DNA from: Pelomonas sp. Root405
Lineage (GTDB): Bacteria; Pseudomonadota; Gammaproteobacteria; Burkholderiales; Burkholderiaceae_C
NCBI RefSeq assembly: GCF_001425165.1
Contig: NZ_LMDU01000012.1
Coordinates: forward strand, 325,036-389,035
DNA length: 64,000 bases
Direction of reading: 5' to 3'
Shown: one piece after another, positions 1 through 64,000 of the stretch
Numbering within the stretch: position 1 is the first letter of the stretch
Layout of the letters: each line of letters starts with the position of its first letter
Translations under genes and position numbers: made by a program
The notes under the pieces: generated by a model
Database searches by the model: none
What the model saw: only the letters and a program-made list of their open reading frames with translations
What the model was told of the DNA's origin: nothing

Positions 1-435
1 GTCAGCGGAAAAACATGCCGACAAATCAACTTGGCGCTCGGGCAGGCCGTCTGCCGTGAGACGGCGGATGAAGACGCAACCGTGATTTGCCCTGCCGTCC
101 TGCGATCGCGCATCGGTTCACAGGCGCTCCTCGAGTTCGCGGCGATGAGCATCGAACGTAGCGGCACGAACGCGTCGCTGGCGTGGCAATCCATCCCGGA
201 GCAAAGAGACAAGCCTGTTCATTACCGTCGTGTGGTGCTGGACAAAGCGCAGTTGCTGACGTGGTCCAGCGTGCCGTTGGCGCTGTCGCCAATGCCCGCT
301 GGGCCGACACCGGCGCCGGTGATCCTGGCGAGCGCGCTCACGGACAGCGGCTCGTCGAGTGGGATTGAGGAGCAGCCGCTGGAGTTGCGCACCGCGCTGG
401 CGCAAGTCTGCAAACCTCCTTTCGGCATGCCTTGA
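1..435 (+). CDS. Hypothetical protein, 5' end cut by the window edge
   Basis: The frame is open from the first base to a TGA at 433-435, so this is probably the C-terminal part of a gene that starts to the left. An internal TTG at 31 could also serve as a start. The visible 144 residues contain scattered cysteines and no domain I recognise. Codon use is only moderately GC-rich at third positions, so coding status is not certain. It converges on the acyltransferase fusion gene that ends 21 bases later. Function unknown. Confidence 0.45.
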   Translation, partial: VSGKTCRQINLALGQAVCRETADEDATVICPAVLRSRIGSQALLEFAAMSIERSGTNASLAWQSIPEQRDKPVHYRRVVLDKAQLLTWSSVPLALSPMPAGPTPAPVILASALTDSGSSSGIEEQPLELRTALAQVCKPPFGMP

Positions 436-456
436 ATGCGCGCTGCTTGAATCGCG

Positions 457-2364
457 TCAGGTAGCCGCTGGCGAGTCGGTGCCAAGCAGTCCAGCCACGC
501 GCTCGCGCAATGCGTCCGGCGACATGGTGGCTGCCGGCAGCGCGCTGCCGACGTTCAACGACACCCGGCTCCAAAACCCGCGCCTCAGCGGCCTGCTCAT
601 CGCCTTGCCACCTTCGACGCGCGAGAAATAGCTGCCCCACAGATTGCCGAGTGCCATCGGGATGACGGGCACATCGGGCAGGCCGTCGATGAGCTTCATG
701 ACGCCGCCCTTGAAGGGCTGCAGCGTGCCGTCGCGGGTGATGCCGCCCTCGGGGAAGATGCAGACCATCTCGCCGTCCTTCAGCACCGCGCGGGCGGCGG
801 CGAAGGCGGCTTCATAGGTGGCCGGGTCGGTCTTCTGCGGCGCGATGGGGATGGCCTTGGCGAGCTTGAACATCCAGCCCAGCACCGGCGTCTTGAAGAT
901 CTGCGCGTCCATCAGGAAGCGGATGGGGCGCGGGCTGGCGGCCATCAGCAGCACGGCGTCGACGAAGCTGACGTGGTTGCAGACCAGCACGGCCGGGCCG
1001 GTGGTGGGGATGCGCTCGTCGTTGACGACCTTGAAGCGGTAGACGATGCGCGTCAGCACGAAAGCGACGAAGCGCAGCAGGTATTCCGGCACGATCAGGA
1101 AGATGTAGAACGCGACCACCGCGTTGGCGATGCCCACAGCCAGGAAGACCTGCGGGATCGTCAGCCCCGCGCTCAGCATCGCGCCGGCGATGACCGAGCT
1201 GGCAATCATGAAGATGGCGTTCAGGATGTTGTTGGCCGCGATGATGCGGGCGCGGTGGCTGGGCTGGGCGCGCAGCTGGATCAGCGCATACATGGGCACG
1301 CTGTACAGCCCGGCGAACAGTGCCAGCAGCGTCAGGTCCGCCAGCACGCGCCAGTGCACGCCGATGCTGAGGAAGGCGCTGACGCTGTAGGGCTCGCTCG
1401 CGGGCAGGCCGCTGGCGGCGAAGTAGAGGTCGATGGCGAACACGCTCATGCCGATGGCGCCCAGCGGCACGAGGCCGATCTCTACATGGCGCTTGGACAG
1501 CATCTCGCACAACAGCGAGCCAACGCCGATGCCGATGGAGAACACCGCCAGCAACAGCGAGGCGACCTGCGGGCTGCCGTGCAACACCTCCTTGGCGAAG
1601 GCCGGGAAATTGCTGAGGAACACGGCGCCGAAGAACCACATCCACGAGATGCCGAGCAGGGAGCGGAACACCGCCAGGCCCTCGTGCGCAAGCTTCAGGT
1701 TGCGCCAGGTTTCGGTGAAGGGGTTCCAGTTGATGACGAGGTTAGGGTCGGTCGACGGGCTGGGCGGCACGCCCTGTGCCGTCACGCGGCCCAGCACGGC
1801 CAGTGCCAGGCAGGCCCACGCCACATGCTGCGGGCCGACGACGGGCGTGTCGACCAGGATGCCGCCGAGCAGCTGGCCGAGCAGGATGGCGACGAAGGTC
1901 CCCATCTCGACCATGCCGTTGCCGCCGGTCAGTTCGCGCTCGCTGAGGTGCTGGGGCATGTAGGCGTACTTGACGGGACCGAACAGTGTCGAATGCAGTC
2001 CCATCAAAAAGACGCAGGCCAGCAGCGCCGGCACGTTGGCCGCGTAGAAGCCCCAGGCCGCGATCACCATGATGGCGATCTCCAGGCTCTTGACGAGCTG
2101 CATCAGCCTGGCCTTGTCGTGCTTGTCGGCAAGCTGACCGCTGGTGGCCGAGAACAGCACATAGGGCAGGATGAACAGCGCGCCGATGACCAGGCCCGCG
2201 TGGCTGGGCGGCAGCCAGTCCAGCTGCAGCTGGTAGGTGATCATCAGCGTGAACGCGAACTTGAAGACGTTGTCGTTCGCGGCGCCGAGGAACTGCGTCC
2301 AGAAGAAGGGCGCGAAGCGGCGCTGGCCCAGCAGGGCGAACTGATTCGGATGCTCTTGGCTCAT
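457..2364 (-). CDS. LplT-like MFS transporter fused to a PlsC-type acyltransferase
   Basis: This 635-residue membrane protein has two modules. Residues 1 to about 430 form an MFS permease resembling the lysophospholipid flippase LplT, with the N-terminal AANDNVFKFAF stretch typical of that family. The C-terminal part is a 1-acylglycerol-3-phosphate acyltransferase domain with the H-x4-D motif (NHVSFVD, near residue 460) and an FPEGG motif near 540. In enterobacteria LplT is a separate protein and the acyltransferase is joined to an AMP-binding acyl-ACP synthetase (Aas); that third domain is absent here. The likely role is import and re-acylation of lysophospholipids at the inner membrane. The start chosen is the ATG at 2364, which overlaps the upstream stop in an ATGA; an in-frame extension to 2640 would run inside the upstream gene. 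Confidence 0.85.
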   Translation of the reverse strand: MSQEHPNQFALLGQRRFAPFFWTQFLGAANDNVFKFAFTLMITYQLQLDWLPPSHAGLVIGALFILPYVLFSATSGQLADKHDKARLMQLVKSLEIAIMVIAAWGFYAANVPALLACVFLMGLHSTLFGPVKYAYMPQHLSERELTGGNGMVEMGTFVAILLGQLLGGILVDTPVVGPQHVAWACLALAVLGRVTAQGVPPSPSTDPNLVINWNPFTETWRNLKLAHEGLAVFRSLLGISWMWFFGAVFLSNFPAFAKEVLHGSPQVASLLLAVFSIGIGVGSLLCEMLSKRHVEIGLVPLGAIGMSVFAIDLYFAASGLPASEPYSVSAFLSIGVHWRVLADLTLLALFAGLYSVPMYALIQLRAQPSHRARIIAANNILNAIFMIASSVIAGAMLSAGLTIPQVFLAVGIANAVVAFYIFLIVPEYLLRFVAFVLTRIVYRFKVVNDERIPTTGPAVLVCNHVSFVDAVLLMAASPRPIRFLMDAQIFKTPVLGWMFKLAKAIPIAPQKTDPATYEAAFAAARAVLKDGEMVCIFPEGGITRDGTLQPFKGGVMKLIDGLPDVPVIPMALGNLWGSYFSRVEGGKAMSRPLRRGFWSRVSLNVGSALPAATMSPDALRERVAGLLGTDSPAAT

Positions 2365-3143
2365 TGCTTGACCAGTTGCGGTGATTCGGAGAGGCCGGCG
2401 CGTGGCAGCCACGCGAACATCGAGTCCACCGTGACGGTGTCGATGTGCCGCGCGATGCGGCGCGCGGTCGGATGATCGTCGAACGCGATGTTGGCCTGGG
2501 TCAGGCGGCCGCCCAGGCGCGTCAGCGCGGACAGGCGCAGGTCGGTCGGCTGATAGCCCTGCACCTTCAGCCAATCCTGCGCGGCGCGGCGGCTGACGAT
2601 GCCGGGTGCAGCGGCAGCGGCCAGCGTCTCCAGCACCCACTGGTTGCTCTGCTGGTAGGTGGTGCCGAAGGCATAGGCCACCATGCTGTAGCGGCGCTCG
2701 TTGAAGCGCGCCACGCGGGCGTTGTCGGCCAGCACCGGCAGCAGGACCTGCTGCAGTTCCGGCTTGAGCGCGACGAACGCAGCCTCGTAGCGGTGCGGGT
2801 TGTCGAGGAAGAACTCACCCAGGCCCTGGCGGTACAGCGCGGCGTGATCGGTGCCGCAGTGGTTGAGCTTGTGCATGACGCGCCAGACGGCGGGTTGCTG
2901 GCTGGTGTCCTTGTAGACAAAGCCCAGATGCGACCACTTGAGGTCGTACTTGGACAGATCCTGCCCGGCGCGGGCGAGGAGGGCGACCTGCGCGCCGCTG
3001 GCGTCAAGCTGGCGGGCGGTGGCCAGCGCCAGGGTCAGGCCTTGCTCCACTTGCCGCGCCGTGCCGGCCTTCTCTTCGCAAGGCCGGCCGGCATGCGCGG
3101 ATGTCGCGAGCGCGAGCGCCGCAATGACAAGCAGGCGCTTCAA
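2361..3143 (-). CDS. DUF2145 family exported protein
   Basis: A 260-residue protein with a clear Sec signal peptide (KRLLVIAALALATSAHA) followed by a Cys-containing mature region. It matches my recollection of the DUF2145 family, whose biochemical role is unknown. The start is a TTG at 3143, forming a TTGA overlap with the stop of the upstream exported protein. This start is preferred because it yields an intact signal peptide, while the ATG at 3350 gives 69 Arg-rich shadow residues. The 3' end overlaps the transporter-acyltransferase start by four bases, so three proteins are probably translationally coupled. The product should be periplasmic. Confidence 0.75.
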   Translation of the reverse strand: MKRLLVIAALALATSAHAGRPCEEKAGTARQVEQGLTLALATARQLDASGAQVALLARAGQDLSKYDLKWSHLGFVYKDTSQQPAVWRVMHKLNHCGTDHAALYRQGLGEFFLDNPHRYEAAFVALKPELQQVLLPVLADNARVARFNERRYSMVAYAFGTTYQQSNQWVLETLAAAAAPGIVSRRAAQDWLKVQGYQPTDLRLSALTRLGGRLTQANIAFDDHPTARRIARHIDTVTVDSMFAWLPRAGLSESPQLVKQ

Positions 3144-3580
3144 CGGCTCACCTGCTCGTTGTAGAGCAGGGCCTTGCCCACCTCGTTGGGGATGAAGGCA
3201 ATGACGTGTCCCGCGGCCGACAGCACCGTGCCGGCGGCGATGACCGACACCACGACGGCTGCGCCGGTGGACACGACGACGCCCTCGGCCAGCTTGCCGG
3301 CTGTCTTGAGGCTGATGCGGGCGCCGTCTGACGCGCGCTCCAGCACCCAAACGGTCGCACCGCCGACGACCTCGACGCTGACGACGGCCAGCGTCACGCC
3401 GACCGACAGCATGCCGGCGGGGATGGCGCTCAGCGCAACGCCGGTGGCACTGACCGCGCCGACCGACAGCACCACGGGCGCGGCTGACACGGCGAGGCTG
3501 ATCTCCGACTGGGCCGTTGCGGGAACGGCAAGCGTCGCGAGGGCGAGGGACAGGCTGGTGACGGCAAGCAGGCGTTTCAT
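3140..3580 (-). CDS. Exported hypothetical protein, Ala/Val-rich
   Basis: A 146-residue protein with an N-terminal signal peptide (MKRLLAVTSLSLALATLAVPATA). The rest is strongly biased to Ala, Val, Ser and Gly with several hydrophobic stretches that could be membrane segments or beta strands. No catalytic motif is visible. It sits directly upstream of the DUF2145 gene with a TTGA overlap and is 18 bases downstream of the YiaA-like gene, so it is probably co-transcribed with them. Function unknown. Confidence 0.65.
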   Translation of the reverse strand: MKRLLAVTSLSLALATLAVPATAQSEISLAVSAAPVVLSVGAVSATGVALSAIPAGMLSVGVTLAVVSVEVVGGATVWVLERASDGARISLKTAGKLAEGVVVSTGAAVVVSVIAAGTVLSAAGHVIAFIPNEVGKALLYNEQVSR

Positions 3581-3598
3581 GTTCTCGGACTCCGGAAG

Positions 3599-4066
3599 TT
3601 ATTGAGCGCTGGCATCGGGCTGCATGGCAGCTTCGCGGCGGCCATGCAGGCGGGCTTCGAGCAGGTCGGCCTCGTGCGCGTCACGCAGCATCTTGGCCAG
3701 CGTGAAGACGTTGGAGATCAGGTAGAGCCAGCAGACCAGCAGATAGGCCTTCCACACGGGCTGCACCTCCATGCGCCACAGGCCCCAGCCCGTCAGGCCC
3801 ATGGCCAGCGCAAAGCCGGCCCAGACGACGATGCGCCACATCGGCGTGTCGACGGTGCGCTCCTGGTTGTCGCGGATGAACTTGGCCAGCGCGAAAGCGG
3901 TGGACAGGCAGAACACATAGCCCATCACCATGAAGGCGCGGTCCAGGTCTTGCCCCGGCAGCCAGGCCAAGCCAGAGCCGCACAGCATGACGCTGAGGCC
4001 GAAGGAGATCCAGACCTGGATGCGCCAGGCACCGCTGTCGCGGCGGATGTGGGGGACTTGGGCCAT
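3599..4066 (-). CDS. YiaA/YiaB-type inner-membrane protein
   Basis: A 155-residue protein with four hydrophobic segments arranged as two helix pairs, the pattern of YiaAB two-helix domain proteins. The N-terminal RRDSGAWRIQVWISFGLS resembles the usual family start. The role of these proteins is not established. The ATG at 4066 fits family length. An ATG at 4183, overlapping the amidohydrolase stop as ATGA, would add 39 residues and cannot be excluded. It lies in the minus-strand run from the amidohydrolase to the acyltransferase fusion. Confidence 0.7.
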   Translation of the reverse strand: MAQVPHIRRDSGAWRIQVWISFGLSVMLCGSGLAWLPGQDLDRAFMVMGYVFCLSTAFALAKFIRDNQERTVDTPMWRIVVWAGFALAMGLTGWGLWRMEVQPVWKAYLLVCWLYLISNVFTLAKMLRDAHEADLLEARLHGRREAAMQPDASAQ

Positions 4067-4179
4067 GGTGTTGTCTGCTTGTGAGTGAATGTTGCGATGG
4101 GCGCGATCTTGCGCGAAGCCGGCTGGGGTGGCCTCGGGAATAGTTCCGAGGCGCGTGGCAAGCGCCGCGAAGTAGCGCT

Positions 4180-5403
4180 TCATGACACCGCTTGGCGTTC
4201 GAAGTGCGGACGAGTCGCGAAAACGCTCGGCGACAGCCGCGCGCCGCGCCAGCGGGCCAGGCGCTTCAACGCCAGGTCGAACAGCAGCGGGTTGTGCTCG
4301 CGCAATACGTGCAGCGGCGGCGCGTCGGCAGCGTCCAGCAGGCCCGCGCTGACGAGCGTGGGCAAGCGGACGGCGGCGGGGATGCTGGGCAGCGGGTAGT
4401 CCGAGCCGTGCAGCAGCCGCGGGTGCCAGTCCTCGCGCGTCAGCAGCGTGCGTGCCACGTCGGGCTTGCGGTTGGTCTGAAGCGTGACGGAGATGTCGCC
4501 CATCAGCCGGCCGCCCCAGTCCTCGTCCATCAGCCGCGTGAACAGCGAGAAGGCGCTGGCCTGGCGCGGGCGTTCCTGGTCCAAGTCCAGCGCGTTGCCG
4601 AGCGACGCGCAATGCGCGATGACGATGCGCACGCCCTGCGCCAGTGCGGCGCGCACGTGCAGTGGGTTGCCCAGCTCGTCGCGGCCGGCGCCCGGCACGG
4701 CGCGCTCCTCGCCGCAGTGGACGATGACGGGCAGGCGCGCGGCGGCCAGGCGGTCATAGAAGGGGCGCAGCCGCGAGGCGCGCAAGTCGATGTTCATGGC
4801 TGACGGCAGCCACTTCAGCGCGACGGCGCCTTGGGCCAGGGCTTCGTCCAGCCGGGCCAGCGCGTCGGGCCGATGCGGGTGGATGGACGCGACCCAGGCA
4901 AAGCGCTGCGGTCGCGCCGCGGCCACGCCGGCCGCGTAGGCATTCGGCACGTGGAAAGTGGTGTGCGCCGCCACCGGCCGGCCGCCGGTGTCGCAGGCAT
5001 GGTCGAAGGCGAACAGCATCCAGCGCGCACCGGCGGGGAAGTCCTCGGCCAGCGCCTGCAGCCGCTCGACATAGGCGCGGTCGACGCTGGTCGCATCGGC
5101 CGACACGCAGGCGGCGTTGAGGATGAATCGCTTGCGCAGCACCTCCACCGGGTGCCACCACTGGCTCAGCTGCGCATTGACAGTGCAGCCCGAGCCGGAG
5201 TCGCCGGTGCCGAGCAGGTGCGTGTGCACGTCCCACAGCTGAGCGGGGTCGATGCCGTCGAAGGTGCGCTCGATCAGCGGTCGCAGCGTGTCGGGAATGC
5301 CGCTGCGGCAGGGGTTGAGCAAGCTAGCGCGGGCGGGGCTGGCAAGGGCGGTGAACAGGCCGGCGGCTGCGCCGCAGCACAGCAGGTGGCGTCGGGTGAG
5401 CAT
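4180..5403 (-). CDS. Amidohydrolase-2 family metal-dependent hydrolase, exported
   Basis: A 407-residue protein whose N-terminus (LTRRHLLCCGAAAGLFTAL) looks like a signal with a weak twin-arginine character. The mature part has the amidohydrolase-related TIM-barrel motifs: DVHTHLLG near residue 58, VIVHCGEE mid-protein, IAHCASLG, and a late HGSDYPLP that supplies the conserved Asp. These fit a metal-dependent C-N or C-C hydrolase or decarboxylase of the COG2159/PF04909 group; the substrate cannot be read from sequence. It is the first gene of a minus-strand series and is divergent from the HTH regulator at 5528. Confidence 0.8.
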   Translation of the reverse strand: MLTRRHLLCCGAAAGLFTALASPARASLLNPCRSGIPDTLRPLIERTFDGIDPAQLWDVHTHLLGTGDSGSGCTVNAQLSQWWHPVEVLRKRFILNAACVSADATSVDRAYVERLQALAEDFPAGARWMLFAFDHACDTGGRPVAAHTTFHVPNAYAAGVAAARPQRFAWVASIHPHRPDALARLDEALAQGAVALKWLPSAMNIDLRASRLRPFYDRLAAARLPVIVHCGEERAVPGAGRDELGNPLHVRAALAQGVRIVIAHCASLGNALDLDQERPRQASAFSLFTRLMDEDWGGRLMGDISVTLQTNRKPDVARTLLTREDWHPRLLHGSDYPLPSIPAAVRLPTLVSAGLLDAADAPPLHVLREHNPLLFDLALKRLARWRGARLSPSVFATRPHFERQAVS

Positions 5404-5527
5404 GTCGAGGTGGCAGGAGTGGCGAGGGGCGCCAGCTTCGCGACGCCGCGCCGCAAAGCCGGCGTTTTTGTCGTGGCGGGGCGGGCCTTGCGCCCGGTGG
5501 TGCCGTCATGCGCTACCGTCTCGCCCC

Positions 5528-6304
5528 ATGTCGAGCACGCAATCGCTGGTGGCCCTGATCAAGGCCGAGTTGAAGAGCCAGGGCCTGAGCTATGCCGAGC
5601 TGGCCGAGGCGCTGGACCTGTCGGAGTCCAGCGTCAAGCGCATGCTGGCGCCGGGCGGCGAGATGCCGCTGTCACGCGTGGACGAGATCTGCCGCGTGCT
5701 CAAGCTCGATTTCGCCGAGCTGGCTGCGCGCCTGGCCGCGCAGGCGCCCGAGCTGCGCGTGCTGAGCCTGGAGCAGGAGAAGGCCGTCGTGGCCGACCCC
5801 AAGCTGCTGCTGATCGCGATCTGCTGCCTGAGCCACTGGGCGGTGGAGGACGTGCTGTCGCGCTACCGCATCGCCGAGGCCGACGCCGTCGCGGCGCTGG
5901 CACAGCTGGACCGCCTGGGTGTCATCGAGCTGCGGCCGCACAACCGCTACAAGCTCAAGGTCGCCAAGACGCTGCGCTGGCGGCCGCAGGGGCCGGTGAT
6001 GAGCTTCTTCCGCGAACGCGTGATGGCCGACTTCTTTGCCGGAGGCTTCGACGGCGAGGGCGAATTGCTGACGCTGGTGCACGGCGAGTTCGGCGCCGGC
6101 CATGCGCGCGAGCTGGCGGAGCGCCTGCAGCGCGCGGCCGACGACTTCGCGCGCCAGCATCTGCTGGACCAGAAGCTGCCGTCGTCCGAGAAGCGGCCCT
6201 ACAGCGTCGTCATCGGGCTGCGGTCATGGGTCTTCGAGGCGTTTCGGGATCTTGAGAGACCGGGGCTCGGACTCACCAGAACTCCCAACGCCCGGTCCAG
6301 ATGA
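5528..6304 (+). CDS. XRE-type helix-turn-helix regulator
   Basis: A 258-residue protein with a Cro/C1-type HTH in the first 65 residues (LSYAELAEALDLSESSVKRM gives recognition helix and turn). About 190 residues without a recognised ligand domain follow, containing a possible winged-helix-like stretch. The ATG at 5528 places the HTH at the expected distance from the N-terminus; upstream in-frame sequence overlaps the promoter region of the divergent amidohydrolase. It may regulate that neighbour, but no operator was identified. Its 3' end overlaps the convergent CPBP protease gene by 32 bases. Confidence 0.75.
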   Translation: MSSTQSLVALIKAELKSQGLSYAELAEALDLSESSVKRMLAPGGEMPLSRVDEICRVLKLDFAELAARLAAQAPELRVLSLEQEKAVVADPKLLLIAICCLSHWAVEDVLSRYRIAEADAVAALAQLDRLGVIELRPHNRYKLKVAKTLRWRPQGPVMSFFRERVMADFFAGGFDGEGELLTLVHGEFGAGHARELAERLQRAADDFARQHLLDQKLPSSEKRPYSVVIGLRSWVFEAFRDLERPGLGLTRTPNARSR

Positions 6305-6968
6305 CCCAGATGCCGAGCAGGCCGTTCGTCACCGCGTGCGAGATGACGGCCGTCCACAGCTTGCCGCTCTTGCGGTAGAGCAACGCATAGGCCAAGCCCG
6401 CGACGACGGCGGCCAGCCACAAGGTGTGTGCCAGCGTGAACACGAAGGTCGACAGCACGATGGCGCGTATGCCGACGGCCTGCGGGTCGACGCGTTCGAA
6501 GCCGGGGTGCTGCACCCAGCGCATCAGGAAGCTGCGCCAGAACAGCTCTTCCATGACAGGCACGACCAGGGCAGCGCCCGCGAGGCGCAGCACGACCAGT
6601 GGCCAGATCAGCTGGCCTGCGGCATCCAGCGGCACAAAGCTGGCGGTCGGGGTGCCGAGCTGCATCCACGGCGCGTCCAACTGCACCCAGATCGCGAAGA
6701 CGGCGATGCCGACGACGACCGCCCAGCCGGTCTCGCGCGCGTCGGGCAGGTTCTGGCGCACCAGTTCGCCGTAGCCGCGCCAATACCAGGCCAGCAGGCC
6801 GCCGACGATGAAGGTCTGCGCACCGTAGATCCAGCGCGGGTCCAGGCCGGCGTCGGCGGGCAGATAGCCCCGCAGCGCCAGCAGCGCCATGAAAACGAAG
6901 AACGGAATGCAGCGGGCAAGGGCCGCGGGGCTGAGCGTGGGCGTTTCGGAGGGCATCTGGGCGGGCAT
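6273..6968 (-). CDS. CPBP family (CAAX-like) intramembrane protease, PEP-CTERM-associated type
   Basis: A 231-residue polytopic membrane protein with the CPBP/Abi motifs: an EE-x3-R motif (VPVMEELFWRSF), then FTLAH and HAVTN carrying the conserved histidines. Length and motif spacing recall the CAAX-protease-related family (TIGR03008) found in genomes with PEP-CTERM/exosortase systems. A PEP-CTERM substrate is encoded about 30 kb away at 36163, which supports that reading. The physiological substrate is unknown. The gene converges on and overlaps the HTH gene by 32 bases. Confidence 0.8.
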   Translation of the reverse strand: MPAQMPSETPTLSPAALARCIPFFVFMALLALRGYLPADAGLDPRWIYGAQTFIVGGLLAWYWRGYGELVRQNLPDARETGWAVVVGIAVFAIWVQLDAPWMQLGTPTASFVPLDAAGQLIWPLVVLRLAGAALVVPVMEELFWRSFLMRWVQHPGFERVDPQAVGIRAIVLSTFVFTLAHTLWLAAVVAGLAYALLYRKSGKLWTAVISHAVTNGLLGIWVIWTGRWEFW

Positions 6969-7020
6969 GTCGGCCCTCAGCTTAGCCCGAGCCTGTGACC
7001 GTCCTGGACGTCACTGCCCC

Positions 7021-8526
7021 CTAGGCTTGCAGCAAGCCGTCCTGGAAGGCGACAAAGACGCCGTTGGTCCAACCGAAACCGTCCTGGGTTTCGTACTCGC
7101 CGCCGCCGCCGGCGCGGTCTTCGGCCACGTCGTATTTCTCCAGCAGCCGGCCGGTGGCCAGGTAGACGCGGTGCACGCTGGCGCACCAGCGCTCGGCGAT
7201 GTCGCGGGCCAGCGAGGCGTGGCCGTATCGAGCCAGGCCTTGCGCCGCCATCCATTGCAGGGGCGCCCAGCCGTTGGGGGCGTCCCATTGCTGGCCCGTG
7301 GCCAGCGCCGTGGTCAGCAGGCCGTTGGCGCCCATCAGATGGCGCCGCACCTGCTCGGCCATTGCGTCGGCCTGGGGCGGCGTGGCAATGCCGAGGTAGA
7401 GGGGTACCAGAGCGGCGGCCGTCAGCGGGCGCGGGTCGGTGGCGTGGCGCCAGTTCAGGTCGGCCAGGTGGCCGCTTTCATCGCCATCCTGGGCGCGCCA
7501 GAAGCGCGTTTGCAGCAGCTGCCGGCGTCTGGCGGTGCGCGCTTCGAAGGCCTGAGCGGTGGCGGGGTCGCCGCTGCGCGCGGCCCCCAGCGCGATGGCG
7601 GCCTCCAGGCCGGCCAGCAGCGCATTCAGGTCCACCGGCGCAAGGGACGTGGTTTCGATGCTGGCGATGTCCGCAGGGTCGGCGCACCAGCGGCCGGAGA
7701 AGTCCCAGCCGCTTTCGGCCGCGGCGCGCAGGTCGCGCCAGACGTGGGCATGCGGCCGGCCGCTGGCCTCGGCCGTCTCGACGTCCTCGCGCCAGCTCTC
7801 CTCGCGCGGGCTGTCGCGGTCGTCCCAGTAACGGTTGAGCAGCGCGCCGTCCGCGGTGCGCAGCACACGGCGATGAGCCTGGCCCGGCGCCAGCTCGTCC
7901 TCGCCGTCCATCCAGAAGGCGTGCTCGGCCTTGAGCGCCGGCAGGTACTGCGCAAAGCCGGCTGCCGGGTCGTCGGCGTGCAGCAGTTCGACCATCTTGA
8001 AGCAGAAGGGCGGCTGCGAGCGGCTCAGCATGTAGCTGCGGCTGCTGTTGGGGATGAAGCCGTAGGTGGCGATCAGGTGGGCGAAGTTGGCCAGCATGGC
8101 CTCGGCCAGCTCGCGTCGGCCATCGGCCATGAGGCCGAGCATCGTGAAATAGCTGTCCCAGTAGTAGAGCTCGCGAAAGCGGCCGCCTGGCACGACATAG
8201 GGCTGTGGCAGGGCGAGCAGGCTGTCACCTTCGACGGGGTGACGGTGCTCGCGCACCAGCAGCGGCCACAGCGCGCGGATGTGATCGCGAATGCCCAAGC
8301 GCGGCCCGGCGGGCGCACCGTGGCCGGGCAGCTCGAAGTGGGCGTGCACGAAGTCGCGCAGCGAGAAGCCGGGTCGAGAGCGCTCGGCGTCGAACCGGGC
8401 ACGTATCGCGGCGGGTGCAGAGCGTGGCAAGGCATCGACGAAGCTCTTGCCGTCGCCGCAGACGCCGCCCATCTGCACGGCGATGAAGAGCTCGCCGTAG
8501 AGCTCGTGGGGGGTCGGGTCAGACAT
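7021..8526 (-). CDS. treF: Trehalase, GH37, cytoplasmic type
   Basis: A 501-residue glycoside hydrolase family 37 trehalase, which hydrolyses alpha,alpha-trehalose to two glucose. Both family signatures are present: PGGRFRELYYWDSY at residues 113-126 and QWDAPNGWAP near residue 413. The Gly-rich stretch before EYETQDGFGWTNG near the C-terminus is also typical. No signal peptide is visible, so it should act in the cytosol on imported trehalose (treF-like rather than treA-like). The start overlaps the end of the upstream MFS gene by eight bases. With that permease and the TonB receptor further upstream it forms a plausible trehalose import and cleavage locus. Confidence 0.92.
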   Translation of the reverse strand: MSDPTPHELYGELFIAVQMGGVCGDGKSFVDALPRSAPAAIRARFDAERSRPGFSLRDFVHAHFELPGHGAPAGPRLGIRDHIRALWPLLVREHRHPVEGDSLLALPQPYVVPGGRFRELYYWDSYFTMLGLMADGRRELAEAMLANFAHLIATYGFIPNSSRSYMLSRSQPPFCFKMVELLHADDPAAGFAQYLPALKAEHAFWMDGEDELAPGQAHRRVLRTADGALLNRYWDDRDSPREESWREDVETAEASGRPHAHVWRDLRAAAESGWDFSGRWCADPADIASIETTSLAPVDLNALLAGLEAAIALGAARSGDPATAQAFEARTARRRQLLQTRFWRAQDGDESGHLADLNWRHATDPRPLTAAALVPLYLGIATPPQADAMAEQVRRHLMGANGLLTTALATGQQWDAPNGWAPLQWMAAQGLARYGHASLARDIAERWCASVHRVYLATGRLLEKYDVAEDRAGGGGEYETQDGFGWTNGVFVAFQDGLLQA

Positions 8527-9775
8527 GGTTCAGGCCGCGCCGCAGGCGGGTCAAGGCAAGCGCGAGGGCCGCGGTGGGAACGAGCAGAAGGCCGAAGGCG
8601 GTGGCGCCGTCGAAGGCGACGAAAAGCCGGCCGGTGACAAAGCTGCCCAGGGTGCCGCCCAGGGCCGAGAAGACGACGATGAGGCCGGTCATGGCGGCAT
8701 GCTGGCGCTGCGGCAGCGCGCTCAGCATCGCGGAGTTGATGGCCGGGTAGATGGGTGCCAGCAGCAGGCCGGTCAGAGGCAGCAGATAGGCGGCCGGGGG
8801 TGCGTTGAGCCAACCTACATCGGCACCCAGCGGCGCGATGTTGCGCGACAGCGGCAGCGTGACGAGGATGAGCACCGTGATGCCGACCAGGCAGCCCATG
8901 ACGACGGCGAACCAGCCGAGCCGCCCGATGATGGCCGCGCTGGTCAGGCGGCCCAGCGCCGTCGTCGCCGGCATGATGACCGCCAGGCCCACGCTCATGG
9001 CGGTGGGCAGGTGCAGCACCTCGTTGTTGAAGCTGGGCAACCAGGTCGAAATGCCCTGCTCGATCAGCACATAAAGGAAGGCCGACAGCAGGAAGACGAC
9101 GACGAGGGCCATCCTGAGCAGCGGCGCCATCGCGACAAGGTCTTGCCTGACCGTCGTGCCGGGCGACTGGATAGGGCCTTCGTCGAGGGGGCTGATCAGC
9201 AGCAGCACGAAGGCCGCCACGGCGATGCCGGCCAGCCAGGGGTAGATGCCCAGCCAGCCGGTGCCTTCTGCATGCGCGGCGTTGCTGAACAGCAGGAAGC
9301 CGCCCAGCACGCCGACCATGAAAAGGCCTTCGAGCAGGTTGGTGAACCGCGCATGGTCGGCCTTGTCGTGCGTGACCAGGCCGATCATGGAATAGGCCGA
9401 CACCTTGACCAGGGCAAAGCCGGCACCGAGGGTGCAGAACAGCAGCTTGATGGCCCAGAAGGCCGACAGCACCGGCATGGCCGCACAGGCTGCGCCGACG
9501 GCGGCGACGGCGAGCAGCATCGATTTCTTCAGGCCTAGCCTGGGGAGCAGGGAGGCGACCAGGAAGGACGTGATGGCGATGGGCAGGTCCTTCCAGGCGT
9601 CCAGCAGCGCGGCGTCAGCGCGTGCAACGCCAAGGGTCTGCACGACCATCAGGTTCACCGCGCCGACGCTGTTCAGCAGGGCGCCGAAGAGCATGTAGGT
9701 GAGGATGATGGCGAGCTTGATGGGCAGGGTGCTGGCTGTCGCGGCTGCTGGCGGTGAGTGGAGTTGGGTCGTCAT
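8519..9775 (-). CDS. MFS sugar permease, probable trehalose or disaccharide importer
   Basis: A 418-residue protein with twelve predicted transmembrane segments and the overall layout of sugar-type MFS permeases. The loop between helices 2 and 3 carries PRLGLKKSM. The eight-base overlap with the trehalase gene downstream makes trehalose or a related disaccharide the most economical inner-membrane substrate. That is inferred from context and is not visible in the protein itself. Upstream lies the large palindromic element, so the promoter must be within or beyond it. Confidence 0.82.
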   Translation of the reverse strand: MTTQLHSPPAAATASTLPIKLAIILTYMLFGALLNSVGAVNLMVVQTLGVARADAALLDAWKDLPIAITSFLVASLLPRLGLKKSMLLAVAAVGAACAAMPVLSAFWAIKLLFCTLGAGFALVKVSAYSMIGLVTHDKADHARFTNLLEGLFMVGVLGGFLLFSNAAHAEGTGWLGIYPWLAGIAVAAFVLLLISPLDEGPIQSPGTTVRQDLVAMAPLLRMALVVVFLLSAFLYVLIEQGISTWLPSFNNEVLHLPTAMSVGLAVIMPATTALGRLTSAAIIGRLGWFAVVMGCLVGITVLILVTLPLSRNIAPLGADVGWLNAPPAAYLLPLTGLLLAPIYPAINSAMLSALPQRQHAAMTGLIVVFSALGGTLGSFVTGRLFVAFDGATAFGLLLVPTAALALALTRLRRGLNHV

Positions 9776-9801
9776 GGGGTGCTTTGAGCGGGCGATTCTT
9801 T

Positions 9802-10437
9802 GGACGCACCTCGCTGCGCTTGCGTCTTGCCGAGTGTGGTGCCGGGAGTCCGCCCCGGCGGGCGGGTAACTTTCTTCTGCGGCGCCAGAAGAAAGTCACC
9901 AAAGAAGAGGCGCTCAACCGCACACGAGCGCGACGCCGCCATCAGCGGCGCGCGAAAACAGCCACCGGCTTTGCGGGCAGACGCGACCCGCTGCGCTCTC
10001 GCTGCTGTCCTTGTCACCAGCACCAGCCATCGCCGCTTCATGCCGGTTAACGCCGGCTGCACGCCGGGCTCACGAGCAAATGCGAATGCGGCGTCGCTGG
10101 GGCGACGCCCCGGTGGATGCTGCGCAGCGTTCGCGTCGCCCGAGCGACGCTGTATTGGCTGTTTTGGTGAGCACGGCGTGCAGCCGCGCGTTAAGCGGGC
10201 GGGTGGTGCGATGGATGGTGCTGGTGACAAGGACAGCAGCGAGAGCGCAGCGGTTCGCGTCTGCCCAGTCACCGAACGGCTGTTGCACGGAGAAGCTCGT
10301 GCACATGGTGCTGGTGTGCGGTTCAGGGCCTCTTCTTTGGTGACTTTCTTCTGGCCCCGCAGAAGAAAGTTACCCCGCCGCCGGGCGGGACTCGCGGCAC
10401 CATACTCGGCAAGACGCAAAAGCAACGAGGTGCGTCC
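9802..10437. repeat. 636-bp imperfect palindrome (complex inverted repeat element)
   Basis: The region reads nearly the same on both strands about a centre near 10120. Outer arms: GGACGCACCTCG at 9802 matches CGAGGTGCGTCC ending at 10437. The AACTTTCTTCTG block near 9870 and the AGAAAGTCACCAAAGAAG block near 9890 recur inverted near 10375 and 10335. Inner arms also match, for example CCGCTGCGCTCTCGCTGCTG near 9988 against its complement near 10240. Each half also holds smaller stem-loops such as CTTTCTTCTGCGGCGCCAGAAGAAAG. Both strands carry 230-residue ORFs that are related to each other only because of the palindrome, so I do not call them genes. It fills the gap between the MFS permease and the TonB receptor. 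Confidence 0.88.
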
Positions 10438-10479
10438 CGCCCACTGGGGTGTAGCAGAACGCATCGAGCAGCTCACGAC

Positions 10480-13005
10480 TCAGAACTGAAAACCGACCGA
10501 CAGTTCATACGCCCGCCCAAACAACGGCCGCGCCAAGAACACCCCATCCTGCCCAACCCCCTGCCCCGGCACCCGGAAGTTCCCTTCCGTCAACCCGATC
10601 TTGTTGGTCAGGTTGGTCCCCGTCAGCCGCACCTCCACCCCGTTGTCCATCGAGAACACCGCGCCCGCATCCACCGTGCGATAAGCCGGCAGCGTCAGCG
10701 TGTTGGTCTGATCCGCAAAACGGTCGCCCACATGGCTGAAGGTCGCGAACGCACGCAGCTGGCCGAACCCGGTCTGCGTCTGCCAGCTCGGCGTCAAACG
10801 CGCCTGGAACTTGGGTGCGCGCTCGACGCGGTTGCCGGTGAACTGCTGGAAGTCCTTGTACTTGGCGTTCTGGAAGTTGCCAGTCGCCGCGATCTCGAAG
10901 CCATAGCCCGGGCGCAGCGCCAACTCGAACTCGACACCCTTGGCTTCGCTGTTGGGGCGCAGCACGACGTTGCCTGCATTCGTGAACTGCTGCGTCTGCG
11001 AGTTCGTCAGCTTGTTGGCATAGGCAGTCAGGAAGGCGCTGTAGAGCTTGGTGGCGGTCTTCAGGCCGATCTCGAACTGGGTGATGTCCTCGACCGAGTC
11101 CTTGGTCTCGTTGGCGCCGCGGCCGCGCAGCACGTCGAAGTCGGGCATGCGGTGGCCTTTGTTGACGCGAACGAAGGCGCTGAAGTCGCGGCTGAAGGCG
11201 TAGTTGGCGCCCGCGGTGAACGACGAGCGGCTGAGCTTGCTGTCGATCAGCGTGTTGCTGCCGTTGAAGTAGGCGAGGTTGTTGTTGTGAAGGGTCAGCG
11301 GGTCGGCATCCAGGTCGCCATTGGTGACGTTGGCGATCGTGCCGGTGATGCGCTGCGTCTCGCGGCGCGCGCCGAGGTCCACGCGCAGCTGCTTGTTGAC
11401 CTGCCACTCGTCGGCGATGAAGAAGGCGTGCGTGTTGCCGCTGTAGTTCGCGTCGAGATTGAACGAAAAGGGCGGCGGCACGAAGCCATTGCGGGAGACG
11501 CGCACGCCGTTGTCCAGCTGCACGTCGATCAGCCGCGCGTGCGACTGCACGGTCATCAGCTGCGCCTGGCCCAACGCCCAGACGTCATGCGAGCTGTAGC
11601 CGGCCAGATAGAGGCCGACGGTCAGGTTGTTGCCCGGCGCGATCTCGCGCGACAGCCGCGTCTCGTTGCTGGTCGAGCGCAGCGCCTTGTCCACCGCCCA
11701 CATGCCGTTGACGATGACGGGCGTGCTGGCCGCAACGGCGCCGCCGCCGTTCGTGAACGTGGCCGTGCCGGTGGTGGCCGCGCGCCCGGCCGCAGCGACG
11801 ACCGCTGCGTCGCCGTTGGCCGCCGTGACCTGCGAGGCGATATAGCTCCCCAGCGTCTGCGGGTTGGCGCCGGAGAACAGCGCATAGGTCGGCGTGTCGC
11901 CCGAGGTGTGGCTGAGCTTGTTGGTCAGCGTCCAGTCACCCAGCTTGGTGTCAAGGTTGGCGCCGAAGGTCTGCACGTCGGCGCCGCGGCCGTCGGCGAG
12001 ATCCTTGGTGATCGTGCTGCGCTGGATCTCGGGCCGGCCGTTTGGCAGAGTCCGGCCGGTGGCGCGGCCGGTCTCCAGCACGATGCTGCGCAGCTCGTTG
12101 CCGTAGAAATAGTCCTTCAGCGCATTGAAGCCGGGGTAGCTGGACACGCTCTTGCCATCGCTGCCACCGACCACCGGGATGGCCGTGAAGAAGGCATTGC
12201 GGTCCCGCAGCGCGCGGGCGTAGAGCTGCAGGCTGCCGGCGTCGAGCTTGCGGCTCAGCACCAGGCTGGCCTGGCCGCCCTCGTCGGCGGGGAATTGCGT
12301 GTCGCGCAGCCCCTGGCTCTGGCGCCAGAAGCCGCCGACCATGATGTTCCAGTCAGCCGACAGCTTGCCGGCATAGACGCCGTCGACGCGTTTCAGGCTG
12401 CCGGTGCCCGTGGTCACGCGCAGGCTGGACTCGGCACTGCGGCCGTCCTTCTGGATGAAGTTCACCGTCACGCCGGGCTGGCCGCTGCCGAAGATGGGGC
12501 TGGGGCCGCCGCGCAGCACTTCCATGCGGTCGATGGTGTCGTCCAGACGGAAGAGCTGCGAGTGCTCGAAGAAGCTCAGCGTTGGTAGGTGGTACAGCGG
12601 CGCGCCGTTGAGCTGGAAGGTCGAATAAGGACCGTCACCCGGCGTCGGGAAGCCGCGCACGCGGATGTTGGCTCCGGCCTGGCCGCCCGAGGTCTCGACA
12701 AAGATGCCGGGCACGGTCTTGAGGATGTCGGCCGTGCTGGTGGGCGCGGCCTGCTTGATCTGCTCCTCGGTGGCGGTGGTGATCGAGAAGCCGGCCTCAA
12801 GCTTGCGCACGCCCTCGCGGCGCGCGGTGCCGGTGACGACGACGGCTTCGAGTTCACGCACTTCGGGGGCCTGCGGGGCCGGCTTGGCGGCCTCCTGGGC
12901 TTGCGCCGCAACGCACAGTGCAGCGGCGGCCAGGGCGATCAGCTGCGGGCGCAAGCTGCGCGGGAGGACGGTGCCGCTGTGCGGCGTGGCATGGGACTTG
13001 GGCAT
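10480..13005 (-). CDS. TonB-dependent receptor, probable sugar (trehalose locus) receptor
   Basis: An 841-residue outer-membrane receptor. A signal peptide ends at AQA near residue 42, followed by a TonB-box-like ELEAVVVTGT. The plug domain (ADILKTVPGIFVE, RVRGFP, and MEVLRGGPSPIFGSGQPG) is followed by a long beta-barrel ending in the terminal aromatic YELSVGFQF. It lies upstream of the MFS permease and trehalase on the same strand, separated by the palindrome, and has two LacI-type palindromes 81-137 bases before its start. Trehalose or a related glucoside is therefore the favoured ligand, by context only. The ATG at 13005 is chosen because it yields a complete signal peptide. Confidence 0.88.
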   Translation of the reverse strand: MPKSHATPHSGTVLPRSLRPQLIALAAAALCVAAQAQEAAKPAPQAPEVRELEAVVVTGTARREGVRKLEAGFSITTATEEQIKQAAPTSTADILKTVPGIFVETSGGQAGANIRVRGFPTPGDGPYSTFQLNGAPLYHLPTLSFFEHSQLFRLDDTIDRMEVLRGGPSPIFGSGQPGVTVNFIQKDGRSAESSLRVTTGTGSLKRVDGVYAGKLSADWNIMVGGFWRQSQGLRDTQFPADEGGQASLVLSRKLDAGSLQLYARALRDRNAFFTAIPVVGGSDGKSVSSYPGFNALKDYFYGNELRSIVLETGRATGRTLPNGRPEIQRSTITKDLADGRGADVQTFGANLDTKLGDWTLTNKLSHTSGDTPTYALFSGANPQTLGSYIASQVTAANGDAAVVAAAGRAATTGTATFTNGGGAVAASTPVIVNGMWAVDKALRSTSNETRLSREIAPGNNLTVGLYLAGYSSHDVWALGQAQLMTVQSHARLIDVQLDNGVRVSRNGFVPPPFSFNLDANYSGNTHAFFIADEWQVNKQLRVDLGARRETQRITGTIANVTNGDLDADPLTLHNNNLAYFNGSNTLIDSKLSRSSFTAGANYAFSRDFSAFVRVNKGHRMPDFDVLRGRGANETKDSVEDITQFEIGLKTATKLYSAFLTAYANKLTNSQTQQFTNAGNVVLRPNSEAKGVEFELALRPGYGFEIAATGNFQNAKYKDFQQFTGNRVERAPKFQARLTPSWQTQTGFGQLRAFATFSHVGDRFADQTNTLTLPAYRTVDAGAVFSMDNGVEVRLTGTNLTNKIGLTEGNFRVPGQGVGQDGVFLARPLFGRAYELSVGFQF

Positions 13006-13085
13006 GGTGTCTCCGATGGTTGTTCTTGATCCCGAAAGCCAGCGCGGCCGTCGCCACTTTCGATGGAGCGGACTTTGATGGCAAA

Positions 13086-13099
13086 TGTTATCGATGTCA
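13086..13099. promoter_or_regulatory. LacI-family-type operator palindrome, proximal copy
   Basis: TGTTATCGATGTCA, a 14-bp dyad with a central CG, the usual form of LacI-family operators. It lies 81 bases upstream of the TonB receptor start. A second copy lies 43 bases further out, about four helical turns centre to centre, consistent with cooperative binding. Confidence 0.55.
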
Positions 13100-13128
13100 T
13101 TTGGGTTAATACCAATGTGGTGAAGTGG

Positions 13129-13142
13129 TGACATCGATGGCA
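13129..13142. promoter_or_regulatory. LacI-family-type operator palindrome, distal copy
   Basis: TGACATCGATGGCA, twelve of fourteen positions symmetric about the central CG. It shares the TGNNATCGATGNCA pattern with the proximal copy. The two also share an exact 10-bp inverted repeat (ATCGATGTCA at 13090 and TGACATCGAT at 13129). It could also affect the divergent SEC-C gene at 13232. Confidence 0.55.
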
Positions 13143-13231
13143 TTGACGCGGGTTTGCCTAGAGCTGCCGGGCGGCCTCGCCGGCCGCAAAAGTCGTTGGC
13201 GCGCGAAGCCAAACCCCGACAATCCCGGCCC

Positions 13232-13993
13232 ATGAGCACCCAAGACCTCACCGACGCCGAGTTCGCCGAACTCGACGAACTCCTCGCCGCTACGCCCGAG
13301 CCGCTGCAGCCGCTGGACGCCTCCATGCTGGACGGCTATCTGTGCGGTGTCATCGTGCAGCCCCGCCTCATCGAGGCCGACGAGTGGCTGCCCAACATCT
13401 TTGACTACGACGGTGGCCTGCTGCCCGAGACGGTGGACGCCGGCTGGCTGGACAAGCTGACCCAGCTCGTCGAGCGCCGCCACGCCGCGCTGAACCGCAG
13501 CCTGGCCGAAGACGGCTGGTTCGACCCCGTCATCCTCGAGATCGAGGAAGACCAGCAACCCGACCCGCTGCCCGAAGACGCCAGCGAGGAAGAGCGCTCG
13601 GCCCGCGCCAGCTACGACGAACTCGGCAGCATCTCGCGCGCGCTGATGCCCTGGGTGGCGGGCTTCCAGCATGCGGCCCTGTGCTTCCCTGACCTGGCCG
13701 ACGTGCCCAACGACGATGTCGCTGCGGCCCTGGCGCGCCTGTACCGCCACCTGCCGGCAGAAACCGCCGAGGAGAAGGAGGTCGTTGCGACGCTGGACCG
13801 CGAGCACCCGCTCAAGGACCTGGACGATGCCATCGAGGAACTGGTGGCCACCGTGGCCGACCTGTCCGACCTCACCGAGGCCGAGCGCTATCGCGTCGCG
13901 ACCATCAAGCGCGACGCGCCCAAGGTCGGGCGCAACGACCCCTGCCCCTGCGGGTCGGGGCGCAAGTACAAGGTCTGCCACGGCAGTAACTAA
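13232..13993 (+). CDS. UPF0149 (YecA/YgfB) family protein with C-terminal SEC-C motif
   Basis: A 253-residue acidic protein. The N-terminal two thirds match the UPF0149/YecA pattern ([12 protein letters not shown], then an acidic stretch and [12 protein letters not shown]). The extreme C-terminus is a SEC-C zinc motif ([18 protein letters not shown]) like that of SecA. YecA-type SEC-C proteins have been linked to SecA and ribosome interaction, but no precise role is established. The ATG at 13232 is used; earlier in-frame sequence overlaps the operator region. The metallophosphoesterase follows 18 bases later, so the two may be co-transcribed. Confidence 0.85.
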
Positions 13994-14011
13994 CGACGGT
14001 TCTCGACTGAC

Positions 14012-14776
14012 TTGAAGCTACAGCTGCTCTCGGACCTTCACCTCGAAACCGAGTCCTACCAGCCCGTGCCCGCACCGGGCGCAGAACTGCTGGTCCTGGC
14101 CGGCGACATCGACACGACCTGGCGCAGCTTCGAGCTGTTCCGCGGCTGGCCGGTGCCGGTGCTGTTCGTGCCGGGCAACCATGAGTTCGACCGCCGCGAT
14201 GTCGACGCGGCGCGCGAGGCCCTGCGTGCCCACGTCACGCCGCTGGGCCTGCGCATGCTGGACGACGAATCGGTCGTCATGCGCGATGGCGAGGGCCGCC
14301 GCGTGCGCTTCATCGGCTGCACGCGCTGGTGCGATTTCGACGCCTTCGGCCCGGCCGGTCGTGAACGCGCGATGCGTGCCGGCGGCTACTTCCAGAACGT
14401 CATGCAGGCCACGCGGCAGGGCGAGGTCTTCGGCGTGGACGCCGTGCGCGCGCTGGCGCTGGAGAGCCGTGCCTGGCTGGCCGGCGAGCTTGCGCGTGAA
14501 GGTGACTGGGACGCCACCGTGGCCATCACCCACTTCGCGCCCAGCCTGAAAAGCGCCGACCCGCGCTACGGCCGCCAGCCCGGCACGGCCAGCTTCTGCA
14601 ACAACGACGAGGAGCTGCTGCCCGGCGCCCAGCTCTGGATCCACGGTCACCTGCACTGCCGGCAGGACTATCGGCTGGGCGCCACCCGCATCGTCAGCAA
14701 TGCGCGCGGCCATGTCCGCAAGGGCGAGGCGGACGGCTTCGACGGCCAGCGGGTGTTCGAGGTGTTCTCCGCCTGA
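14012..14776 (+). CDS. Calcineurin-like metallophosphoesterase
   Basis: A 254-residue cytosolic protein with the ordered metallophosphoesterase motifs: SDLHLE at residues 7-12, GDIDTTW near 30, GNHEFDRR near 55, ITHFAP near 172 and GHLHCRQDY near 212. These supply a dinuclear metal centre. The substrate cannot be deduced. The start is a TTG at 14012, which puts the DLH motif at the normal distance from the N-terminus. It is 18 bases behind the SEC-C gene and convergent with the EamA exporter. Confidence 0.85.
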   Translation: MKLQLLSDLHLETESYQPVPAPGAELLVLAGDIDTTWRSFELFRGWPVPVLFVPGNHEFDRRDVDAAREALRAHVTPLGLRMLDDESVVMRDGEGRRVRFIGCTRWCDFDAFGPAGRERAMRAGGYFQNVMQATRQGEVFGVDAVRALALESRAWLAGELAREGDWDATVAITHFAPSLKSADPRYGRQPGTASFCNNDEELLPGAQLWIHGHLHCRQDYRLGATRIVSNARGHVRKGEADGFDGQRVFEVFSA

Positions 14777-14791
14777 CCTTGCGAGCGCAGT

Positions 14792-15766
14792 TCAGGCGGC
14801 GTGCGCCACGGTCTTGATGCGCAGCGCCGACACCACCCCCGCCACCAGCAGCGCGATGCCCGCCAGCGTCGCTGCCGGCGGCATCTGCTGCTTCCACGCA
14901 AAGGCATAGCCCAGCGCGGCCAGCGTCTCGAAGACGATGAGCTGGCCCGACAGCGAGGTCGGCAGGCGCTGGCTGGCCTCGTTCCAGCACAGCGTGCCCA
15001 GCCATGACGAGAACAGGCCGATGGCCAGCATCAGGCCGATGTAGTTCAGCGGCTGCGGGCCGAGCGGCCAGTCAAAGCCCGCCGGCATCAGCAGCCCCGG
15101 CCACAGTGCCTGCAACTCCACGACGATGATCATGCCGATCAGCGCCATCGGCAGCGTGACCAGGCCCTGCGCCGTGGCCCATGCGCGCGGACTGCGGTCG
15201 GCGTGCTCGCGCAGCCAGTCGGCATTGCGGATGGGATACCAGGTCCAGCAAGCCACCGCGATGACGGCCAGCAGGCCGCCTTCCACATAACGGCGAAGTG
15301 CGTCGGGCCCGGCACCTGCGGCCTGCAGCGCCGCCAGCTCGCTGCGGTTGACCAGCAGCAGGCCGGCGGCGATCAGCAGCAGCCCCGGCAGCAGCCGCGC
15401 CCACGGCAGCTTTCCGTCACGCACCCGGTTGCGGTGGTTGGCGCTGATCGCGATGACGACAGGCAGCGTGCCGATCAGCATGGTCGGCAGCGGCGCGCCC
15501 GCGCGCTGGATGGCGGCAGCCAGCGTCAGGTAGTAGAGGAAGTTGCCGACGGCGCTGAGCCGCACGGCGGCCCACCAGTCGGCCGGTGTGAGCCCGCGCA
15601 GGCTGCCGCGGTCCATCAGCGCCAGCGGCAGCGCGATCAGGCCGAAGGCCAGGTAGCGCCCCGTCGTCAGCAGGGCCGGCGGGTAGTCGGGCAGCATCAG
15701 CGGCGCGACGAACACCAGTCCCCACATCAACCCCGCCGTGAGGGCAAAAAGTACACCTGCAAGCAT
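14792..15766 (-). CDS. EamA/DMT family transporter
   Basis: A 324-residue inner-membrane protein with ten predicted transmembrane segments, in the two-times-five arrangement of drug/metabolite transporters. Near-N-terminal GLMWGLVFVAPL and the later WNEASQRLPTSLSGQLIVFETL are typical of EamA repeats. Exported substrates in this superfamily include amino acids and metabolites; this one's substrate is unknown. It is divergent from the exported protein at 15855. Confidence 0.85.
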   Translation of the reverse strand: MLAGVLFALTAGLMWGLVFVAPLMLPDYPPALLTTGRYLAFGLIALPLALMDRGSLRGLTPADWWAAVRLSAVGNFLYYLTLAAAIQRAGAPLPTMLIGTLPVVIAISANHRNRVRDGKLPWARLLPGLLLIAAGLLLVNRSELAALQAAGAGPDALRRYVEGGLLAVIAVACWTWYPIRNADWLREHADRSPRAWATAQGLVTLPMALIGMIIVVELQALWPGLLMPAGFDWPLGPQPLNYIGLMLAIGLFSSWLGTLCWNEASQRLPTSLSGQLIVFETLAALGYAFAWKQQMPPAATLAGIALLVAGVVSALRIKTVAHAA

Positions 15767-15854
15767 GGGGCGGCATCATGCCGCAGGGTGACCGCCGCTT
15801 GCGTCGATGCGCTGCGGCGCCGTCCGTCATGTGCTGCCGCTAAGCTGGCCGCCC

Positions 15855-16547
15855 ATGAGCCGACCGCCCGCCGCCCTCCCGACGCTTGCGCTGCTGCTGG
15901 CCGGTGCCGTGCAGGCCGCGCGACCGCTGCAGACCGAGGACGCCCCGGTCATGGAACGCGGTGCCTGCGAGATCGAGGGTCTGCGCGCCGCGGCCCGTCA
16001 GGGAGGCGAGCGCCAGCGGCAGACCGGGCTGCAGCTGGGTTGCGGCATCGGTTGGCGCAGCGAGATCGCGCTGCAGGCGCTGCGGCCGCGCGAGCTGGTG
16101 CTGTCGGGCAAGACCCGGCTGGCGACCCACCCTGTGCGCGACGGTGACGCCCAGCTCACGCTGGCCTGGAGCCTGGCGCAGCGGCATGTGCAGGCCGGCT
16201 GGCGCCGCAGTGCCTCCGGCCTCGTGCTGGTGGCCAGTGCGCCGCTGAATGGCGACTGGCTGATGCATGCCAACCTCGGCCATCAGCGCGATGAAGTCGC
16301 GCGCCTTCGCAGCACCACCTGGGGCCTGGCGGCCGAACACAACGGCCTGGGTGAGGACGGCCGCTGGCAACCGATGGCCGAGGTCGTCGGCGACGACCGT
16401 GGCCGCCCCTGGGCCCATGCGGCCTTGCGCGTGGCGCTCCTGCCCGAGCGGGTCTTCGTGGATGGATCGGCGGGCACCCAGCTCCGCCGTCAGTCCGGCG
16501 GCCGCCGTGCCCGGCTGGCCACGCTGGGCTTCAAGCTCGCGTACTGA
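15855..16547 (+). CDS. Exported protein, likely small outer-membrane beta-barrel
   Basis: A 230-residue protein with a signal peptide (LPTLALLLAGAVQA). The mature part has alternating hydrophobic and polar residues, and the C-terminus ends in LATLGFKLAY with a terminal aromatic, as in outer-membrane beta-barrels. I do not recognise a specific family. It starts at the ATG at 15855, and its 3' end overlaps the convergent glpD gene by 17 bases. Confidence 0.65.
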   Translation: MSRPPAALPTLALLLAGAVQAARPLQTEDAPVMERGACEIEGLRAAARQGGERQRQTGLQLGCGIGWRSEIALQALRPRELVLSGKTRLATHPVRDGDAQLTLAWSLAQRHVQAGWRRSASGLVLVASAPLNGDWLMHANLGHQRDEVARLRSTTWGLAAEHNGLGEDGRWQPMAEVVGDDRGRPWAHAALRVALLPERVFVDGSAGTQLRRQSGGRRARLATLGFKLAY

Positions 16548-17997
16548 ACCAGTCCGCCACGGCCTGGCGCTCGCCCGGCGTGTAGTGCAGGCCGAGCTTG
16601 CTGCGCCGCCACAGCACGTCCTCGGCGCAGGTGGCCCACTCCTGTTCAACGAGGTGGCGCAGCTCGGCCTCGAACAGGCCCGGCGCGACCTCGCTGCCCT
16701 GCGGCGCCGCCAGCAGCGCCTCGGCCAGGCTGCCGTAGGCGCGCGCCAGCCGCTCGACCAGCGGGGGCGGCCGGCCCGCATGCCGGGCCTGCAGCGCGGC
16801 GATGAAGCCGCCGATGTCCACCCCAAGCGCGCCCAGGTCGCCACCCGGCAGCTTGGCCTCGCGCGTCCAAGGCTTGCGCGCGTCGCCCAGCATCCCGCCC
16901 AGCTGCGTCGCGCCGTCCTCGGCCAGCTTGCGGTAAGTCGTCAGCTTGCCGCCCCAGATGTTGAGCAGGGGCGCGCCGCCGCTGCTGCCTGCCTCCAGCA
17001 GATAGTCCCGCGTCACCGACGAGGCCGCGCCGCCTTCGTCAAGCAGCGGGCGCACGCCGGCATAGCTCCAGACGACATCGGCCGGCCGCACCGGCTCGGT
17101 CAGATAACGGCTCGCCTGTTCGCACAGGTAGTCGACCTCGTCGGCACCGATCTCGGCGCGGTCCGGCGGCGCGGCGTCCTCGGGCAGGTCCACATCCGTC
17201 GTGCCAATCAGCGTGAACCGACCCTCGTAGGGAATGGCGAAGATGATGCGGCCGTCTGGGTTTTGGAAGATATAGGCGTGGTCGTGCGCAAAGCGCTGCT
17301 TGACGACGATGTGGCTGCCCTTGACGAGGCGCAGCCCGCGTGCCGGCAGCTGCTGGCCGCGCAGGAAGCTCTCCGCCCAGGGGCCGGCCGCGTTGGCCAG
17401 GGCGCGGCTGCGCACCCTGCGGCCATTTGCCAGCGCTAGCTGCCAGCCGTCGGGGCCAGGTCTTGCCTCGGTCACCGCGCAGCGCGTCAGCACCTCGGCG
17501 CCGCGGCCGCGCGCGTCCATCGCGTTCAGCACTACGCAGCGCGCGTCGTCCACCCAGCCGTCGGAATAGACGAAGCCCTTCGTGAACTGCGGCTGCAGCG
17601 GCGCGCCGTAGACCGAGCCGGCCAACTTGATGCCCTGCGAGCCCGGCAGCAGTTCGCGCCTGGCCAGGTGGTCGTACAGGAAGAGGCCGATGCGGATCAT
17701 CCAGGCCGGGCGCAGATGCGGCGCGTGCGGCAGCACGAAGCGCAGTGGCCGGATGATGTGAGGCGCGCTGCGCAGCAGCACCTCGCGCTCCTGCAGCGCC
17801 TTGGCCACCAGGCCGAAGTCGTAGGTCTCCAGATAGCGCAAGCCACCGTGGATCAGCTTGGTGGAGCTTGACGAAGTGTGCTGTGCCAGGTCGTCGCGCT
17901 CGGCCAGCAGCACCCGCCAGCCCCGCCCGGCGAGGTCGCGTGCCAGGCCGGTGCCGTTGATGCCGCCTCCCACCACCACGACGTCAAAATGGTCCAT
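16531..17997 (-). CDS. glpD: Aerobic glycerol-3-phosphate dehydrogenase
   Basis: A 488-residue flavoprotein that oxidises sn-glycerol 3-phosphate to dihydroxyacetone phosphate and passes electrons to quinone. The N-terminal FAD dinucleotide fold (DVVVVGGGINGTG) and the GlpD signature around SSSSTKLIHGGLRYLE are present. IGTTDVDLP and WSYAGVRPLLDEGG are also conserved features. The start is fixed by the FAD motif at residues 5-17. It is divergent from glpK with only 22 bases between start codons, so the promoters must overlap coding sequence. No glycerol facilitator gene is adjacent. Confidence 0.95.
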   Translation of the reverse strand: MDHFDVVVVGGGINGTGLARDLAGRGWRVLLAERDDLAQHTSSSSTKLIHGGLRYLETYDFGLVAKALQEREVLLRSAPHIIRPLRFVLPHAPHLRPAWMIRIGLFLYDHLARRELLPGSQGIKLAGSVYGAPLQPQFTKGFVYSDGWVDDARCVVLNAMDARGRGAEVLTRCAVTEARPGPDGWQLALANGRRVRSRALANAAGPWAESFLRGQQLPARGLRLVKGSHIVVKQRFAHDHAYIFQNPDGRIIFAIPYEGRFTLIGTTDVDLPEDAAPPDRAEIGADEVDYLCEQASRYLTEPVRPADVVWSYAGVRPLLDEGGAASSVTRDYLLEAGSSGGAPLLNIWGGKLTTYRKLAEDGATQLGGMLGDARKPWTREAKLPGGDLGALGVDIGGFIAALQARHAGRPPPLVERLARAYGSLAEALLAAPQGSEVAPGLFEAELRHLVEQEWATCAEDVLWRRSKLGLHYTPGERQAVADWFSTRA

Positions 17998-18019
17998 GCA
18001 CTCACTCTAAGGGACAAGC

Positions 18020-19482
<1,463 letters not shown>

Positions 19483-19486
<4 letters not shown>

Positions 19487-19764
19487 GCATGCGCTTCTGG
19501 CTCCTCCTGCTGGTTGCCGCCGTTTTCGTGGGCCTGGCGTTGGACGCGTGGCGCATGCGCGGGCCATCGCGCAACGTGCCTTACGAGATCGAGGCGGCGG
19601 TCCGAGGCGAAAGTCTGGGCGGCCTGCCGCTATGGGAGCAGCGTGAACGGCAAAAGTCCTTTCGCCGCAAGGTGGGCTCGCTGAACACCGTCTTCCTAGT
19701 CTGGGCGACGCTGGCCGCAGGTTGTCTGCTGGCGGCCCTGCTGTCGGTCGTGGCTGAGGTTTGA
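19483..19764 (+). CDS. Small membrane protein downstream of glpK
   Basis: A 93-residue protein with one transmembrane segment at each end (about residues 4-20 and 68-90) and a charged middle containing [10 protein letters not shown]. No known family recognised. It starts at 19483 in an ATGA overlap with glpK (an alternative ATG is at 19489), so it is probably translationally coupled to glycerol kinase. Function unknown. Confidence 0.6.
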
Positions 19765-19767
19765 GCC

Positions 19768-20343
19768 TCAGGCCAACAAGCCGTCTCCGGCCACCAGTGT
19801 CGCCACCCCCAGCACCGCAAAAATCCCTGCCGCCACGCGGTGCACCAGCGTCACCGGCAGCCTCTGCGCCAGCTTGCCGCCCACCAGCACGGCCGGCACA
19901 TTGGCCGCCATCATCCCGGCCGTCGTGCCGGCCACCACGCCGATGAAATCCGCCGGGAAGCGCGCTGCCAGCGCCACGGTGGCGATCTGTGTCTTGTCGC
20001 CCATCTCGGCCAGGAAGAAGGCGATCAGCGTCGTCACAAAGACGCCGTGGCCCGATTTGGGCGTGTCGTCCTCGTCGAGCTGGTCGGGAATCAGCATCCA
20101 GCCCGCCATCGCGATGAAGGACAGTCCCAGGCCCCAGCGCAGCGCCGTCGGGCTGATGAGGCTGGTCAGCCATGCCCCCAGGGCGCCCGCGGCTGCGTGA
20201 TTCAACACGGTGGCGACGAAGATGCCAGCCACGATGGGCCATGGCCGCTGAAAGCGGGCCGCGAGCATGAAGGCAAGGAGTTGGGTCTTGTCGCCGATCT
20301 CGGCGAGGGCCACCAGGCCTGTGGCAATCAGGAAGGCTTGCAT
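19768..20343 (-). CDS. GDT1/TMEM165 (UPF0016) family manganese exporter-like protein
   Basis: A 191-residue membrane protein made of two homologous halves, each with the family signature E-x-G-D-K-T-Q (EIGDKTQ near residue 15 and EMGDKTQ near 113). Bacterial members of UPF0016 (for example MneA of Vibrio) export Mn2+; a Ca2+/H+ exchange role is described in eukaryotes. No yybP-ykoY-like manganese riboswitch could be recognised in the 85 bases upstream. It is divergent from the VOC protein gene. Confidence 0.85.
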   Translation of the reverse strand: MQAFLIATGLVALAEIGDKTQLLAFMLAARFQRPWPIVAGIFVATVLNHAAAGALGAWLTSLISPTALRWGLGLSFIAMAGWMLIPDQLDEDDTPKSGHGVFVTTLIAFFLAEMGDKTQIATVALAARFPADFIGVVAGTTAGMMAANVPAVLVGGKLAQRLPVTLVHRVAAGIFAVLGVATLVAGDGLLA

Positions 20344-20428
20344 CGCGGGTCATTTTCGCCCGCCGCTACTGACACGCGCTGACAGCCGGGACGGCGCAGC
20401 ATGCGGGCATTGCCAACCGGGAGACCGC

Positions 20429-20824
20429 ATGAATTTCGCCTACACCCTCGTCTATGTCGCGGACGTTGCCGCGTCACTCGCCTTCTTCGACAAGGCCTTT
20501 GGCCTGAAGCCTCGCTTCCTGCACGAGAGCGGCGCCTACGGTGAGGTCGATACCGGCACGGGCGGCGTGAAGCTCGCCTTCGTCGACCACGCGACCGCGC
20601 GCGACAGCGTCCAGCACGACTACGTGGCGGCCGACGCCAGCCCGCAGCCGCTGGGCATGGAGATCGGCTTCACCGTGACCGATGTGCAGGCGGCCTACGA
20701 CCGGGCCATCGCCGCCGGCGCCCGTGCGCTGGCCGCGCCCCTCACCAAGCCCTGGGGCCAGACGGTCGCCTATGTGCGCTGCCCGGACGGCACGCTGGTG
20801 GAGCTTTGCACGGCGATGGGTTGA
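20429..20824 (+). CDS. VOC superfamily (glyoxalase/bleomycin-resistance fold) protein
   Basis: A 131-residue single-domain protein of the vicinal oxygen chelate fold. NFAYTLVYVADVAASLAFFD begins the first beta-alpha-beta module, and the C-terminal VRCPDGTLVELC supplies the conserved Glu metal ligand. Such proteins act on diverse small molecules, so no substrate is proposed. Start at the ATG at 20429, after a GGGAG ribosome-binding sequence. Confidence 0.8.
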   Translation: MNFAYTLVYVADVAASLAFFDKAFGLKPRFLHESGAYGEVDTGTGGVKLAFVDHATARDSVQHDYVAADASPQPLGMEIGFTVTDVQAAYDRAIAAGARALAAPLTKPWGQTVAYVRCPDGTLVELCTAMG

Positions 20825-21028
20825 GTCTGCCCTTTGCCAGGGCGCCGCTGCCCTGTGGCGGCGCGCGCGGTGAAGAGCTGATCCTGAGCCAGAGAGGCCA
20901 GCGGGGCGCTGATGGCGCCCAGCGTGGCCAGTTCGGCGCCGCGGGTGCCGCGGGCCTGGAAGGAGGCGTAGATGGCCATGATGATGTTCGACGTCGTTGT
21001 CGTGGACTGCCTCCTTTCGCAAGGGCCG
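20770..21028 (-). CDS. Possible small protein with a strong ribosome-binding site but no ordinary start codon
   Basis: Divergent from the YafY-type regulator there is an AAGGAGG on the minus strand (about 21013-21019). Six bases later an open frame reads ACG ACA ACG ACG TCG and goes on through MAIYASFQARGTRGAE to a stop near 20770. The first in-frame ATG is nine codons into this frame. Position and ribosome-binding site suggest a regulator-controlled small gene, perhaps with a mutated or non-canonical start; the frame overlaps the VOC gene end by 55 bases. Weak call; the end given is the ACG position to within a few bases. Confidence 0.25.
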
Positions 21029-21075
21029 TGCCCGCCGAGCCCGGCCACCGCATCTGGGCTTCACAATGCCCGCCT

Positions 21076-21768
21076 ATGCGCCGCGCCGACCGCCTTTTCC
21101 AGATCGTCCAGCTCATCCGCGGCCGTCGCCTCACGACGGCCGACTACCTCGCGCACCGGCTTGAGGTGTCGATGCGCACCGTCTACCGCGACATCGCCGC
21201 GCTCGGCCAGCAGGGCGTGCCGATCGAGGGCGAGGCCGGCGTGGGCTATCGCATGCGGGCCGGCTTCGACCTGCCGCCGCTGATGTTCAGCAAGCAGGAA
21301 GCCCAGGCCCTGGTCGCGACCGTGCGCCTGGCCGAGTCGCGCCTGGACGCCGTGCTGGCCCGCCAGGCCGAGAACGCGCTGTCCAAGATCCTCGCCGTGC
21401 TACCGCTGGACGCCCGCGCCGCTGCCGAGAGCCTGGCCCTTTACGCGCCGCTGCCGGCGCTGGACCCGCAGACCAGCGCCCACCTGACGACCATGCGCGA
21501 GGCCACCGAGGCGCGCCGCAAGCTGAAGGTGGGTTATCTGGACCTGGGCGGCGTGCGCAGCGAACGCATCGTGCGCCCGCTGGCCTGCCTGTTCTGGGGC
21601 CCGGTCTGGACGCTGTCAGCCTGGTGCGAACTGCGCGAGGACTTCCGCAGCTTCCGCGTCGACCGCGTTGAGACGCTGGAGACGCTGGATGGTTTCCGCG
21701 ACGAGCCAGGCAAGACGCTGGCGGACATGAACCGGCAGCGTGAAGCGCAGGAGTGCGGCGGCGCGTGA
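21076..21768 (+). CDS. YafY-type transcriptional regulator (HTH-11 plus WYL-like domain)
   Basis: A 230-residue regulator. The N-terminal HTH (RRADRLFQIVQLIRGRRLTT, then VSMRTVYRDIAALGQQGVP) is the hallmark of YafY/DeoR-like WYL regulators. The C-terminal part from about residue 130 is the ligand-sensing WYL-type domain (RRKLKVGYLDLGG, IVRPLACLFWG, WTLSAWCELR). The ATG at 21076 gives the canonical MRRADRL start. WYL regulators often control divergent neighbours, here the questionable small ORF on the other strand. Confidence 0.85.
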   Translation: MRRADRLFQIVQLIRGRRLTTADYLAHRLEVSMRTVYRDIAALGQQGVPIEGEAGVGYRMRAGFDLPPLMFSKQEAQALVATVRLAESRLDAVLARQAENALSKILAVLPLDARAAAESLALYAPLPALDPQTSAHLTTMREATEARRKLKVGYLDLGGVRSERIVRPLACLFWGPVWTLSAWCELREDFRSFRVDRVETLETLDGFRDEPGKTLADMNRQREAQECGGA

Positions 21769-21810
21769 AATGAGGCTCCTCCAGGCTCGCCGCGCTGGAC
21801 GCCGGCAATC

Positions 21811-21906
21811 CTGGCAGGTCCCCCGAGGCGACGGCGATGCTTGCGGCATCAGGCCGCAAGCACATCGCCCGCCGGGCCGGCTTGGGGCGGCCCGGCGCTC
21901 GGCCCG
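21811..21906 (+). repeat. Dispersed intergenic repeat, copy A
   Basis: About 95 bases running GGTCCCCCGAGGCGACGGCG, then an inverted pair (GATGCTTGCGGC against GCCGCAAGCACATC), then GGGCCGG...CGGCCCG ending in GCGCTCGGCCCG. A closely matching copy lies at 51261-51361, also between the 3' ends of two convergent genes. It may act as a bidirectional terminator or be a small mobile repeat. Confidence 0.75.
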
Positions 21907-21933
21907 AGAAGCCGCCAGGCCGCGTTGTAGGCG

Positions 21934-22266
21934 CTACACCGCCGCCATCTGGCGGCAAGCCTCGGCGCACCGCGCGCAGGCTTGCGCGCAGGCCTGGCAA
22001 TGGTCGTGCTGGTGCTTGCCGCATTCTTCGCCGCAAGCTTCGCAAAGCAGCACACACAGGTTGCAGATGCGCTTGGCGAACTCGCTGCCGCGGGCCAGGG
22101 CGGCGGCGGCCAGCCGGCAGTAGGCGGCGCAGTCGATGTCCAGCGCGATGCAGCGCGCCATCGGTTTGACGTCGGTCTCCTGCAGGCAGGCGGTGGCGCA
22201 GTGGTCGCAGGCGGCGGCGCAGGCGTTGCAGGCTTCGATGCAGGCCTGATCGAGTTGCTTGGACAT
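21934..22266 (-). CDS. Four-helix-bundle copper-binding protein (Csp/DUF326-like)
   Basis: A 110-residue protein with 19 cysteines, mostly in CxxC, CxxxC and CxxCxxxC spacing along four helices (ACIEACNACAAACDHC at the start, CQACAQACARCAEAC near the end). This is the pattern of the Csp copper-storage proteins, which bind many Cu(I) ions inside the bundle. No signal peptide is present, so it should be cytosolic (Csp3-like). The start at 22266 follows an AAGGAG. It lies 63 bases downstream of the hybrid sensor kinase on the same strand and may be co-transcribed with it. Confidence 0.82.
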   Translation of the reverse strand: MSKQLDQACIEACNACAAACDHCATACLQETDVKPMARCIALDIDCAAYCRLAAAALARGSEFAKRICNLCVLLCEACGEECGKHQHDHCQACAQACARCAEACRQMAAV

Positions 22267-22329
22267 GGCGGTCTCCTTGGTCGAGAGGGGAGACCAGCGC
22301 GGCAATCGCCGCGCCTGCCAGCGCGTCGG

Positions 22330-25111
<2,782 letters not shown>

Positions 25112-25131
<20 letters not shown>

Positions 25132-27106
25132 TGCGTGTGTGCGTGCCGTCGCAAAAGGGTTTGGTCTGGCTGCCGCCGCAGCGGCACAGCCGCGCCTGCG
25201 TGACGCGGCAGACCATGCGCCCGGTGCCGCTCAGCACTTCGAGTTGGCCGCGGACCTGCAGTGGGCCATTGGGTTCGGGCTCGATGGCGACGGCGCCGTC
25301 GCGCACGGCCGGCATGTCGGTGGAAAAACCGAGCAGGCCGGTTGCGGGCTCGCCGGTGGCGGAGAACTGGATGTCATGGTGGCTGCCGTCGCAGAAGGGT
25401 TTGTTCTTGCTGGCGCCGCAGCGGCACAGCGTGGCACGCATGCCGATGGCCTGGCCGCGCAGGGTCAGCGCGCCGCGGATGGCATAGGGGCCCGACTCGC
25501 GCACCGACAGGAGGTTGACCGGCGGCGGCGCCTCATCCGCCTCGCCGTCCTTGCGGCGGTACTGGATGGCGCCCGACGGGCAGGCGTGGGCGATTTCGAC
25601 CAGCCGCTCGACCGGCATCGCATCCGGGTGCAACCAGGGGCCCTGCACATTGGCGAGGAAGACTTTGGGCGCACCCGTCACGCAAAAGCGCGCGTGGATG
25701 CAGCGCCGGGCCTCGAAGGTCAGCGCCAGCTTGTCGCCCTGCACGACCTCCATGCCGTCAATGGTCTCGGTGAGCGGTGCCGGTGCTGGAGCGGGCGGGG
25801 GCGGGGGCGGGGGCGCGGCCACGGCAGGGGCTGGCGCGGCAGCCACTGCGTCCAGGTCCAGCCCGCGGTCGGCTCGCTCACGCAGCGCCTGCAGCTGGCG
25901 TGCGGCGCGCTCGGTGCGCTCGGCGTTCAACGCGGCATGCAGCCCGGCAGCCGCGTCGGCCAGCTCGGCCAGGCGCTCGACGACGAAGCGGCGCGCGGCG
26001 GCACCCGGCGGCATGGCCGCGGCGTCGCGCAGCGCCGTGAAGCTGACGCCGGCGTTGCAGCCCGGGTGGGTCGGCCCGGCCGGCAGGCGCGCCGCCTGCT
26101 CGGCCAGCGGCGTGAAGGCGCGCATCAGGCCCAGCGCCAGGTCGATGTGCAGGCTTTTCTCGGCCGAGGGGCCGGGCAGCAGATAGCTTTGTGCCAGCAG
26201 TCGCAGCATCAGGCCGTAGCTGGCATTGGCGACGTCCACGGTCGCAGCGGCCACCTCGTTCTCCAGCCAGACCCGGCCTTCGGGCCGCGGCGGCCGGCGC
26301 AGCACCGGGTTGGTCGCCGCCGGCCAGGCGGGCGCGAAGCCGGCGTTGGCGTTGCGCAGCGCGGCCAGCTCGGTGCGGATGGCGGCAAAGCGGTGGTAGT
26401 GGGACGTGTCGCTGTCGCTTTGCGCGCCCTCGCCCTGACGCACGATGGCGTCGAAGGCGGCCAGCGCCGTCTTGCTGCACAGCACATGGCGGGCGCCGCC
26501 GAGGTTGAGCTCGTCCGGCCCGAGCTGCAGCCAACGGTTGCCGCAGAAGGCCTCGGCCTCGCCATGCGCATCGACAAAGGCGCGCAGGTCGGCGCTCAGC
26601 GTGGCGTAGAAGTGGCCGACCGTGTCGTAGTCGCGCGCCATCGGCGTGACCCGCGGCACGCTGGTGCCACGCTTGAAGAGGCGCTCGGCGGCAAAGCCGT
26701 CGCCGTCCTGCTCGGCGCTGCCGTCGGGCCGCTCCAGGTAAATGAAGTGCTGCAGCGTCGCGTCGTTGAAGGGCGCCAGCTTGACGACCACGCGCGCCGG
26801 CAGGTTGCCGGGGTCGAGCGGAAAGTTGCCGCGGCCGATGCGCGGCGCGCCGCCCAGCGCCGCCGTGATGTTCCAGACCGCCACGAGGTGGCCCATCTCC
26901 TCCACGGCCACGGCGACGATCTCGCGCCGCCAGCGCTCGACGGCGTCGGCCTCGGCGGAGCCCAGGCCCTCGGCCTCGCCCTGCCTGAGGCTGAAGGCCG
27001 CATAGAGATAGGTGCACATCAGGTTGTGCTCCAGCTCGGCGGCCTCGTAGAGGCTGTGCAGCAGTTGTTCTCGGCTCGGTGGCGCGGCCTGGGCAGGGGT
27101 CGTCAT
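25112..27106 (-). CDS. Three-module iron protein: VioB-like ferritin fold, Fer4_19 and two CDGSH domains
   Basis: A 664-residue protein. Residues 10 to about 250 resemble the ferritin-like domain (PF12902) found in VioB/RebD-type proteins, with candidate metal ligands E24, E26, H27 and E70-x2-H73. A Pro/Ala-rich linker follows near 440-465. Next is a divergent 4Fe-4S domain of the Fer4_19 (Mjr) type with RRCIHARFC and HACPSGAIQY. Two CDGSH iron-sulfur domains end the protein (LCRCGASKNKPFCDGSHH and LCRCGGSQTKPFCDGTHT). No signal peptide is seen, so it should be cytosolic. The reaction is unknown; a redox or iron-handling role is inferred from the domains. The next gene, a sensor kinase, overlaps its end by 20 bases. 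Confidence 0.85.
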
Positions 27107-27188
27107 GGAAGCGCGTCCTCGGACTGGGAAGCCGTGATCGACATTAGCACGCAGCCAGGGCCGGGCGCCTTGTGGTTTTCTGGGTGCT

Positions 27189-28259
27189 TCAGGCGCGGTG
27201 AAGGCGGGGCAGCCGGGCCAGCGGGTCCCAGCGCGCGGCCGGCACCTCGACCCAGCGGTGGAACGGCAAGGCCAGCCAGTTCGCCAGGGCCCAGGTGACC
27301 ACGAACATCAGCAAGCCGAGCTGCGGCGTGGCGACGTCGGCATTCGCCAGCAACGCATTCGTCAGCAGCAGCACCGGAAAGTGCAGCAGGAAGACGGCAT
27401 AGGACGGCGTGGCCCAGGCGGCGAGCGCCGGTGCCCAGGCCGCGGGGAGGGCCGGCCGGCCGGCTGCGCGGCGGCCATCGGCCCAGGCCAGCCACAGCGC
27501 CGTCAGCGCGGCCAGCGCGAGGCGGTCGCGCCACTCCAGAGTCAACGCGGCGATCAGGGCCACGGCCAGCAGGGCCAGGCCGGCGCGGCGATGGCGCCAC
27601 AGGCCCAGCCAGTGCACCAGCGCGCCCAGGCCATAGGCCGCAAAGAAGTACGGCGCCCAGTCGTCGAGCGCCGGGTCGAGGTTGAAGGCAAAGGCCGAGG
27701 CGAGCGTGAAGGCAGCGACTGCCAACGGCCCGGCGAGGCCGCCGCCCGGCAGACCGCGTGCCAGCCACAGCAGGCCGGTGAGCAAGGCGAATAGCTGCAG
27801 GTCGATGGCCACGTACCAGGCGCCTACCGTCAGCGCCTCGAAGCCGAGCACATCGTGCAGCAGCAGCGCATGCGCCAGCAGCTGTGCGGCGCTGATGCTG
27901 GCAGGCAGCAGCTCGGGCAGGGATGAGGCGATCAGGCCGCAGGCAAACAGCGTCAGCGCCAGTGCGGCCAGAAAGGGCAGGACCAGGCGCAGATAGCGCC
28001 GCCACAGCAGCGCCGGCACGCCGGCTTTCAAGCTGCCGCCGCGCGGCGACAGGGCGCGTGCGCTGAGGTAGCCGCCGGCGACAAGAAAGATCTGCACCGC
28101 CATGCGACCGTAGTCGTGCATCAGGCCCGCCAGCAGCGGCAGGGCGTCGTGCGCGGCCTGCGCGATGGGGCCGTAGCTGACGAGATGGTGCAGCACGATG
28201 ACCTGAGCGGCGAAGGCCTTCAGGGCGTCGATGTGCGGCAGGCGGGATGGCGTGGACAT
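27189..28259 (-). CDS. Acyltransferase-3 family membrane protein
   Basis: A 356-residue integral membrane protein with about ten transmembrane segments. The N-terminal block (PHIDALKAFAAQVIVLHHLV) and MAVQIFLVAGGYLSAR match acyltransferase family 3 (OatA/WecH/ExoZ-like), which O-acylates sugars or peptidoglycan from the membrane. The specific acceptor is unknown. ATG at 28259 chosen over an in-frame ATG eight codons upstream, because that one would lie in the preceding terminator hairpin. Confidence 0.85.
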   Translation of the reverse strand: MSTPSRLPHIDALKAFAAQVIVLHHLVSYGPIAQAAHDALPLLAGLMHDYGRMAVQIFLVAGGYLSARALSPRGGSLKAGVPALLWRRYLRLVLPFLAALALTLFACGLIASSLPELLPASISAAQLLAHALLLHDVLGFEALTVGAWYVAIDLQLFALLTGLLWLARGLPGGGLAGPLAVAAFTLASAFAFNLDPALDDWAPYFFAAYGLGALVHWLGLWRHRRAGLALLAVALIAALTLEWRDRLALAALTALWLAWADGRRAAGRPALPAAWAPALAAWATPSYAVFLLHFPVLLLTNALLANADVATPQLGLLMFVVTWALANWLALPFHRWVEVPAARWDPLARLPRLHRA

Positions 28260-28263
28260 GGGG

Positions 28264-28295
28264 CAAAAAGAACGGGCCTGCACGTGGCAGGCCCG
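28264..28295 (-). terminator. Intrinsic terminator for the membrane protein gene at 28349
   Basis: A perfect 9-bp stem (CGGGCCTGC against GCAGGCCCG, five-base loop) followed on the minus strand by TTCTTTTTG. It lies between the stop of the upstream membrane protein and the start of the acyltransferase. Confidence 0.75.
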
Positions 28296-28348
28296 CGACT
28301 TCGGACGGCGCGGATTCTAGCGGCGCAAGCCCCGCAGACTCGCTGGGT

Positions 28349-28918
28349 TCAGGCCGTCGCCAGAACCGGCGTGGTCTTGGCAGCACCGCGCCAGCGGCGC
28401 TCCAGCCACCACATGGTCGGCAGGTAGGCGGCGATGATGACCAGGGGCACGAGCACCATGCGCTGGGCCGGGAAGGCCAGCCAGACCGCGAGGATGGCGA
28501 CGGTGCGCACGACGGTATGGGCGGCTGGCACCCAGCTGCCGATGATCCAGCCGAAGGGCAGCCACATCAGCCCGGTCAGGATGCCGACGGTCAGCGGCAG
28601 CGAGCTGCGGTCCAGCGCATAGAAGGGCAGCGCGATCGCATAGACCAGCACGGCCTGGGCGACACCGGTCATGAACAGGCTGTCGAAGCGGTTCTTTGGG
28701 CGGGACTTGTCCATGAAGTTCTCGCCGGTCAGCTTGGACAGCGCCATGCCCAGGTAGACGATGCAGCCGGTGCAGATGAACAGCGCCATATAGGCGGCTT
28801 GCGGCGGCAACAGCGTGCCTGCGATGGCGACCGCGCCCCACGCGAGGGTGCCGGCCAGCGGCATGGCCAGGAAGCGGCGTTGACGGAACAGGGCGAGTTC
28901 TTGGTCTAGCGTGCTCAT
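28349..28918 (-). CDS. Integral membrane protein of unknown function (DUF7010-like)
   Basis: A 189-residue protein with about six transmembrane segments and a cytosolic loop containing SKLTGENFMDKSRPKNRF. I associate the layout with small uncharacterised membrane proteins (DUF7010 type), but this is a weak family call. The ATG at 28918 follows an AAGGAGA. It is followed by an intrinsic terminator, so it is probably a single-gene transcript. Confidence 0.65.
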   Translation of the reverse strand: MSTLDQELALFRQRRFLAMPLAGTLAWGAVAIAGTLLPPQAAYMALFICTGCIVYLGMALSKLTGENFMDKSRPKNRFDSLFMTGVAQAVLVYAIALPFYALDRSSLPLTVGILTGLMWLPFGWIIGSWVPAAHTVVRTVAILAVWLAFPAQRMVLVPLVIIAAYLPTMWWLERRWRGAAKTTPVLATA

Positions 28919-29035
28919 CGGTCTCTCCTTGGATGCGATGGACGCAGTTTGGCCAGCAGCGTGGTTGCCGTCAGCGGCGGGGCGACGAATCGACAGCCGC
29001 AGCGGCGGACGGCGAGCGCGACGGATGGGCTGGCG

Positions 29036-29075
29036 GCAAAAACGAAACTGCCCGCCAGGCGGACCTGGCGGGCAG
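29036..29075 (-). terminator. Intrinsic terminator of the BON-domain gene
   Basis: A perfect 12-bp stem (CTGCCCGCCAGG against CCTGGCGGGCAG, four-base loop) followed on the minus strand by TTTCGTTTTTG, 20 bases after the BON gene stop. Confidence 0.85.
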
Positions 29076-29094
29076 CGCGACCGGGAAGGCCGGC

Positions 29095-29418
29095 TTACTT
29101 GGGAGTGACGGTCAGCTTGTTGTCGACCGACTTCACGCCTTCCGTCGCCTTGGCCACGGCCTCGGCGCGGTCCTTCTCGGCCTGCGTGGCGACCTTGCCG
29201 GTCAGCTGCACCCAGCCGTTGGCGTCGGTGTCCACGTTGACGGTGGACAGCGTGGACATCTTGTCGGCGGCCAACTGGGCCTTGATCTTGGTCGTCACGA
29301 CCGAGTCCTTGACCCAGGTACGGGTGCTGCCCTCGGGCTTGTTGTCAGCGGCAAAGCTGGCGAGTGGAGTGACCAGGGCGCCGACGATGACGAGGGAAGC
29401 GAGTTTGGAAATCTTCAT
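29095..29418 (-). CDS. BON-domain periplasmic protein (OsmY-like)
   Basis: A 107-residue exported protein: signal peptide to about residue 23 (GALVTPLASFA), then one BON domain with VVTTKIKAQLAAD, VNVDTDANGWVQLTG and GVKSVDNKLTV. BON proteins such as OsmY are periplasmic and tied to envelope or osmotic stress; they are thought to bind membranes. The ATG at 29418 follows an AAGGAACTG-type ribosome-binding sequence. It is transcribed alone with its own terminator. Confidence 0.88.
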   Translation of the reverse strand: MKISKLASLVIVGALVTPLASFAADNKPEGSTRTWVKDSVVTTKIKAQLAADKMSTLSTVNVDTDANGWVQLTGKVATQAEKDRAEAVAKATEGVKSVDNKLTVTPK

Positions 29419-29632
29419 GGCAGTTCCTTCTCAAGCGGATGCGGTAGCGCCCCTTGCGCACCGCCAGACGGCAATTTATGCAGCGCTGCGAGCGACGCTC
29501 GGCAGACGAAGCCCTGTGGGCTTGTAGGACGGCGTGCGCTGCGCTTGCTTACAACCGCGGTGGAAGTCCTGACGGGCGGCGGGCGTTGTCGGCTTGAAGA
29601 GGTCGGGTCTGCCGGCCTCGCGGAACCGACCC

Positions 29633-30535
29633 ATGAACCTGCTCACACCCCGTCTCATCGCCGCTGCCCTGCTGGCCGTCACCACCGCACAGGCGGATGA
29701 CACCGCGGCCAATGCCGACAAGCGCGCCCTCAACCTCGCCGTGCAGCGCGATGGCCGGCATAACCAGAGCGCCGCAGCCGCGGTGAGCCTGCCGGTGGGC
29801 CGGGCCGCCTGGGTTCAGGTGGGCGCCGGCCAGTCGCGCAGCCGCGACGCGGTCAGCGGCGAGCGCTACAAGCCTGGGCAGCTGTCGGTCGGTGGTGGCG
29901 TGGCGGGCAAGGCCTGGCAGGCCAGCCTGAACGCCAGCCAGCGCCGCGACGGCGAGCGCCTGCGCCAGACTGACTGGGCGGCCGCGGCGGACTGGCGGCC
30001 GATGGACGGCGTCAGCATCGGCGTGGATGCGCTCAGGCGCCAGGCCCGGGCGCGCGGCACGTTGGCGTCTTCAGCTGGCGCAACCACACCGATCGAACAG
30101 CGCGTCAGGGGCCATGGCGTCGGCCTGCGTGCCGCGGTGGCGGTGACCCCGCGCGTCAGCGTCTACGGCGCCGCCATGCGCAACCGCTACAGGACGACCA
30201 CGCCGCAGGCGACGGGCAACGCGGGCGGCGGGGGTGGCCTGTTGGCCGGCGTGCCGCTGCTGGGCCAGCGTGTCACGGCCATCAACCGTGACGAGGCAGC
30301 GTTCGACCGCAGCGCGCAGCTGGGCGCGACCTGGCGCGCCAGCGAGCGCGTGGCCTTGAACGGCGAACTGATGCAGGACCGCTTGCACCACGGCGGCAAC
30401 CTGCGCAGCGTGCAGATGAAGGCCGCCATTGCCGCCGGTGCCGGCTGGACGCTGACGCCGGGCATCGGCCGCAGCCGGGGACCCAACGGGGAGGGGGCGA
30501 ACTACGGGTTGCTGGGGGCGAGCTACGCGTGGTGA
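29633..30535 (+). CDS. Exported repeat-strand protein, likely outer-membrane beta-barrel
   Basis: A 300-residue protein with a signal peptide (LIAAALLAVTTAQA). The mature part is a run of amphipathic strands such as AAWVQVGAGQSRSRD and VSVYGAAMRNRYRTTTP, ending in LLGASYAW with a terminal aromatic. This is the signature of a beta-barrel outer-membrane protein; no named family is recognised. Start at the ATG at 29633. Confidence 0.65.
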   Translation: MNLLTPRLIAAALLAVTTAQADDTAANADKRALNLAVQRDGRHNQSAAAAVSLPVGRAAWVQVGAGQSRSRDAVSGERYKPGQLSVGGGVAGKAWQASLNASQRRDGERLRQTDWAAAADWRPMDGVSIGVDALRRQARARGTLASSAGATTPIEQRVRGHGVGLRAAVAVTPRVSVYGAAMRNRYRTTTPQATGNAGGGGGLLAGVPLLGQRVTAINRDEAAFDRSAQLGATWRASERVALNGELMQDRLHHGGNLRSVQMKAAIAAGAGWTLTPGIGRSRGPNGEGANYGLLGASYAW

Positions 30536-30575
30536 GGCTCTAAGCTGCAGGTCTTCACTTCATGAACCTGCAGCT

Positions 30576-30794
30576 ATGAACATCATCAAGATCGTCGGCG
30601 TGTTGCTGCTCATCGCCGGTGCCGCCAGCCTCGCCACGGGGGGCTTCAGCTATACCAAGGACAGCACCGTCGTGAAGCTGGGGCCGCTGGAGTTGTCGGC
30701 CAAGCAGAAGGAAGAAGTGAACCTGCCGGTGTGGCTGGGCGTGGGGGCGATTGCGGTGGGCGGCCTGCTGCTGGTGTTCGGCGGGCGCAAGTGA
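30576..30794 (+). CDS. Small two-helix membrane protein, paralogue 1 (DUF3185-like)
   Basis: A 72-residue protein with a transmembrane helix at each end and a central polar segment GGFSYTKDSTVVKLGPLE. It is about three-quarters identical to the protein at 33652-33870, which lies on the far side of the two intervening plus-strand genes and a minus-strand ORF. Layout recalls DUF3185 proteins, function unknown. Its stop TGA overlaps the ATG of the DUF924 gene by one base. Confidence 0.75.
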   Translation: MNIIKIVGVLLLIAGAASLATGGFSYTKDSTVVKLGPLELSAKQKEEVNLPVWLGVGAIAVGGLLLVFGGRK

Positions 30795-31336
30795 TGGCCC
30801 AGGCCAGCGACATCCTGCGTTTCTGGTTCGACGAGATCCAGCCCGCCCAGTGGTGGAAGGTCGACCCGGCCTTTGACGAACTCGTCCGCAGCCGCTTTGG
30901 CGCGCTGCACGAGCAGGCTCGGTGCTGCGAGCTTTTCAATTGGCGGGCGACGCCCGAAGGCCGGCTCGCCGAGGTCATTGTGTTGGACCAGTTCGCCCGC
31001 AACATCCACCGCGGCACGCCCGGGGCGTTTGCGGCCGACCCGCTGGCGCTGGCCCTCGCGCAAGAGGCCGTCAGTGACGGAGCCGACCTGGCATTGCCCA
31101 TCGAGCAACGGGCCTTCCTCTACATGCCCTACATGCACAGCGAGTCCGCGGCCATTCACGCGGCGGGCGAGCCGCTGATGAAGGAGCGCGCCGCGCGCGG
31201 CACCTACGACTTCGAGCTCAAGCACAAGGCCATCATCGACCGCTTTGGGCGCTATCCGCACCGCAACGCCATCCTCGGCCGGGCATCGACGGCCGAGGAA
31301 GTGGAGTTTCTCAAGCAGCCGGGGTCGAGCTTCTAG
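30794..31336 (+). CDS. DUF924 family protein
   Basis: A 180-residue soluble protein matching the DUF924 pattern (ILRFWFDEIQPAQWWKVDP at the start, LDQFARNIHRGTP and FLYMPYMHSE in the middle, HRNAILGR near the end). The family has a TPR-like alpha-helical fold and no established function. The start at 30794 overlaps the stop of the small membrane protein, suggesting coupled translation. Confidence 0.88.
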   Translation: MAQASDILRFWFDEIQPAQWWKVDPAFDELVRSRFGALHEQARCCELFNWRATPEGRLAEVIVLDQFARNIHRGTPGAFAADPLALALAQEAVSDGADLALPIEQRAFLYMPYMHSESAAIHAAGEPLMKERAARGTYDFELKHKAIIDRFGRYPHRNAILGRASTAEEVEFLKQPGSSF

Positions 31337-31623
31337 ACGTCAAGCTGGTAGACGGTGGCCGCGGCCCGTTCCTGGGTGCTGTGGCCCGCCAGGGCCTTGT
31401 CCCACTCGGCGCCGGTGGCGCCCGACGATGCCGACGCGTTCCGCGTCATGACGGCGACTTCTTCGGTGCTGGCGTCGAACTCACCGACCTGCTCGCGGCT
31501 GTCCAAAAAGAGCTTGGCGACCGCGCCGCCACTCGAATCGATAACGACCAGATAGCGGGACACCTGGCGGTGCTCCTGCTGGTTGTGCCGGGACGGCATT
31601 TCATGACCGAAGCCTTGGCTCAT
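31333..31623 (-). CDS. Small hypothetical protein
   Basis: A 96-residue soluble protein with a beta-strand-rich core (YLVVIDSSGGAVAKLFLDSR) and a polar C-terminus. An AGGAGG four bases before the ATG at 31623 supports it as real. The 3' end overlaps the convergent DUF924 gene by four bases. No family recognised. Confidence 0.55.
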   Translation of the reverse strand: MSQGFGHEMPSRHNQQEHRQVSRYLVVIDSSGGAVAKLFLDSREQVGEFDASTEEVAVMTRNASASSGATGAEWDKALAGHSTQERAAATVYQLDV

Positions 31624-31779
31624 CGGGCCTCCTCGCCTGGTTCAGGCTGCTCAAGTGAGGCCATTGTGCCCGCCGGCCGCCGCGATAACCCTGAATCAAG
31701 CGGTCCGTCGGCCGTGCTCCAATAGCAGAACTGGAACCGATTCCAATGACGACAACCGGATGCCCGGCGAGGACGAGAC

Positions 31780-33546
31780 ATGCAGTGCAAGACAAAACCC
31801 GGCCGCCTCGGCGGCGTGGCGGCGCGTGTGATGGCGGGTGGCGTGCTCGCCGCCGGTTTGACGGCTTCGGCCATGGCCGCCGAGGTGCCGGACTTCGGCC
31901 CCAATGTCCATATCTTCGACCCCACGACGCCGGGGATGCAGCAACGCATCGACGAGATCTATGCCGCGCAGCAGCCCAACCACTTCGGCCCGCGGCGCGA
32001 CGCCATCCTGCTCAAGCCCGGCACCTACCGGGATCTGCGCATCCCCGTCGGCTTCTACACCCATGTGCTCGGCCTCGGCGCAAATCCGGACGATGTGCAC
32101 GTCATCGGTGACCTGCGCTCCACGCCCTTCCTCGACAGCGACAACGCGACGCAGAACTTCTGGCGCGGCGCCGAAAACTTTTCCGTCACACCCACCTTGG
32201 GCATTGGCGACAACACCATGCAGTGGGCCGTGTCGCAGGCCATCCCGTTCCGACGCATGCATGTGCGCGGCAACATCCGGCTGAACAAGGACAAGGGCTG
32301 GGCCAGCGGTGGCTGGTTCTCGGACGTACTGGTGGATGGCCAGGTCAACTCGGCCACGCAGCAGCAATGGCTGTCGCGCAACAGCCAGTGGGGCAGCTGG
32401 ACCGGCTCCAACTGGAACATGGTCTTCGTCGGCGTGAAGGGCGCGCCGGCTGGCGAATTCCCGACACCGGGCCAGCGCTTCACCAAGATCGCCAAGACAC
32501 CGCTGGTGCGCGAGAAGCCTTATCTCTTCATCGATGCAAAAGGTCGCTATGCCGTGCGCGTCCCGGCGCTGCGGCGCGACAGCGTGGGCATCTCTTGGGC
32601 CAACGGCGCCCTGACTCCGGGCAACACCGTGCCGATCGACAAGTTCTTCATTGCCAGGCCGGGCGACACGGCGGCGACGATGAACGCGCAGCTGGCAGCC
32701 GGCAAACACCTGCTGCTGACGCCGGGTGAGTACCTGCTGACCGAGACCTTGCAGGTCCGCCGCGCCGGCACGGTCGTGCTGGGCATCGGCTTTCCGACCC
32801 TGCGCTCGGACAACGGCCAGCCGCTGGTGAAGACGGCGGATGTGGATGGGCTGACGGTGGCCGGGTTGTTCCTCGACGCCGGCAAGCAGGACTCGGGCGT
32901 GCTGATGGAAGTGGCGCCGGTGGGCGCCAGGAAACGTCACAGGGCGGAGCCCATCGTGTTGCACGACCTGTTCTTCCGCATCGGCGGCGCGGCGGCAGGC
33001 CAGGTCGACACGGCGTTGCGCATCAACGCCCACGACACCATCGTCGACCACACCTGGCTGTGGCGCGCCGACCATGGCGAGGGCGTCAGCTGGACGAGCA
33101 ACCCGTCCGCCCACGGTCTGTGGGTCAACGGCGAGGACGTGACCATCTACGGCCTGTTTGCCGAGCACTTCCAGAAGGAGCAGGTCGTCTGGCAAGGCAA
33201 TGGCGGGCGCGTCTACTTCTACCAGTCCGAGATCCCCTACGACCCGCCCACACAGCCGGAGTGGACGAATGCGGCCGGAGGCCGGGGCTATGCGGCCTAC
33301 AAGGTGGCCGACACCGTGACGCGGCACGAAGCCTGGGGCCTGGGGGTCTACAGCGTCTTCCTGAAGCCCGACGTCGTGCTGGACCGGGCCATCGAGGTGC
33401 CCACGAAGCCCGGCGTGCGTTTCCATCACATGATCACCGTCTGCCTGGTGGACAAAGGCAGCATCGAGCGCGTCATCAACGACGCAGGCGACCCGGCGCG
33501 CTGCAAGGACGGCAGCAACACGGCGACGCTCAAGGCCTATCCGTGA
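31780..33546 (+). CDS. Secreted parallel beta-helix protein of the family often mislabelled adenylyl cyclase
   Basis: A 588-residue exported protein with a signal peptide ending at AMAAE near residue 34. From memory, close relatives in Streptomyces and other actinobacteria are labelled adenylyl cyclase or coagulation factor 5/8-like. Shared blocks include FGPNVHIFDP near the start, QQQWLSRNSQWGSWTGSNWN, VVLGIGFPTLRSDNG, VDHTWLWRADHGEG and WGLGVYSVFL. The repeats fit a pectate-lyase or GH55-like right-handed beta-helix, so a polysaccharide-active enzyme is more likely than a cyclase; catalytic residues are not identified. It is flanked by the two small membrane paralogues. Confidence 0.75.
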   Translation: MQCKTKPGRLGGVAARVMAGGVLAAGLTASAMAAEVPDFGPNVHIFDPTTPGMQQRIDEIYAAQQPNHFGPRRDAILLKPGTYRDLRIPVGFYTHVLGLGANPDDVHVIGDLRSTPFLDSDNATQNFWRGAENFSVTPTLGIGDNTMQWAVSQAIPFRRMHVRGNIRLNKDKGWASGGWFSDVLVDGQVNSATQQQWLSRNSQWGSWTGSNWNMVFVGVKGAPAGEFPTPGQRFTKIAKTPLVREKPYLFIDAKGRYAVRVPALRRDSVGISWANGALTPGNTVPIDKFFIARPGDTAATMNAQLAAGKHLLLTPGEYLLTETLQVRRAGTVVLGIGFPTLRSDNGQPLVKTADVDGLTVAGLFLDAGKQDSGVLMEVAPVGARKRHRAEPIVLHDLFFRIGGAAAGQVDTALRINAHDTIVDHTWLWRADHGEGVSWTSNPSAHGLWVNGEDVTIYGLFAEHFQKEQVVWQGNGGRVYFYQSEIPYDPPTQPEWTNAAGGRGYAAYKVADTVTRHEAWGLGVYSVFLKPDVVLDRAIEVPTKPGVRFHHMITVCLVDKGSIERVINDAGDPARCKDGSNTATLKAYP

Positions 33547-33651
33547 AACGACTCGTTGTCGGCTTTGTCTGACAGCGGGCCGCGTTGTCGGACACTGTTT
33601 GTCACATGCCAGCACCCCTAGGCTGAGCGCACCTCAAACAAGGAGAACGCC

Positions 33652-33870
33652 ATGGGTGCCACCAAGATCATCGCCATCGTCCTGCTGGTTGCTGGCGCGG
33701 CCAGCCTGGCGTTCGGCGGTTTCAGCTACACCAAGGACACCACCGTCGTGAAGCTCGGCCCGCTGGAGGTCTCCGCCAAGGAGAAGGAGCAGGTCAATGT
33801 GCCGGTCTGGCTGGGCGTCGGCGCCATCGCCATCGGCGGCCTGCTGCTGGTGTTCGGCAGCCGCCGCTGA
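33652..33870 (+). CDS. Small two-helix membrane protein, paralogue 2 (DUF3185-like)
   Basis: A 72-residue protein with two transmembrane helices and the central GGFSYTKDTTVVKLGPLE segment, differing from the protein at 30576 at about 17 positions. A strong AAGGAG precedes the ATG at 33652, better than that of paralogue 1. Function unknown; conserved polar segment between helices suggests a specific exposed role. Confidence 0.78.
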   Translation: MGATKIIAIVLLVAGAASLAFGGFSYTKDTTVVKLGPLEVSAKEKEQVNVPVWLGVGAIAIGGLLLVFGSRR

Positions 33871-33875
33871 GCGTC

Positions 33876-33903
33876 AAAAAAAGCGGGCGCCCGAAGGCGC
33901 CCG
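33876..33903 (-). terminator. Intrinsic terminator of pckG
   Basis: An 8-bp stem CGGGCGCC/GGCGCCCG with a TTCG loop on the minus strand, followed by seven T residues. It lies 33 bases after the pckG stop and just beyond the end of the convergent small membrane gene. Confidence 0.88.
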
Positions 33904-33935
33904 TTGAAGGTTCACCGGACAGGTGAAGAAAACTC

Positions 33936-35810
33936 TCAGCCAGCCGCTTTAACCAAGCGCTTCTCGATCCGAGCCTTGACGGCCGGCAGTTCGGCCGGCA
34001 GGTGGAAGGCGAGCTGGGCGAACAGTTCGTCGTGCAGCTTCATCTCGGCCTGCCATTCGGCGGCGTCGATGCGGGTGACGGTGTCGAACTGCTCCTGCGA
34101 GAAGTTGAGGCCGTCCCAGTTCAGGTCGGCATAGCCTGGCGACACACCGAAGACGTGCTCGCTGCCGCCGCCGTTGCCTTCCAGACGGTCCAGCATCCAC
34201 TTCAGCACGCGCATGTTCTCGCCATAGCCAGGCCAGACGAACTTGCCATCGGCGCCCTTGCGGAACCAGTTGACACAGTAGATGGCGGGCAGCTTGGCGC
34301 CGGAGGCTTCGAGCTTGGCGCCCAGGTCCAGCCAGTGCTGGAAATAGTCGGCCATGTTGTAGCCCATGAAGGGCAGCATCGCGAACGGGTCGCGGCGCAC
34401 GACGCCCTGCTGGCCGGCGGCGGCGGCCGTGGTCTCGCTGCCCATCGTCGCGGCCATGTAAACGCCCTCGGTCCAGTCGCGCGCCTCGGTCACCAGCGGT
34501 ACGGTGGTGGAGCGGCGCCCGCCGAAGATGAAGGCGTCGATGGCGACGCCGGCAGGGTTGTCCCAGTTGTCGTCCAGCGCCGGGTTGTTGGTGGCAGCGA
34601 CCGTGAAGCGGGCGTTCGGGTGGGCGGCCTTGGCGCCGGTTTCCTTGGCGATGGCCGGTGTCCAGTCCTTGCCCTGCCAGTCGATGCAGTGGGCGGGCGG
34701 CGCGTCCGTCATGCCTTCCCACCAGACGTCACCGTCATCGGTCAGCGCCACGTTCGTGAAGATCACGTCGCGCTGCAGGCTGTCCATGCAATTGGGATTG
34801 GTGTGCGAATTGGTACCCGGTGCGACGCCGAAATAGCCGGCCTCGGGGTTGATCGCGTACAGGCGGCCGTCGGCGCCCGGCTTGATCCAGGCGATGTCGT
34901 CGCCGATGGTGGTGATCTTCCAGCCGGCGAATGCGGCGGGCGGGATCAGCATGGCGAAGTTGGTCTTGCCGCAGGCGCTGGGGAAGGCGGCGGCGACGTG
35001 GTACTTCTTGCCGGCGGGGTTCTCCACCCCCAGCACCAGCATGTGCTCAGCCAGCCAGCCCTGGTCGCGGCCCATGGTGGACGCGATACGCAGTGCAAAG
35101 CACTTCTTGCCCAGCAGCGCGTTGCCGCCGTAGCCCGAGCCGTACGACCAGATCTCGCGCGTTTCGGGGAAATGGACGATGTACTTGGTCTTGTTGCAGG
35201 GCCACGAGACGTCGGCTTGGCCTGCTTCCAGCGGCGCGCCGACGGTGTGCACGCAGGGGACGAAATCGCCGTCCGTGCCCAGCAGTTCGATGACGGCGCG
35301 GCCCATGCGCGTCATCGTTCGCATGTTGACGGCCACATAGGGGCTGTCGCTCAGCTCCACGCCGATGTGGGCGATGGGTGAACCCAGCGGGCCCATGCTG
35401 AAGGGGACGACATACAGCGTGCGGCCGCGCATGCAACCCTTGAACAGTGCCTTGTCGCCGGTCTGCAGCAGGTCGCGCATCTCATCCGGCGCCATCCAGT
35501 TGTTGGTCGGGCCGGCGTCTTCCTTGTTGGCGCTGCAGATGAAGGTGCGGTCCTCGACGCGGGCGACGTCGCTGGGGTCGGAACTGGCCAGATAGCTGCC
35601 AGGGCGCAGCACCGGGTTGAGCTTCTTGAAGGTCCCGGCGGCGACCAGCTGTCCGCACAGGCGCTGGTACTCGTCGGCGCTGCCGTCACACCAGTAGACG
35701 TCGGCCACCTCGGTCAGGGCCGCGATCTCGGCCACCCAGGCGATCAGCTTGGCGTTCTTGACATAGGCGGGCAGGTTCAGCCGCAGCCCCTGCATGGCAG
35801 GTTGGTTCAT
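33936..35810 (-). CDS. pckG: Phosphoenolpyruvate carboxykinase, GTP-dependent
   Basis: A 624-residue cytosolic enzyme converting oxaloacetate and GTP to PEP, CO2 and GDP, the entry to gluconeogenesis. The GTP-type P-loop [11 protein letters not shown] is clear, as are [17 protein letters not shown] and [13 protein letters not shown]. Length matches GTP-PEPCK (about 600-620). The start at 35810 ([13 protein letters not shown]) is preferred over an ATG at 35870 that adds a non-conserved leader. It is a single gene with its own terminator. With malate synthase G and the beta-oxidation operon it supports growth on C2 and acyl substrates. Confidence 0.95.
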
Positions 35811-36162
35811 GGTGAAAGCTCCAATCATGGGAATGTGTTTGGGGCAGCCTTCAAGCTGGCCCAAGCACACTCAGCCGGGAGGCGGATTGTCGAATCCAAT
35901 GTAATCACGCGGTAACCGCCGGGATCGGTGGGGCCATGCAAAACCGGAATAAACCCATGCTGACATGGGAGAAGGTGCTGCCGCGGGCGCCGAACTGGAA
36001 CATAGGGTTTACGCTAGACTCGCATGTAATCCGAGAAAAATAGTTACGGTCGTGCCACAGTCCGCATCCCTAGGTGAGAAGTTGCCCGCGCAACGGCGTT
36101 GCCTATGTTTGCTGGTGGTGCACGGCAAGGAGCCATGCGCCAGTCCTCAACAGGAGATCGTG
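35811..36162. other. Intergenic region between pckG and the PEP-CTERM gene
   Basis: About 350 bases that hold the divergent promoters of pckG and the PEP-CTERM gene. I see one short inverted repeat (CCCATG-CTGA-CATGGG at about 35957-35972). The sequence is more AT-rich around 36000-36050 (TTTACG, TGTAAT), where a promoter is plausible. No convincing small gene or sigma-54 -24/-12 element was found. Confidence 0.4.
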
Positions 36163-36729
36163 ATGACTCGGATTGCAGGGATCAAGACGGCAACACTGGC
36201 AACGGCTGCGACATTGGTCGCTGCGCTGGCGCTACCGGCGCACGCGGTGACCAAGGTGGTCGAGTTCAACGTGCTCAATGCCACAGCGATGCTGCCCACG
36301 CCGTTCGCCTCGGGCGACACGTTGCTGCTCGACACCACGGTGACGCAGGAAACCGGCCCGTTGTCGCAGAGCATCACCTTCACGCTGGGCGCGGGTGTCA
36401 CCGCGCTCACCGGGCGTGCCGCATGGGAAATCTCCACCGCCACCGGGCCGGGCCCGCGGCTGGTCGGCGTCAACATCGACATCTTCGACGCGGGCAACAA
36501 CCTCGTCCTCAGCGACGCCTTCGCCGGCGTGCTCGCTGGCTTTGCCGTGTCGACCTTCGACGGGCCCATCGGCCCGGGCACCTATCGCTTGGTAGCCACC
36601 GGCAATGCCGTGCGCGACACGGTGCTGGACGTCTCCATCACCGCCGTGCCGGAGCCGGGCATCTACAGCCTGTTGCTGGCTGGCCTCGGCGTGGTGTGCG
36701 TGCGGGCGCGCCGGCGCCACCTCGGCTGA
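36163..36729 (+). CDS. PEP-CTERM sorting-domain exported protein
   Basis: A 188-residue protein with a signal peptide (ATLVAALALPAHA), a beta-rich mature region and a C-terminal PEP-CTERM domain: VPEPGIYSLLLAGLGVV followed by the basic tail RARRRHLG. Such proteins are recognised by an exosortase (EpsH/XrtA type) and moved to the cell surface or matrix. No exosortase is in the window, but the CPBP protease at 6273 is of the type seen in PEP-CTERM genomes. The ATG at 36163 follows CAGGAGATCGTG. Confidence 0.88.
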   Translation: MTRIAGIKTATLATAATLVAALALPAHAVTKVVEFNVLNATAMLPTPFASGDTLLLDTTVTQETGPLSQSITFTLGAGVTALTGRAAWEISTATGPGPRLVGVNIDIFDAGNNLVLSDAFAGVLAGFAVSTFDGPIGPGTYRLVATGNAVRDTVLDVSITAVPEPGIYSLLLAGLGVVCVRARRRHLG

Positions 36730-36753
36730 GCGCTGCGCCCGCGCGGCGCGTCG

Positions 36754-37872
36754 TCAGCGGCCGTGCCAGCGCTTGGCGGCGCGGCGCACCATTTCGGGCA
36801 GCAGGTGGTTTTCTTCCTCGACGCCGCGCAGCCAGGCCGCGTCGTTGCCGATGCCGTTGATCTCGCGCCGCAGGTATTGCAGCGCGGGCTCCGCGCGCAG
36901 GTCGCCCGCGTGGCTGTCAAGGCGTGACAGCACCACGCTGAGGTCGTCGCGCAGCACGCGGTGTTCACCGCTTTCGGGGTCGACGAAAGTGCCGTCCAGG
37001 CCGAAACGACAGGCCTGGAAGCGGTTGAAGGTGTAGGGCAGGTAGTCGTCCTCGCTGAGCGTGAACGGCTTCTCGACGGTGATCCAGCGCGCCAGGCACT
37101 GGATGAAGCCGGCGATGGCCGCGGCCTTCTCGATGGTCAGCGGCGTGTCCAGCACGCGGACCTCGATGGTGCCGAACTCGGGCTTGGGGCGGATGTCCCA
37201 GTAAAAGTCCTTCATGCCCGAGACGACGCCGGTGCGGGTCATCTTGGTGAAGTAGGTTTCGAAGTCGCCCCAGTTCTGCACGAAGGGCGCGCGGCCCGAC
37301 AGCGGGAAGGCGAACACCGAGTTCAGCCGTGCCGAGTTGAAGCCGGTGTCCTCACCCTGTACGAACGGCGACGACGCGGCGAGCGCGATCAGGTGCGGGA
37401 TGAAGCGGCTCATGCCGTGCAGCAGCACCAGCGCCTCGTCGGCGCTCGGGCAGCCGATGTGCACGTGCTGGCCAAAGATGGTGAACTGCTTGGACAGGTA
37501 GCCGTACAGCGACGACAGCTCGTGAAAGCGCGGCGTCTCGAAGATGCGCTGGCGCTTCCAGTGCTGGAAGGGGTGGGTGCCGCCGCCGCACAGGCTCACG
37601 TCCAGCTGTTCGGCACAGTCCACCAGTGCATCGCGGATCTGGCCGAGCTCCGACAGCACCTGGCTGAAGCCGGTGCACACGCCGGTCGACAGCTCGATCA
37701 TGCTGCTGGTGATCTCGGGGGTCACGTTGCCGGGGATGCTGCGTTTCTTCACCAGGCGCAGCAGGTCGCCCGACACGGGCGCGAGGTCGTAGTCGTCGCT
37801 GTTGACGATCTGCAGCTCCAGCTCGACGCCCAGCGTCAGCGGCTGCGATTTGGAGAAAACGCCGAGGCTCAT
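36754..37872 (-). CDS. YbdK-type carboxylate-amine ligase (GCS2 family)
   Basis: A 372-residue member of glutamate-cysteine ligase family 2. The N-terminal [12 protein letters not shown], then [22 protein letters not shown] and [12 protein letters not shown] are typical of this fold. YbdK-type enzymes form a gamma-glutamyl amide bond using ATP, with weak glutamate-cysteine ligase activity reported for E. coli YbdK; the native substrate is uncertain. Its start overlaps the stop of the upstream antiporter in an ATGA, so the two are coupled. Confidence 0.88.
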
Positions 37873-39116
37873 TCCGTCGTCTCCTTCTTGCGTTCGCGCT
37901 TAGTTGCAGGGGGGAGTTCGCCGGCCAGGCGCAGCGCGAACTGCACGGCGATGGGGCCGATCAACTCCAGCACGGCGATGCTGGCCAAGATGATGGGCAC
38001 AGCACCCGCTGCCAGTTCGGGCTCGGCCCGCATCAGTTCGCTGAGCATGACCAGGGCCGTGGCCGACAGCGGCGTCATCGTGATCGACAGCGCCAGCCCC
38101 TGGCGCCAGCTCGCCTTGGCCATCGGCGCCAGCGCCACGATGGCGATGGTCTTGGCGATGAAGCGCGCCACCAGCAGCGCCAGCGCCGCAAAGCCGCCGG
38201 CCACCAGGATCTTGGGGGACCAGGCCGAGCCGACGATGACGAAAAGCATCAGTACCAGCGCGCCGCCCGAGGTGCCGAAGTGACGCGGCCACACCCACGG
38301 CCTGTCGCTGGTGTTGCGCAACAGCAGGCCGGCAAGTAAAGGCATCAACAGGGTCGACACGCCGATGGACCTGGCCGCCACGATGGCGAACGCGACCAAG
38401 CCGAACAGCAGCAGCGCGGCGCTCTCGTTTCGCAGGTCCAGCCGCCGCGCGGCCAGATAGGTCGCGCCCGCCAGCAGCGCGGCCACGCCGAGCGTCGTCA
38501 ACAGCGAGATGGCCAAGCCGGCCAGGGCCTGCGGCAGGCTGCCGCCATCGTCGGCGGCCCACCAGGTGCGCATCAGGATCAGCGCGACGACGGCATACAG
38601 CGTATTCAGCGCCGTCAGCAGCGAGGCCCGCTGCGTGACCTGCCCCGCGGCGCCCAACTCCATGGCCACGCGGCCCGACACGGCGGCCGGTGCCGGCATC
38701 GCCAGGATGGCACAGGCCACGGTTGTCTGCCAGCCAACGCCGAACAGGCGCAGCACCAGCGCAACAGCCAATGCGCTCAGCAGCGCCTCGGCCAGGCTGG
38801 TGGCGAGCAGCCCGGGGTTGCGGCGCAGCCAGCGCAGGTGCACACGGCTGCCGATCTCGAACAGCAGCAGGCCCAGCGCCAGGTCCGTGACGGTCTGCGC
38901 CGCGCCGTTCAGCGGCATGGCCACGCCATGGCCAAAGGCGGCCGCCAGGCAGCCCGCCAACGTGTAGCCGACCACGCGCGGCAGCCGCGTCGTCGCGGCA
39001 ATGAACTCGCCGGCCAGTGCGCCGGCCAACAGCACGCCCACGATGAACATCAGTTCGCTGGGTGGGGTGACGGCCAGACCGGCCCACACCCTGGCGCCGC
39101 TGTCGAGTGCAGTCAT
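37869..39116 (-). CDS. CPA2-type cation:proton antiporter, membrane domain only
   Basis: A 415-residue protein with about twelve transmembrane segments of the Na+/H+ exchanger (KefB/GerN-like) fold. [15 protein letters not shown] and [16 protein letters not shown] are the early conserved blocks. It ends in a basic tail (KRERKKE) and lacks the TrkA-N nucleotide-binding domain of KefB/KefC. The ATG at 39116 follows GGGAGAG. Coupled translation with the YbdK ligase suggests a functional link, as Kef systems are gated by glutathione; here that is inference only. Confidence 0.85.
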
Positions 39117-39223
39117 GCGCTCTCCCTTCAAAGTTTTGGGCCCGAAGCCTAGATGCGCCTCGCCTGTCGCCTTGTAGGCGAAGACGCCAAATTGCGGCAT
39201 CCCCTCTCTCGCAGAATGGGGGC

Positions 39224-39790
39224 ATGCACCTCCTCAGCGTCAACACCGCCCGCGTCGAACATTTCGTCGCCATTTCGGGCCAGGCTCTCGACTCGGCCAT
39301 CCGCAAGCGCTCACGCAACGGCCGCGTCGCCGTCGGGCCGCTGGGCCTGGAAGGCGACGAGCAGGCCGACCCCAGCGTGCATGGCGGCCTCAGCAAGGCC
39401 GTCTACGCCTACCCGCAGGAGCACTACGTCTTCTGGCAGACGGTCCGCGGCCAAGCCAAGGTCAATGGCGACCTTCAGCCAGGCGATTGCGGCGAGAACC
39501 TGACCCTCACCGGCCTGCTGGAGAACAAGGTCTGGCTGGGCGATGTGCTGTGCTTTCCGGATTGCGAGCTCATCGTCTCCGAGCCGCGCTATCCCTGCTT
39601 CAAGTTCAATGCCCACATGGGTTTCAACCAGGCCGCCAAGCTGATGGCCCAGAGCGGTTACTGCGGTTTCTATCTGGCCGTGAAGCGCGAGGGCACGATC
39701 GCCGCCGGTGAAGCCTTCGAGCTGTTGCCGGGGCCGCGTGAAGTGGGCGTCGTCGAGCTGTTCAAGGCCAAGATGAAGAAACAGCGATGA
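39224..39790 (+). CDS. MOSC-domain protein (YiiM-like)
   Basis: A 188-residue protein with a MOSC domain: VHGGLSKAVYAYPQEHY, the CGENLTLTG cysteine-containing core and EPRYPCFKFNA. Family members such as YiiM bind molybdenum cofactor and detoxify N-hydroxylated bases or deliver sulfur. The start at 39224 gives a normal N-terminus. The next gene overlaps its stop in an ATGA. Confidence 0.85.
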   Translation: MHLLSVNTARVEHFVAISGQALDSAIRKRSRNGRVAVGPLGLEGDEQADPSVHGGLSKAVYAYPQEHYVFWQTVRGQAKVNGDLQPGDCGENLTLTGLLENKVWLGDVLCFPDCELIVSEPRYPCFKFNAHMGFNQAAKLMAQSGYCGFYLAVKREGTIAAGEAFELLPGPREVGVVELFKAKMKKQR

Positions 39791-40920
39791 CACGGCGCCG
39801 CGAACTGCTCACCGCCGCGGCGCTGTTGCCTTGGTGCGCTCACGCCGGGCCGGTGCTGCAGGTCGGCCCGACGCGCGCCGTCAAGTCGCTGGCCGCGGCG
39901 GCGCGGCAGGCGCGGGACGGCACGCTGATCGAGGTCGACGCCGGTGACTACATGGCCGACGCCGCAGCCTGGCCGCAGCAAGACCTGACCCTGCGTGCTG
40001 TGGGCGGCCGTGTGCGCCTGATCGCTGCCGGTGCCCACACGCAGGGCAAGGGCCTGTTCGTGACAGCGGGAAGGCGCCAGCGCATCGAGGGCTTCGACTT
40101 CATCGGCGCTGCGGTGCCCGACCGCAATGGTGCCGGCATCCGGCTGGAGGCCGGCTCGCTGACCTTGGTGGACTGCGCCTTCCGCGACAACGAAAACGGT
40201 GTGCTGACCGCCAATGACGACAGCATCGAGCTGGACATCGTCGACTGCGATTTCGGCGCCATCCTGCCGCGGGAGGGCAAGACCCACAACCTCTACGCTG
40301 GCGCCATCAAGCGCCTGGCCGTCAGCGGCAGCCACTTCCACCATGGCGTGCACGGCCACCTGCTCAAGAGCCGCGCCGCGCTCAACCACATCCTCTACAA
40401 CCGCCTGTCCGACGAGTTCGGCGGCCGCGCCAGCTATGAGCTGGAGTTCCCCAACGGCGGTGTCGCCATCGTCATGGGCAATCTCATCATGCAGAGTTCG
40501 ACGACGGAGAACCCGCACGTGATCTCCTTCGGCGTCGAGGGCGCCAAATGGCCGCGGCAGCGCCTCGTGCTCGTCCACAACACGCTGGTGGACCAGAAGG
40601 TCAGCGGCGGCATATGGCTGCGCGTGACGCCGGCGCAGACCGAGGTCATGCTGGCCAACAACCTGCTCGTCGGCACGCCCAAGCTGGCAGCCGATGGCTA
40701 CTGGACACGCAAGGCCAACTTCAACGCCGACTGGCATGAATTCGTGCGCGCCGCGCGCGATGACTTCCGCCTCGCACCCGGCTCGCCGTTGCGTGGCAAG
40801 GCGCAGGACATGGGCGAGGCCGAAGGCCTGCGCCTGAGTCCTTCACGCGAGTACCACCACCCGCACACCAGCGCCGCCCTCAGCGGACCGGCGCGGCACC
40901 CCGGCGCGTTTCAGGGTTAG
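39787..40920 (+). CDS. Exported right-handed parallel beta-helix protein
   Basis: A 377-residue protein with an N-terminal signal (TRRRELLTAAALLPWCAHA, possibly twin-arginine) and a repetitive beta-helix body. Strand motifs include GAGIRLEAGSLTLVDCAFRDN, LDIVDCDFGA and HGVHGHLLKS. Such folds occur in pectate lyases and polysaccharide-processing proteins; catalytic residues are not evident. It overlaps the MOSC gene stop in an ATGA, an unusual partner, and converges on the Old Yellow Enzyme gene with four bases of overlap. Confidence 0.7.
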   Translation: MTRRRELLTAAALLPWCAHAGPVLQVGPTRAVKSLAAAARQARDGTLIEVDAGDYMADAAAWPQQDLTLRAVGGRVRLIAAGAHTQGKGLFVTAGRRQRIEGFDFIGAAVPDRNGAGIRLEAGSLTLVDCAFRDNENGVLTANDDSIELDIVDCDFGAILPREGKTHNLYAGAIKRLAVSGSHFHHGVHGHLLKSRAALNHILYNRLSDEFGGRASYELEFPNGGVAIVMGNLIMQSSTTENPHVISFGVEGAKWPRQRLVLVHNTLVDQKVSGGIWLRVTPAQTEVMLANNLLVGTPKLAADGYWTRKANFNADWHEFVRAARDDFRLAPGSPLRGKAQDMGEAEGLRLSPSREYHHPHTSAALSGPARHPGAFQG

Positions 40921-41999
40921 GCGGCCCTAGCGGTCGGGTAGTCGGTGTAGCCCTCGGCGCCACCGCCGTAGAAGGTCTCCTTCTGCGGCGTGTTCAAGGG
41001 CAGGTCGTCGCGCAGCCGCTCGACGAGGTCAGGGTTGGCGATGAAGGGCCGGCCGATGGCCACCGCGTCGGCGTGGCCGCTGGCGACCGCGTCCAGCGCC
41101 ATCGCGCGGTCGTAGCCGTTGTTGACGATCCAGGGCCCGTTGAAACGGCGTCGCATCTCGGCGTAGTCGAACGGCGCCACGTCACGTGCACCGCCGGTCG
41201 CGCCTTCCACCACTTCCAGGAAGGCCAGCTTCAAAGGCGCGAGCTGCTCGGCGACATGGTTGAAAAGCGCCTGCGGATTGCTGTCCTGGCCGATGTCGTT
41301 GCTGGGCGTCACCGGGCTCAGGCGCAGCGCCGTGCGGCCGGCGCCGATGGTGCCGGCCACCGCCGACATCACTTCGATCAGCAGCCGCGCGCGGTTCTCG
41401 ATGGAGCCGCCGTACTCGTCCGTCCGGTCATTGGCGCTGTCGCGCAGGAACTGGTCGAGCAGATAGCCATTGGCGCCGTGGATCTCGACGCCGTCGAAAC
41501 CCGCGGCCATCGCGTTCTTGGCCGCCTGCACATAGTCCGCAATCAGCTGCGGGATCTCGTGCGTGGCCAGCGCGCGCGGCACGTCGGTCGGCACCAGTTC
41601 GCCATGGGCGGCGTAGGTCTTGGTCTTGGCGGCGCGGTTGGTCGATGACACCGGCGCCTGGCCGCCCGGCTGCAGGCGGTTCAGCGAGATGCGCCCCACG
41701 TGCCAGAGCTGCACGACGATCTTGCCACCTTCGGCGTGCACCGCATCGGTCACCTGCTTCCAGGCCGCGATCTGCTCGGGTGTGTGGATGCCGGGCGTGT
41801 CGAAATAGCCCTGGCCATCGGGGCGGATCTGCGTCGCCTCAGTGATCAGCAGGCCGGCGCCGGCGCGCTGGCGGTAGTACTCGACATGCAGGTCGTGCGG
41901 GGTCTGCTGGCGGGCACGGTTGCGCGTCAGCGGCGCCATGACGACGCGGTTGGCAAGCGCGATGTCGCCGAAGCGGGCGGGGTCGAAAAGGGTAGGCAT
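40917..41999 (-). CDS. nemA: Old Yellow Enzyme family alkene reductase
   Basis: A 360-residue FMN-dependent oxidoreductase that reduces activated C=C bonds (or nitro esters) with NAD(P)H. Hallmarks are NRVVMAPLTRNRA, the substrate-binding H-x2-N in EIHGANGYL, and the DEYGGSIENRARL block. AIGRPFIANPDLVERL near the C-terminus completes the FMN phosphate site. The gene symbol follows N-ethylmaleimide reductase; the native substrate is unknown. It is divergent from rlmJ. Confidence 0.88.
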   Translation of the reverse strand: MPTLFDPARFGDIALANRVVMAPLTRNRARQQTPHDLHVEYYRQRAGAGLLITEATQIRPDGQGYFDTPGIHTPEQIAAWKQVTDAVHAEGGKIVVQLWHVGRISLNRLQPGGQAPVSSTNRAAKTKTYAAHGELVPTDVPRALATHEIPQLIADYVQAAKNAMAAGFDGVEIHGANGYLLDQFLRDSANDRTDEYGGSIENRARLLIEVMSAVAGTIGAGRTALRLSPVTPSNDIGQDSNPQALFNHVAEQLAPLKLAFLEVVEGATGGARDVAPFDYAEMRRRFNGPWIVNNGYDRAMALDAVASGHADAVAIGRPFIANPDLVERLRDDLPLNTPQKETFYGGGAEGYTDYPTARAA

Positions 42000-42101
42000 G
42001 GTTTGGAGATAGGGGCAGATTTGATGGCTGCAAGGCTAGTCCTGGCTTGCTTTCCCTGGTTCGGCGGGGTTGATCGGGGTTGTGTTAGCGACAATCACGC
42101 C

Positions 42102-42965
42102 ATGCTCGCCTACCGTCACGCCTTCCATGCCGGCAACCATGCCGACGTCCTCAAGCACCTGGTGCTGACCCGCGTGCTGCGCTACATGTGCGAGAAGGAC
42201 AAGCCCTTCACGCTGATCGACACCCATGCCGGCGCCGGCGGCTACTCGGTCGAGGGCCGCTATGCGCAGAAGAAGGGCGAGTACGGCGAAGGCGTGGCCA
42301 AGCTCTATGACATGGCCGTCAAAGGGGACCTGCCCGCGCCGCTGGCCGACTACATGGACCTGGTGCGGGCCTTCAACCCCGACGGCCAGCTGCGCCAGTA
42401 CCCGGGCTCGCCGGCTCTTGCCAACCTGCTGCTGCGCGAGACCGACCGGCTGCGCGTCTACGAACTGCATTCCACCGACCACCGTATCCTGGCCAGCTAT
42501 CTCGAAAGCCGCCCGCAGACCCAGGTGCGCGACACCGATGGCTTTGCCGCCATCAAGGCCGAGCTGCCCTCGCCCACGCGCCGCGCCGCGTTGCTGATGG
42601 ACCCGTCCTACGAAATCAAGACCGACTACGGCAAGGTGCTCGCCGCGCTGCGCGAGGCGCTGGAGCGTGCGGCCGACACGGTCGTGATGATCTGGTACCC
42701 GCAGCTGGTGCTGCTGGAGTCTGCCCAGATGGTGCCGCGCCTGAAGGCCAGTGCAGATTCGATGGCCAAGAAGGGCTGGCTGCATGTGCGCCTGACGGTC
42801 GCCCAGCCTGACGTGAACGGCTTCGGCATGCTGGGCAGCGGCATGCTGGTCGTCAATCCGCCGTACACGCTGCACGACGAGCTGGCCGAATGCCTGCCGC
42901 TGCTGGTGGAAAAGCTTGGGCAGTACGACGGCGCGAACTTCGTGCTGGAACAGAAAGTGGCATGA
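42102..42965 (+). CDS. rlmJ: 23S rRNA (adenine-2030 N6) methyltransferase
   Basis: A 287-residue SAM-dependent methyltransferase that modifies A2030 of 23S rRNA. It starts with the nearly invariant LAYRHAFHAGNHADVLKH and has a SAM site (IDTHAGAGGY). The catalytic D-P-x-Y is DPSY within LLMDPSYEIKTDY, and VVNPPYTL occurs near the end. Length matches E. coli RlmJ (280). The ATG at 42102 is the conserved family start. Confidence 0.95.
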   Translation: MLAYRHAFHAGNHADVLKHLVLTRVLRYMCEKDKPFTLIDTHAGAGGYSVEGRYAQKKGEYGEGVAKLYDMAVKGDLPAPLADYMDLVRAFNPDGQLRQYPGSPALANLLLRETDRLRVYELHSTDHRILASYLESRPQTQVRDTDGFAAIKAELPSPTRRAALLMDPSYEIKTDYGKVLAALREALERAADTVVMIWYPQLVLLESAQMVPRLKASADSMAKKGWLHVRLTVAQPDVNGFGMLGSGMLVVNPPYTLHDELAECLPLLVEKLGQYDGANFVLEQKVA

Positions 42966-42966
42966 G

Positions 42967-43058
42967 CGCCGCGCCGGGCCGCCCCAAGCAAGCTCGCTCC
43001 CGCCAGGCGGGAGTGAGCCCGGACTTGGGATGCCCAGTGGGCATCCCATGCCTGACGA
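42967..43058. repeat. Hairpin-rich gap downstream of rlmJ with a fragment of the dispersed repeat
   Basis: This stretch holds three tightly packed features. One is a 19-base match, in reverse orientation, to copy A of the dispersed repeat (42971-42989 against 21880-21898). The second is an 8-bp hairpin CTCCCGCC/GGCGGGAG at about 42997. The third is a hairpin GGATGCCC/GGGCATCC at about 43028-43047. It could act as the rlmJ transcription end. Confidence 0.5.
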
Positions 43059-43110
43059 ACGCCTGGACGCGCTGTCGGCCAGGCAAGGCCGCAGGCCGAA
43101 GGGTGCACCA

Positions 43111-44100
43111 GTGACGACGGAGTCCAAGCCGGTCACGATGGAGCAGATCGCGGCGCTGGCTGGCGTGTCGACCATCACGGTGTCCCGCGCGCTGCGCGAC
43201 AGCGCCTCGGTCACCCCGGCCACGCGTGAGCGCATCAAGACGCTGGCCGAGGCCGCGGGCTACCGCTTCAACCACCACGCGCGCAATCTGCGCCTGCGCC
43301 GCAGCCACATGGTCGCGGTCATGCTGGAGATGCAGCCCGACACTGACCGGCCGATGACCGATGCCTATCCACTGCAGCTGTTGGGCGGCATCACGCAGGA
43401 GCTGACCTCGCGCGGCTACAGCGTGCTGCTGTCGGCCATGCAGAGCCCCGGCCAGGGCATGGCCGCGTCGGCGGACGGCGTCATCCTGCTCGGCCAGGGC
43501 GCCAATGGTTCGGCGGTGAAGTCTGCTGGGGCAATGGGCCTGCCGATGGTGGTCTGGGGCGCCGAGCATGGCCGCGGGGATGCGGTCGTCGTCGGCGGCG
43601 ACAACGCCCATGGCGGCGCCTGCGCGGCCGAGCGCCTCATTGCGCTTGGGCGCCGTGAACTGTTTTTTCTCGGCGATGTGCGGCATGCCGAGATCCGCGA
43701 CCGCCAGCAGGGCTTCGTCAAGGCGCTGAAGAAGGGCAACCTGAAGGCGCAGACGCTGACACCAGCGGCCTTCACCTTCGGCGCCGGCTTCACGGCGGTG
43801 CAAGCGCATCTGGCCAAGGGTGGCAGGGCGCCCGACGGCCTGTTTGCTGCCAGCGACCTGCTCGCCATGGGGGCCGTGCGCGCCTTCACCGATGCCGGCC
43901 TGGCCGTGCCCGACCAGGTGTCGGTGATCGGCTACGACGACTCGCCCGCCGCCCAGAGCTTTGCGCCGCCGCTGACCAGCGTGCGCCAGGACTGGCACCA
44001 CGGCGGCGTGTTGCTGGCGCGCAAGGTGCTGGACCTGATCGCCGGCCAGGCTGCGGCCAGCGAGATCATGCCGACCGAGCTCGTCGTTCGAGCGACTTAG
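43111..44100 (+). CDS. LacI-family transcriptional regulator
   Basis: A 329-residue repressor. The HTH (TMEQIAALAGVSTITVSRAL) is followed by the hinge region and a periplasmic-binding-protein-like sensor domain with LGGITQELTSRGYSVLL, GLFAASDLLAMGA and VIGYDDSPAAQ. The start chosen is a GTG at 43111; an ATG at 43048 would add 21 residues. It resembles the GntR branch of LacI regulators. No sugar gene is adjacent, so its regulon is elsewhere. It is the only LacI-type protein in the window and so a formal candidate for the operators at 13086-13142, though nothing else links them. Confidence 0.9.
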   Translation: MTTESKPVTMEQIAALAGVSTITVSRALRDSASVTPATRERIKTLAEAAGYRFNHHARNLRLRRSHMVAVMLEMQPDTDRPMTDAYPLQLLGGITQELTSRGYSVLLSAMQSPGQGMAASADGVILLGQGANGSAVKSAGAMGLPMVVWGAEHGRGDAVVVGGDNAHGGACAAERLIALGRRELFFLGDVRHAEIRDRQQGFVKALKKGNLKAQTLTPAAFTFGAGFTAVQAHLAKGGRAPDGLFAASDLLAMGAVRAFTDAGLAVPDQVSVIGYDDSPAAQSFAPPLTSVRQDWHHGGVLLARKVLDLIAGQAAASEIMPTELVVRAT

Positions 44101-45815
44101 TCGAGCACGACCTCGGTACGGATCACCCCCGCCCGCTCAGCACTCGCCGACAACGCCAGCCGCGTGCCCACCGGCGCGCGCACGACCCACTCCGCCACGG
44201 CGCGATCACCGGTCGGGTGCTTGTTGAACAGGAAGGCGAGCTGGCTCTGCTTGGGCGCATGGCCTTCAAGCTGCGGGCCTTCCATGCGCTCCTTGCCGCT
44301 GACCAGGCTGATGGTCGGGTCGCCGCTGGGCAGGTGGATCTCGAACATGACGCCACGCACCGTCTTGCGCTCCAGCGCACGCTGGGTCACATAGGCCGGC
44401 AGGTAGCCGGCATTGGCCACGGCCAGGCGCACGCGCCACATGTCGGGGCCGAGCGCACGCACCTCGGTGCGGATCAGTTCCAGCTGCGGCAGGCTCATCG
44501 CGATCTGCGACAGCCAGCCTGGGAAGCGCGCCGCCTCGCGCTCGCGCAAGGCAGGTGGCGGATTGCGCCAGTAGTTCATCTTGTCCCAGCCGCCGATCTC
44601 CACGGCGCCGAGCTGCGGATGCTGGAAGGGCGTCCAGGCGACATGGGCCTTGCCGTCGCACTGTTCGTCGCTCCACTTCAAGAGCTTGAGGTCGTCCTCG
44701 ACGGGATGCTCGCGGTACCAGTCGATCCACTTCTTGGCCTCGACGCCGGCCTCCTTGTTCGGCGACCACAGCTCGACGACCCAGAACAGCGCGCCCAGGT
44801 GCTCGTAGACCCAGTCCTGCGTGCCGGTGATGACGTCCTTGGGGTGGTAGCGGAATTCCTCGTAGATGCTGATGGCCGGGTAGCCCGTGTGCTTCTCGCC
44901 CAGCGCCGAGAAGTTCTGGAACAGCCACAGGTCCTCAGGCGTCATGTCCTTGTCTGAGCGCGTGCCGCAGGGGCGCAGGATGACGCCGCTGTGTGTGTGG
45001 AAGCTGACGGCGGCGCCGATGTTGGGATGCTGGGTGATGAAGTCCACCATGGCCCGCACCTCGGGCTCGCTGGTCGGGTAGGGGCCGGCGCCGAGCTGCT
45101 GGAACTCCTGGCGCCATTCGCCGGGGAAGTTGCGGTTCAGGTCCAGCCCCTCCCGGTCAGCGTTGACCTTGACGGTCAGCCCATCGTGGTTCTTGATGAA
45201 GCCCTCGGGAATCAGGCGGTAGTACTCGCCGCCGAACTCGCCCGGCTCGCGCGCCACCATCAGGCGCGGGTCGGCGACATGCTTCTTGTAGCCGCCATGT
45301 GGGTCGGGCACGCGCATCGTCAGGATGCGACCGTCGCCGTCGATGTCCTCCGCGGTCAGGCCGTCGACGGCCTCTTCCGTGTAGGGGTAGGGGCGCGTTG
45401 AGCTGCGGATGTGGCGCGGCCGGTCGGCCAGGGCCAGCTCGGCGCCGTCGGGATTCAGCCGCGGCACCAGGTAGACGGTGCGCGTGTCCAGCAGGCGGTT
45501 GATCTGCTGCGCCTCGGCGCTGCTGCCGCCATGCTGGCTGACCAGCTGGTGCAGGTAATAGATGCAGGTCGTCGACGCCGTCAGTTCGGCCGCGTGGATA
45601 TTGCCGTCCACCCACAGCGCCGGCTTGTCGATGTCCATGCCGCTGGCCAGGTTGGTCACCACGACCACCCAGATGTCGCGGCCTTCATAGCTCTTGCCGA
45701 TGCTGCGCACGGAGACGAGGTTGGGGCGCGCCTCGGCATAGGCGAACAGCAGGGCCGTCAGCTCGTCATAACGGTAGAAGTGATCGAAGCGCGGATTGGG
45801 CAACTGGGTGGGCAT
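44097..45815 (-). CDS. M14 family zinc carboxypeptidase
   Basis: A 572-residue metallopeptidase. The zinc-binding HAAE (IHAAELTAS), NPDGAEL and DLNRNFPG, the third ligand in SFHTHSG and the catalytic Glu in WVVELWSP make up the M14 set. A C-terminal region of about 150 residues beyond the catalytic domain is beta-rich. No signal peptide is visible on the ATG at 45815. Possible substrates are peptides or peptidoglycan stems. It is 106 bases downstream of the LytTR gene on the same strand and may share its transcript. Confidence 0.88.
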   Translation of the reverse strand: MPTQLPNPRFDHFYRYDELTALLFAYAEARPNLVSVRSIGKSYEGRDIWVVVVTNLASGMDIDKPALWVDGNIHAAELTASTTCIYYLHQLVSQHGGSSAEAQQINRLLDTRTVYLVPRLNPDGAELALADRPRHIRSSTRPYPYTEEAVDGLTAEDIDGDGRILTMRVPDPHGGYKKHVADPRLMVAREPGEFGGEYYRLIPEGFIKNHDGLTVKVNADREGLDLNRNFPGEWRQEFQQLGAGPYPTSEPEVRAMVDFITQHPNIGAAVSFHTHSGVILRPCGTRSDKDMTPEDLWLFQNFSALGEKHTGYPAISIYEEFRYHPKDVITGTQDWVYEHLGALFWVVELWSPNKEAGVEAKKWIDWYREHPVEDDLKLLKWSDEQCDGKAHVAWTPFQHPQLGAVEIGGWDKMNYWRNPPPALREREAARFPGWLSQIAMSLPQLELIRTEVRALGPDMWRVRLAVANAGYLPAYVTQRALERKTVRGVMFEIHLPSGDPTISLVSGKERMEGPQLEGHAPKQSQLAFLFNKHPTGDRAVAEWVVRAPVGTRLALSASAERAGVIRTEVVLD

Positions 45816-45921
45816 GAGGGAGCTTGTCCTTTGAGCGGAGGCGCCCAAGAACCAGGGGCCTCTCTGGTGGCGCGGATTGTCTGAACGGACCCAGGCGCGG
45901 CGGCCAGGGGTTTGCCCGTGC

Positions 45922-46677
45922 TCATTGGCCCTTGAACAGGGCCTGGAACTGGCGCGACACCGGCAGCTTTTCATCACGGCCGCGCAGCGCGACGACCATC
46001 GTCCCCTCGTCCACGCGGATGGCCCGCGCGATGCAGCGGCTGTTGACGAGCACGCTGCGGTGGATCTGCCAGAACTGGTCGGGGTCGAACTGGGCCAGCA
46101 GCTCACGCAGCGGCGTGCGGATCAGCGCATCGCCGCCCTGGTGGACGACGCGGGTGTAGCGCTGGTCGGCCTCGAAATAGATGATCTCGTCCGGCGGGAT
46201 CAGCTGCACCTCACGGCCCACGCTGGCCTGGATGGGGCGTGGCGCGGGCCGGGGCGCTGCCAGGCCGGCCAGCAGGCGCTGCAGGGCCGTCGTGTCCGGC
46301 GCCGGCTGGGTGAGCCGCGCGCGCAGTCGGGCCAGCGTCTGCGCCAGGCGCTCGTCGTCGACGGGCTTGAGCACGTAGTCGACGGCGCCCGCATCGAAGG
46401 CGGCGAGCGCATGGTCGTCAAAAGCCGTCACGAAGACGATCAGCGGGGGCGCGGCCAGGGCTGACAAGCGGCGCGCCACCTCCAGGCCGGTCAGGCCCGG
46501 CATGCGAATGTCGAGAAAGGCGATGGCGGGTTCATGGGCCAGGCACTCGTCCCAGGCCTCGACGCCATTGGTGCTGGCGGCCACGATGGCCAGCTCGGGC
46601 CACAGGCGGGTCAGCGCGGCGCGCAGCTGCTCGCGAGGGGCTTCTTCGTCGTCGGCGATCAGGGCGGTCAGGTTCAT
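45922..46677 (-). CDS. LytTR-family response regulator
   Basis: A 251-residue regulator: receiver domain at residues 1-120 (IADDEEAPREQL, phosphoacceptor Asp in AFLDIRMPG, Lys in YVLKPVDD) and a C-terminal LytTR DNA-binding domain (IIYFEADQRYTRV, FWQIHRSVLVNSR). LytTR proteins bind direct repeats and often control envelope genes. It overlaps its sensor kinase gene by four bases, which makes them a cognate pair. Confidence 0.92.
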   Translation of the reverse strand: MNLTALIADDEEAPREQLRAALTRLWPELAIVAASTNGVEAWDECLAHEPAIAFLDIRMPGLTGLEVARRLSALAAPPLIVFVTAFDDHALAAFDAGAVDYVLKPVDDERLAQTLARLRARLTQPAPDTTALQRLLAGLAAPRPAPRPIQASVGREVQLIPPDEIIYFEADQRYTRVVHQGGDALIRTPLRELLAQFDPDQFWQIHRSVLVNSRCIARAIRVDEGTMVVALRGRDEKLPVSRQFQALFKGQ

Positions 46678-47717
46678 GGCGTGGGCAGGGTGAGTGTGGC
46701 GATACAGCCGGGCGTGGCGTCGGCCAGGGTCAGCGTGGCGGTGGGGCAGGCGCTCAAGAGCCGGCGGCGTGTGTTGGACAGGCCGACGCTTTCGGTCCAG
46801 CCCGGCGTGAGGCCAGGGCCATCGTCCCGCACCGTCAGCACCAGGTGCTCCTCGTCGCGGCGGGCCGTGACGTCGACATGGCCGCCGCGCAGCTGGGGCT
46901 CGATGCCATGGGCAATGGCGTTCTCCACCAGCGTGAGCAAGAGGCCGGGCGGCAGCTGCGCGTCAAGGCTGCCGGGCACGTCGATGCTGAAGGCCAGCCG
47001 CGCGCCCAGCCGCGCCTGCATGATGGCCAGATAGCGGCGCACCATCTCGATCTCGTCGGCCAGCGGCTGCAGCTCGCGCTCGAACATCGGCAGCGTGGCC
47101 CTTAGATAGGCCGTGAAATCGCGCAACAGCGGCGCGGCGCGGGCGTCGCCGGTGTCCACCCAGTGCTGCAGCGAAGCCAGTGTGTTGAACAGGAAGTGCG
47201 GCTGGATCTGCGCCGCGGCCAGGCGGGTCTGCAGTTGCAGCGCGGCCTCCTGATCGGCCAGCTCGCGCAGCCGGGCCTCGATCTGGTCCACCCGGTAGAC
47301 GGTCAGCCCCCACCAGGCCGACAGGATGGCCGTCATCACCACCACTGCCAGGGCCGCGTGGTCGATGGCGACCTCGCGCCAACCCGTCTTGATCAGCACG
47401 ACGAAAGCCGCTGCGACGACGGTCGCCATGCCATAGCAGGCGACGTTGAGCCAGCGCCGACTCGGGTTGCGCCACAGCCCGCGCGCCACGGCCAGCGCAA
47501 TGGACGTGATGACCAGCGACAGGAACCACGCCACGGGCCGTGTGCCCGTGGACATCTGATGCGAGAACGCGGCCAGCAGCAGCACGACGTTGACGAAGAC
47601 GTACTGGTCGATGCCCGACGGCCAAAGCTGAGTGCCGCCGCGCGCCATTTCCTCGGGTGTGAAGACGCGGCGTGAGCCGGGGTAGAACCATTGAGCGTAG
47701 TCGTCGAGGCGGGGCAT
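46674..47717 (-). CDS. LytS/YehU-type sensor histidine kinase
   Basis: A 347-residue membrane kinase. About four transmembrane segments lie in residues 35-150, followed by the His_kinase domain with the phosphoacceptor in AAQIQPHFLFNTLASLQHW. The HATPase region has LVENAIAHGIEPQ and DDGPGLTPG. It is the partner of the downstream LytTR regulator. The stimulus is unknown; the M14 peptidase next in line suggests an envelope or peptide signal, as inference. Confidence 0.92.
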   Translation of the reverse strand: MPRLDDYAQWFYPGSRRVFTPEEMARGGTQLWPSGIDQYVFVNVVLLLAAFSHQMSTGTRPVAWFLSLVITSIALAVARGLWRNPSRRWLNVACYGMATVVAAAFVVLIKTGWREVAIDHAALAVVVMTAILSAWWGLTVYRVDQIEARLRELADQEAALQLQTRLAAAQIQPHFLFNTLASLQHWVDTGDARAAPLLRDFTAYLRATLPMFERELQPLADEIEMVRRYLAIMQARLGARLAFSIDVPGSLDAQLPPGLLLTLVENAIAHGIEPQLRGGHVDVTARRDEEHLVLTVRDDGPGLTPGWTESVGLSNTRRRLLSACPTATLTLADATPGCIATLTLPTP

Positions 47718-47791
47718 GGGCGCAGTCTAGGAGGCGCAGTTGCAGCGTGCGGCCCAGTGCGGCGAATGGCAGTTCTATCCGCATGAACGGT

Positions 47792-47813
47792 TTTCCCGAC
47801 CGAGCGGTCGGGA
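47792..47813. promoter_or_regulatory. TetR-type operator palindrome before the beta-oxidation operon
   Basis: TTCCCGACC-GAGC-GGTCGGGAA, two perfect 9-bp arms with a 4-bp spacer, 10 bases before the first start codon. ACCGA/CGGTC-type dyads are typical of TetR repressors of acyl-CoA pathways in betaproteobacteria (FadP, PaaR types). The repressor is not in the window. Confidence 0.7.
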
Positions 47814-47822
47814 AAGTGCAAA

Positions 47823-48629
47823 ATGCTGGCCATGCCGTCCTGGACCTCCCTCGACCTGCAGCGCCTGGCCGACGGTGTGGCCGTCCTGACGATGAACCGG
47901 CCCGCCGTGTTCAACGCCTTTGACGAAACCCTGATCGCCGAGCTGGACGCCGCCTTCGCGCAGCTGGGCAGCGACGCCGCCGTGCGCGTCATCGTGCTGG
48001 CCGGCGCGGGCAAGCATTTCAGCGCCGGCGCCGACCTGCAGTGGATGCAGCGCGCCGCTGCCGCTTCGCAGGACGACAACCTCGCCGATGCGCGCCGCTT
48101 CTCGGCCATGCTGGCGCGCATCGCTGGGTGCCCCAAACCGACCATTGCGCGCGTGCAGGGCGCGGCGTTGGGCGGTGGCGTCGGGCTGGTGGCGGCCTGC
48201 GACATGGCCGTTGCGTCCGAGGCGGCGAGCTTTTCCGTCAGCGAGGCGCGCATGGGCATCCTGCCTGCGGTCATCGGCCCGCACCTGGTCAATGCCGTCG
48301 GGCTGCGCGAGGCGCGGCGGCTGGCGCTGACGGCCGCGCGCATCGGCGCGGACGAGGCGCTGCGCGTCGGCCTCGTGCAGCGGGTCGTGCCGGCCGACAG
48401 GCTGGACACGGCCGTCGATGCCCTCGTCGCCGACCTGCTCGCCTGCGGCCCGCAAGCCCAGGCCGAGATCAAGCAGCTCTATGCGCAGCTCGCACCCGGC
48501 CCGGTTACGGCCGATGTGCGCGAGCTGACCGCGCAGACGATTGCCCGCGTGCGCACAACGCCCGAGGCGCGCGAGGGTTTCGACGCCTTCCTTGGCAAAC
48601 GCAAGCCCAACTGGACCGCTCCCGAATGA
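47823..48629 (+). CDS. Enoyl-CoA hydratase/isomerase (LiuC/PaaF-like)
   Basis: A 268-residue crotonase-fold enzyme. The oxyanion-hole motif KHFSAGADLQWM and the core VQGAALGGGVGLVAACDMAVAS are intact, with catalytic Glu in SFSVSEARMGILPAVIG. The sequence around SAGADLQWM and ILPAVIGPHLV resembles methylglutaconyl-CoA hydratase (LiuC), while the neighbours suggest the lower phenylacetate or adipate route. The start may be ATG 47823 or 47832. It is the first gene of a three-gene operon joined by ATGA overlaps. Confidence 0.88.
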   Translation: MLAMPSWTSLDLQRLADGVAVLTMNRPAVFNAFDETLIAELDAAFAQLGSDAAVRVIVLAGAGKHFSAGADLQWMQRAAAASQDDNLADARRFSAMLARIAGCPKPTIARVQGAALGGGVGLVAACDMAVASEAASFSVSEARMGILPAVIGPHLVNAVGLREARRLALTAARIGADEALRVGLVQRVVPADRLDTAVDALVADLLACGPQAQAEIKQLYAQLAPGPVTADVRELTAQTIARVRTTPEAREGFDAFLGKRKPNWTAPE

Positions 48630-50034
48630 ACCTGAACGACTCCCGCATCCTCGTCGTCGGCGCCGGCCTGATGGGCGCCGGCATCGCCCAGGTGGCCGCG
48701 CAAGCCGGTCACGACGTGCTGCTTTTCGATGCCCGCGACGGCGCCGCCACGGCGGCCAAGGCCAAGCTGGCGCAGACGCTGGAAGGCCTGGCGGCCAAAG
48801 GCAAGCTGACGCTGGAAGCCGCACAGGACACGCTGGCGCGCATCCAGCCGGTGGCCGCGCTCGTCCCGGTCGATCTGGTCATCGAGGCCATCGTCGAGAA
48901 CCTGGATATCAAGCGCGCGCTCTTCGCCGAGTTGGAGGCACTGCTGCCGGCCGAGGCGGTCATCGCCACCAACACTTCGTCCATCTCCGTGACGGCGCTG
49001 GCGCGCGGCATGAAGCAGCCTGGTCGCCTCGTCGGCATGCATTTCTTCAACCCCGTGCCGCTGATGAAGCTGGTCGAGGTGGTGTCCGGCCTGGGCACCT
49101 CGCCCGAGATCGCACAGGCGGTCTTCGACCTCGCCGGCCGTTGGGGAAAGACCGCTGTGCACACGCGCTCCACCCCCGGCTTCATCGTCAATCGCATTGC
49201 CCGGCCCTATTACGCCGAGACGCTGATGCTGCTGCAGGACCGTGCGGCGGCGCCGGAGCTGATCGACGCCTGCCTGCGCGCCGCGGGCTTCCGCATGGGG
49301 CCGTGCGAGCTGATGGACCTGATCGGCCACGACACCAATTTCGCGGTGACCAACTCGGTGTTCGCGGCCAACTTCTTCGACCGCCGCTTCACGCCGTCCC
49401 TGGTGCAGCAGGAGCTCGTCGACGCCGGTTTCCTCGGCCGCAAGAGCGGGCGCGGCTTCTACCGCTATCCCGAGGGCGCACCGGCGCTGCCGGCCGCCGA
49501 CACCAGCCCGCCGCGGGCCTCGCGGCTGGTGGTGCATGGCCGCGGCGCGCTGGCCGAGCGCTTTGCGGCCAATGTGCCGGAGGGCGTGCGCGAGCTGGAC
49601 AGCGACTGGGTGGGCCTGGCCGTCGAAGGCCGCCAGCTGCGCCTGACCGACGGACGCTGCGCGCGCGAGTTCGGCCCCGGCGCGGCGGTCTTCGACCTGC
49701 CGCTGGCTCCCGCGGGCGACATCGCCTTTGCCGGCGACGCGGCCACGGCCGCCTGGCTGACGCGGCTGGGCCTGGTGCCGCGCGCCGTCGCCGACCTGCC
49801 GGGCCTGGTCGTCGCGCGCACGATTGCGATGCTGATCAACGAGGCCGCCGACGCCGTGGGCCAGGGCGTCTGCGACGAAGCCGGCGCCGACGCGGCGATG
49901 AAGCTGGGCGTCAACTACCCGGCCGGGCCGTTCGAGTGGCTCGCCTTCTGGGGCGCCGAGCCCGTCATCACGTTGCTGGACCGACTCGACCAACACTACC
50001 GAGGCGAGCGCTACCGCGTGAGCCCTTACCTCAA

Positions 50035-50038
<4 letters not shown>
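48626..50038 (+). CDS. paaH: 3-hydroxyacyl-CoA dehydrogenase (PaaH-type)
   Basis: A 470-residue NAD-dependent dehydrogenase with the N-terminal VVGAGLMGAGIAQVAAQAG fold and HFFNPVPLMKLVEVV. It has two C-terminal dimerisation domains, the second after residue 380 (GLVVARTIAMLINEAADAV). This length and double domain match 3-hydroxyadipyl-CoA dehydrogenase PaaH/PaaC rather than the 280-residue FadB2 form. It overlaps the hydratase and thiolase genes by four bases on each side. Confidence 0.88.
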
Positions 50039-51240
<1,202 letters not shown>

Positions 51241-51250
51241 AGCCCCTCGT

Positions 51251-51361
51251 CCAAGGCGTACCTTGGCCGGTCCCCCGAGGTGACGGCGATGCTTGCGGCA
51301 TTCAGCCACAAGCACATCGGCCAAGGCGGGCCGGCTTGGGAGCGGCCCGGCGCTCGGCCCG
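51251..51361 (+). repeat. Dispersed intergenic repeat, copy B, with an upstream hairpin
   Basis: A CCAAGG-CGTA-CCTTGG hairpin (51251-51266) runs into a sequence closely matching copy A at 21811. Shared blocks are GGTCCCCCGAGG, GACGGCGATGCTTGCGGCAT, CAAGCACATCG and CGGCCCGGCGCTCGGCCCG. It sits between the 3' ends of the thiolase and flavoprotein genes, as copy A sits between two convergent genes. Confidence 0.75.
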
Positions 51362-51379
51362 CATAGATGTCGGACCGCC

Positions 51380-52609
51380 TTACTCGAAAAACAGCCTGGA
51401 GAGGCCCTTGAAGCTGACCAGGTTGCCGGGGTTGCTGGTCTCGTTGAGCACGCCGCTCATGCGCCTGAGCAAGCGCGGGCTCTTCTTGGCTCGCCAGATC
51501 AGCAGGTCGGCCAGCCAGGGATGGGCGTTGACGCGGTTGGCCCGCTCGTAAAGGTCGAACTTGGGTTTGAGCGCCGTCAGTGCCGCCTCGTAGGCGGCGC
51601 GCGCCTCGCCGTCGTCGGTGTGAGCCAGGATGGCTTCGGCGGCGAGCATGCCGGTCTCCATCGCCTTGCCAATGCCCTCGCCGGTGAAGGAGTAGGTCGA
51701 GCCTGCGGCCTCGCCAGTGACGAGAAGGCCCGGGCGTGACCACTTCGCCCCCGTCAGCGTGCAGCGTAGCGGCGCGCCCTTGAGCTCGCCGACCAGTTCA
51801 CCGACGCGCATCAGCTCGGCTGCCGGGGGGTACTTGTCGACGAAGGCGTCGAAGATGGCGCGCAGATTAACGTCCTTCTTGACGCCTTTGCCGCCGCCAA
51901 GGTCCTTGTGCGAGTCGGTCACGCCGACGCCGATGTTGAAGTGGCCGTCCGGCGCCGGGAATATCCAGCCGTAGCCCGGTCGCACCGCCTTGTCCCAGAC
52001 GACTTCCAGCGCCTTGATCTTGCCGACCATCTGCGGCGCCTTCACATAGCCCCGCAACGCGACGCCGCTGGGCGTGTGGCGTTCGCACATGCCGGCAGCG
52101 GTGAGCGCCTTGGGAACCGCGCCGGTGGCCAGCACGACCCAGCGTGCGTGCACTTCGACGATGTCGTCGCCCCGCTTGAGCCGCGCACCGACCACGCGGC
52201 CGTTGGCCTCCAACGGCGCCTCGAAACGCGCCTGCTCGAAGCGCGCGCCGGCATCCTGGGCGGCGCGCAGCATCAGCGCATCCAGCTCGCGCCGCGGCAG
52301 CACCGCCAGCGAACCCGGTACATCGATGCGACCGCCGTGCGGGCCGATGCAGCCGACATGGGCGACAGGCTGGGCGCGGCGCATCACGTCGTCCAGCAGC
52401 CCCAGCCGGGCCAGTGCACGGTGCGCGTCCGGAATGAGCCCGTCGCCACAGGTCTTGTCGCGGCCGGGGGGGTGTTGGTCGGTCAGCAGGACGTCGACGC
52501 CCGAACGCGCCAGCATGCGCGCGCAGGCGCTGCCAGCAGGGCCGGCACCGATGATCAAAACGTCGCAGCGGGAAGCCGGTGCTGGGGAAGGGGCGGTCAG
52601 GGTGTTCAA
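51380..52609 (-). CDS. Geranylgeranyl-reductase-family FAD-dependent oxidoreductase
   Basis: A 409-residue flavoprotein. FAD motifs are DVLIIGAGPAGSACARML near residue 16, CGDGLIPDAHRALARLG, WVVLATGAVPKAL, and GLLVTGEAAGSTYSFTGEGIGKAM. It belongs to the geranylgeranyl reductase-like group (COG0644), which acts on isoprenoid or quinone-type double bonds or hydroxylates aromatics. The specific substrate is unknown. It is preceded, on the same strand, by the terminator of the first of three TonB receptors. Confidence 0.85.
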   Translation of the reverse strand: MNTLTAPSPAPASRCDVLIIGAGPAGSACARMLARSGVDVLLTDQHPPGRDKTCGDGLIPDAHRALARLGLLDDVMRRAQPVAHVGCIGPHGGRIDVPGSLAVLPRRELDALMLRAAQDAGARFEQARFEAPLEANGRVVGARLKRGDDIVEVHARWVVLATGAVPKALTAAGMCERHTPSGVALRGYVKAPQMVGKIKALEVVWDKAVRPGYGWIFPAPDGHFNIGVGVTDSHKDLGGGKGVKKDVNLRAIFDAFVDKYPPAAELMRVGELVGELKGAPLRCTLTGAKWSRPGLLVTGEAAGSTYSFTGEGIGKAMETGMLAAEAILAHTDDGEARAAYEAALTALKPKFDLYERANRVNAHPWLADLLIWRAKKSPRLLRRMSGVLNETSNPGNLVSFKGLSRLFFE

Positions 52610-52688
52610 GATGACATGAAGGAGCGCGCGCGATTCTAAGTAGGCCGGCGCACCGAACGGCTCAGCTGCGCCTGCTGACGGACGGACG

Positions 52689-52716
52689 AAAAAAAACGGG
52701 GGGCTTGCGCCCCCCG
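52689..52716 (-). terminator. Intrinsic terminator of the TonB receptor at 52741
   Basis: An 8-bp G/C stem (CGGGGGGC against GCCCCCCG, four-base loop) followed on the minus strand by eight T residues, 25 bases after the receptor stop. Confidence 0.9.
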
Positions 52717-52740
52717 CTTTGCTTGGCTACGCGCCGCTCG

Positions 52741-55479
52741 TCAGAAGTTGACGGTGCCGCGCACGTAGACGGTGCGGCCAGTCGCGTCATAGAAGCGCGA
52801 GTCCCAACCACCACCCTGGAACAGGGCGGATTGGTTCGAGAACGGCGGGTCGCGGTCCGTCAGGTTGCGCACGCCCAGGACCATGGAGACGGCCTTCAGC
52901 GGAGCAAAGCTGACATAGGCATCGGCCGTGGTGTAGGCCTTCACGTTGTTGCCAGGCAGCATGTCCTTGTAGCCCGACTTGTAGTGCACGGCCAGACCGG
53001 CGCCCCAGCCATCCTTGGACCAGCTTCCGCTCAGGTTGTGCTGCCACTTAAAGACCGGACCGCTACCCGAGTAAATGCCGACGTTCTTGTTCCAGGGGCC
53101 GTTCTTGTAGTCCTGGTAGTCGTACTTGCTGACGAAGGTGGACTGGTACTCGAAGCCCAGACGGCCGACCGACGTGTTCAGCTGGTACTGCGCGCCCAGG
53201 TCGATACCACTGGTCTTGATGCCGCCCAGATTCTGGGTGCGCTCGTCGACGTAGCCGCAGGTCGGCGAGGTGGGGCCGTCCTGGCAGGCACGCGTGTTCA
53301 GCGGCAGGATGTTGCCCGGCTGCAGGAACTTGAAGTACTGCTGGAAGACCGGGAAGTTCTTGGCGTCGAACAGCGTTTCTTCCGCGATCGAACCGATCAG
53401 GTTGTCCACCTTGATCGCCCAGAAGTCGATGCTGGTGCTGAGGCCCTTGATGGGTTCGAACACCAAGCCCAGCGTGAAGCTCTTGGACTCCTCGGGTTGC
53501 AGGTCCTTGTTGCCGCCGAAATAGGCCTGGAACTGCGCATCGCAGTTCGCACCGGCGGTGTTGGGATCGACGGGCACGCCGTCCGGGCAGTTCAGCGGAT
53601 TGTTGAAGCCGCTGCCCGTGTTGGTGAAGCCGGTGCTGGCGTTCAGCTCATACAGCGAAGGCGCGCGGAAGCCGGTCGAAGCCGAACCGCGCAGCAGCAG
53701 TTCCTTGCTCGGCTGATAACGGAAGCTGAGCTTGGGGTTGGTGGTGTTGCCGAAGTCGCTGTACTTGTCGTAACGCGCAGAGGCCGTGATTTCCAGCTGT
53801 TTGGTCAGCGGCACGTTCAGCTCGGTGTAGACCGCCGAAACCTTGCGCGTGCCGGCCGAACTGGCATCCGGGTCCACACCCGTGCTGGAGGACACCGCGA
53901 TCGCGAATTCACGATGGTTGAAATCGCGGTAGTCCTCGCTGCGGTACTCGCCACCCAGTGCGATCTGCACGGGGCGCGTGGCGCCGAACCAGTCGCCCAG
54001 TTCACGGCCGGCATTGACGGTGAGGCTGGTGACCTTGCCGATGCTCGTGCTCAGCAGGCCTTTCAGCGCAGCGCCCTGGATCAGCGCCAGGCCCGCGGGC
54101 GTCTGGTCGCCGAACGGGTTGATGATGCCGCGGATCAGGCCTTCGCCGATCACATCGCCGTTGGCGTAGCCACCGGTCAGCTCGCGATCATTCTGCGTGT
54201 GGTTGTAGGCCAGGGCGACCTTGTAGTCCCAGCTGGCGGCCGTACCTTGGGCGGTCAGCATGCCGCGGTACTGTTCGCCGGTGGACTTGTCCGAACGTGG
54301 GCCGTTGATCAGATCGCGCCACCAGACCAGCACGCCACCCTGTTGCAGGTTGACGGGATTGGCGAACTGGGTCGACGGGTTGTTGAACGCCTGGCCATTC
54401 AAGTCGTACGGGTCGAAGGTGGCGCTGTAGCCGGGCTTGGTCAGCGCAGCGGTCGGGAAATAAGTGGTGCCCGGATTGATCCAGTAGCCGCCATAGGGAA
54501 CGGGTGCGATCTTGGTTTCGACCGCGTTCTTGGCGTAGAACACCTCGGCGCCGAGACGAAGGTCGGGGTTCACGTCGAACGTGCCCTTGAGCAGGCCCGA
54601 AACGGTCTCGCTGGCGGGGCTGAGGCTGACGAAGGGTGGGGTGACGATGCGGCAACCCGGCGCGTTGGACGCGGCGTTCGGAATCAGGTTGGGGGCATTG
54701 CAGGTCGGAGCCAGCGGGCTGTAGTAGGCGCCGCCATTGGCCACTTGGTAGTTGGCCGGGAAGGTGCTGTTGGAGAGGCCGCCGACGATGCGCTTGTTGT
54801 ATCCGCGTTGGTCGCCGTTGATGAAGTCGCGGTTCTTGAAGCTGAGCGTGCCGTAGACGTTCCAGCCGTCCTTGCCCAGGTTGCCGATGCCGTAACCGAT
54901 GCTGGCGCTGTTGGTGGTGCCGCCTGCCTTCTGCGGGGCGTCGTAGCCGACGCTGATCGTGCCGCCGGTGAAGTCGTTGCGGGTGATGAAGTTGATCACG
55001 CCGCCGATGGCATCCGTACCGTACAGAGCCGAGGCGCCATCGCGCAGCACTTCAACGCGGTTGATCGCCGAGAACGGGATCATGTTCATGTCGGGTGCTG
55101 CGGAGCCGGTGGCGCTGTTGGCGATCCGCTGGCCGTTGAGCAGCACCAACGTCTTGTCAGCGCCGATGCCGCGCATGTTGGCGTAGGTCACGCCGCCGGT
55201 GCCGGAACCGATGGCCGAGGCCATGTTCTGGGTGGCTTGAACGGACGACAGCAGGCCAAGGATCTGCTCCACCGAAGTCACGCCCTGGGACTTCAGGTCT
55301 TCGATCTTGATGATGGTCACCGGGACAGCCGTTTCAGCGTCGATGCGCTTGATGGCGGAGCCGGTGATCTCGATGCGTTCGAGTTGCTGGGCAGGAGCCT
55401 GTGCCTGCGCGAAGGCAGACTGGGCCATGAGCCCCATGGCAGCGATGGCCGCCGAGGAGAGCAGTGTTCGTTTATGCAT
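52741..55479 (-). CDS. TonB-dependent receptor, first of the tandem trio
   Basis: A 912-residue outer-membrane receptor: signal peptide to about residue 24 (GLMAQSAFA), then LERIEITGSAIKR, a start common to large TonB receptors of Caulobacter- and Xanthomonas-like bacteria. The plug has DKTLVLLNGQRI and [19 protein letters not shown]; the barrel ends in TVYVRGTVNF. Ligand unknown; an oligosaccharide or peptide is usual for this branch, and no siderophore genes are nearby. It resembles the receptor at 59057 more than the one at 55928. Start at ATG 55479; the 24 extra residues up to 55551 are not signal-like. Confidence 0.9.
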   Translation of the reverse strand: MHKRTLLSSAAIAAMGLMAQSAFAQAQAPAQQLERIEITGSAIKRIDAETAVPVTIIKIEDLKSQGVTSVEQILGLLSSVQATQNMASAIGSGTGGVTYANMRGIGADKTLVLLNGQRIANSATGSAAPDMNMIPFSAINRVEVLRDGASALYGTDAIGGVINFITRNDFTGGTISVGYDAPQKAGGTTNSASIGYGIGNLGKDGWNVYGTLSFKNRDFINGDQRGYNKRIVGGLSNSTFPANYQVANGGAYYSPLAPTCNAPNLIPNAASNAPGCRIVTPPFVSLSPASETVSGLLKGTFDVNPDLRLGAEVFYAKNAVETKIAPVPYGGYWINPGTTYFPTAALTKPGYSATFDPYDLNGQAFNNPSTQFANPVNLQQGGVLVWWRDLINGPRSDKSTGEQYRGMLTAQGTAASWDYKVALAYNHTQNDRELTGGYANGDVIGEGLIRGIINPFGDQTPAGLALIQGAALKGLLSTSIGKVTSLTVNAGRELGDWFGATRPVQIALGGEYRSEDYRDFNHREFAIAVSSSTGVDPDASSAGTRKVSAVYTELNVPLTKQLEITASARYDKYSDFGNTTNPKLSFRYQPSKELLLRGSASTGFRAPSLYELNASTGFTNTGSGFNNPLNCPDGVPVDPNTAGANCDAQFQAYFGGNKDLQPEESKSFTLGLVFEPIKGLSTSIDFWAIKVDNLIGSIAEETLFDAKNFPVFQQYFKFLQPGNILPLNTRACQDGPTSPTCGYVDERTQNLGGIKTSGIDLGAQYQLNTSVGRLGFEYQSTFVSKYDYQDYKNGPWNKNVGIYSGSGPVFKWQHNLSGSWSKDGWGAGLAVHYKSGYKDMLPGNNVKAYTTADAYVSFAPLKAVSMVLGVRNLTDRDPPFSNQSALFQGGGWDSRFYDATGRTVYVRGTVNF

Positions 55480-55927
55480 GAAAACTCCAAATTGACCGAT
55501 AGGTCTTGTTTCACGCCGACGCCCGCGTTGGGCGCCTGCATGCCTTCCCAAAAAGGGAGCTGGGTGGGATTGTCAGAAGGGGGCGTCGAAGCGGGCAGTC
55601 AGGGAAAGTCTGGGGAATCTCGCCAGCCCGCTGCGATCGCTCCGCAAAACAGACGGCCCCGTGCATCCCTGGTTTGCTAAGTAGCTGTTGCAGCTGTGAT
55701 TTTTGGCACCCCCTAACTTCAACAGCGCCGAAGGAAAGGCGAGTGAAGCTTTGCGAAGGCGTCCAATGTGTGACAGGAAAGAGACAGGTTCACGAGCGCC
55801 GCACACGGGTGTAGCGCCTCAGCTACCCATGTCGCGGTAGCGGGTTTGCCTGTTGTGACCCGTCAGGAAGCCTTGGCGCCATGAAAAAGGGGCTGCAAGC
55901 AGCCCCTTCACAGTTTGCTGATCGAAA
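55480..55927. other. Intergenic region between the first two tandem TonB receptors
   Basis: About 450 bases carrying the promoter of the 52741 receptor and the terminator of the 55928 receptor. A weak version of the AGTGTGAGGAAAG box of the neighbours may lie at 55765-55781 (TGTGTGACAGGAAAG), but the paired second box is absent. There is a small bulged stem near 55804-55828. No gene was recognised here. Confidence 0.4.
55887..55908 (-). terminator. Intrinsic terminator of the TonB receptor at 55928
   Basis: A perfect 10-bp stem AAGGGGCTGC/GCAGCCCCTT with a two-base loop, followed on the minus strand by TTTTTC, 20 bases after the stop. Confidence 0.88.
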
Positions 55928-58690
55928 TCAGAACTTGTAGGTACCGGTCAGCTGCAGGGTGCGCAGCTTCGGATCCGCGTAACGCGGGTCGTAACCCACT
56001 TGGTGACCAGAAGAGTCACGCAGCGTGAACGGAGGCGCCTTGTTGAAGATGTTCTTCAAACCAGCGCGCAGGTCCAAGGACTTGTTCCACTGGTAGGTGC
56101 CTTGCCAGTCGAACGTGAAGTACTCGGGCACATTGACCGAGACGGGCACGTTGACATTGGTGACCACGTCGCGCACGTTGACGGTGATGTCCTTGTAGTG
56201 GGAGCGATAGTTCATCGTCAGCGTGTTGCTGAAGGCACCGGTTTCCAGCTTGGCAGTCGCGCGGAAGATGTTGCGGAAGGTCACCGCAGCGTTTTCGCCG
56301 TAGCGGCCCATGCTGTCGGTGAAGTCGCTATCCGTGCCAGGGCGCGTGTAAGACGACCGGATCATGTAGGTGCCCGTCAGGCCGGTCGTCAGTCGGCCGA
56401 TGCCCACATTGAAACGAGCCGTCAGGTCCCAGTCCACGCCACGGTTGATCGTGCGGCCGATGTTGGTCGACGACGACTTGAAGGCGTAGAAGTCCTGCGT
56501 CTCGGCCGGCGTGCGGTACACGGCGAACAGATTCGCGTACTTCACCGGATTTGCGAAAGCCTGGTTGGCAGACACGGCGCTGACCGCGTCGCGAATGTTG
56601 ACCTGCCAGTAGTCAAGCGTCATGGTCATGTTGCTGGTGGGCTCAAAAGCCACGCCCAGGCTCGCCTGCTTGGATTTTTCCGGCTTTAGCGCCTCGTTGC
56701 CGCCCGACAGCACGCTGTATTGAGCGCGGCCCGGCTTGCAAAGGTCGGCATCGAAGCCGGGCAGCGCGGTGGGGCAGTCGTAGCTGGCCGCAGTCACGCC
56801 GGCCGGCACCACGGGCTGCGCGATGTCCAGCATCGACGGTGCCTTGAAACCGGTGCCGATCGAGCCGCGCAGGAGCAGCGCCTTGGTCGCCTGGTAGCGG
56901 CCAGACAGCTTGTAGGTCGTGGCGCTTTCTTCCGTACCGAAGTCGCGCTTGTTGATCAGATCCTTGATCGGCTTGATCGTGTCGTAGCGCAGGGCGGCGG
57001 TCACCTCAAGATCCTTGAGGACAGGGAACAGCACCTCGCCGAATACGCCGGCGTTGTCGCGTTCCATGTTGTACGGCGCAACGGCAGCGTAGTTGTAGAT
57101 CTGGCCGGCCAGTGCGGCGGCCGACGGCGTCTGCTTGTAGTTGTAGGTACGGAAGTCGGCACCAAAACCGCCGGACACCGTGCGGGAGCCGAACTTGAAC
57201 AGGTCGCCAGACATGCGGACGTCCGCGCCCTTCATCGTCGTGGACGAGGTCCGGACCGTGCCGTTGAAGATCGCATTGGCGATCAGCTGTTGCGCCGCAG
57301 CACTTTGTTCGCCGGCCTTCTTGAAGGGGTCGAAAGCGTTGGTCGCGATCATCGAGCGGAACTCGGCGTCCTTCATGTAGCCGCCGACGTACTTCTCGTC
57401 GATGGCGTTCTGCGACCAAGTCACCGCACCGTTGACGTTCCAGCTGGCGCCGATATCGATGTCACCGCCGATCACGATGTGCTTCGAATCGGTGATGGTT
57501 TGCGAATCCCGCGTGCCGAAGTCGGAGGCGCGATAGTTGGCCGTCACGTCACGCACGCGCGAGGCTTGCTGCGGCGTCAGGTAGGGCAGGACGTAGGTGC
57601 TGTACAGCGGCGACGCGACCGAAATCGCCACCGGCACGGGGTTCGGCGCAATGCGCGCGATGAGGTCATAGCGCGAGTACGCCACGTCTGCGAACAGCTT
57701 GGCGGACTCTGCCACCTTCAGCTCGCCGGACAGGTAAACCGAGTCGCGGGTGGATTCGGGATAGATGTCGATGGTGCTGACGAAGTCGAACGCGCACAGC
57801 TCGTTGACTGCGGTTGCAGTAGCGGTGTTGTTCAGGCTGTAGACGTTGTTGGGGCCGCACTGGCCGTTTGCCTTGCGATAGGGGTTGAAGCCGTAGGTCG
57901 GCAGCGCCGTTGTGCCGGCCGGCGTGGTGAAGCGGACCGTCGCGTTCGCCGGGATGGCAGACGTGCTGGTGCGGTCATAGATGTAGTTGCGGCCAGCGAA
58001 GCTGAACGGAACATAGGCGCTCTTGGCAAACTCCCGGTCGCCCGACTTCATCTGTTTTTGCTCGTCACGACGATAGGTGGCCACGACGCTGAAACGGTCA
58101 CGCTCGATGTCGCCAAAACCATAGGTGACGCTGGCATTGGCCGATTCGCCGCCGCCTTCGAGCGGCACATCTGCCTGAAGCGTGATCTCACCACCCTGCT
58201 TGTTGCGCTTGAGCACAAAGTTCACGACGCCTGCAATAGCGTCCGAGCCGTACAGCGCAGAAGCGCCGTCGGTCAGGATTTCGACGCGCTCGATCGCGCT
58301 CATCGGGATGGCGTTCAGGTTGATCGTCGAGCCAGAACCGGTCGGTGCGATGCGGCGGCCGTTCAACAGCACCAGCGTGTAAGCCGCACCGATGTCGTGA
58401 ATTGAGGCGGTCACGATGCCGCCGGAGTTGGAACCGATGGCAATGTCGGCGATCTGGAAGCCCTGCATGGACGGCAGGCGCTGGATCACATCAGCCACGT
58501 TGGTGGCGCCCGTGGCCCGAATCTGCTCGGCAGAAATGGTTTGCACCGGCAAAGCGCCTTCGCTTGCAACGCGCTTGATGCTGGAACCGGTGATCTCGAC
58601 GCGCTCCAGAGCTTGCTGGGCAGTCGCTGACAGCGCGGTTGCGCTTAGAGCAGCCAAGACTGCCACGTTGATCACATTGTGTTTGAACAT
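55928..58690 (-). CDS. TonB-dependent receptor, second of the tandem trio
   Basis: A 920-residue outer-membrane receptor with a signal peptide ending at ALSATA near residue 24 and the LERVEITGSSIKR start. The plug contains YTLVLLNGRRIAP and VEILTDGASALYGSDAIAG, and the barrel ends in LRTLQLTGTYKF. Its plug (NVADVIQRLPSMQG) differs from those of its neighbours, so its ligand probably differs. The ATG at 58690 lies 94 bases downstream of a conserved bipartite element shared with the next receptor. Confidence 0.9.
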   Translation of the reverse strand: MFKHNVINVAVLAALSATALSATAQQALERVEITGSSIKRVASEGALPVQTISAEQIRATGATNVADVIQRLPSMQGFQIADIAIGSNSGGIVTASIHDIGAAYTLVLLNGRRIAPTGSGSTINLNAIPMSAIERVEILTDGASALYGSDAIAGVVNFVLKRNKQGGEITLQADVPLEGGGESANASVTYGFGDIERDRFSVVATYRRDEQKQMKSGDREFAKSAYVPFSFAGRNYIYDRTSTSAIPANATVRFTTPAGTTALPTYGFNPYRKANGQCGPNNVYSLNNTATATAVNELCAFDFVSTIDIYPESTRDSVYLSGELKVAESAKLFADVAYSRYDLIARIAPNPVPVAISVASPLYSTYVLPYLTPQQASRVRDVTANYRASDFGTRDSQTITDSKHIVIGGDIDIGASWNVNGAVTWSQNAIDEKYVGGYMKDAEFRSMIATNAFDPFKKAGEQSAAAQQLIANAIFNGTVRTSSTTMKGADVRMSGDLFKFGSRTVSGGFGADFRTYNYKQTPSAAALAGQIYNYAAVAPYNMERDNAGVFGEVLFPVLKDLEVTAALRYDTIKPIKDLINKRDFGTEESATTYKLSGRYQATKALLLRGSIGTGFKAPSMLDIAQPVVPAGVTAASYDCPTALPGFDADLCKPGRAQYSVLSGGNEALKPEKSKQASLGVAFEPTSNMTMTLDYWQVNIRDAVSAVSANQAFANPVKYANLFAVYRTPAETQDFYAFKSSSTNIGRTINRGVDWDLTARFNVGIGRLTTGLTGTYMIRSSYTRPGTDSDFTDSMGRYGENAAVTFRNIFRATAKLETGAFSNTLTMNYRSHYKDITVNVRDVVTNVNVPVSVNVPEYFTFDWQGTYQWNKSLDLRAGLKNIFNKAPPFTLRDSSGHQVGYDPRYADPKLRTLQLTGTYKF

Positions 58691-58784
58691 CCGGAAACTC
58701 CTCGCGGAACAAATTGGAAGGCCGCCCGGGAAGGCGGCCCTGTGAAGCCCAAGCCCACGCAAAAACGCGTAGCAGAGAAAGCAG

Positions 58785-58833
58785 AGTGTGAGGAAAGTTT
58801 TCTAGGGATCGTTGGGGGTTCCCCCCAATTGAG
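58785..58833 (-). promoter_or_regulatory. Conserved bipartite upstream element of TonB receptor 2
   Basis: AGTGTGAGGAAAGTTT, then 11 bases, then TTGGGGGTTCCCCCCAATTGAG (given in two parts: TTGGGGGTTC and CCCCCAATTGAG). The second box is a near-perfect dyad. The same two boxes with the same 11-base gap lie upstream of receptor 3. On the coding strand the order is dyad first, then AAACTTTCCTCACACT, about 95 bases before the ATG. Confidence 0.7.
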
Positions 58834-59011
58834 CCGCCGCTGGCTGGAAAACCGCGTTCAACCACTGCTTCGCCGAGGGTTTTTGCTTGCTCAAGCCGCC
58901 TGCTTCGGGGGAGCCGTTGTTGTTGCCATGCGACGAACAGATGGTTCGCGTAAACGCAAACCTGTCGGAAACCATTCAAGAGCCGAGCTTGCGCAGTTAA
59001 TCGCAAGAAAA

Positions 59012-59039
59012 AAGCCGGTCAGTAAAAACTGACCGGCTT
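59012..59039 (-). terminator. Intrinsic terminator of the TonB receptor at 59057
   Basis: A perfect 12-bp stem AAGCCGGTCAGT/ACTGACCGGCTT with an AAAA loop, followed on the minus strand by TTTTCTTG, 18 bases after the stop. Confidence 0.92.
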
Positions 59040-59056
59040 CGGACGCTTACGCCGAT

Positions 59057-61774
59057 TTAGAAGCCGTAGGCTGCGCGAATGAACAATGCGCGGCCCAATG
59101 GGTCGCTGTACCGCGGGTCATAGCCACGCTGTGAGCGATTCGACTGATTGGAGAACGACGGGTCTTTATCGAACAAGTTCTTGACGCCGACCGTCAGGGA
59201 GGACAGTTTGTTGAACTTGTAGGTCGCCGACACGTCTACCAAGGTGTATGCCTCGACATCGCCATAGAAGGACGCGCCGCCAACGACCGTAGACGGGTCG
59301 TTCTGGTCGCGGTAGCCGCTCTGGTGACGCATGCTGGCGCGCACGCCAAGCTTGTCCAGAGCCCACGCAGCGCTCAGGTTGTGCTTCCACTTGAAGACGG
59401 GACTGCCGTCGCTGTAGATGCCAACGTTCTCCTTGAACGGATCGCTCGGGTTCGTTTGGTACTGGTAGCCACGAACATACGTCCCGTCATACGCGAGCGA
59501 CAAACCACCCCACCCGCCGAGCTTCATGTTGTAGCCCGCAGTCAGGTCGAAGCCGTTGGTGTGGATCTTGCCGATGTTGTCGTTGGTTTGGATGATGTAG
59601 CCGATAGCCGGGCTGTTGTTGTCCAGGCCGGCGCAGCGGTTCAGCGTGTTTTGAACCGCAACGGGCAAGGCATTGCAGCGCACGAAATTGGCCGCGTAGC
59701 GAGCGGAGTTCGCGATGATCGTGTCGATCGGCAGCACATTGATCTGGTCACGCAGCTTGATGTTCCAGTAGTCGACCGAGAATGTCAGGTCCTTGATCGG
59801 CTCGAAAGCCGCACCGATGGTGAAGGTTTTCGACTTCTCGGGCTTGAGCGTAGTGCTGCCCCCGAGTTGAACCTGCGGCTGCAGACCGCAGTCACGGCTC
59901 TGGACGCCACCGAGAGAGCCGATGGCCTTGCCAGCGGCGTCGCACAGCAGCGGGTCGTTCTTGGCGCCAGCCGAGAAGGTCACGGTTTGCGGGGCGTAAA
60001 GGTCATCCAGGCCAGGCGCGCGGAAGCCCGTGTTGTAGGAACCGCGCAGCACGATTTCCTTGATCGGCTGGAAGCGGATGCCGATCTTCGGGTTGGTTGA
60101 CTTGCCGGCGTCCGAGTAGTCGTCGGTGCGGATGGCAAGCTGGACTTCAACGTTCTTCCAGACCGGCAGCAGCAGCTCCGCGCCGTAGGCCTTCACGTCA
60201 CGGTCGCCGCCTTTGTGGTTGGGCGAACGGCCGGCCGATGGAATGCTGGTGACGACATCGTCGTTGGTGTCGAAACGGTACTCTTCCTTGCGGAACTCGG
60301 CTGCCAGCGCGACCGCTGCAGTGCCGCCCGGAAGAGCGAACAGGTCACGGCTGCCGCGTATGTCGATGCTGCGCGTCTCGCCGACGGCAAAGCCAAACAC
60401 GCCCTTGCGCTTCGCCTGCTGGATGACGGCCTGCTCCGCTGCGGTCGCATCGCGGAAGGGGTTCAGGTTACCGGCAGCTACTTGCTGGCGAACGAAAGGA
60501 GCGCTGACATAGCCGTCGACAGCGGCGTCATTGCCGGTGCTGCGGGACAGCATCGCGCCCACACGGTAGTCCCAGCTGGCAAGGACGCCGCTCAGGTCGG
60601 CCACCACGCGCTTGGCGGCTGAGTTCGACTCGTTGGTACGTGGACCTGCGGGCACCATGCGCCAACCGACGTTGATCGGACGGGTGGTGATGAGATCCGG
60701 GATCCCGGTCGGATATGCCGGATTGCCCGGGTTGATCGTGATGCCGCTCACCGGGTCGGGCGCGACGCGCGAGACGTTGCGGTTCTCAGTTGCAAGGCCT
60801 TCCAGCGTCAGCACATGGTCGTCAGCAAGCTTGAGGCCGAGGCGGCCGGAGATGGTGTTCTGCTTGGTGTCCGGAATGATGTCGATGGTCGAACTGAAGT
60901 CGAACACGCAGGCGTTCGGGTTCGTCGGGTTCACCAGCGACAGCGGCGCAGCGCAGTTCGGTGCGGTCGGGTTGAAAGCGCGCGTCTCGCGGCCGTTGGG
61001 GAAGTTCGCCGACACCGGCACCGCGAAGTCACCAGTGAAATTGCCCGGAAACGTCGTGCCCGAGTTGCCGTTCACGCCTCGGCTTGGGATGATGCCGGTC
61101 CGGGCGAAGTCACGGTCCAGGGCGCGCACGCGCGACTGGCGACGACTGTCGAAAGAGCCCCAGAAGTTGAATCTGTCCTTCTCCAGGTCGCCGAATCCCA
61201 CGGTGACTGAGCCGCCTTCCTTCTGCCCGCCTTCCTTCTTGGGCTTGGTCATCTCGGCCACGATCTGGCCGCCGCGGAAGTTGGACTTGGTAATGAAGTT
61301 GATGACACCGCCGATCGCATCGGTGCCGTACACAGCGGACGCCCCGTCACGGAGCACTTCGACGCGTTCGATGACGGCGAAAGGAATGGAGTTCAGATCG
61401 ACTGCGTTGGCATCGAACGCGAACGACGTCATGCGGCGGCCATTCAGCAGGACCAGGGTCTTGTTGCTACCCAGGCCACGCAGATTGGCATAGGCAGCAC
61501 CGCCAGTGCTCGAACCGATGGAGTTGGTGCCGGGCGTGCTGGACTGACTGGCGGACAGCAGTTCCATGATGCCTTCAACGCTCGTGACGCCTTGCTGACG
61601 CAGGTCGTCAACCTTCACGACAGTGATCGGCAGCGCGCCTTCATCATTGACCGAGCGGCGGATTGCTGAGCCCGTGATTTCCACGCGCTCCAATGTTTGC
61701 TGAGCGAAAGCCGGCTGGGTGGCGGCGGCAAGACAAGCAAGCGCGGCTGCGCCGACGGCATGACGTTTGAACAT
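59057..61774 (-). CDS. TonB-dependent receptor, third of the tandem trio
   Basis: A 905-residue outer-membrane receptor: signal peptide to about residue 24 (ATQPAFA), LERVEITGSAIRR start, plug motifs NKTLVLLNGRRM and VEVLRDGASAVYGTDAIGG. The C-terminus is ALFIRAAYGF. Plug wording (QGVTSVEGIMELLSASQ) and the barrel end (KDPSFSNQSNRSQ) are close to receptor 1, suggesting an older duplication. Upstream, 91 bases before the ATG, lies the second copy of the bipartite element. Ligand unknown. Confidence 0.9.
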   Translation of the reverse strand: MFKRHAVGAAALACLAAATQPAFAQQTLERVEITGSAIRRSVNDEGALPITVVKVDDLRQQGVTSVEGIMELLSASQSSTPGTNSIGSSTGGAAYANLRGLGSNKTLVLLNGRRMTSFAFDANAVDLNSIPFAVIERVEVLRDGASAVYGTDAIGGVINFITKSNFRGGQIVAEMTKPKKEGGQKEGGSVTVGFGDLEKDRFNFWGSFDSRRQSRVRALDRDFARTGIIPSRGVNGNSGTTFPGNFTGDFAVPVSANFPNGRETRAFNPTAPNCAAPLSLVNPTNPNACVFDFSSTIDIIPDTKQNTISGRLGLKLADDHVLTLEGLATENRNVSRVAPDPVSGITINPGNPAYPTGIPDLITTRPINVGWRMVPAGPRTNESNSAAKRVVADLSGVLASWDYRVGAMLSRSTGNDAAVDGYVSAPFVRQQVAAGNLNPFRDATAAEQAVIQQAKRKGVFGFAVGETRSIDIRGSRDLFALPGGTAAVALAAEFRKEEYRFDTNDDVVTSIPSAGRSPNHKGGDRDVKAYGAELLLPVWKNVEVQLAIRTDDYSDAGKSTNPKIGIRFQPIKEIVLRGSYNTGFRAPGLDDLYAPQTVTFSAGAKNDPLLCDAAGKAIGSLGGVQSRDCGLQPQVQLGGSTTLKPEKSKTFTIGAAFEPIKDLTFSVDYWNIKLRDQINVLPIDTIIANSARYAANFVRCNALPVAVQNTLNRCAGLDNNSPAIGYIIQTNDNIGKIHTNGFDLTAGYNMKLGGWGGLSLAYDGTYVRGYQYQTNPSDPFKENVGIYSDGSPVFKWKHNLSAAWALDKLGVRASMRHQSGYRDQNDPSTVVGGASFYGDVEAYTLVDVSATYKFNKLSSLTVGVKNLFDKDPSFSNQSNRSQRGYDPRYSDPLGRALFIRAAYGF

Positions 61775-61864
61775 CGATGAACTCCTAACATTTGATGGCG
61801 GCTTGCACACCTGATGGGCGGCAGGCAAGGTCTAGCCCGGCCGTGTGCCGGGAAGAGCGCATAA

Positions 61865-61913
61865 AGTGTGAGGAAAGTTTCAACCGCGCTGCTGAGGGTT
61901 CGCCCCAATTGAG
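61865..61913 (-). promoter_or_regulatory. Conserved bipartite upstream element of TonB receptor 3
   Basis: AGTGTGAGGAAAGTTT is identical to the box upstream of receptor 2. After the same 11-base gap comes CTGAGGGTTC-GCCCCAATTGAG, which differs from the receptor 2 box at three of 22 positions. The 11 spacer bases are not conserved, which argues for two protein-contact boxes and not recent duplication of the whole region. Confidence 0.7.
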
Positions 61914-62068
61914 TTGACTCGCGTCGTGGACACCTATTGCGGGCCTTTCTGCCAGTGTGCGAAGTCATGGCGCGGCTTGCGTCTACGCGGACGCAGACGT
62001 AGTTGCGTCGCAACACTCGCAGCGTTTTTTTGACGCATCAGGTCACCTAGCCTACCAAGGCGCGCGTC

Positions 62069-64000
62069 TCAGCCCTGTTTCACCTTCGAACGCCACGCAT
62101 GCAGCAGCGGCTCGGTGTATCCACTCGGTTGCGCCTCACCCTTGAACACGAGATCCAGCGCCGCCTGCATCGCCGCGCCCTGCGGGCTGTCCGCCAGCGA
62201 CCGGTACAGCGGATCGCCCGCGTTCTGGCCGTCCACCACCTTGGCCATGCGGGCAAAGGTCTCGCGCACCTGCTCCGCGCTGACGACGCCGTGGCGCAGC
62301 CAGTTGGCGATGTGCTGGCTGCTGATGCGCAGCGTCGCGCGGTCTTCCATCAGGCCGACGCCATTGATGTCGGGCACCTTGGAGCAGCCCACGCCCTGGT
62401 CGATCCAGCGCACCACATAGCCGAGGATGCCCTGCACGTTGTTGTCGAGCTCCTGCTGGCGCTGTTCGGCCGTCCAATCCGCCTTCGGCGCGACGGGAAT
62501 GGTCAGCAGCGCATTCAAGATGCCTTCGTGCTCGGCGGCCAAGTCGACCTTCTCCAGGTTCTGCTGCACCGCGGCCACGTTGACCTGGTGGTAGTGCAGC
62601 GCATGCAGCGTCGCGGCGGTGGGTGACGGCACCCAGGCGGTGTTGGCGCCAGCCTTGGGATGGCCGATCTTCTGCTCCAGCATGGCGGCCATCAGGTCGG
62701 GCATGGCCCACATGCCCTTGCCGATCTGGGCGCGGCCCCGCAGGCCGCAAGCCAAGCCCGTCAGCACGTTGCTGCGCTCATAGGCGGTGATCCAGCTCGT
62801 CGTCTTCATGTCGCCCTTGCGCAGCATCGGGCCGGCGCGCATGGCGGTGTGCATCTCGTCGCCGGTGCGGTCCAGGAAGCCGGTGTTGATGAAGGCCACG
62901 CGGCTGGCGGCGGCGGCGATGCAGGCCTTCAGGTTGACCGAGGTGCGGCGCTCCTCGTCCATGATGCCCAGCTTGACCGTGCTGTCGGGCAAGCCCAGCA
63001 GCTGTTCGACGCGCGTGAACAGCTCGGCGGCGAAGGCCACCTCGGCGGGCCCGTGCATCTTGGGCTTGACGATGTAGACCGAGCCCGTCCGGGAATTGCC
63101 CCGGCGCTTCAGGTCGTGCATGGCAATCGTCGTCGTGACGACCGCATCCATGATGCCTTCGGGAATCTCGCTGCCATCGTCCAAGAGGATGGCCGGGTTG
63201 GTCATCAGGTGGCCGACATTGCGCACGAACATCAGCGAGCGGCCATGCAGCGTGACCTTGCCGCCGTTGGGCGCGGTATAGACGCGGTCAGCGTTCAGTC
63301 GCCGCGTGAAGCTCTTGCCGCCCTTGGCGACTTCCTCGGTCAGCGTGCCCTGCTGGATGCCCAGCCAGTTGCGATAGGCCAGCAGCTTGTCTTGGGCGTC
63401 GACGGCGGCGACCGAGTCTTCCAGGTCGAGGATGGTCGACAGGGCCGACTCCAGCACGATGTCGGCGATGCCGGCGGGATCGGTCTTGCCAATGGGCGTC
63501 GAGCGGTCGATGCGGATGTCCAGGTGCAGGCCGTGGTGCACCAGCAGCACGCTGCTGGGCGCTTCCGGCGCGCCCTGGTAGCCGGCGAAGGCCGCCGCGT
63601 CGGCCAGGCCGGTCACGTCGCCCGAGGCCAGCGTGATGGACAGTTGGTCGCCCTCGATGCGATAGGCCACGGCCTGGCCGTGCGACCCTTCGGCCAGCGG
63701 TGCGGCTTGGTCCAGCACCTGCCGCGCATAGGCGACGACACGCGCGCCGCGCACCGGGTTGTAGGCACCGGCGCGGGTGGCACCGTCCGTCTCGGGAATC
63801 GCGTCCGTGCCGTAGAGCGCGTCGTACAGCGAACCCCAGCGCGCATTCGCCGCATTCAGCGCATAGCGCGCATTCAGGATGGGAACGACGAGTTGCGGGC
63901 CGGCCTGCAGCGCCAGTTCGGCATCCACATTGGCCGTCGTGGCTTGCACTTGCTCGGGCGCCTCGACCAGGTAGCCGATGCGCTGCAGGAAGGCGCGGTA
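62069..64000 (-). CDS. glcB: Malate synthase G, 5' end beyond the window
   Basis: The visible 643 residues are the bulk of malate synthase G, which condenses glyoxylate and acetyl-CoA to malate. [32 protein letters not shown] near the left of the visible protein, [16 protein letters not shown] and [17 protein letters not shown] are diagnostic; full-length enzymes are about 725 residues, so some 80 N-terminal residues lie to the right. It is the glyoxylate-bypass or glycolate-pathway enzyme, fitting with pckG and the acetyl-CoA-producing operon. No clear terminator was found after the stop. Confidence 0.95.

Follow-up and report, generated by a model that had tools for sequence, protein, structure and literature searches.

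A PF12902 ferritin-like protein fused to a type 7 CDGSH module in Pelomonas sp. Root405: a likely non-canonical metal site and two differently built iron-sulfur modules

The genome of Pelomonas sp. Root405 encodes a protein in which a ferritin-like domain of the PF12902 family is joined to a Fer4_19 domain and two CDGSH domains. Its gene lies in the window, that is, the whole stretch of 64,000 nucleotides analysed here (contig NZ_LMDU01000012.1, positions 325,036 to 389,035, forward strand); coordinates within the window are given in Table 1. Internal electron transfer from the iron-sulfur centres to a metal site in the ferritin-like part is plausible from the sequence. Our main reading, with a probability of about 0.38, is that the protein may be a cytoplasmic ferritin-like oxidoreductase fed by its own Fe-S domains and acting on H2O2 or O2.

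Table 1 Features of the fusion gene and its neighbourhood (positions of the window; residues of the fusion protein)
Feature	Position	Strand	Basis or remark
Fusion protein, ferritin-like / Fer4_19 / CDGSH / CDGSH, whole ORF with stop	25112..27106	minus	ATG start, 664 aa
PF12902 ferritin-like domain, residues 20-244, first helical bundle; candidates E26, E70, H73, E125, E226, H236	26375..27049	minus	Pfam and alignment
Second ferritin-like four-helix bundle, residues about 279-420, without canonical ligand set	25847..26272	minus	predicted structure
Pro/Ala-rich linker, residues 421-445	25772..25846	minus	composition; pLDDT <50 at 425-440
Fer4_19 domain, residues 456-519	25550..25741	minus	Pfam and alignment
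First CDGSH domain, residues 539-576, CRCG...PFCDGSH	25379..25492	minus	Pfam and alignment
Second CDGSH domain, residues about 605-662, CRCG...PFCDGTH	25121..25294	minus	Pfam
Hybrid histidine kinase (PAS, HisKA, HATPase, receiver), downstream	22330..25131	minus	first ATG overlaps the fusion gene end by 20 nt
Acyltransferase-3 family gene, upstream; syntenic flank in the genus loci compared	27189..28283	minus	gene neighbourhood comparison

In a Pfam search the protein affiliated with PF12902 (131.3 bits, E-value 6.3e-38; curated cut-off 22.3), and the matches to Fer4_19 (2.8e-15) and zf-CDGSH (2.7e-28, in two stretches) likewise exceeded their cut-offs, with E-values that rule out chance for the domain assignments. 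The domain content, the order and the Fe-S ligands proposed in an earlier sequence-only reading were thus borne out, as was its Pro-rich linker, which has Pro or Ala at 22 of 25 positions. The CDGSH ligands are C561/C563/C572/H576 and C641/C643/C652/H656. Those of the first CDGSH domain, together with C469, H471, C475 and C509 of Fer4_19, are invariant among 44 aligned sequences. The second motif is kept in 33 of 40 aligned rows, the remaining seven carrying a CDGSH motif on the other side of Fer4_19 (the CDC order discussed below). Since the Fer4_19 ligands are three Cys and one His, the type of its cluster is uncertain. The structure model shows a second four-helix bundle, and the ferritin-like part therefore extends beyond PF12902; in the fold comparison of the model the match list was occupied by ferritins on residues 279-426. 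Searching the PDB by sequence gave no match when only the ferritin part was used as query.

The fused protein is widespread across bacteria, yet sparse. At least 4136 relatives were found at E <= 0.001 in a protein search in which the best 8000 candidates were scored, and all three Pfam domains occurred in 120 of 120 among the matches listed. Within the genus, 16 of 20 genomes (that of Root405 included) gave a match, the gene being split over two contigs in one. The best 80 matches of a contig scan correspond to 78 loci: in 47 the two parts share a single reading frame, contig ends truncating some of them; 27 hold the Fe-S module alone, among them L049, probably a cut fused gene; and four (L031, L040, L041 and L044) hold the ferritin part only. 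The hosts of the loci listed include beta-, gamma- and alphaproteobacteria, Myxococcota, Leptospiraceae, Eremiobacterota and one Planktophila bin. Some kind of PF12902 protein was present in 9 of 369 genomes sampled from the class and in 15 of 299 sampled from the phylum, the own genome being counted in both. The recurrence of the same fusion in so many genomes disposes of an assembly artefact and of a fusion absent from all relatives. The nearly identical Fe-S modules of L049 and L043 occur in bins labelled Janthinobacterium and Planktophila, probably owing to a misbinned contig.

Candidate ligands of the ferritin-like part were compared in an alignment of 16 non-fused PF12902 members and 14 fused rows, one of which (L043) is gapped at E226 and H236. 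E26, E70, H73, E125 and H236 are kept in all 16 proteins lacking Fe-S domains and E226 in 15 of them, and the set E26, E70-x-x-H73, E226 and H236 is common to fused and non-fused members. E24 and H27 are kept in only 4 and 6 of the 16, respectively. E70 and H73, named as ligands in the sequence-only reading, thus hold, whereas its E24 was wrong and gives way to E26. The persistence of these residues in proteins without Fe-S domains makes a coherent metal site in the PF12902 domain likely, other than the one named earlier and non-canonical with respect to the ferritin pattern. Along helices A to D the canonical diiron peroxidase set reads Glu, ExxH, Glu and ExxH, and of these only the helix A Glu and the helix B ExxH match; the helix-C Glu and helix-D ExxH were not seen in the fusion protein, and with E226 and H236 just 10 residues apart the site does not conform to the canonical one. 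The helix-A Glu, ExxH and QGEG motifs are also present in the crystallized Caulobacter protein CC_0557 (PDB 3hl1), in an alignment that stops short of H236.

The C-terminal part of the protein belongs to a known class. Fer4_19 is the domain also called DUF1271, and the module of Fer4_19/DUF1271 followed by two CDGSH motifs is type 7, subtype DCC. As described by Lin et al. 2011 (PMC3174974), type 7 proteins combine DUF1271 with one or two CDGSH motifs in either order, with the subtypes DC, DCC and CDC; the word 'ferritin' does not occur in the main text of that paper. Seven fusion proteins from Eremiobacterota end in CDC instead. In a tree of 54 modules all 44 DCC rows, fused and stand-alone, lie on one side of a branch (100/99) and the 10 CDC rows, seven fused and only three stand-alone, on the other. 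L049 has its start right at the edge of its contig, and its sequence is almost that of the fused L043. When L049 was left out, the 23 DCC-fused rows formed one group (97/90) and the seven CDC-fused rows another (100/98), and a single clade of all fused Fe-S modules was rejected at p-AU 0.025, a moderate result that carries a long-branch warning; with L049 scored as stand-alone the value was 5.5e-5. In the ferritin-domain tree, from which L043 was omitted, a single clade of the fused rows was not rejected (p-AU 0.557), and these rows were separated from 13 of the 14 remaining PF12902 rows, L106 being a long branch of unsure place. Judged from the trees, one ferritin-like subfamily bears two differently built Fe-S modules, DCC and CDC, with separate histories, and the two parts appear to have come together, or been paired anew, on two occasions; the trees fit two fusions and a single fusion with a later exchange of module equally well. 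Either course would suggest that the coupling of the two parts matters.

Two different Fe-S modules on one ferritin-like subfamily support electron transfer to the metal site. The type 7 module, Fer4_19 with two CDGSH [2Fe-2S] domains, would donate electrons in cis; these would cross the flexible Pro-rich tether to the first ferritin-like bundle, where the acceptor would be a carboxylate/histidine site of E26, E70, H73, E226, H236 and perhaps E125, which in turn would reduce H2O2 or O2, much as in rubrerythrin. Iron in the site, a flow of electrons to it from the Fe-S centres, peroxide or O2 as substrate and a cytoplasmic location are our inferences. No peroxide theme emerges from the genes around the fused loci, a single KatG-type peroxidase gene being found near L033 only, which counts against this reading. 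That gene, with one for a LysR-type regulator, follows the kinase of the fused locus (L033:13645-16834).

The non-fused relatives have other partners. PF12902 genes without Fe-S domains were found in 31 places, 18 of which (L167 and L168 included) were examined for neighbours; the others are G114 (L080), G233 (L086), G032 (L087), G381 (L106), G885:C57 (L148/L149), G469 (L177), G426, G445, G555 and the partial matches L144-L147. In 10 of the 18 loci a LodA-like, GMC or amine oxidase gene adjoins the PF12902 gene, counted only where it shares the strand and either overlaps that gene or lies no more than 100 nt away; nine have Pfam support, and L179 is assigned by homology to L178. The neighbour is LodA-like and followed by a LodB-like gene in L169, L182, L184 and L187, a GMC oxidoreductase in L178, L179, L180, L181 and L185, and an amine oxidase in L189; the L169 neighbours are termed '-like' because of their NCBIfam scores (LodA 364 vs 600, LodB 248 vs 400). 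No oxidase was recognised beside the gene at L167, L168, L186, L188 and L190, and the count of 10 leaves aside L183, with an amine-oxidase-like gene on the opposite strand at 85 nt, and L191/L192, with a BBE flavoprotein one gene off. A separate oxidase search gave 15 of 16 non-fused loci, a figure that is partly circular, its queries being drawn from those same loci. In L142 and L143 PF12902 shares one polypeptide with a LodA_C stretch just under the Pfam cut-off, and PF12902 neighbours also occur beside fungal lodA genes, according to PMC4417212. In contrast, oxidases of the searched types lie within 4 kb of the fused gene in just 2 of 66 loci, a set that includes near-duplicate loci of the own genus and some with short flanks, and in neither case adjacent; for stand-alone Fe-S modules the figure is 0 of 27. 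With oxidases adjoining the non-fused genes and nearly absent near the fused ones, the partner appears to have been exchanged, a trans oxidase for a cis Fe-S module.

A broader scheme can be drawn from this contrast. PF12902 domains would perform the redox second step of H2O2-forming oxidases, taking peroxide or a reactive product in trans from a LodA-like, GMC or amine oxidase encoded by the adjacent gene. One subfamily would have exchanged this partner, perhaps twice, for a cis Fe-S module of different domain order. The outcome would be a peroxide/O2 reductase that contains four metal centres and supplies its own wiring; in two lineages it may also signal redox state to a hybrid kinase encoded in the same operon. 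Taken as a whole, we consider this scheme rather unlikely.

The oxidase neighbours of the non-fused kin would also fit a substrate-oxidising or coupling enzyme of the VioB/RebD kind, in which an imine or another small organic product would be the substrate of the metal domain, with electrons recycled by the Fe-S domains. Residues 211-393 match positions 796-975 of the NCBIfam VioB profile (TIGR04492), reaching into the second bundle, and point in the same direction. The match scores 58.5 bits against an equivalog cut-off of 1250, the N-terminal half of the profile seems to have no counterpart (PF12902 starts at residue 20), and oxidases are scarce around the fused genes and never adjacent; such an enzyme is thus rather unlikely. 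On the same score the protein is not VioB itself, and the earlier label 'VioB-like' stands as a statement of distant kinship and falls as one of membership. Two non-fused loci deserve mention here. In L186 (L186:3859-6956) the gene directly upstream of the PF12902 gene encodes a protein of 671 aa that weakly matches VioB (26.7 bits, profile 515-603), and a stretch related to it (304 bits) lies inside the single 732-aa PF12902 protein of L081/L188; VioB-like proteins may therefore occur both split and fused. In L183 (L183:1752-5621) the gene directly upstream encodes a protein with FIST, GAF and adenylate/guanylate cyclase domains.

Iron storage in the ferritin-like domain, or Fe-S cluster supply by the CDGSH domains, would accord with the ferritin-like fold and with the capacity of human CDGSH NEET proteins to transfer electrons or whole clusters, as reported in PMC5859297. 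Two tandem bundles in one long chain would be unlike a cage-forming ferritin, and the oxidase genes adjoining the non-fused kin speak against both functions, which we regard as very unlikely.

Wherever an own-genus locus leaves enough room (18 rows, including duplicates), the histidine kinase gene overlaps or directly follows the fusion gene. Among 17 congeneric rows, again including duplicates, 13 have the projected kinase start 20 nt inside the fusion gene end, the alignment having stopped before the start in the other four; this overlap is weak evidence for the kinase start since it falls in conserved Asn-Gly-Phe codons of the fusion gene. A different hybrid kinase stands right after the fused gene in the Rhodobacterales loci L028 and L033 and in L150 and L151 of family f223, all four having a second kinase upstream, and in L039 a chemoreceptor gene is next. 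H-NOX and NosP sensors are encoded beside hybrid kinases, and by analogy the protein might serve a two-component system as the subunit that senses redox state, O2, NO or iron, a role to which the adjoining kinases, the 20-nt overlap and the chemoreceptor gene would all be suited. Three congeners (G372, G380 and G383), however, keep the orthologous kinase and the acyltransferase gene in place and lack the fusion gene, which weakens the case for the kinase as a dedicated partner, and L152 (family f223) has the fusion gene without a kinase; the two do not obligately co-occur. Signalling genes within 4 kb show no clear excess at fused loci outside the kinase-linked lineages (7 of 42) over stand-alone Fe-S control loci (3 of 27). 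For these reasons a dedicated sensor role is possible and not favoured, and we consider it unlikely.

Upstream of the fused gene, L028, L033, L150 and L151 share a divergent island. It encodes a protein of 575-602 aa (without a Pfam match in L033) that carries 'G[VI]TGHRD' close to the N-terminus, as well as a histidine kinase, a receiver and a further protein of 335-350 aa, which in L033 has pentapeptide repeats and an ion-channel domain. Beyond the own genus and the Rhodobacterales/f223 loci no conserved neighbourhood was recognised among mechanically called genes (25 of 104 families in each listing). Stand-alone Fer4_19-CDGSH-CDGSH genes share neighbours patchily, for example one gene in Rhodobacterales, presumably folD-like, and PF12902 gave no match in their loci, 28 of which have only about 1.5 kb of flank. 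In the window, a Cys-rich four-helix protein with a weak resemblance to the Csp copper storage proteins (TIGR04401, 32.6 bits vs cut-off 100) is encoded downstream of the kinase at 21934-22305 on the minus strand.

CDGSH domains combined with Fer4_19 and with ferritin-like domains are already listed in PMC5859297. The sequence-only reading knew of no characterised protein of this order; none was found in open-licence literature, and the order itself is not rare. As far as that literature shows, the corrected ligands, the two module histories and the contrast in oxidase partners are new. They tie an orphan ferritin-like family, whose crystal structure 3hl1 is unexplained, to oxidase operons and to a distinct solution for Fe-S wiring. 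If the electron-transfer mechanism is true, type 7 CDGSH proteins and the ferritin-like domain of VioB/RebD would gain a testable role, and a ferritin-like site could be fed by a route other than rubredoxin.

Among known systems, the chromopyrrolic-acid-type synthases VioB, RebD and StaD are described as haem proteins whose step comes after that of a tryptophan oxidase. The fusion protein is shorter than the VioB profile of 1003 positions, begins with PF12902 and adds Fe-S domains; the catalase activity of VioB is ascribed to haem and not to a diiron site, which counts against the rubrerythrin-like reading. Caulobacter CC_0557 is a PF12902-type ferritin-like protein of only 317 residues without an Fe-S part; it stands with a catalase gene in one regulon table, and no function for it was found in open-licence literature. 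Type 7 CDGSH proteins share the CDGSH and DUF1271 make-up, which in the fusion protein forms the C-terminal part. Rubrerythrin carries a small iron centre, a rubredoxin, in cis beside a ferritin-like site with canonical diiron ligands, and belongs to a ferritin-like subfamily other than PF12902. Lacking the canonical ligand set, the fusion protein is not a rubrerythrin; nonetheless it resembles one in layout, with Fer4_19 and CDGSH domains in the place of rubredoxin.
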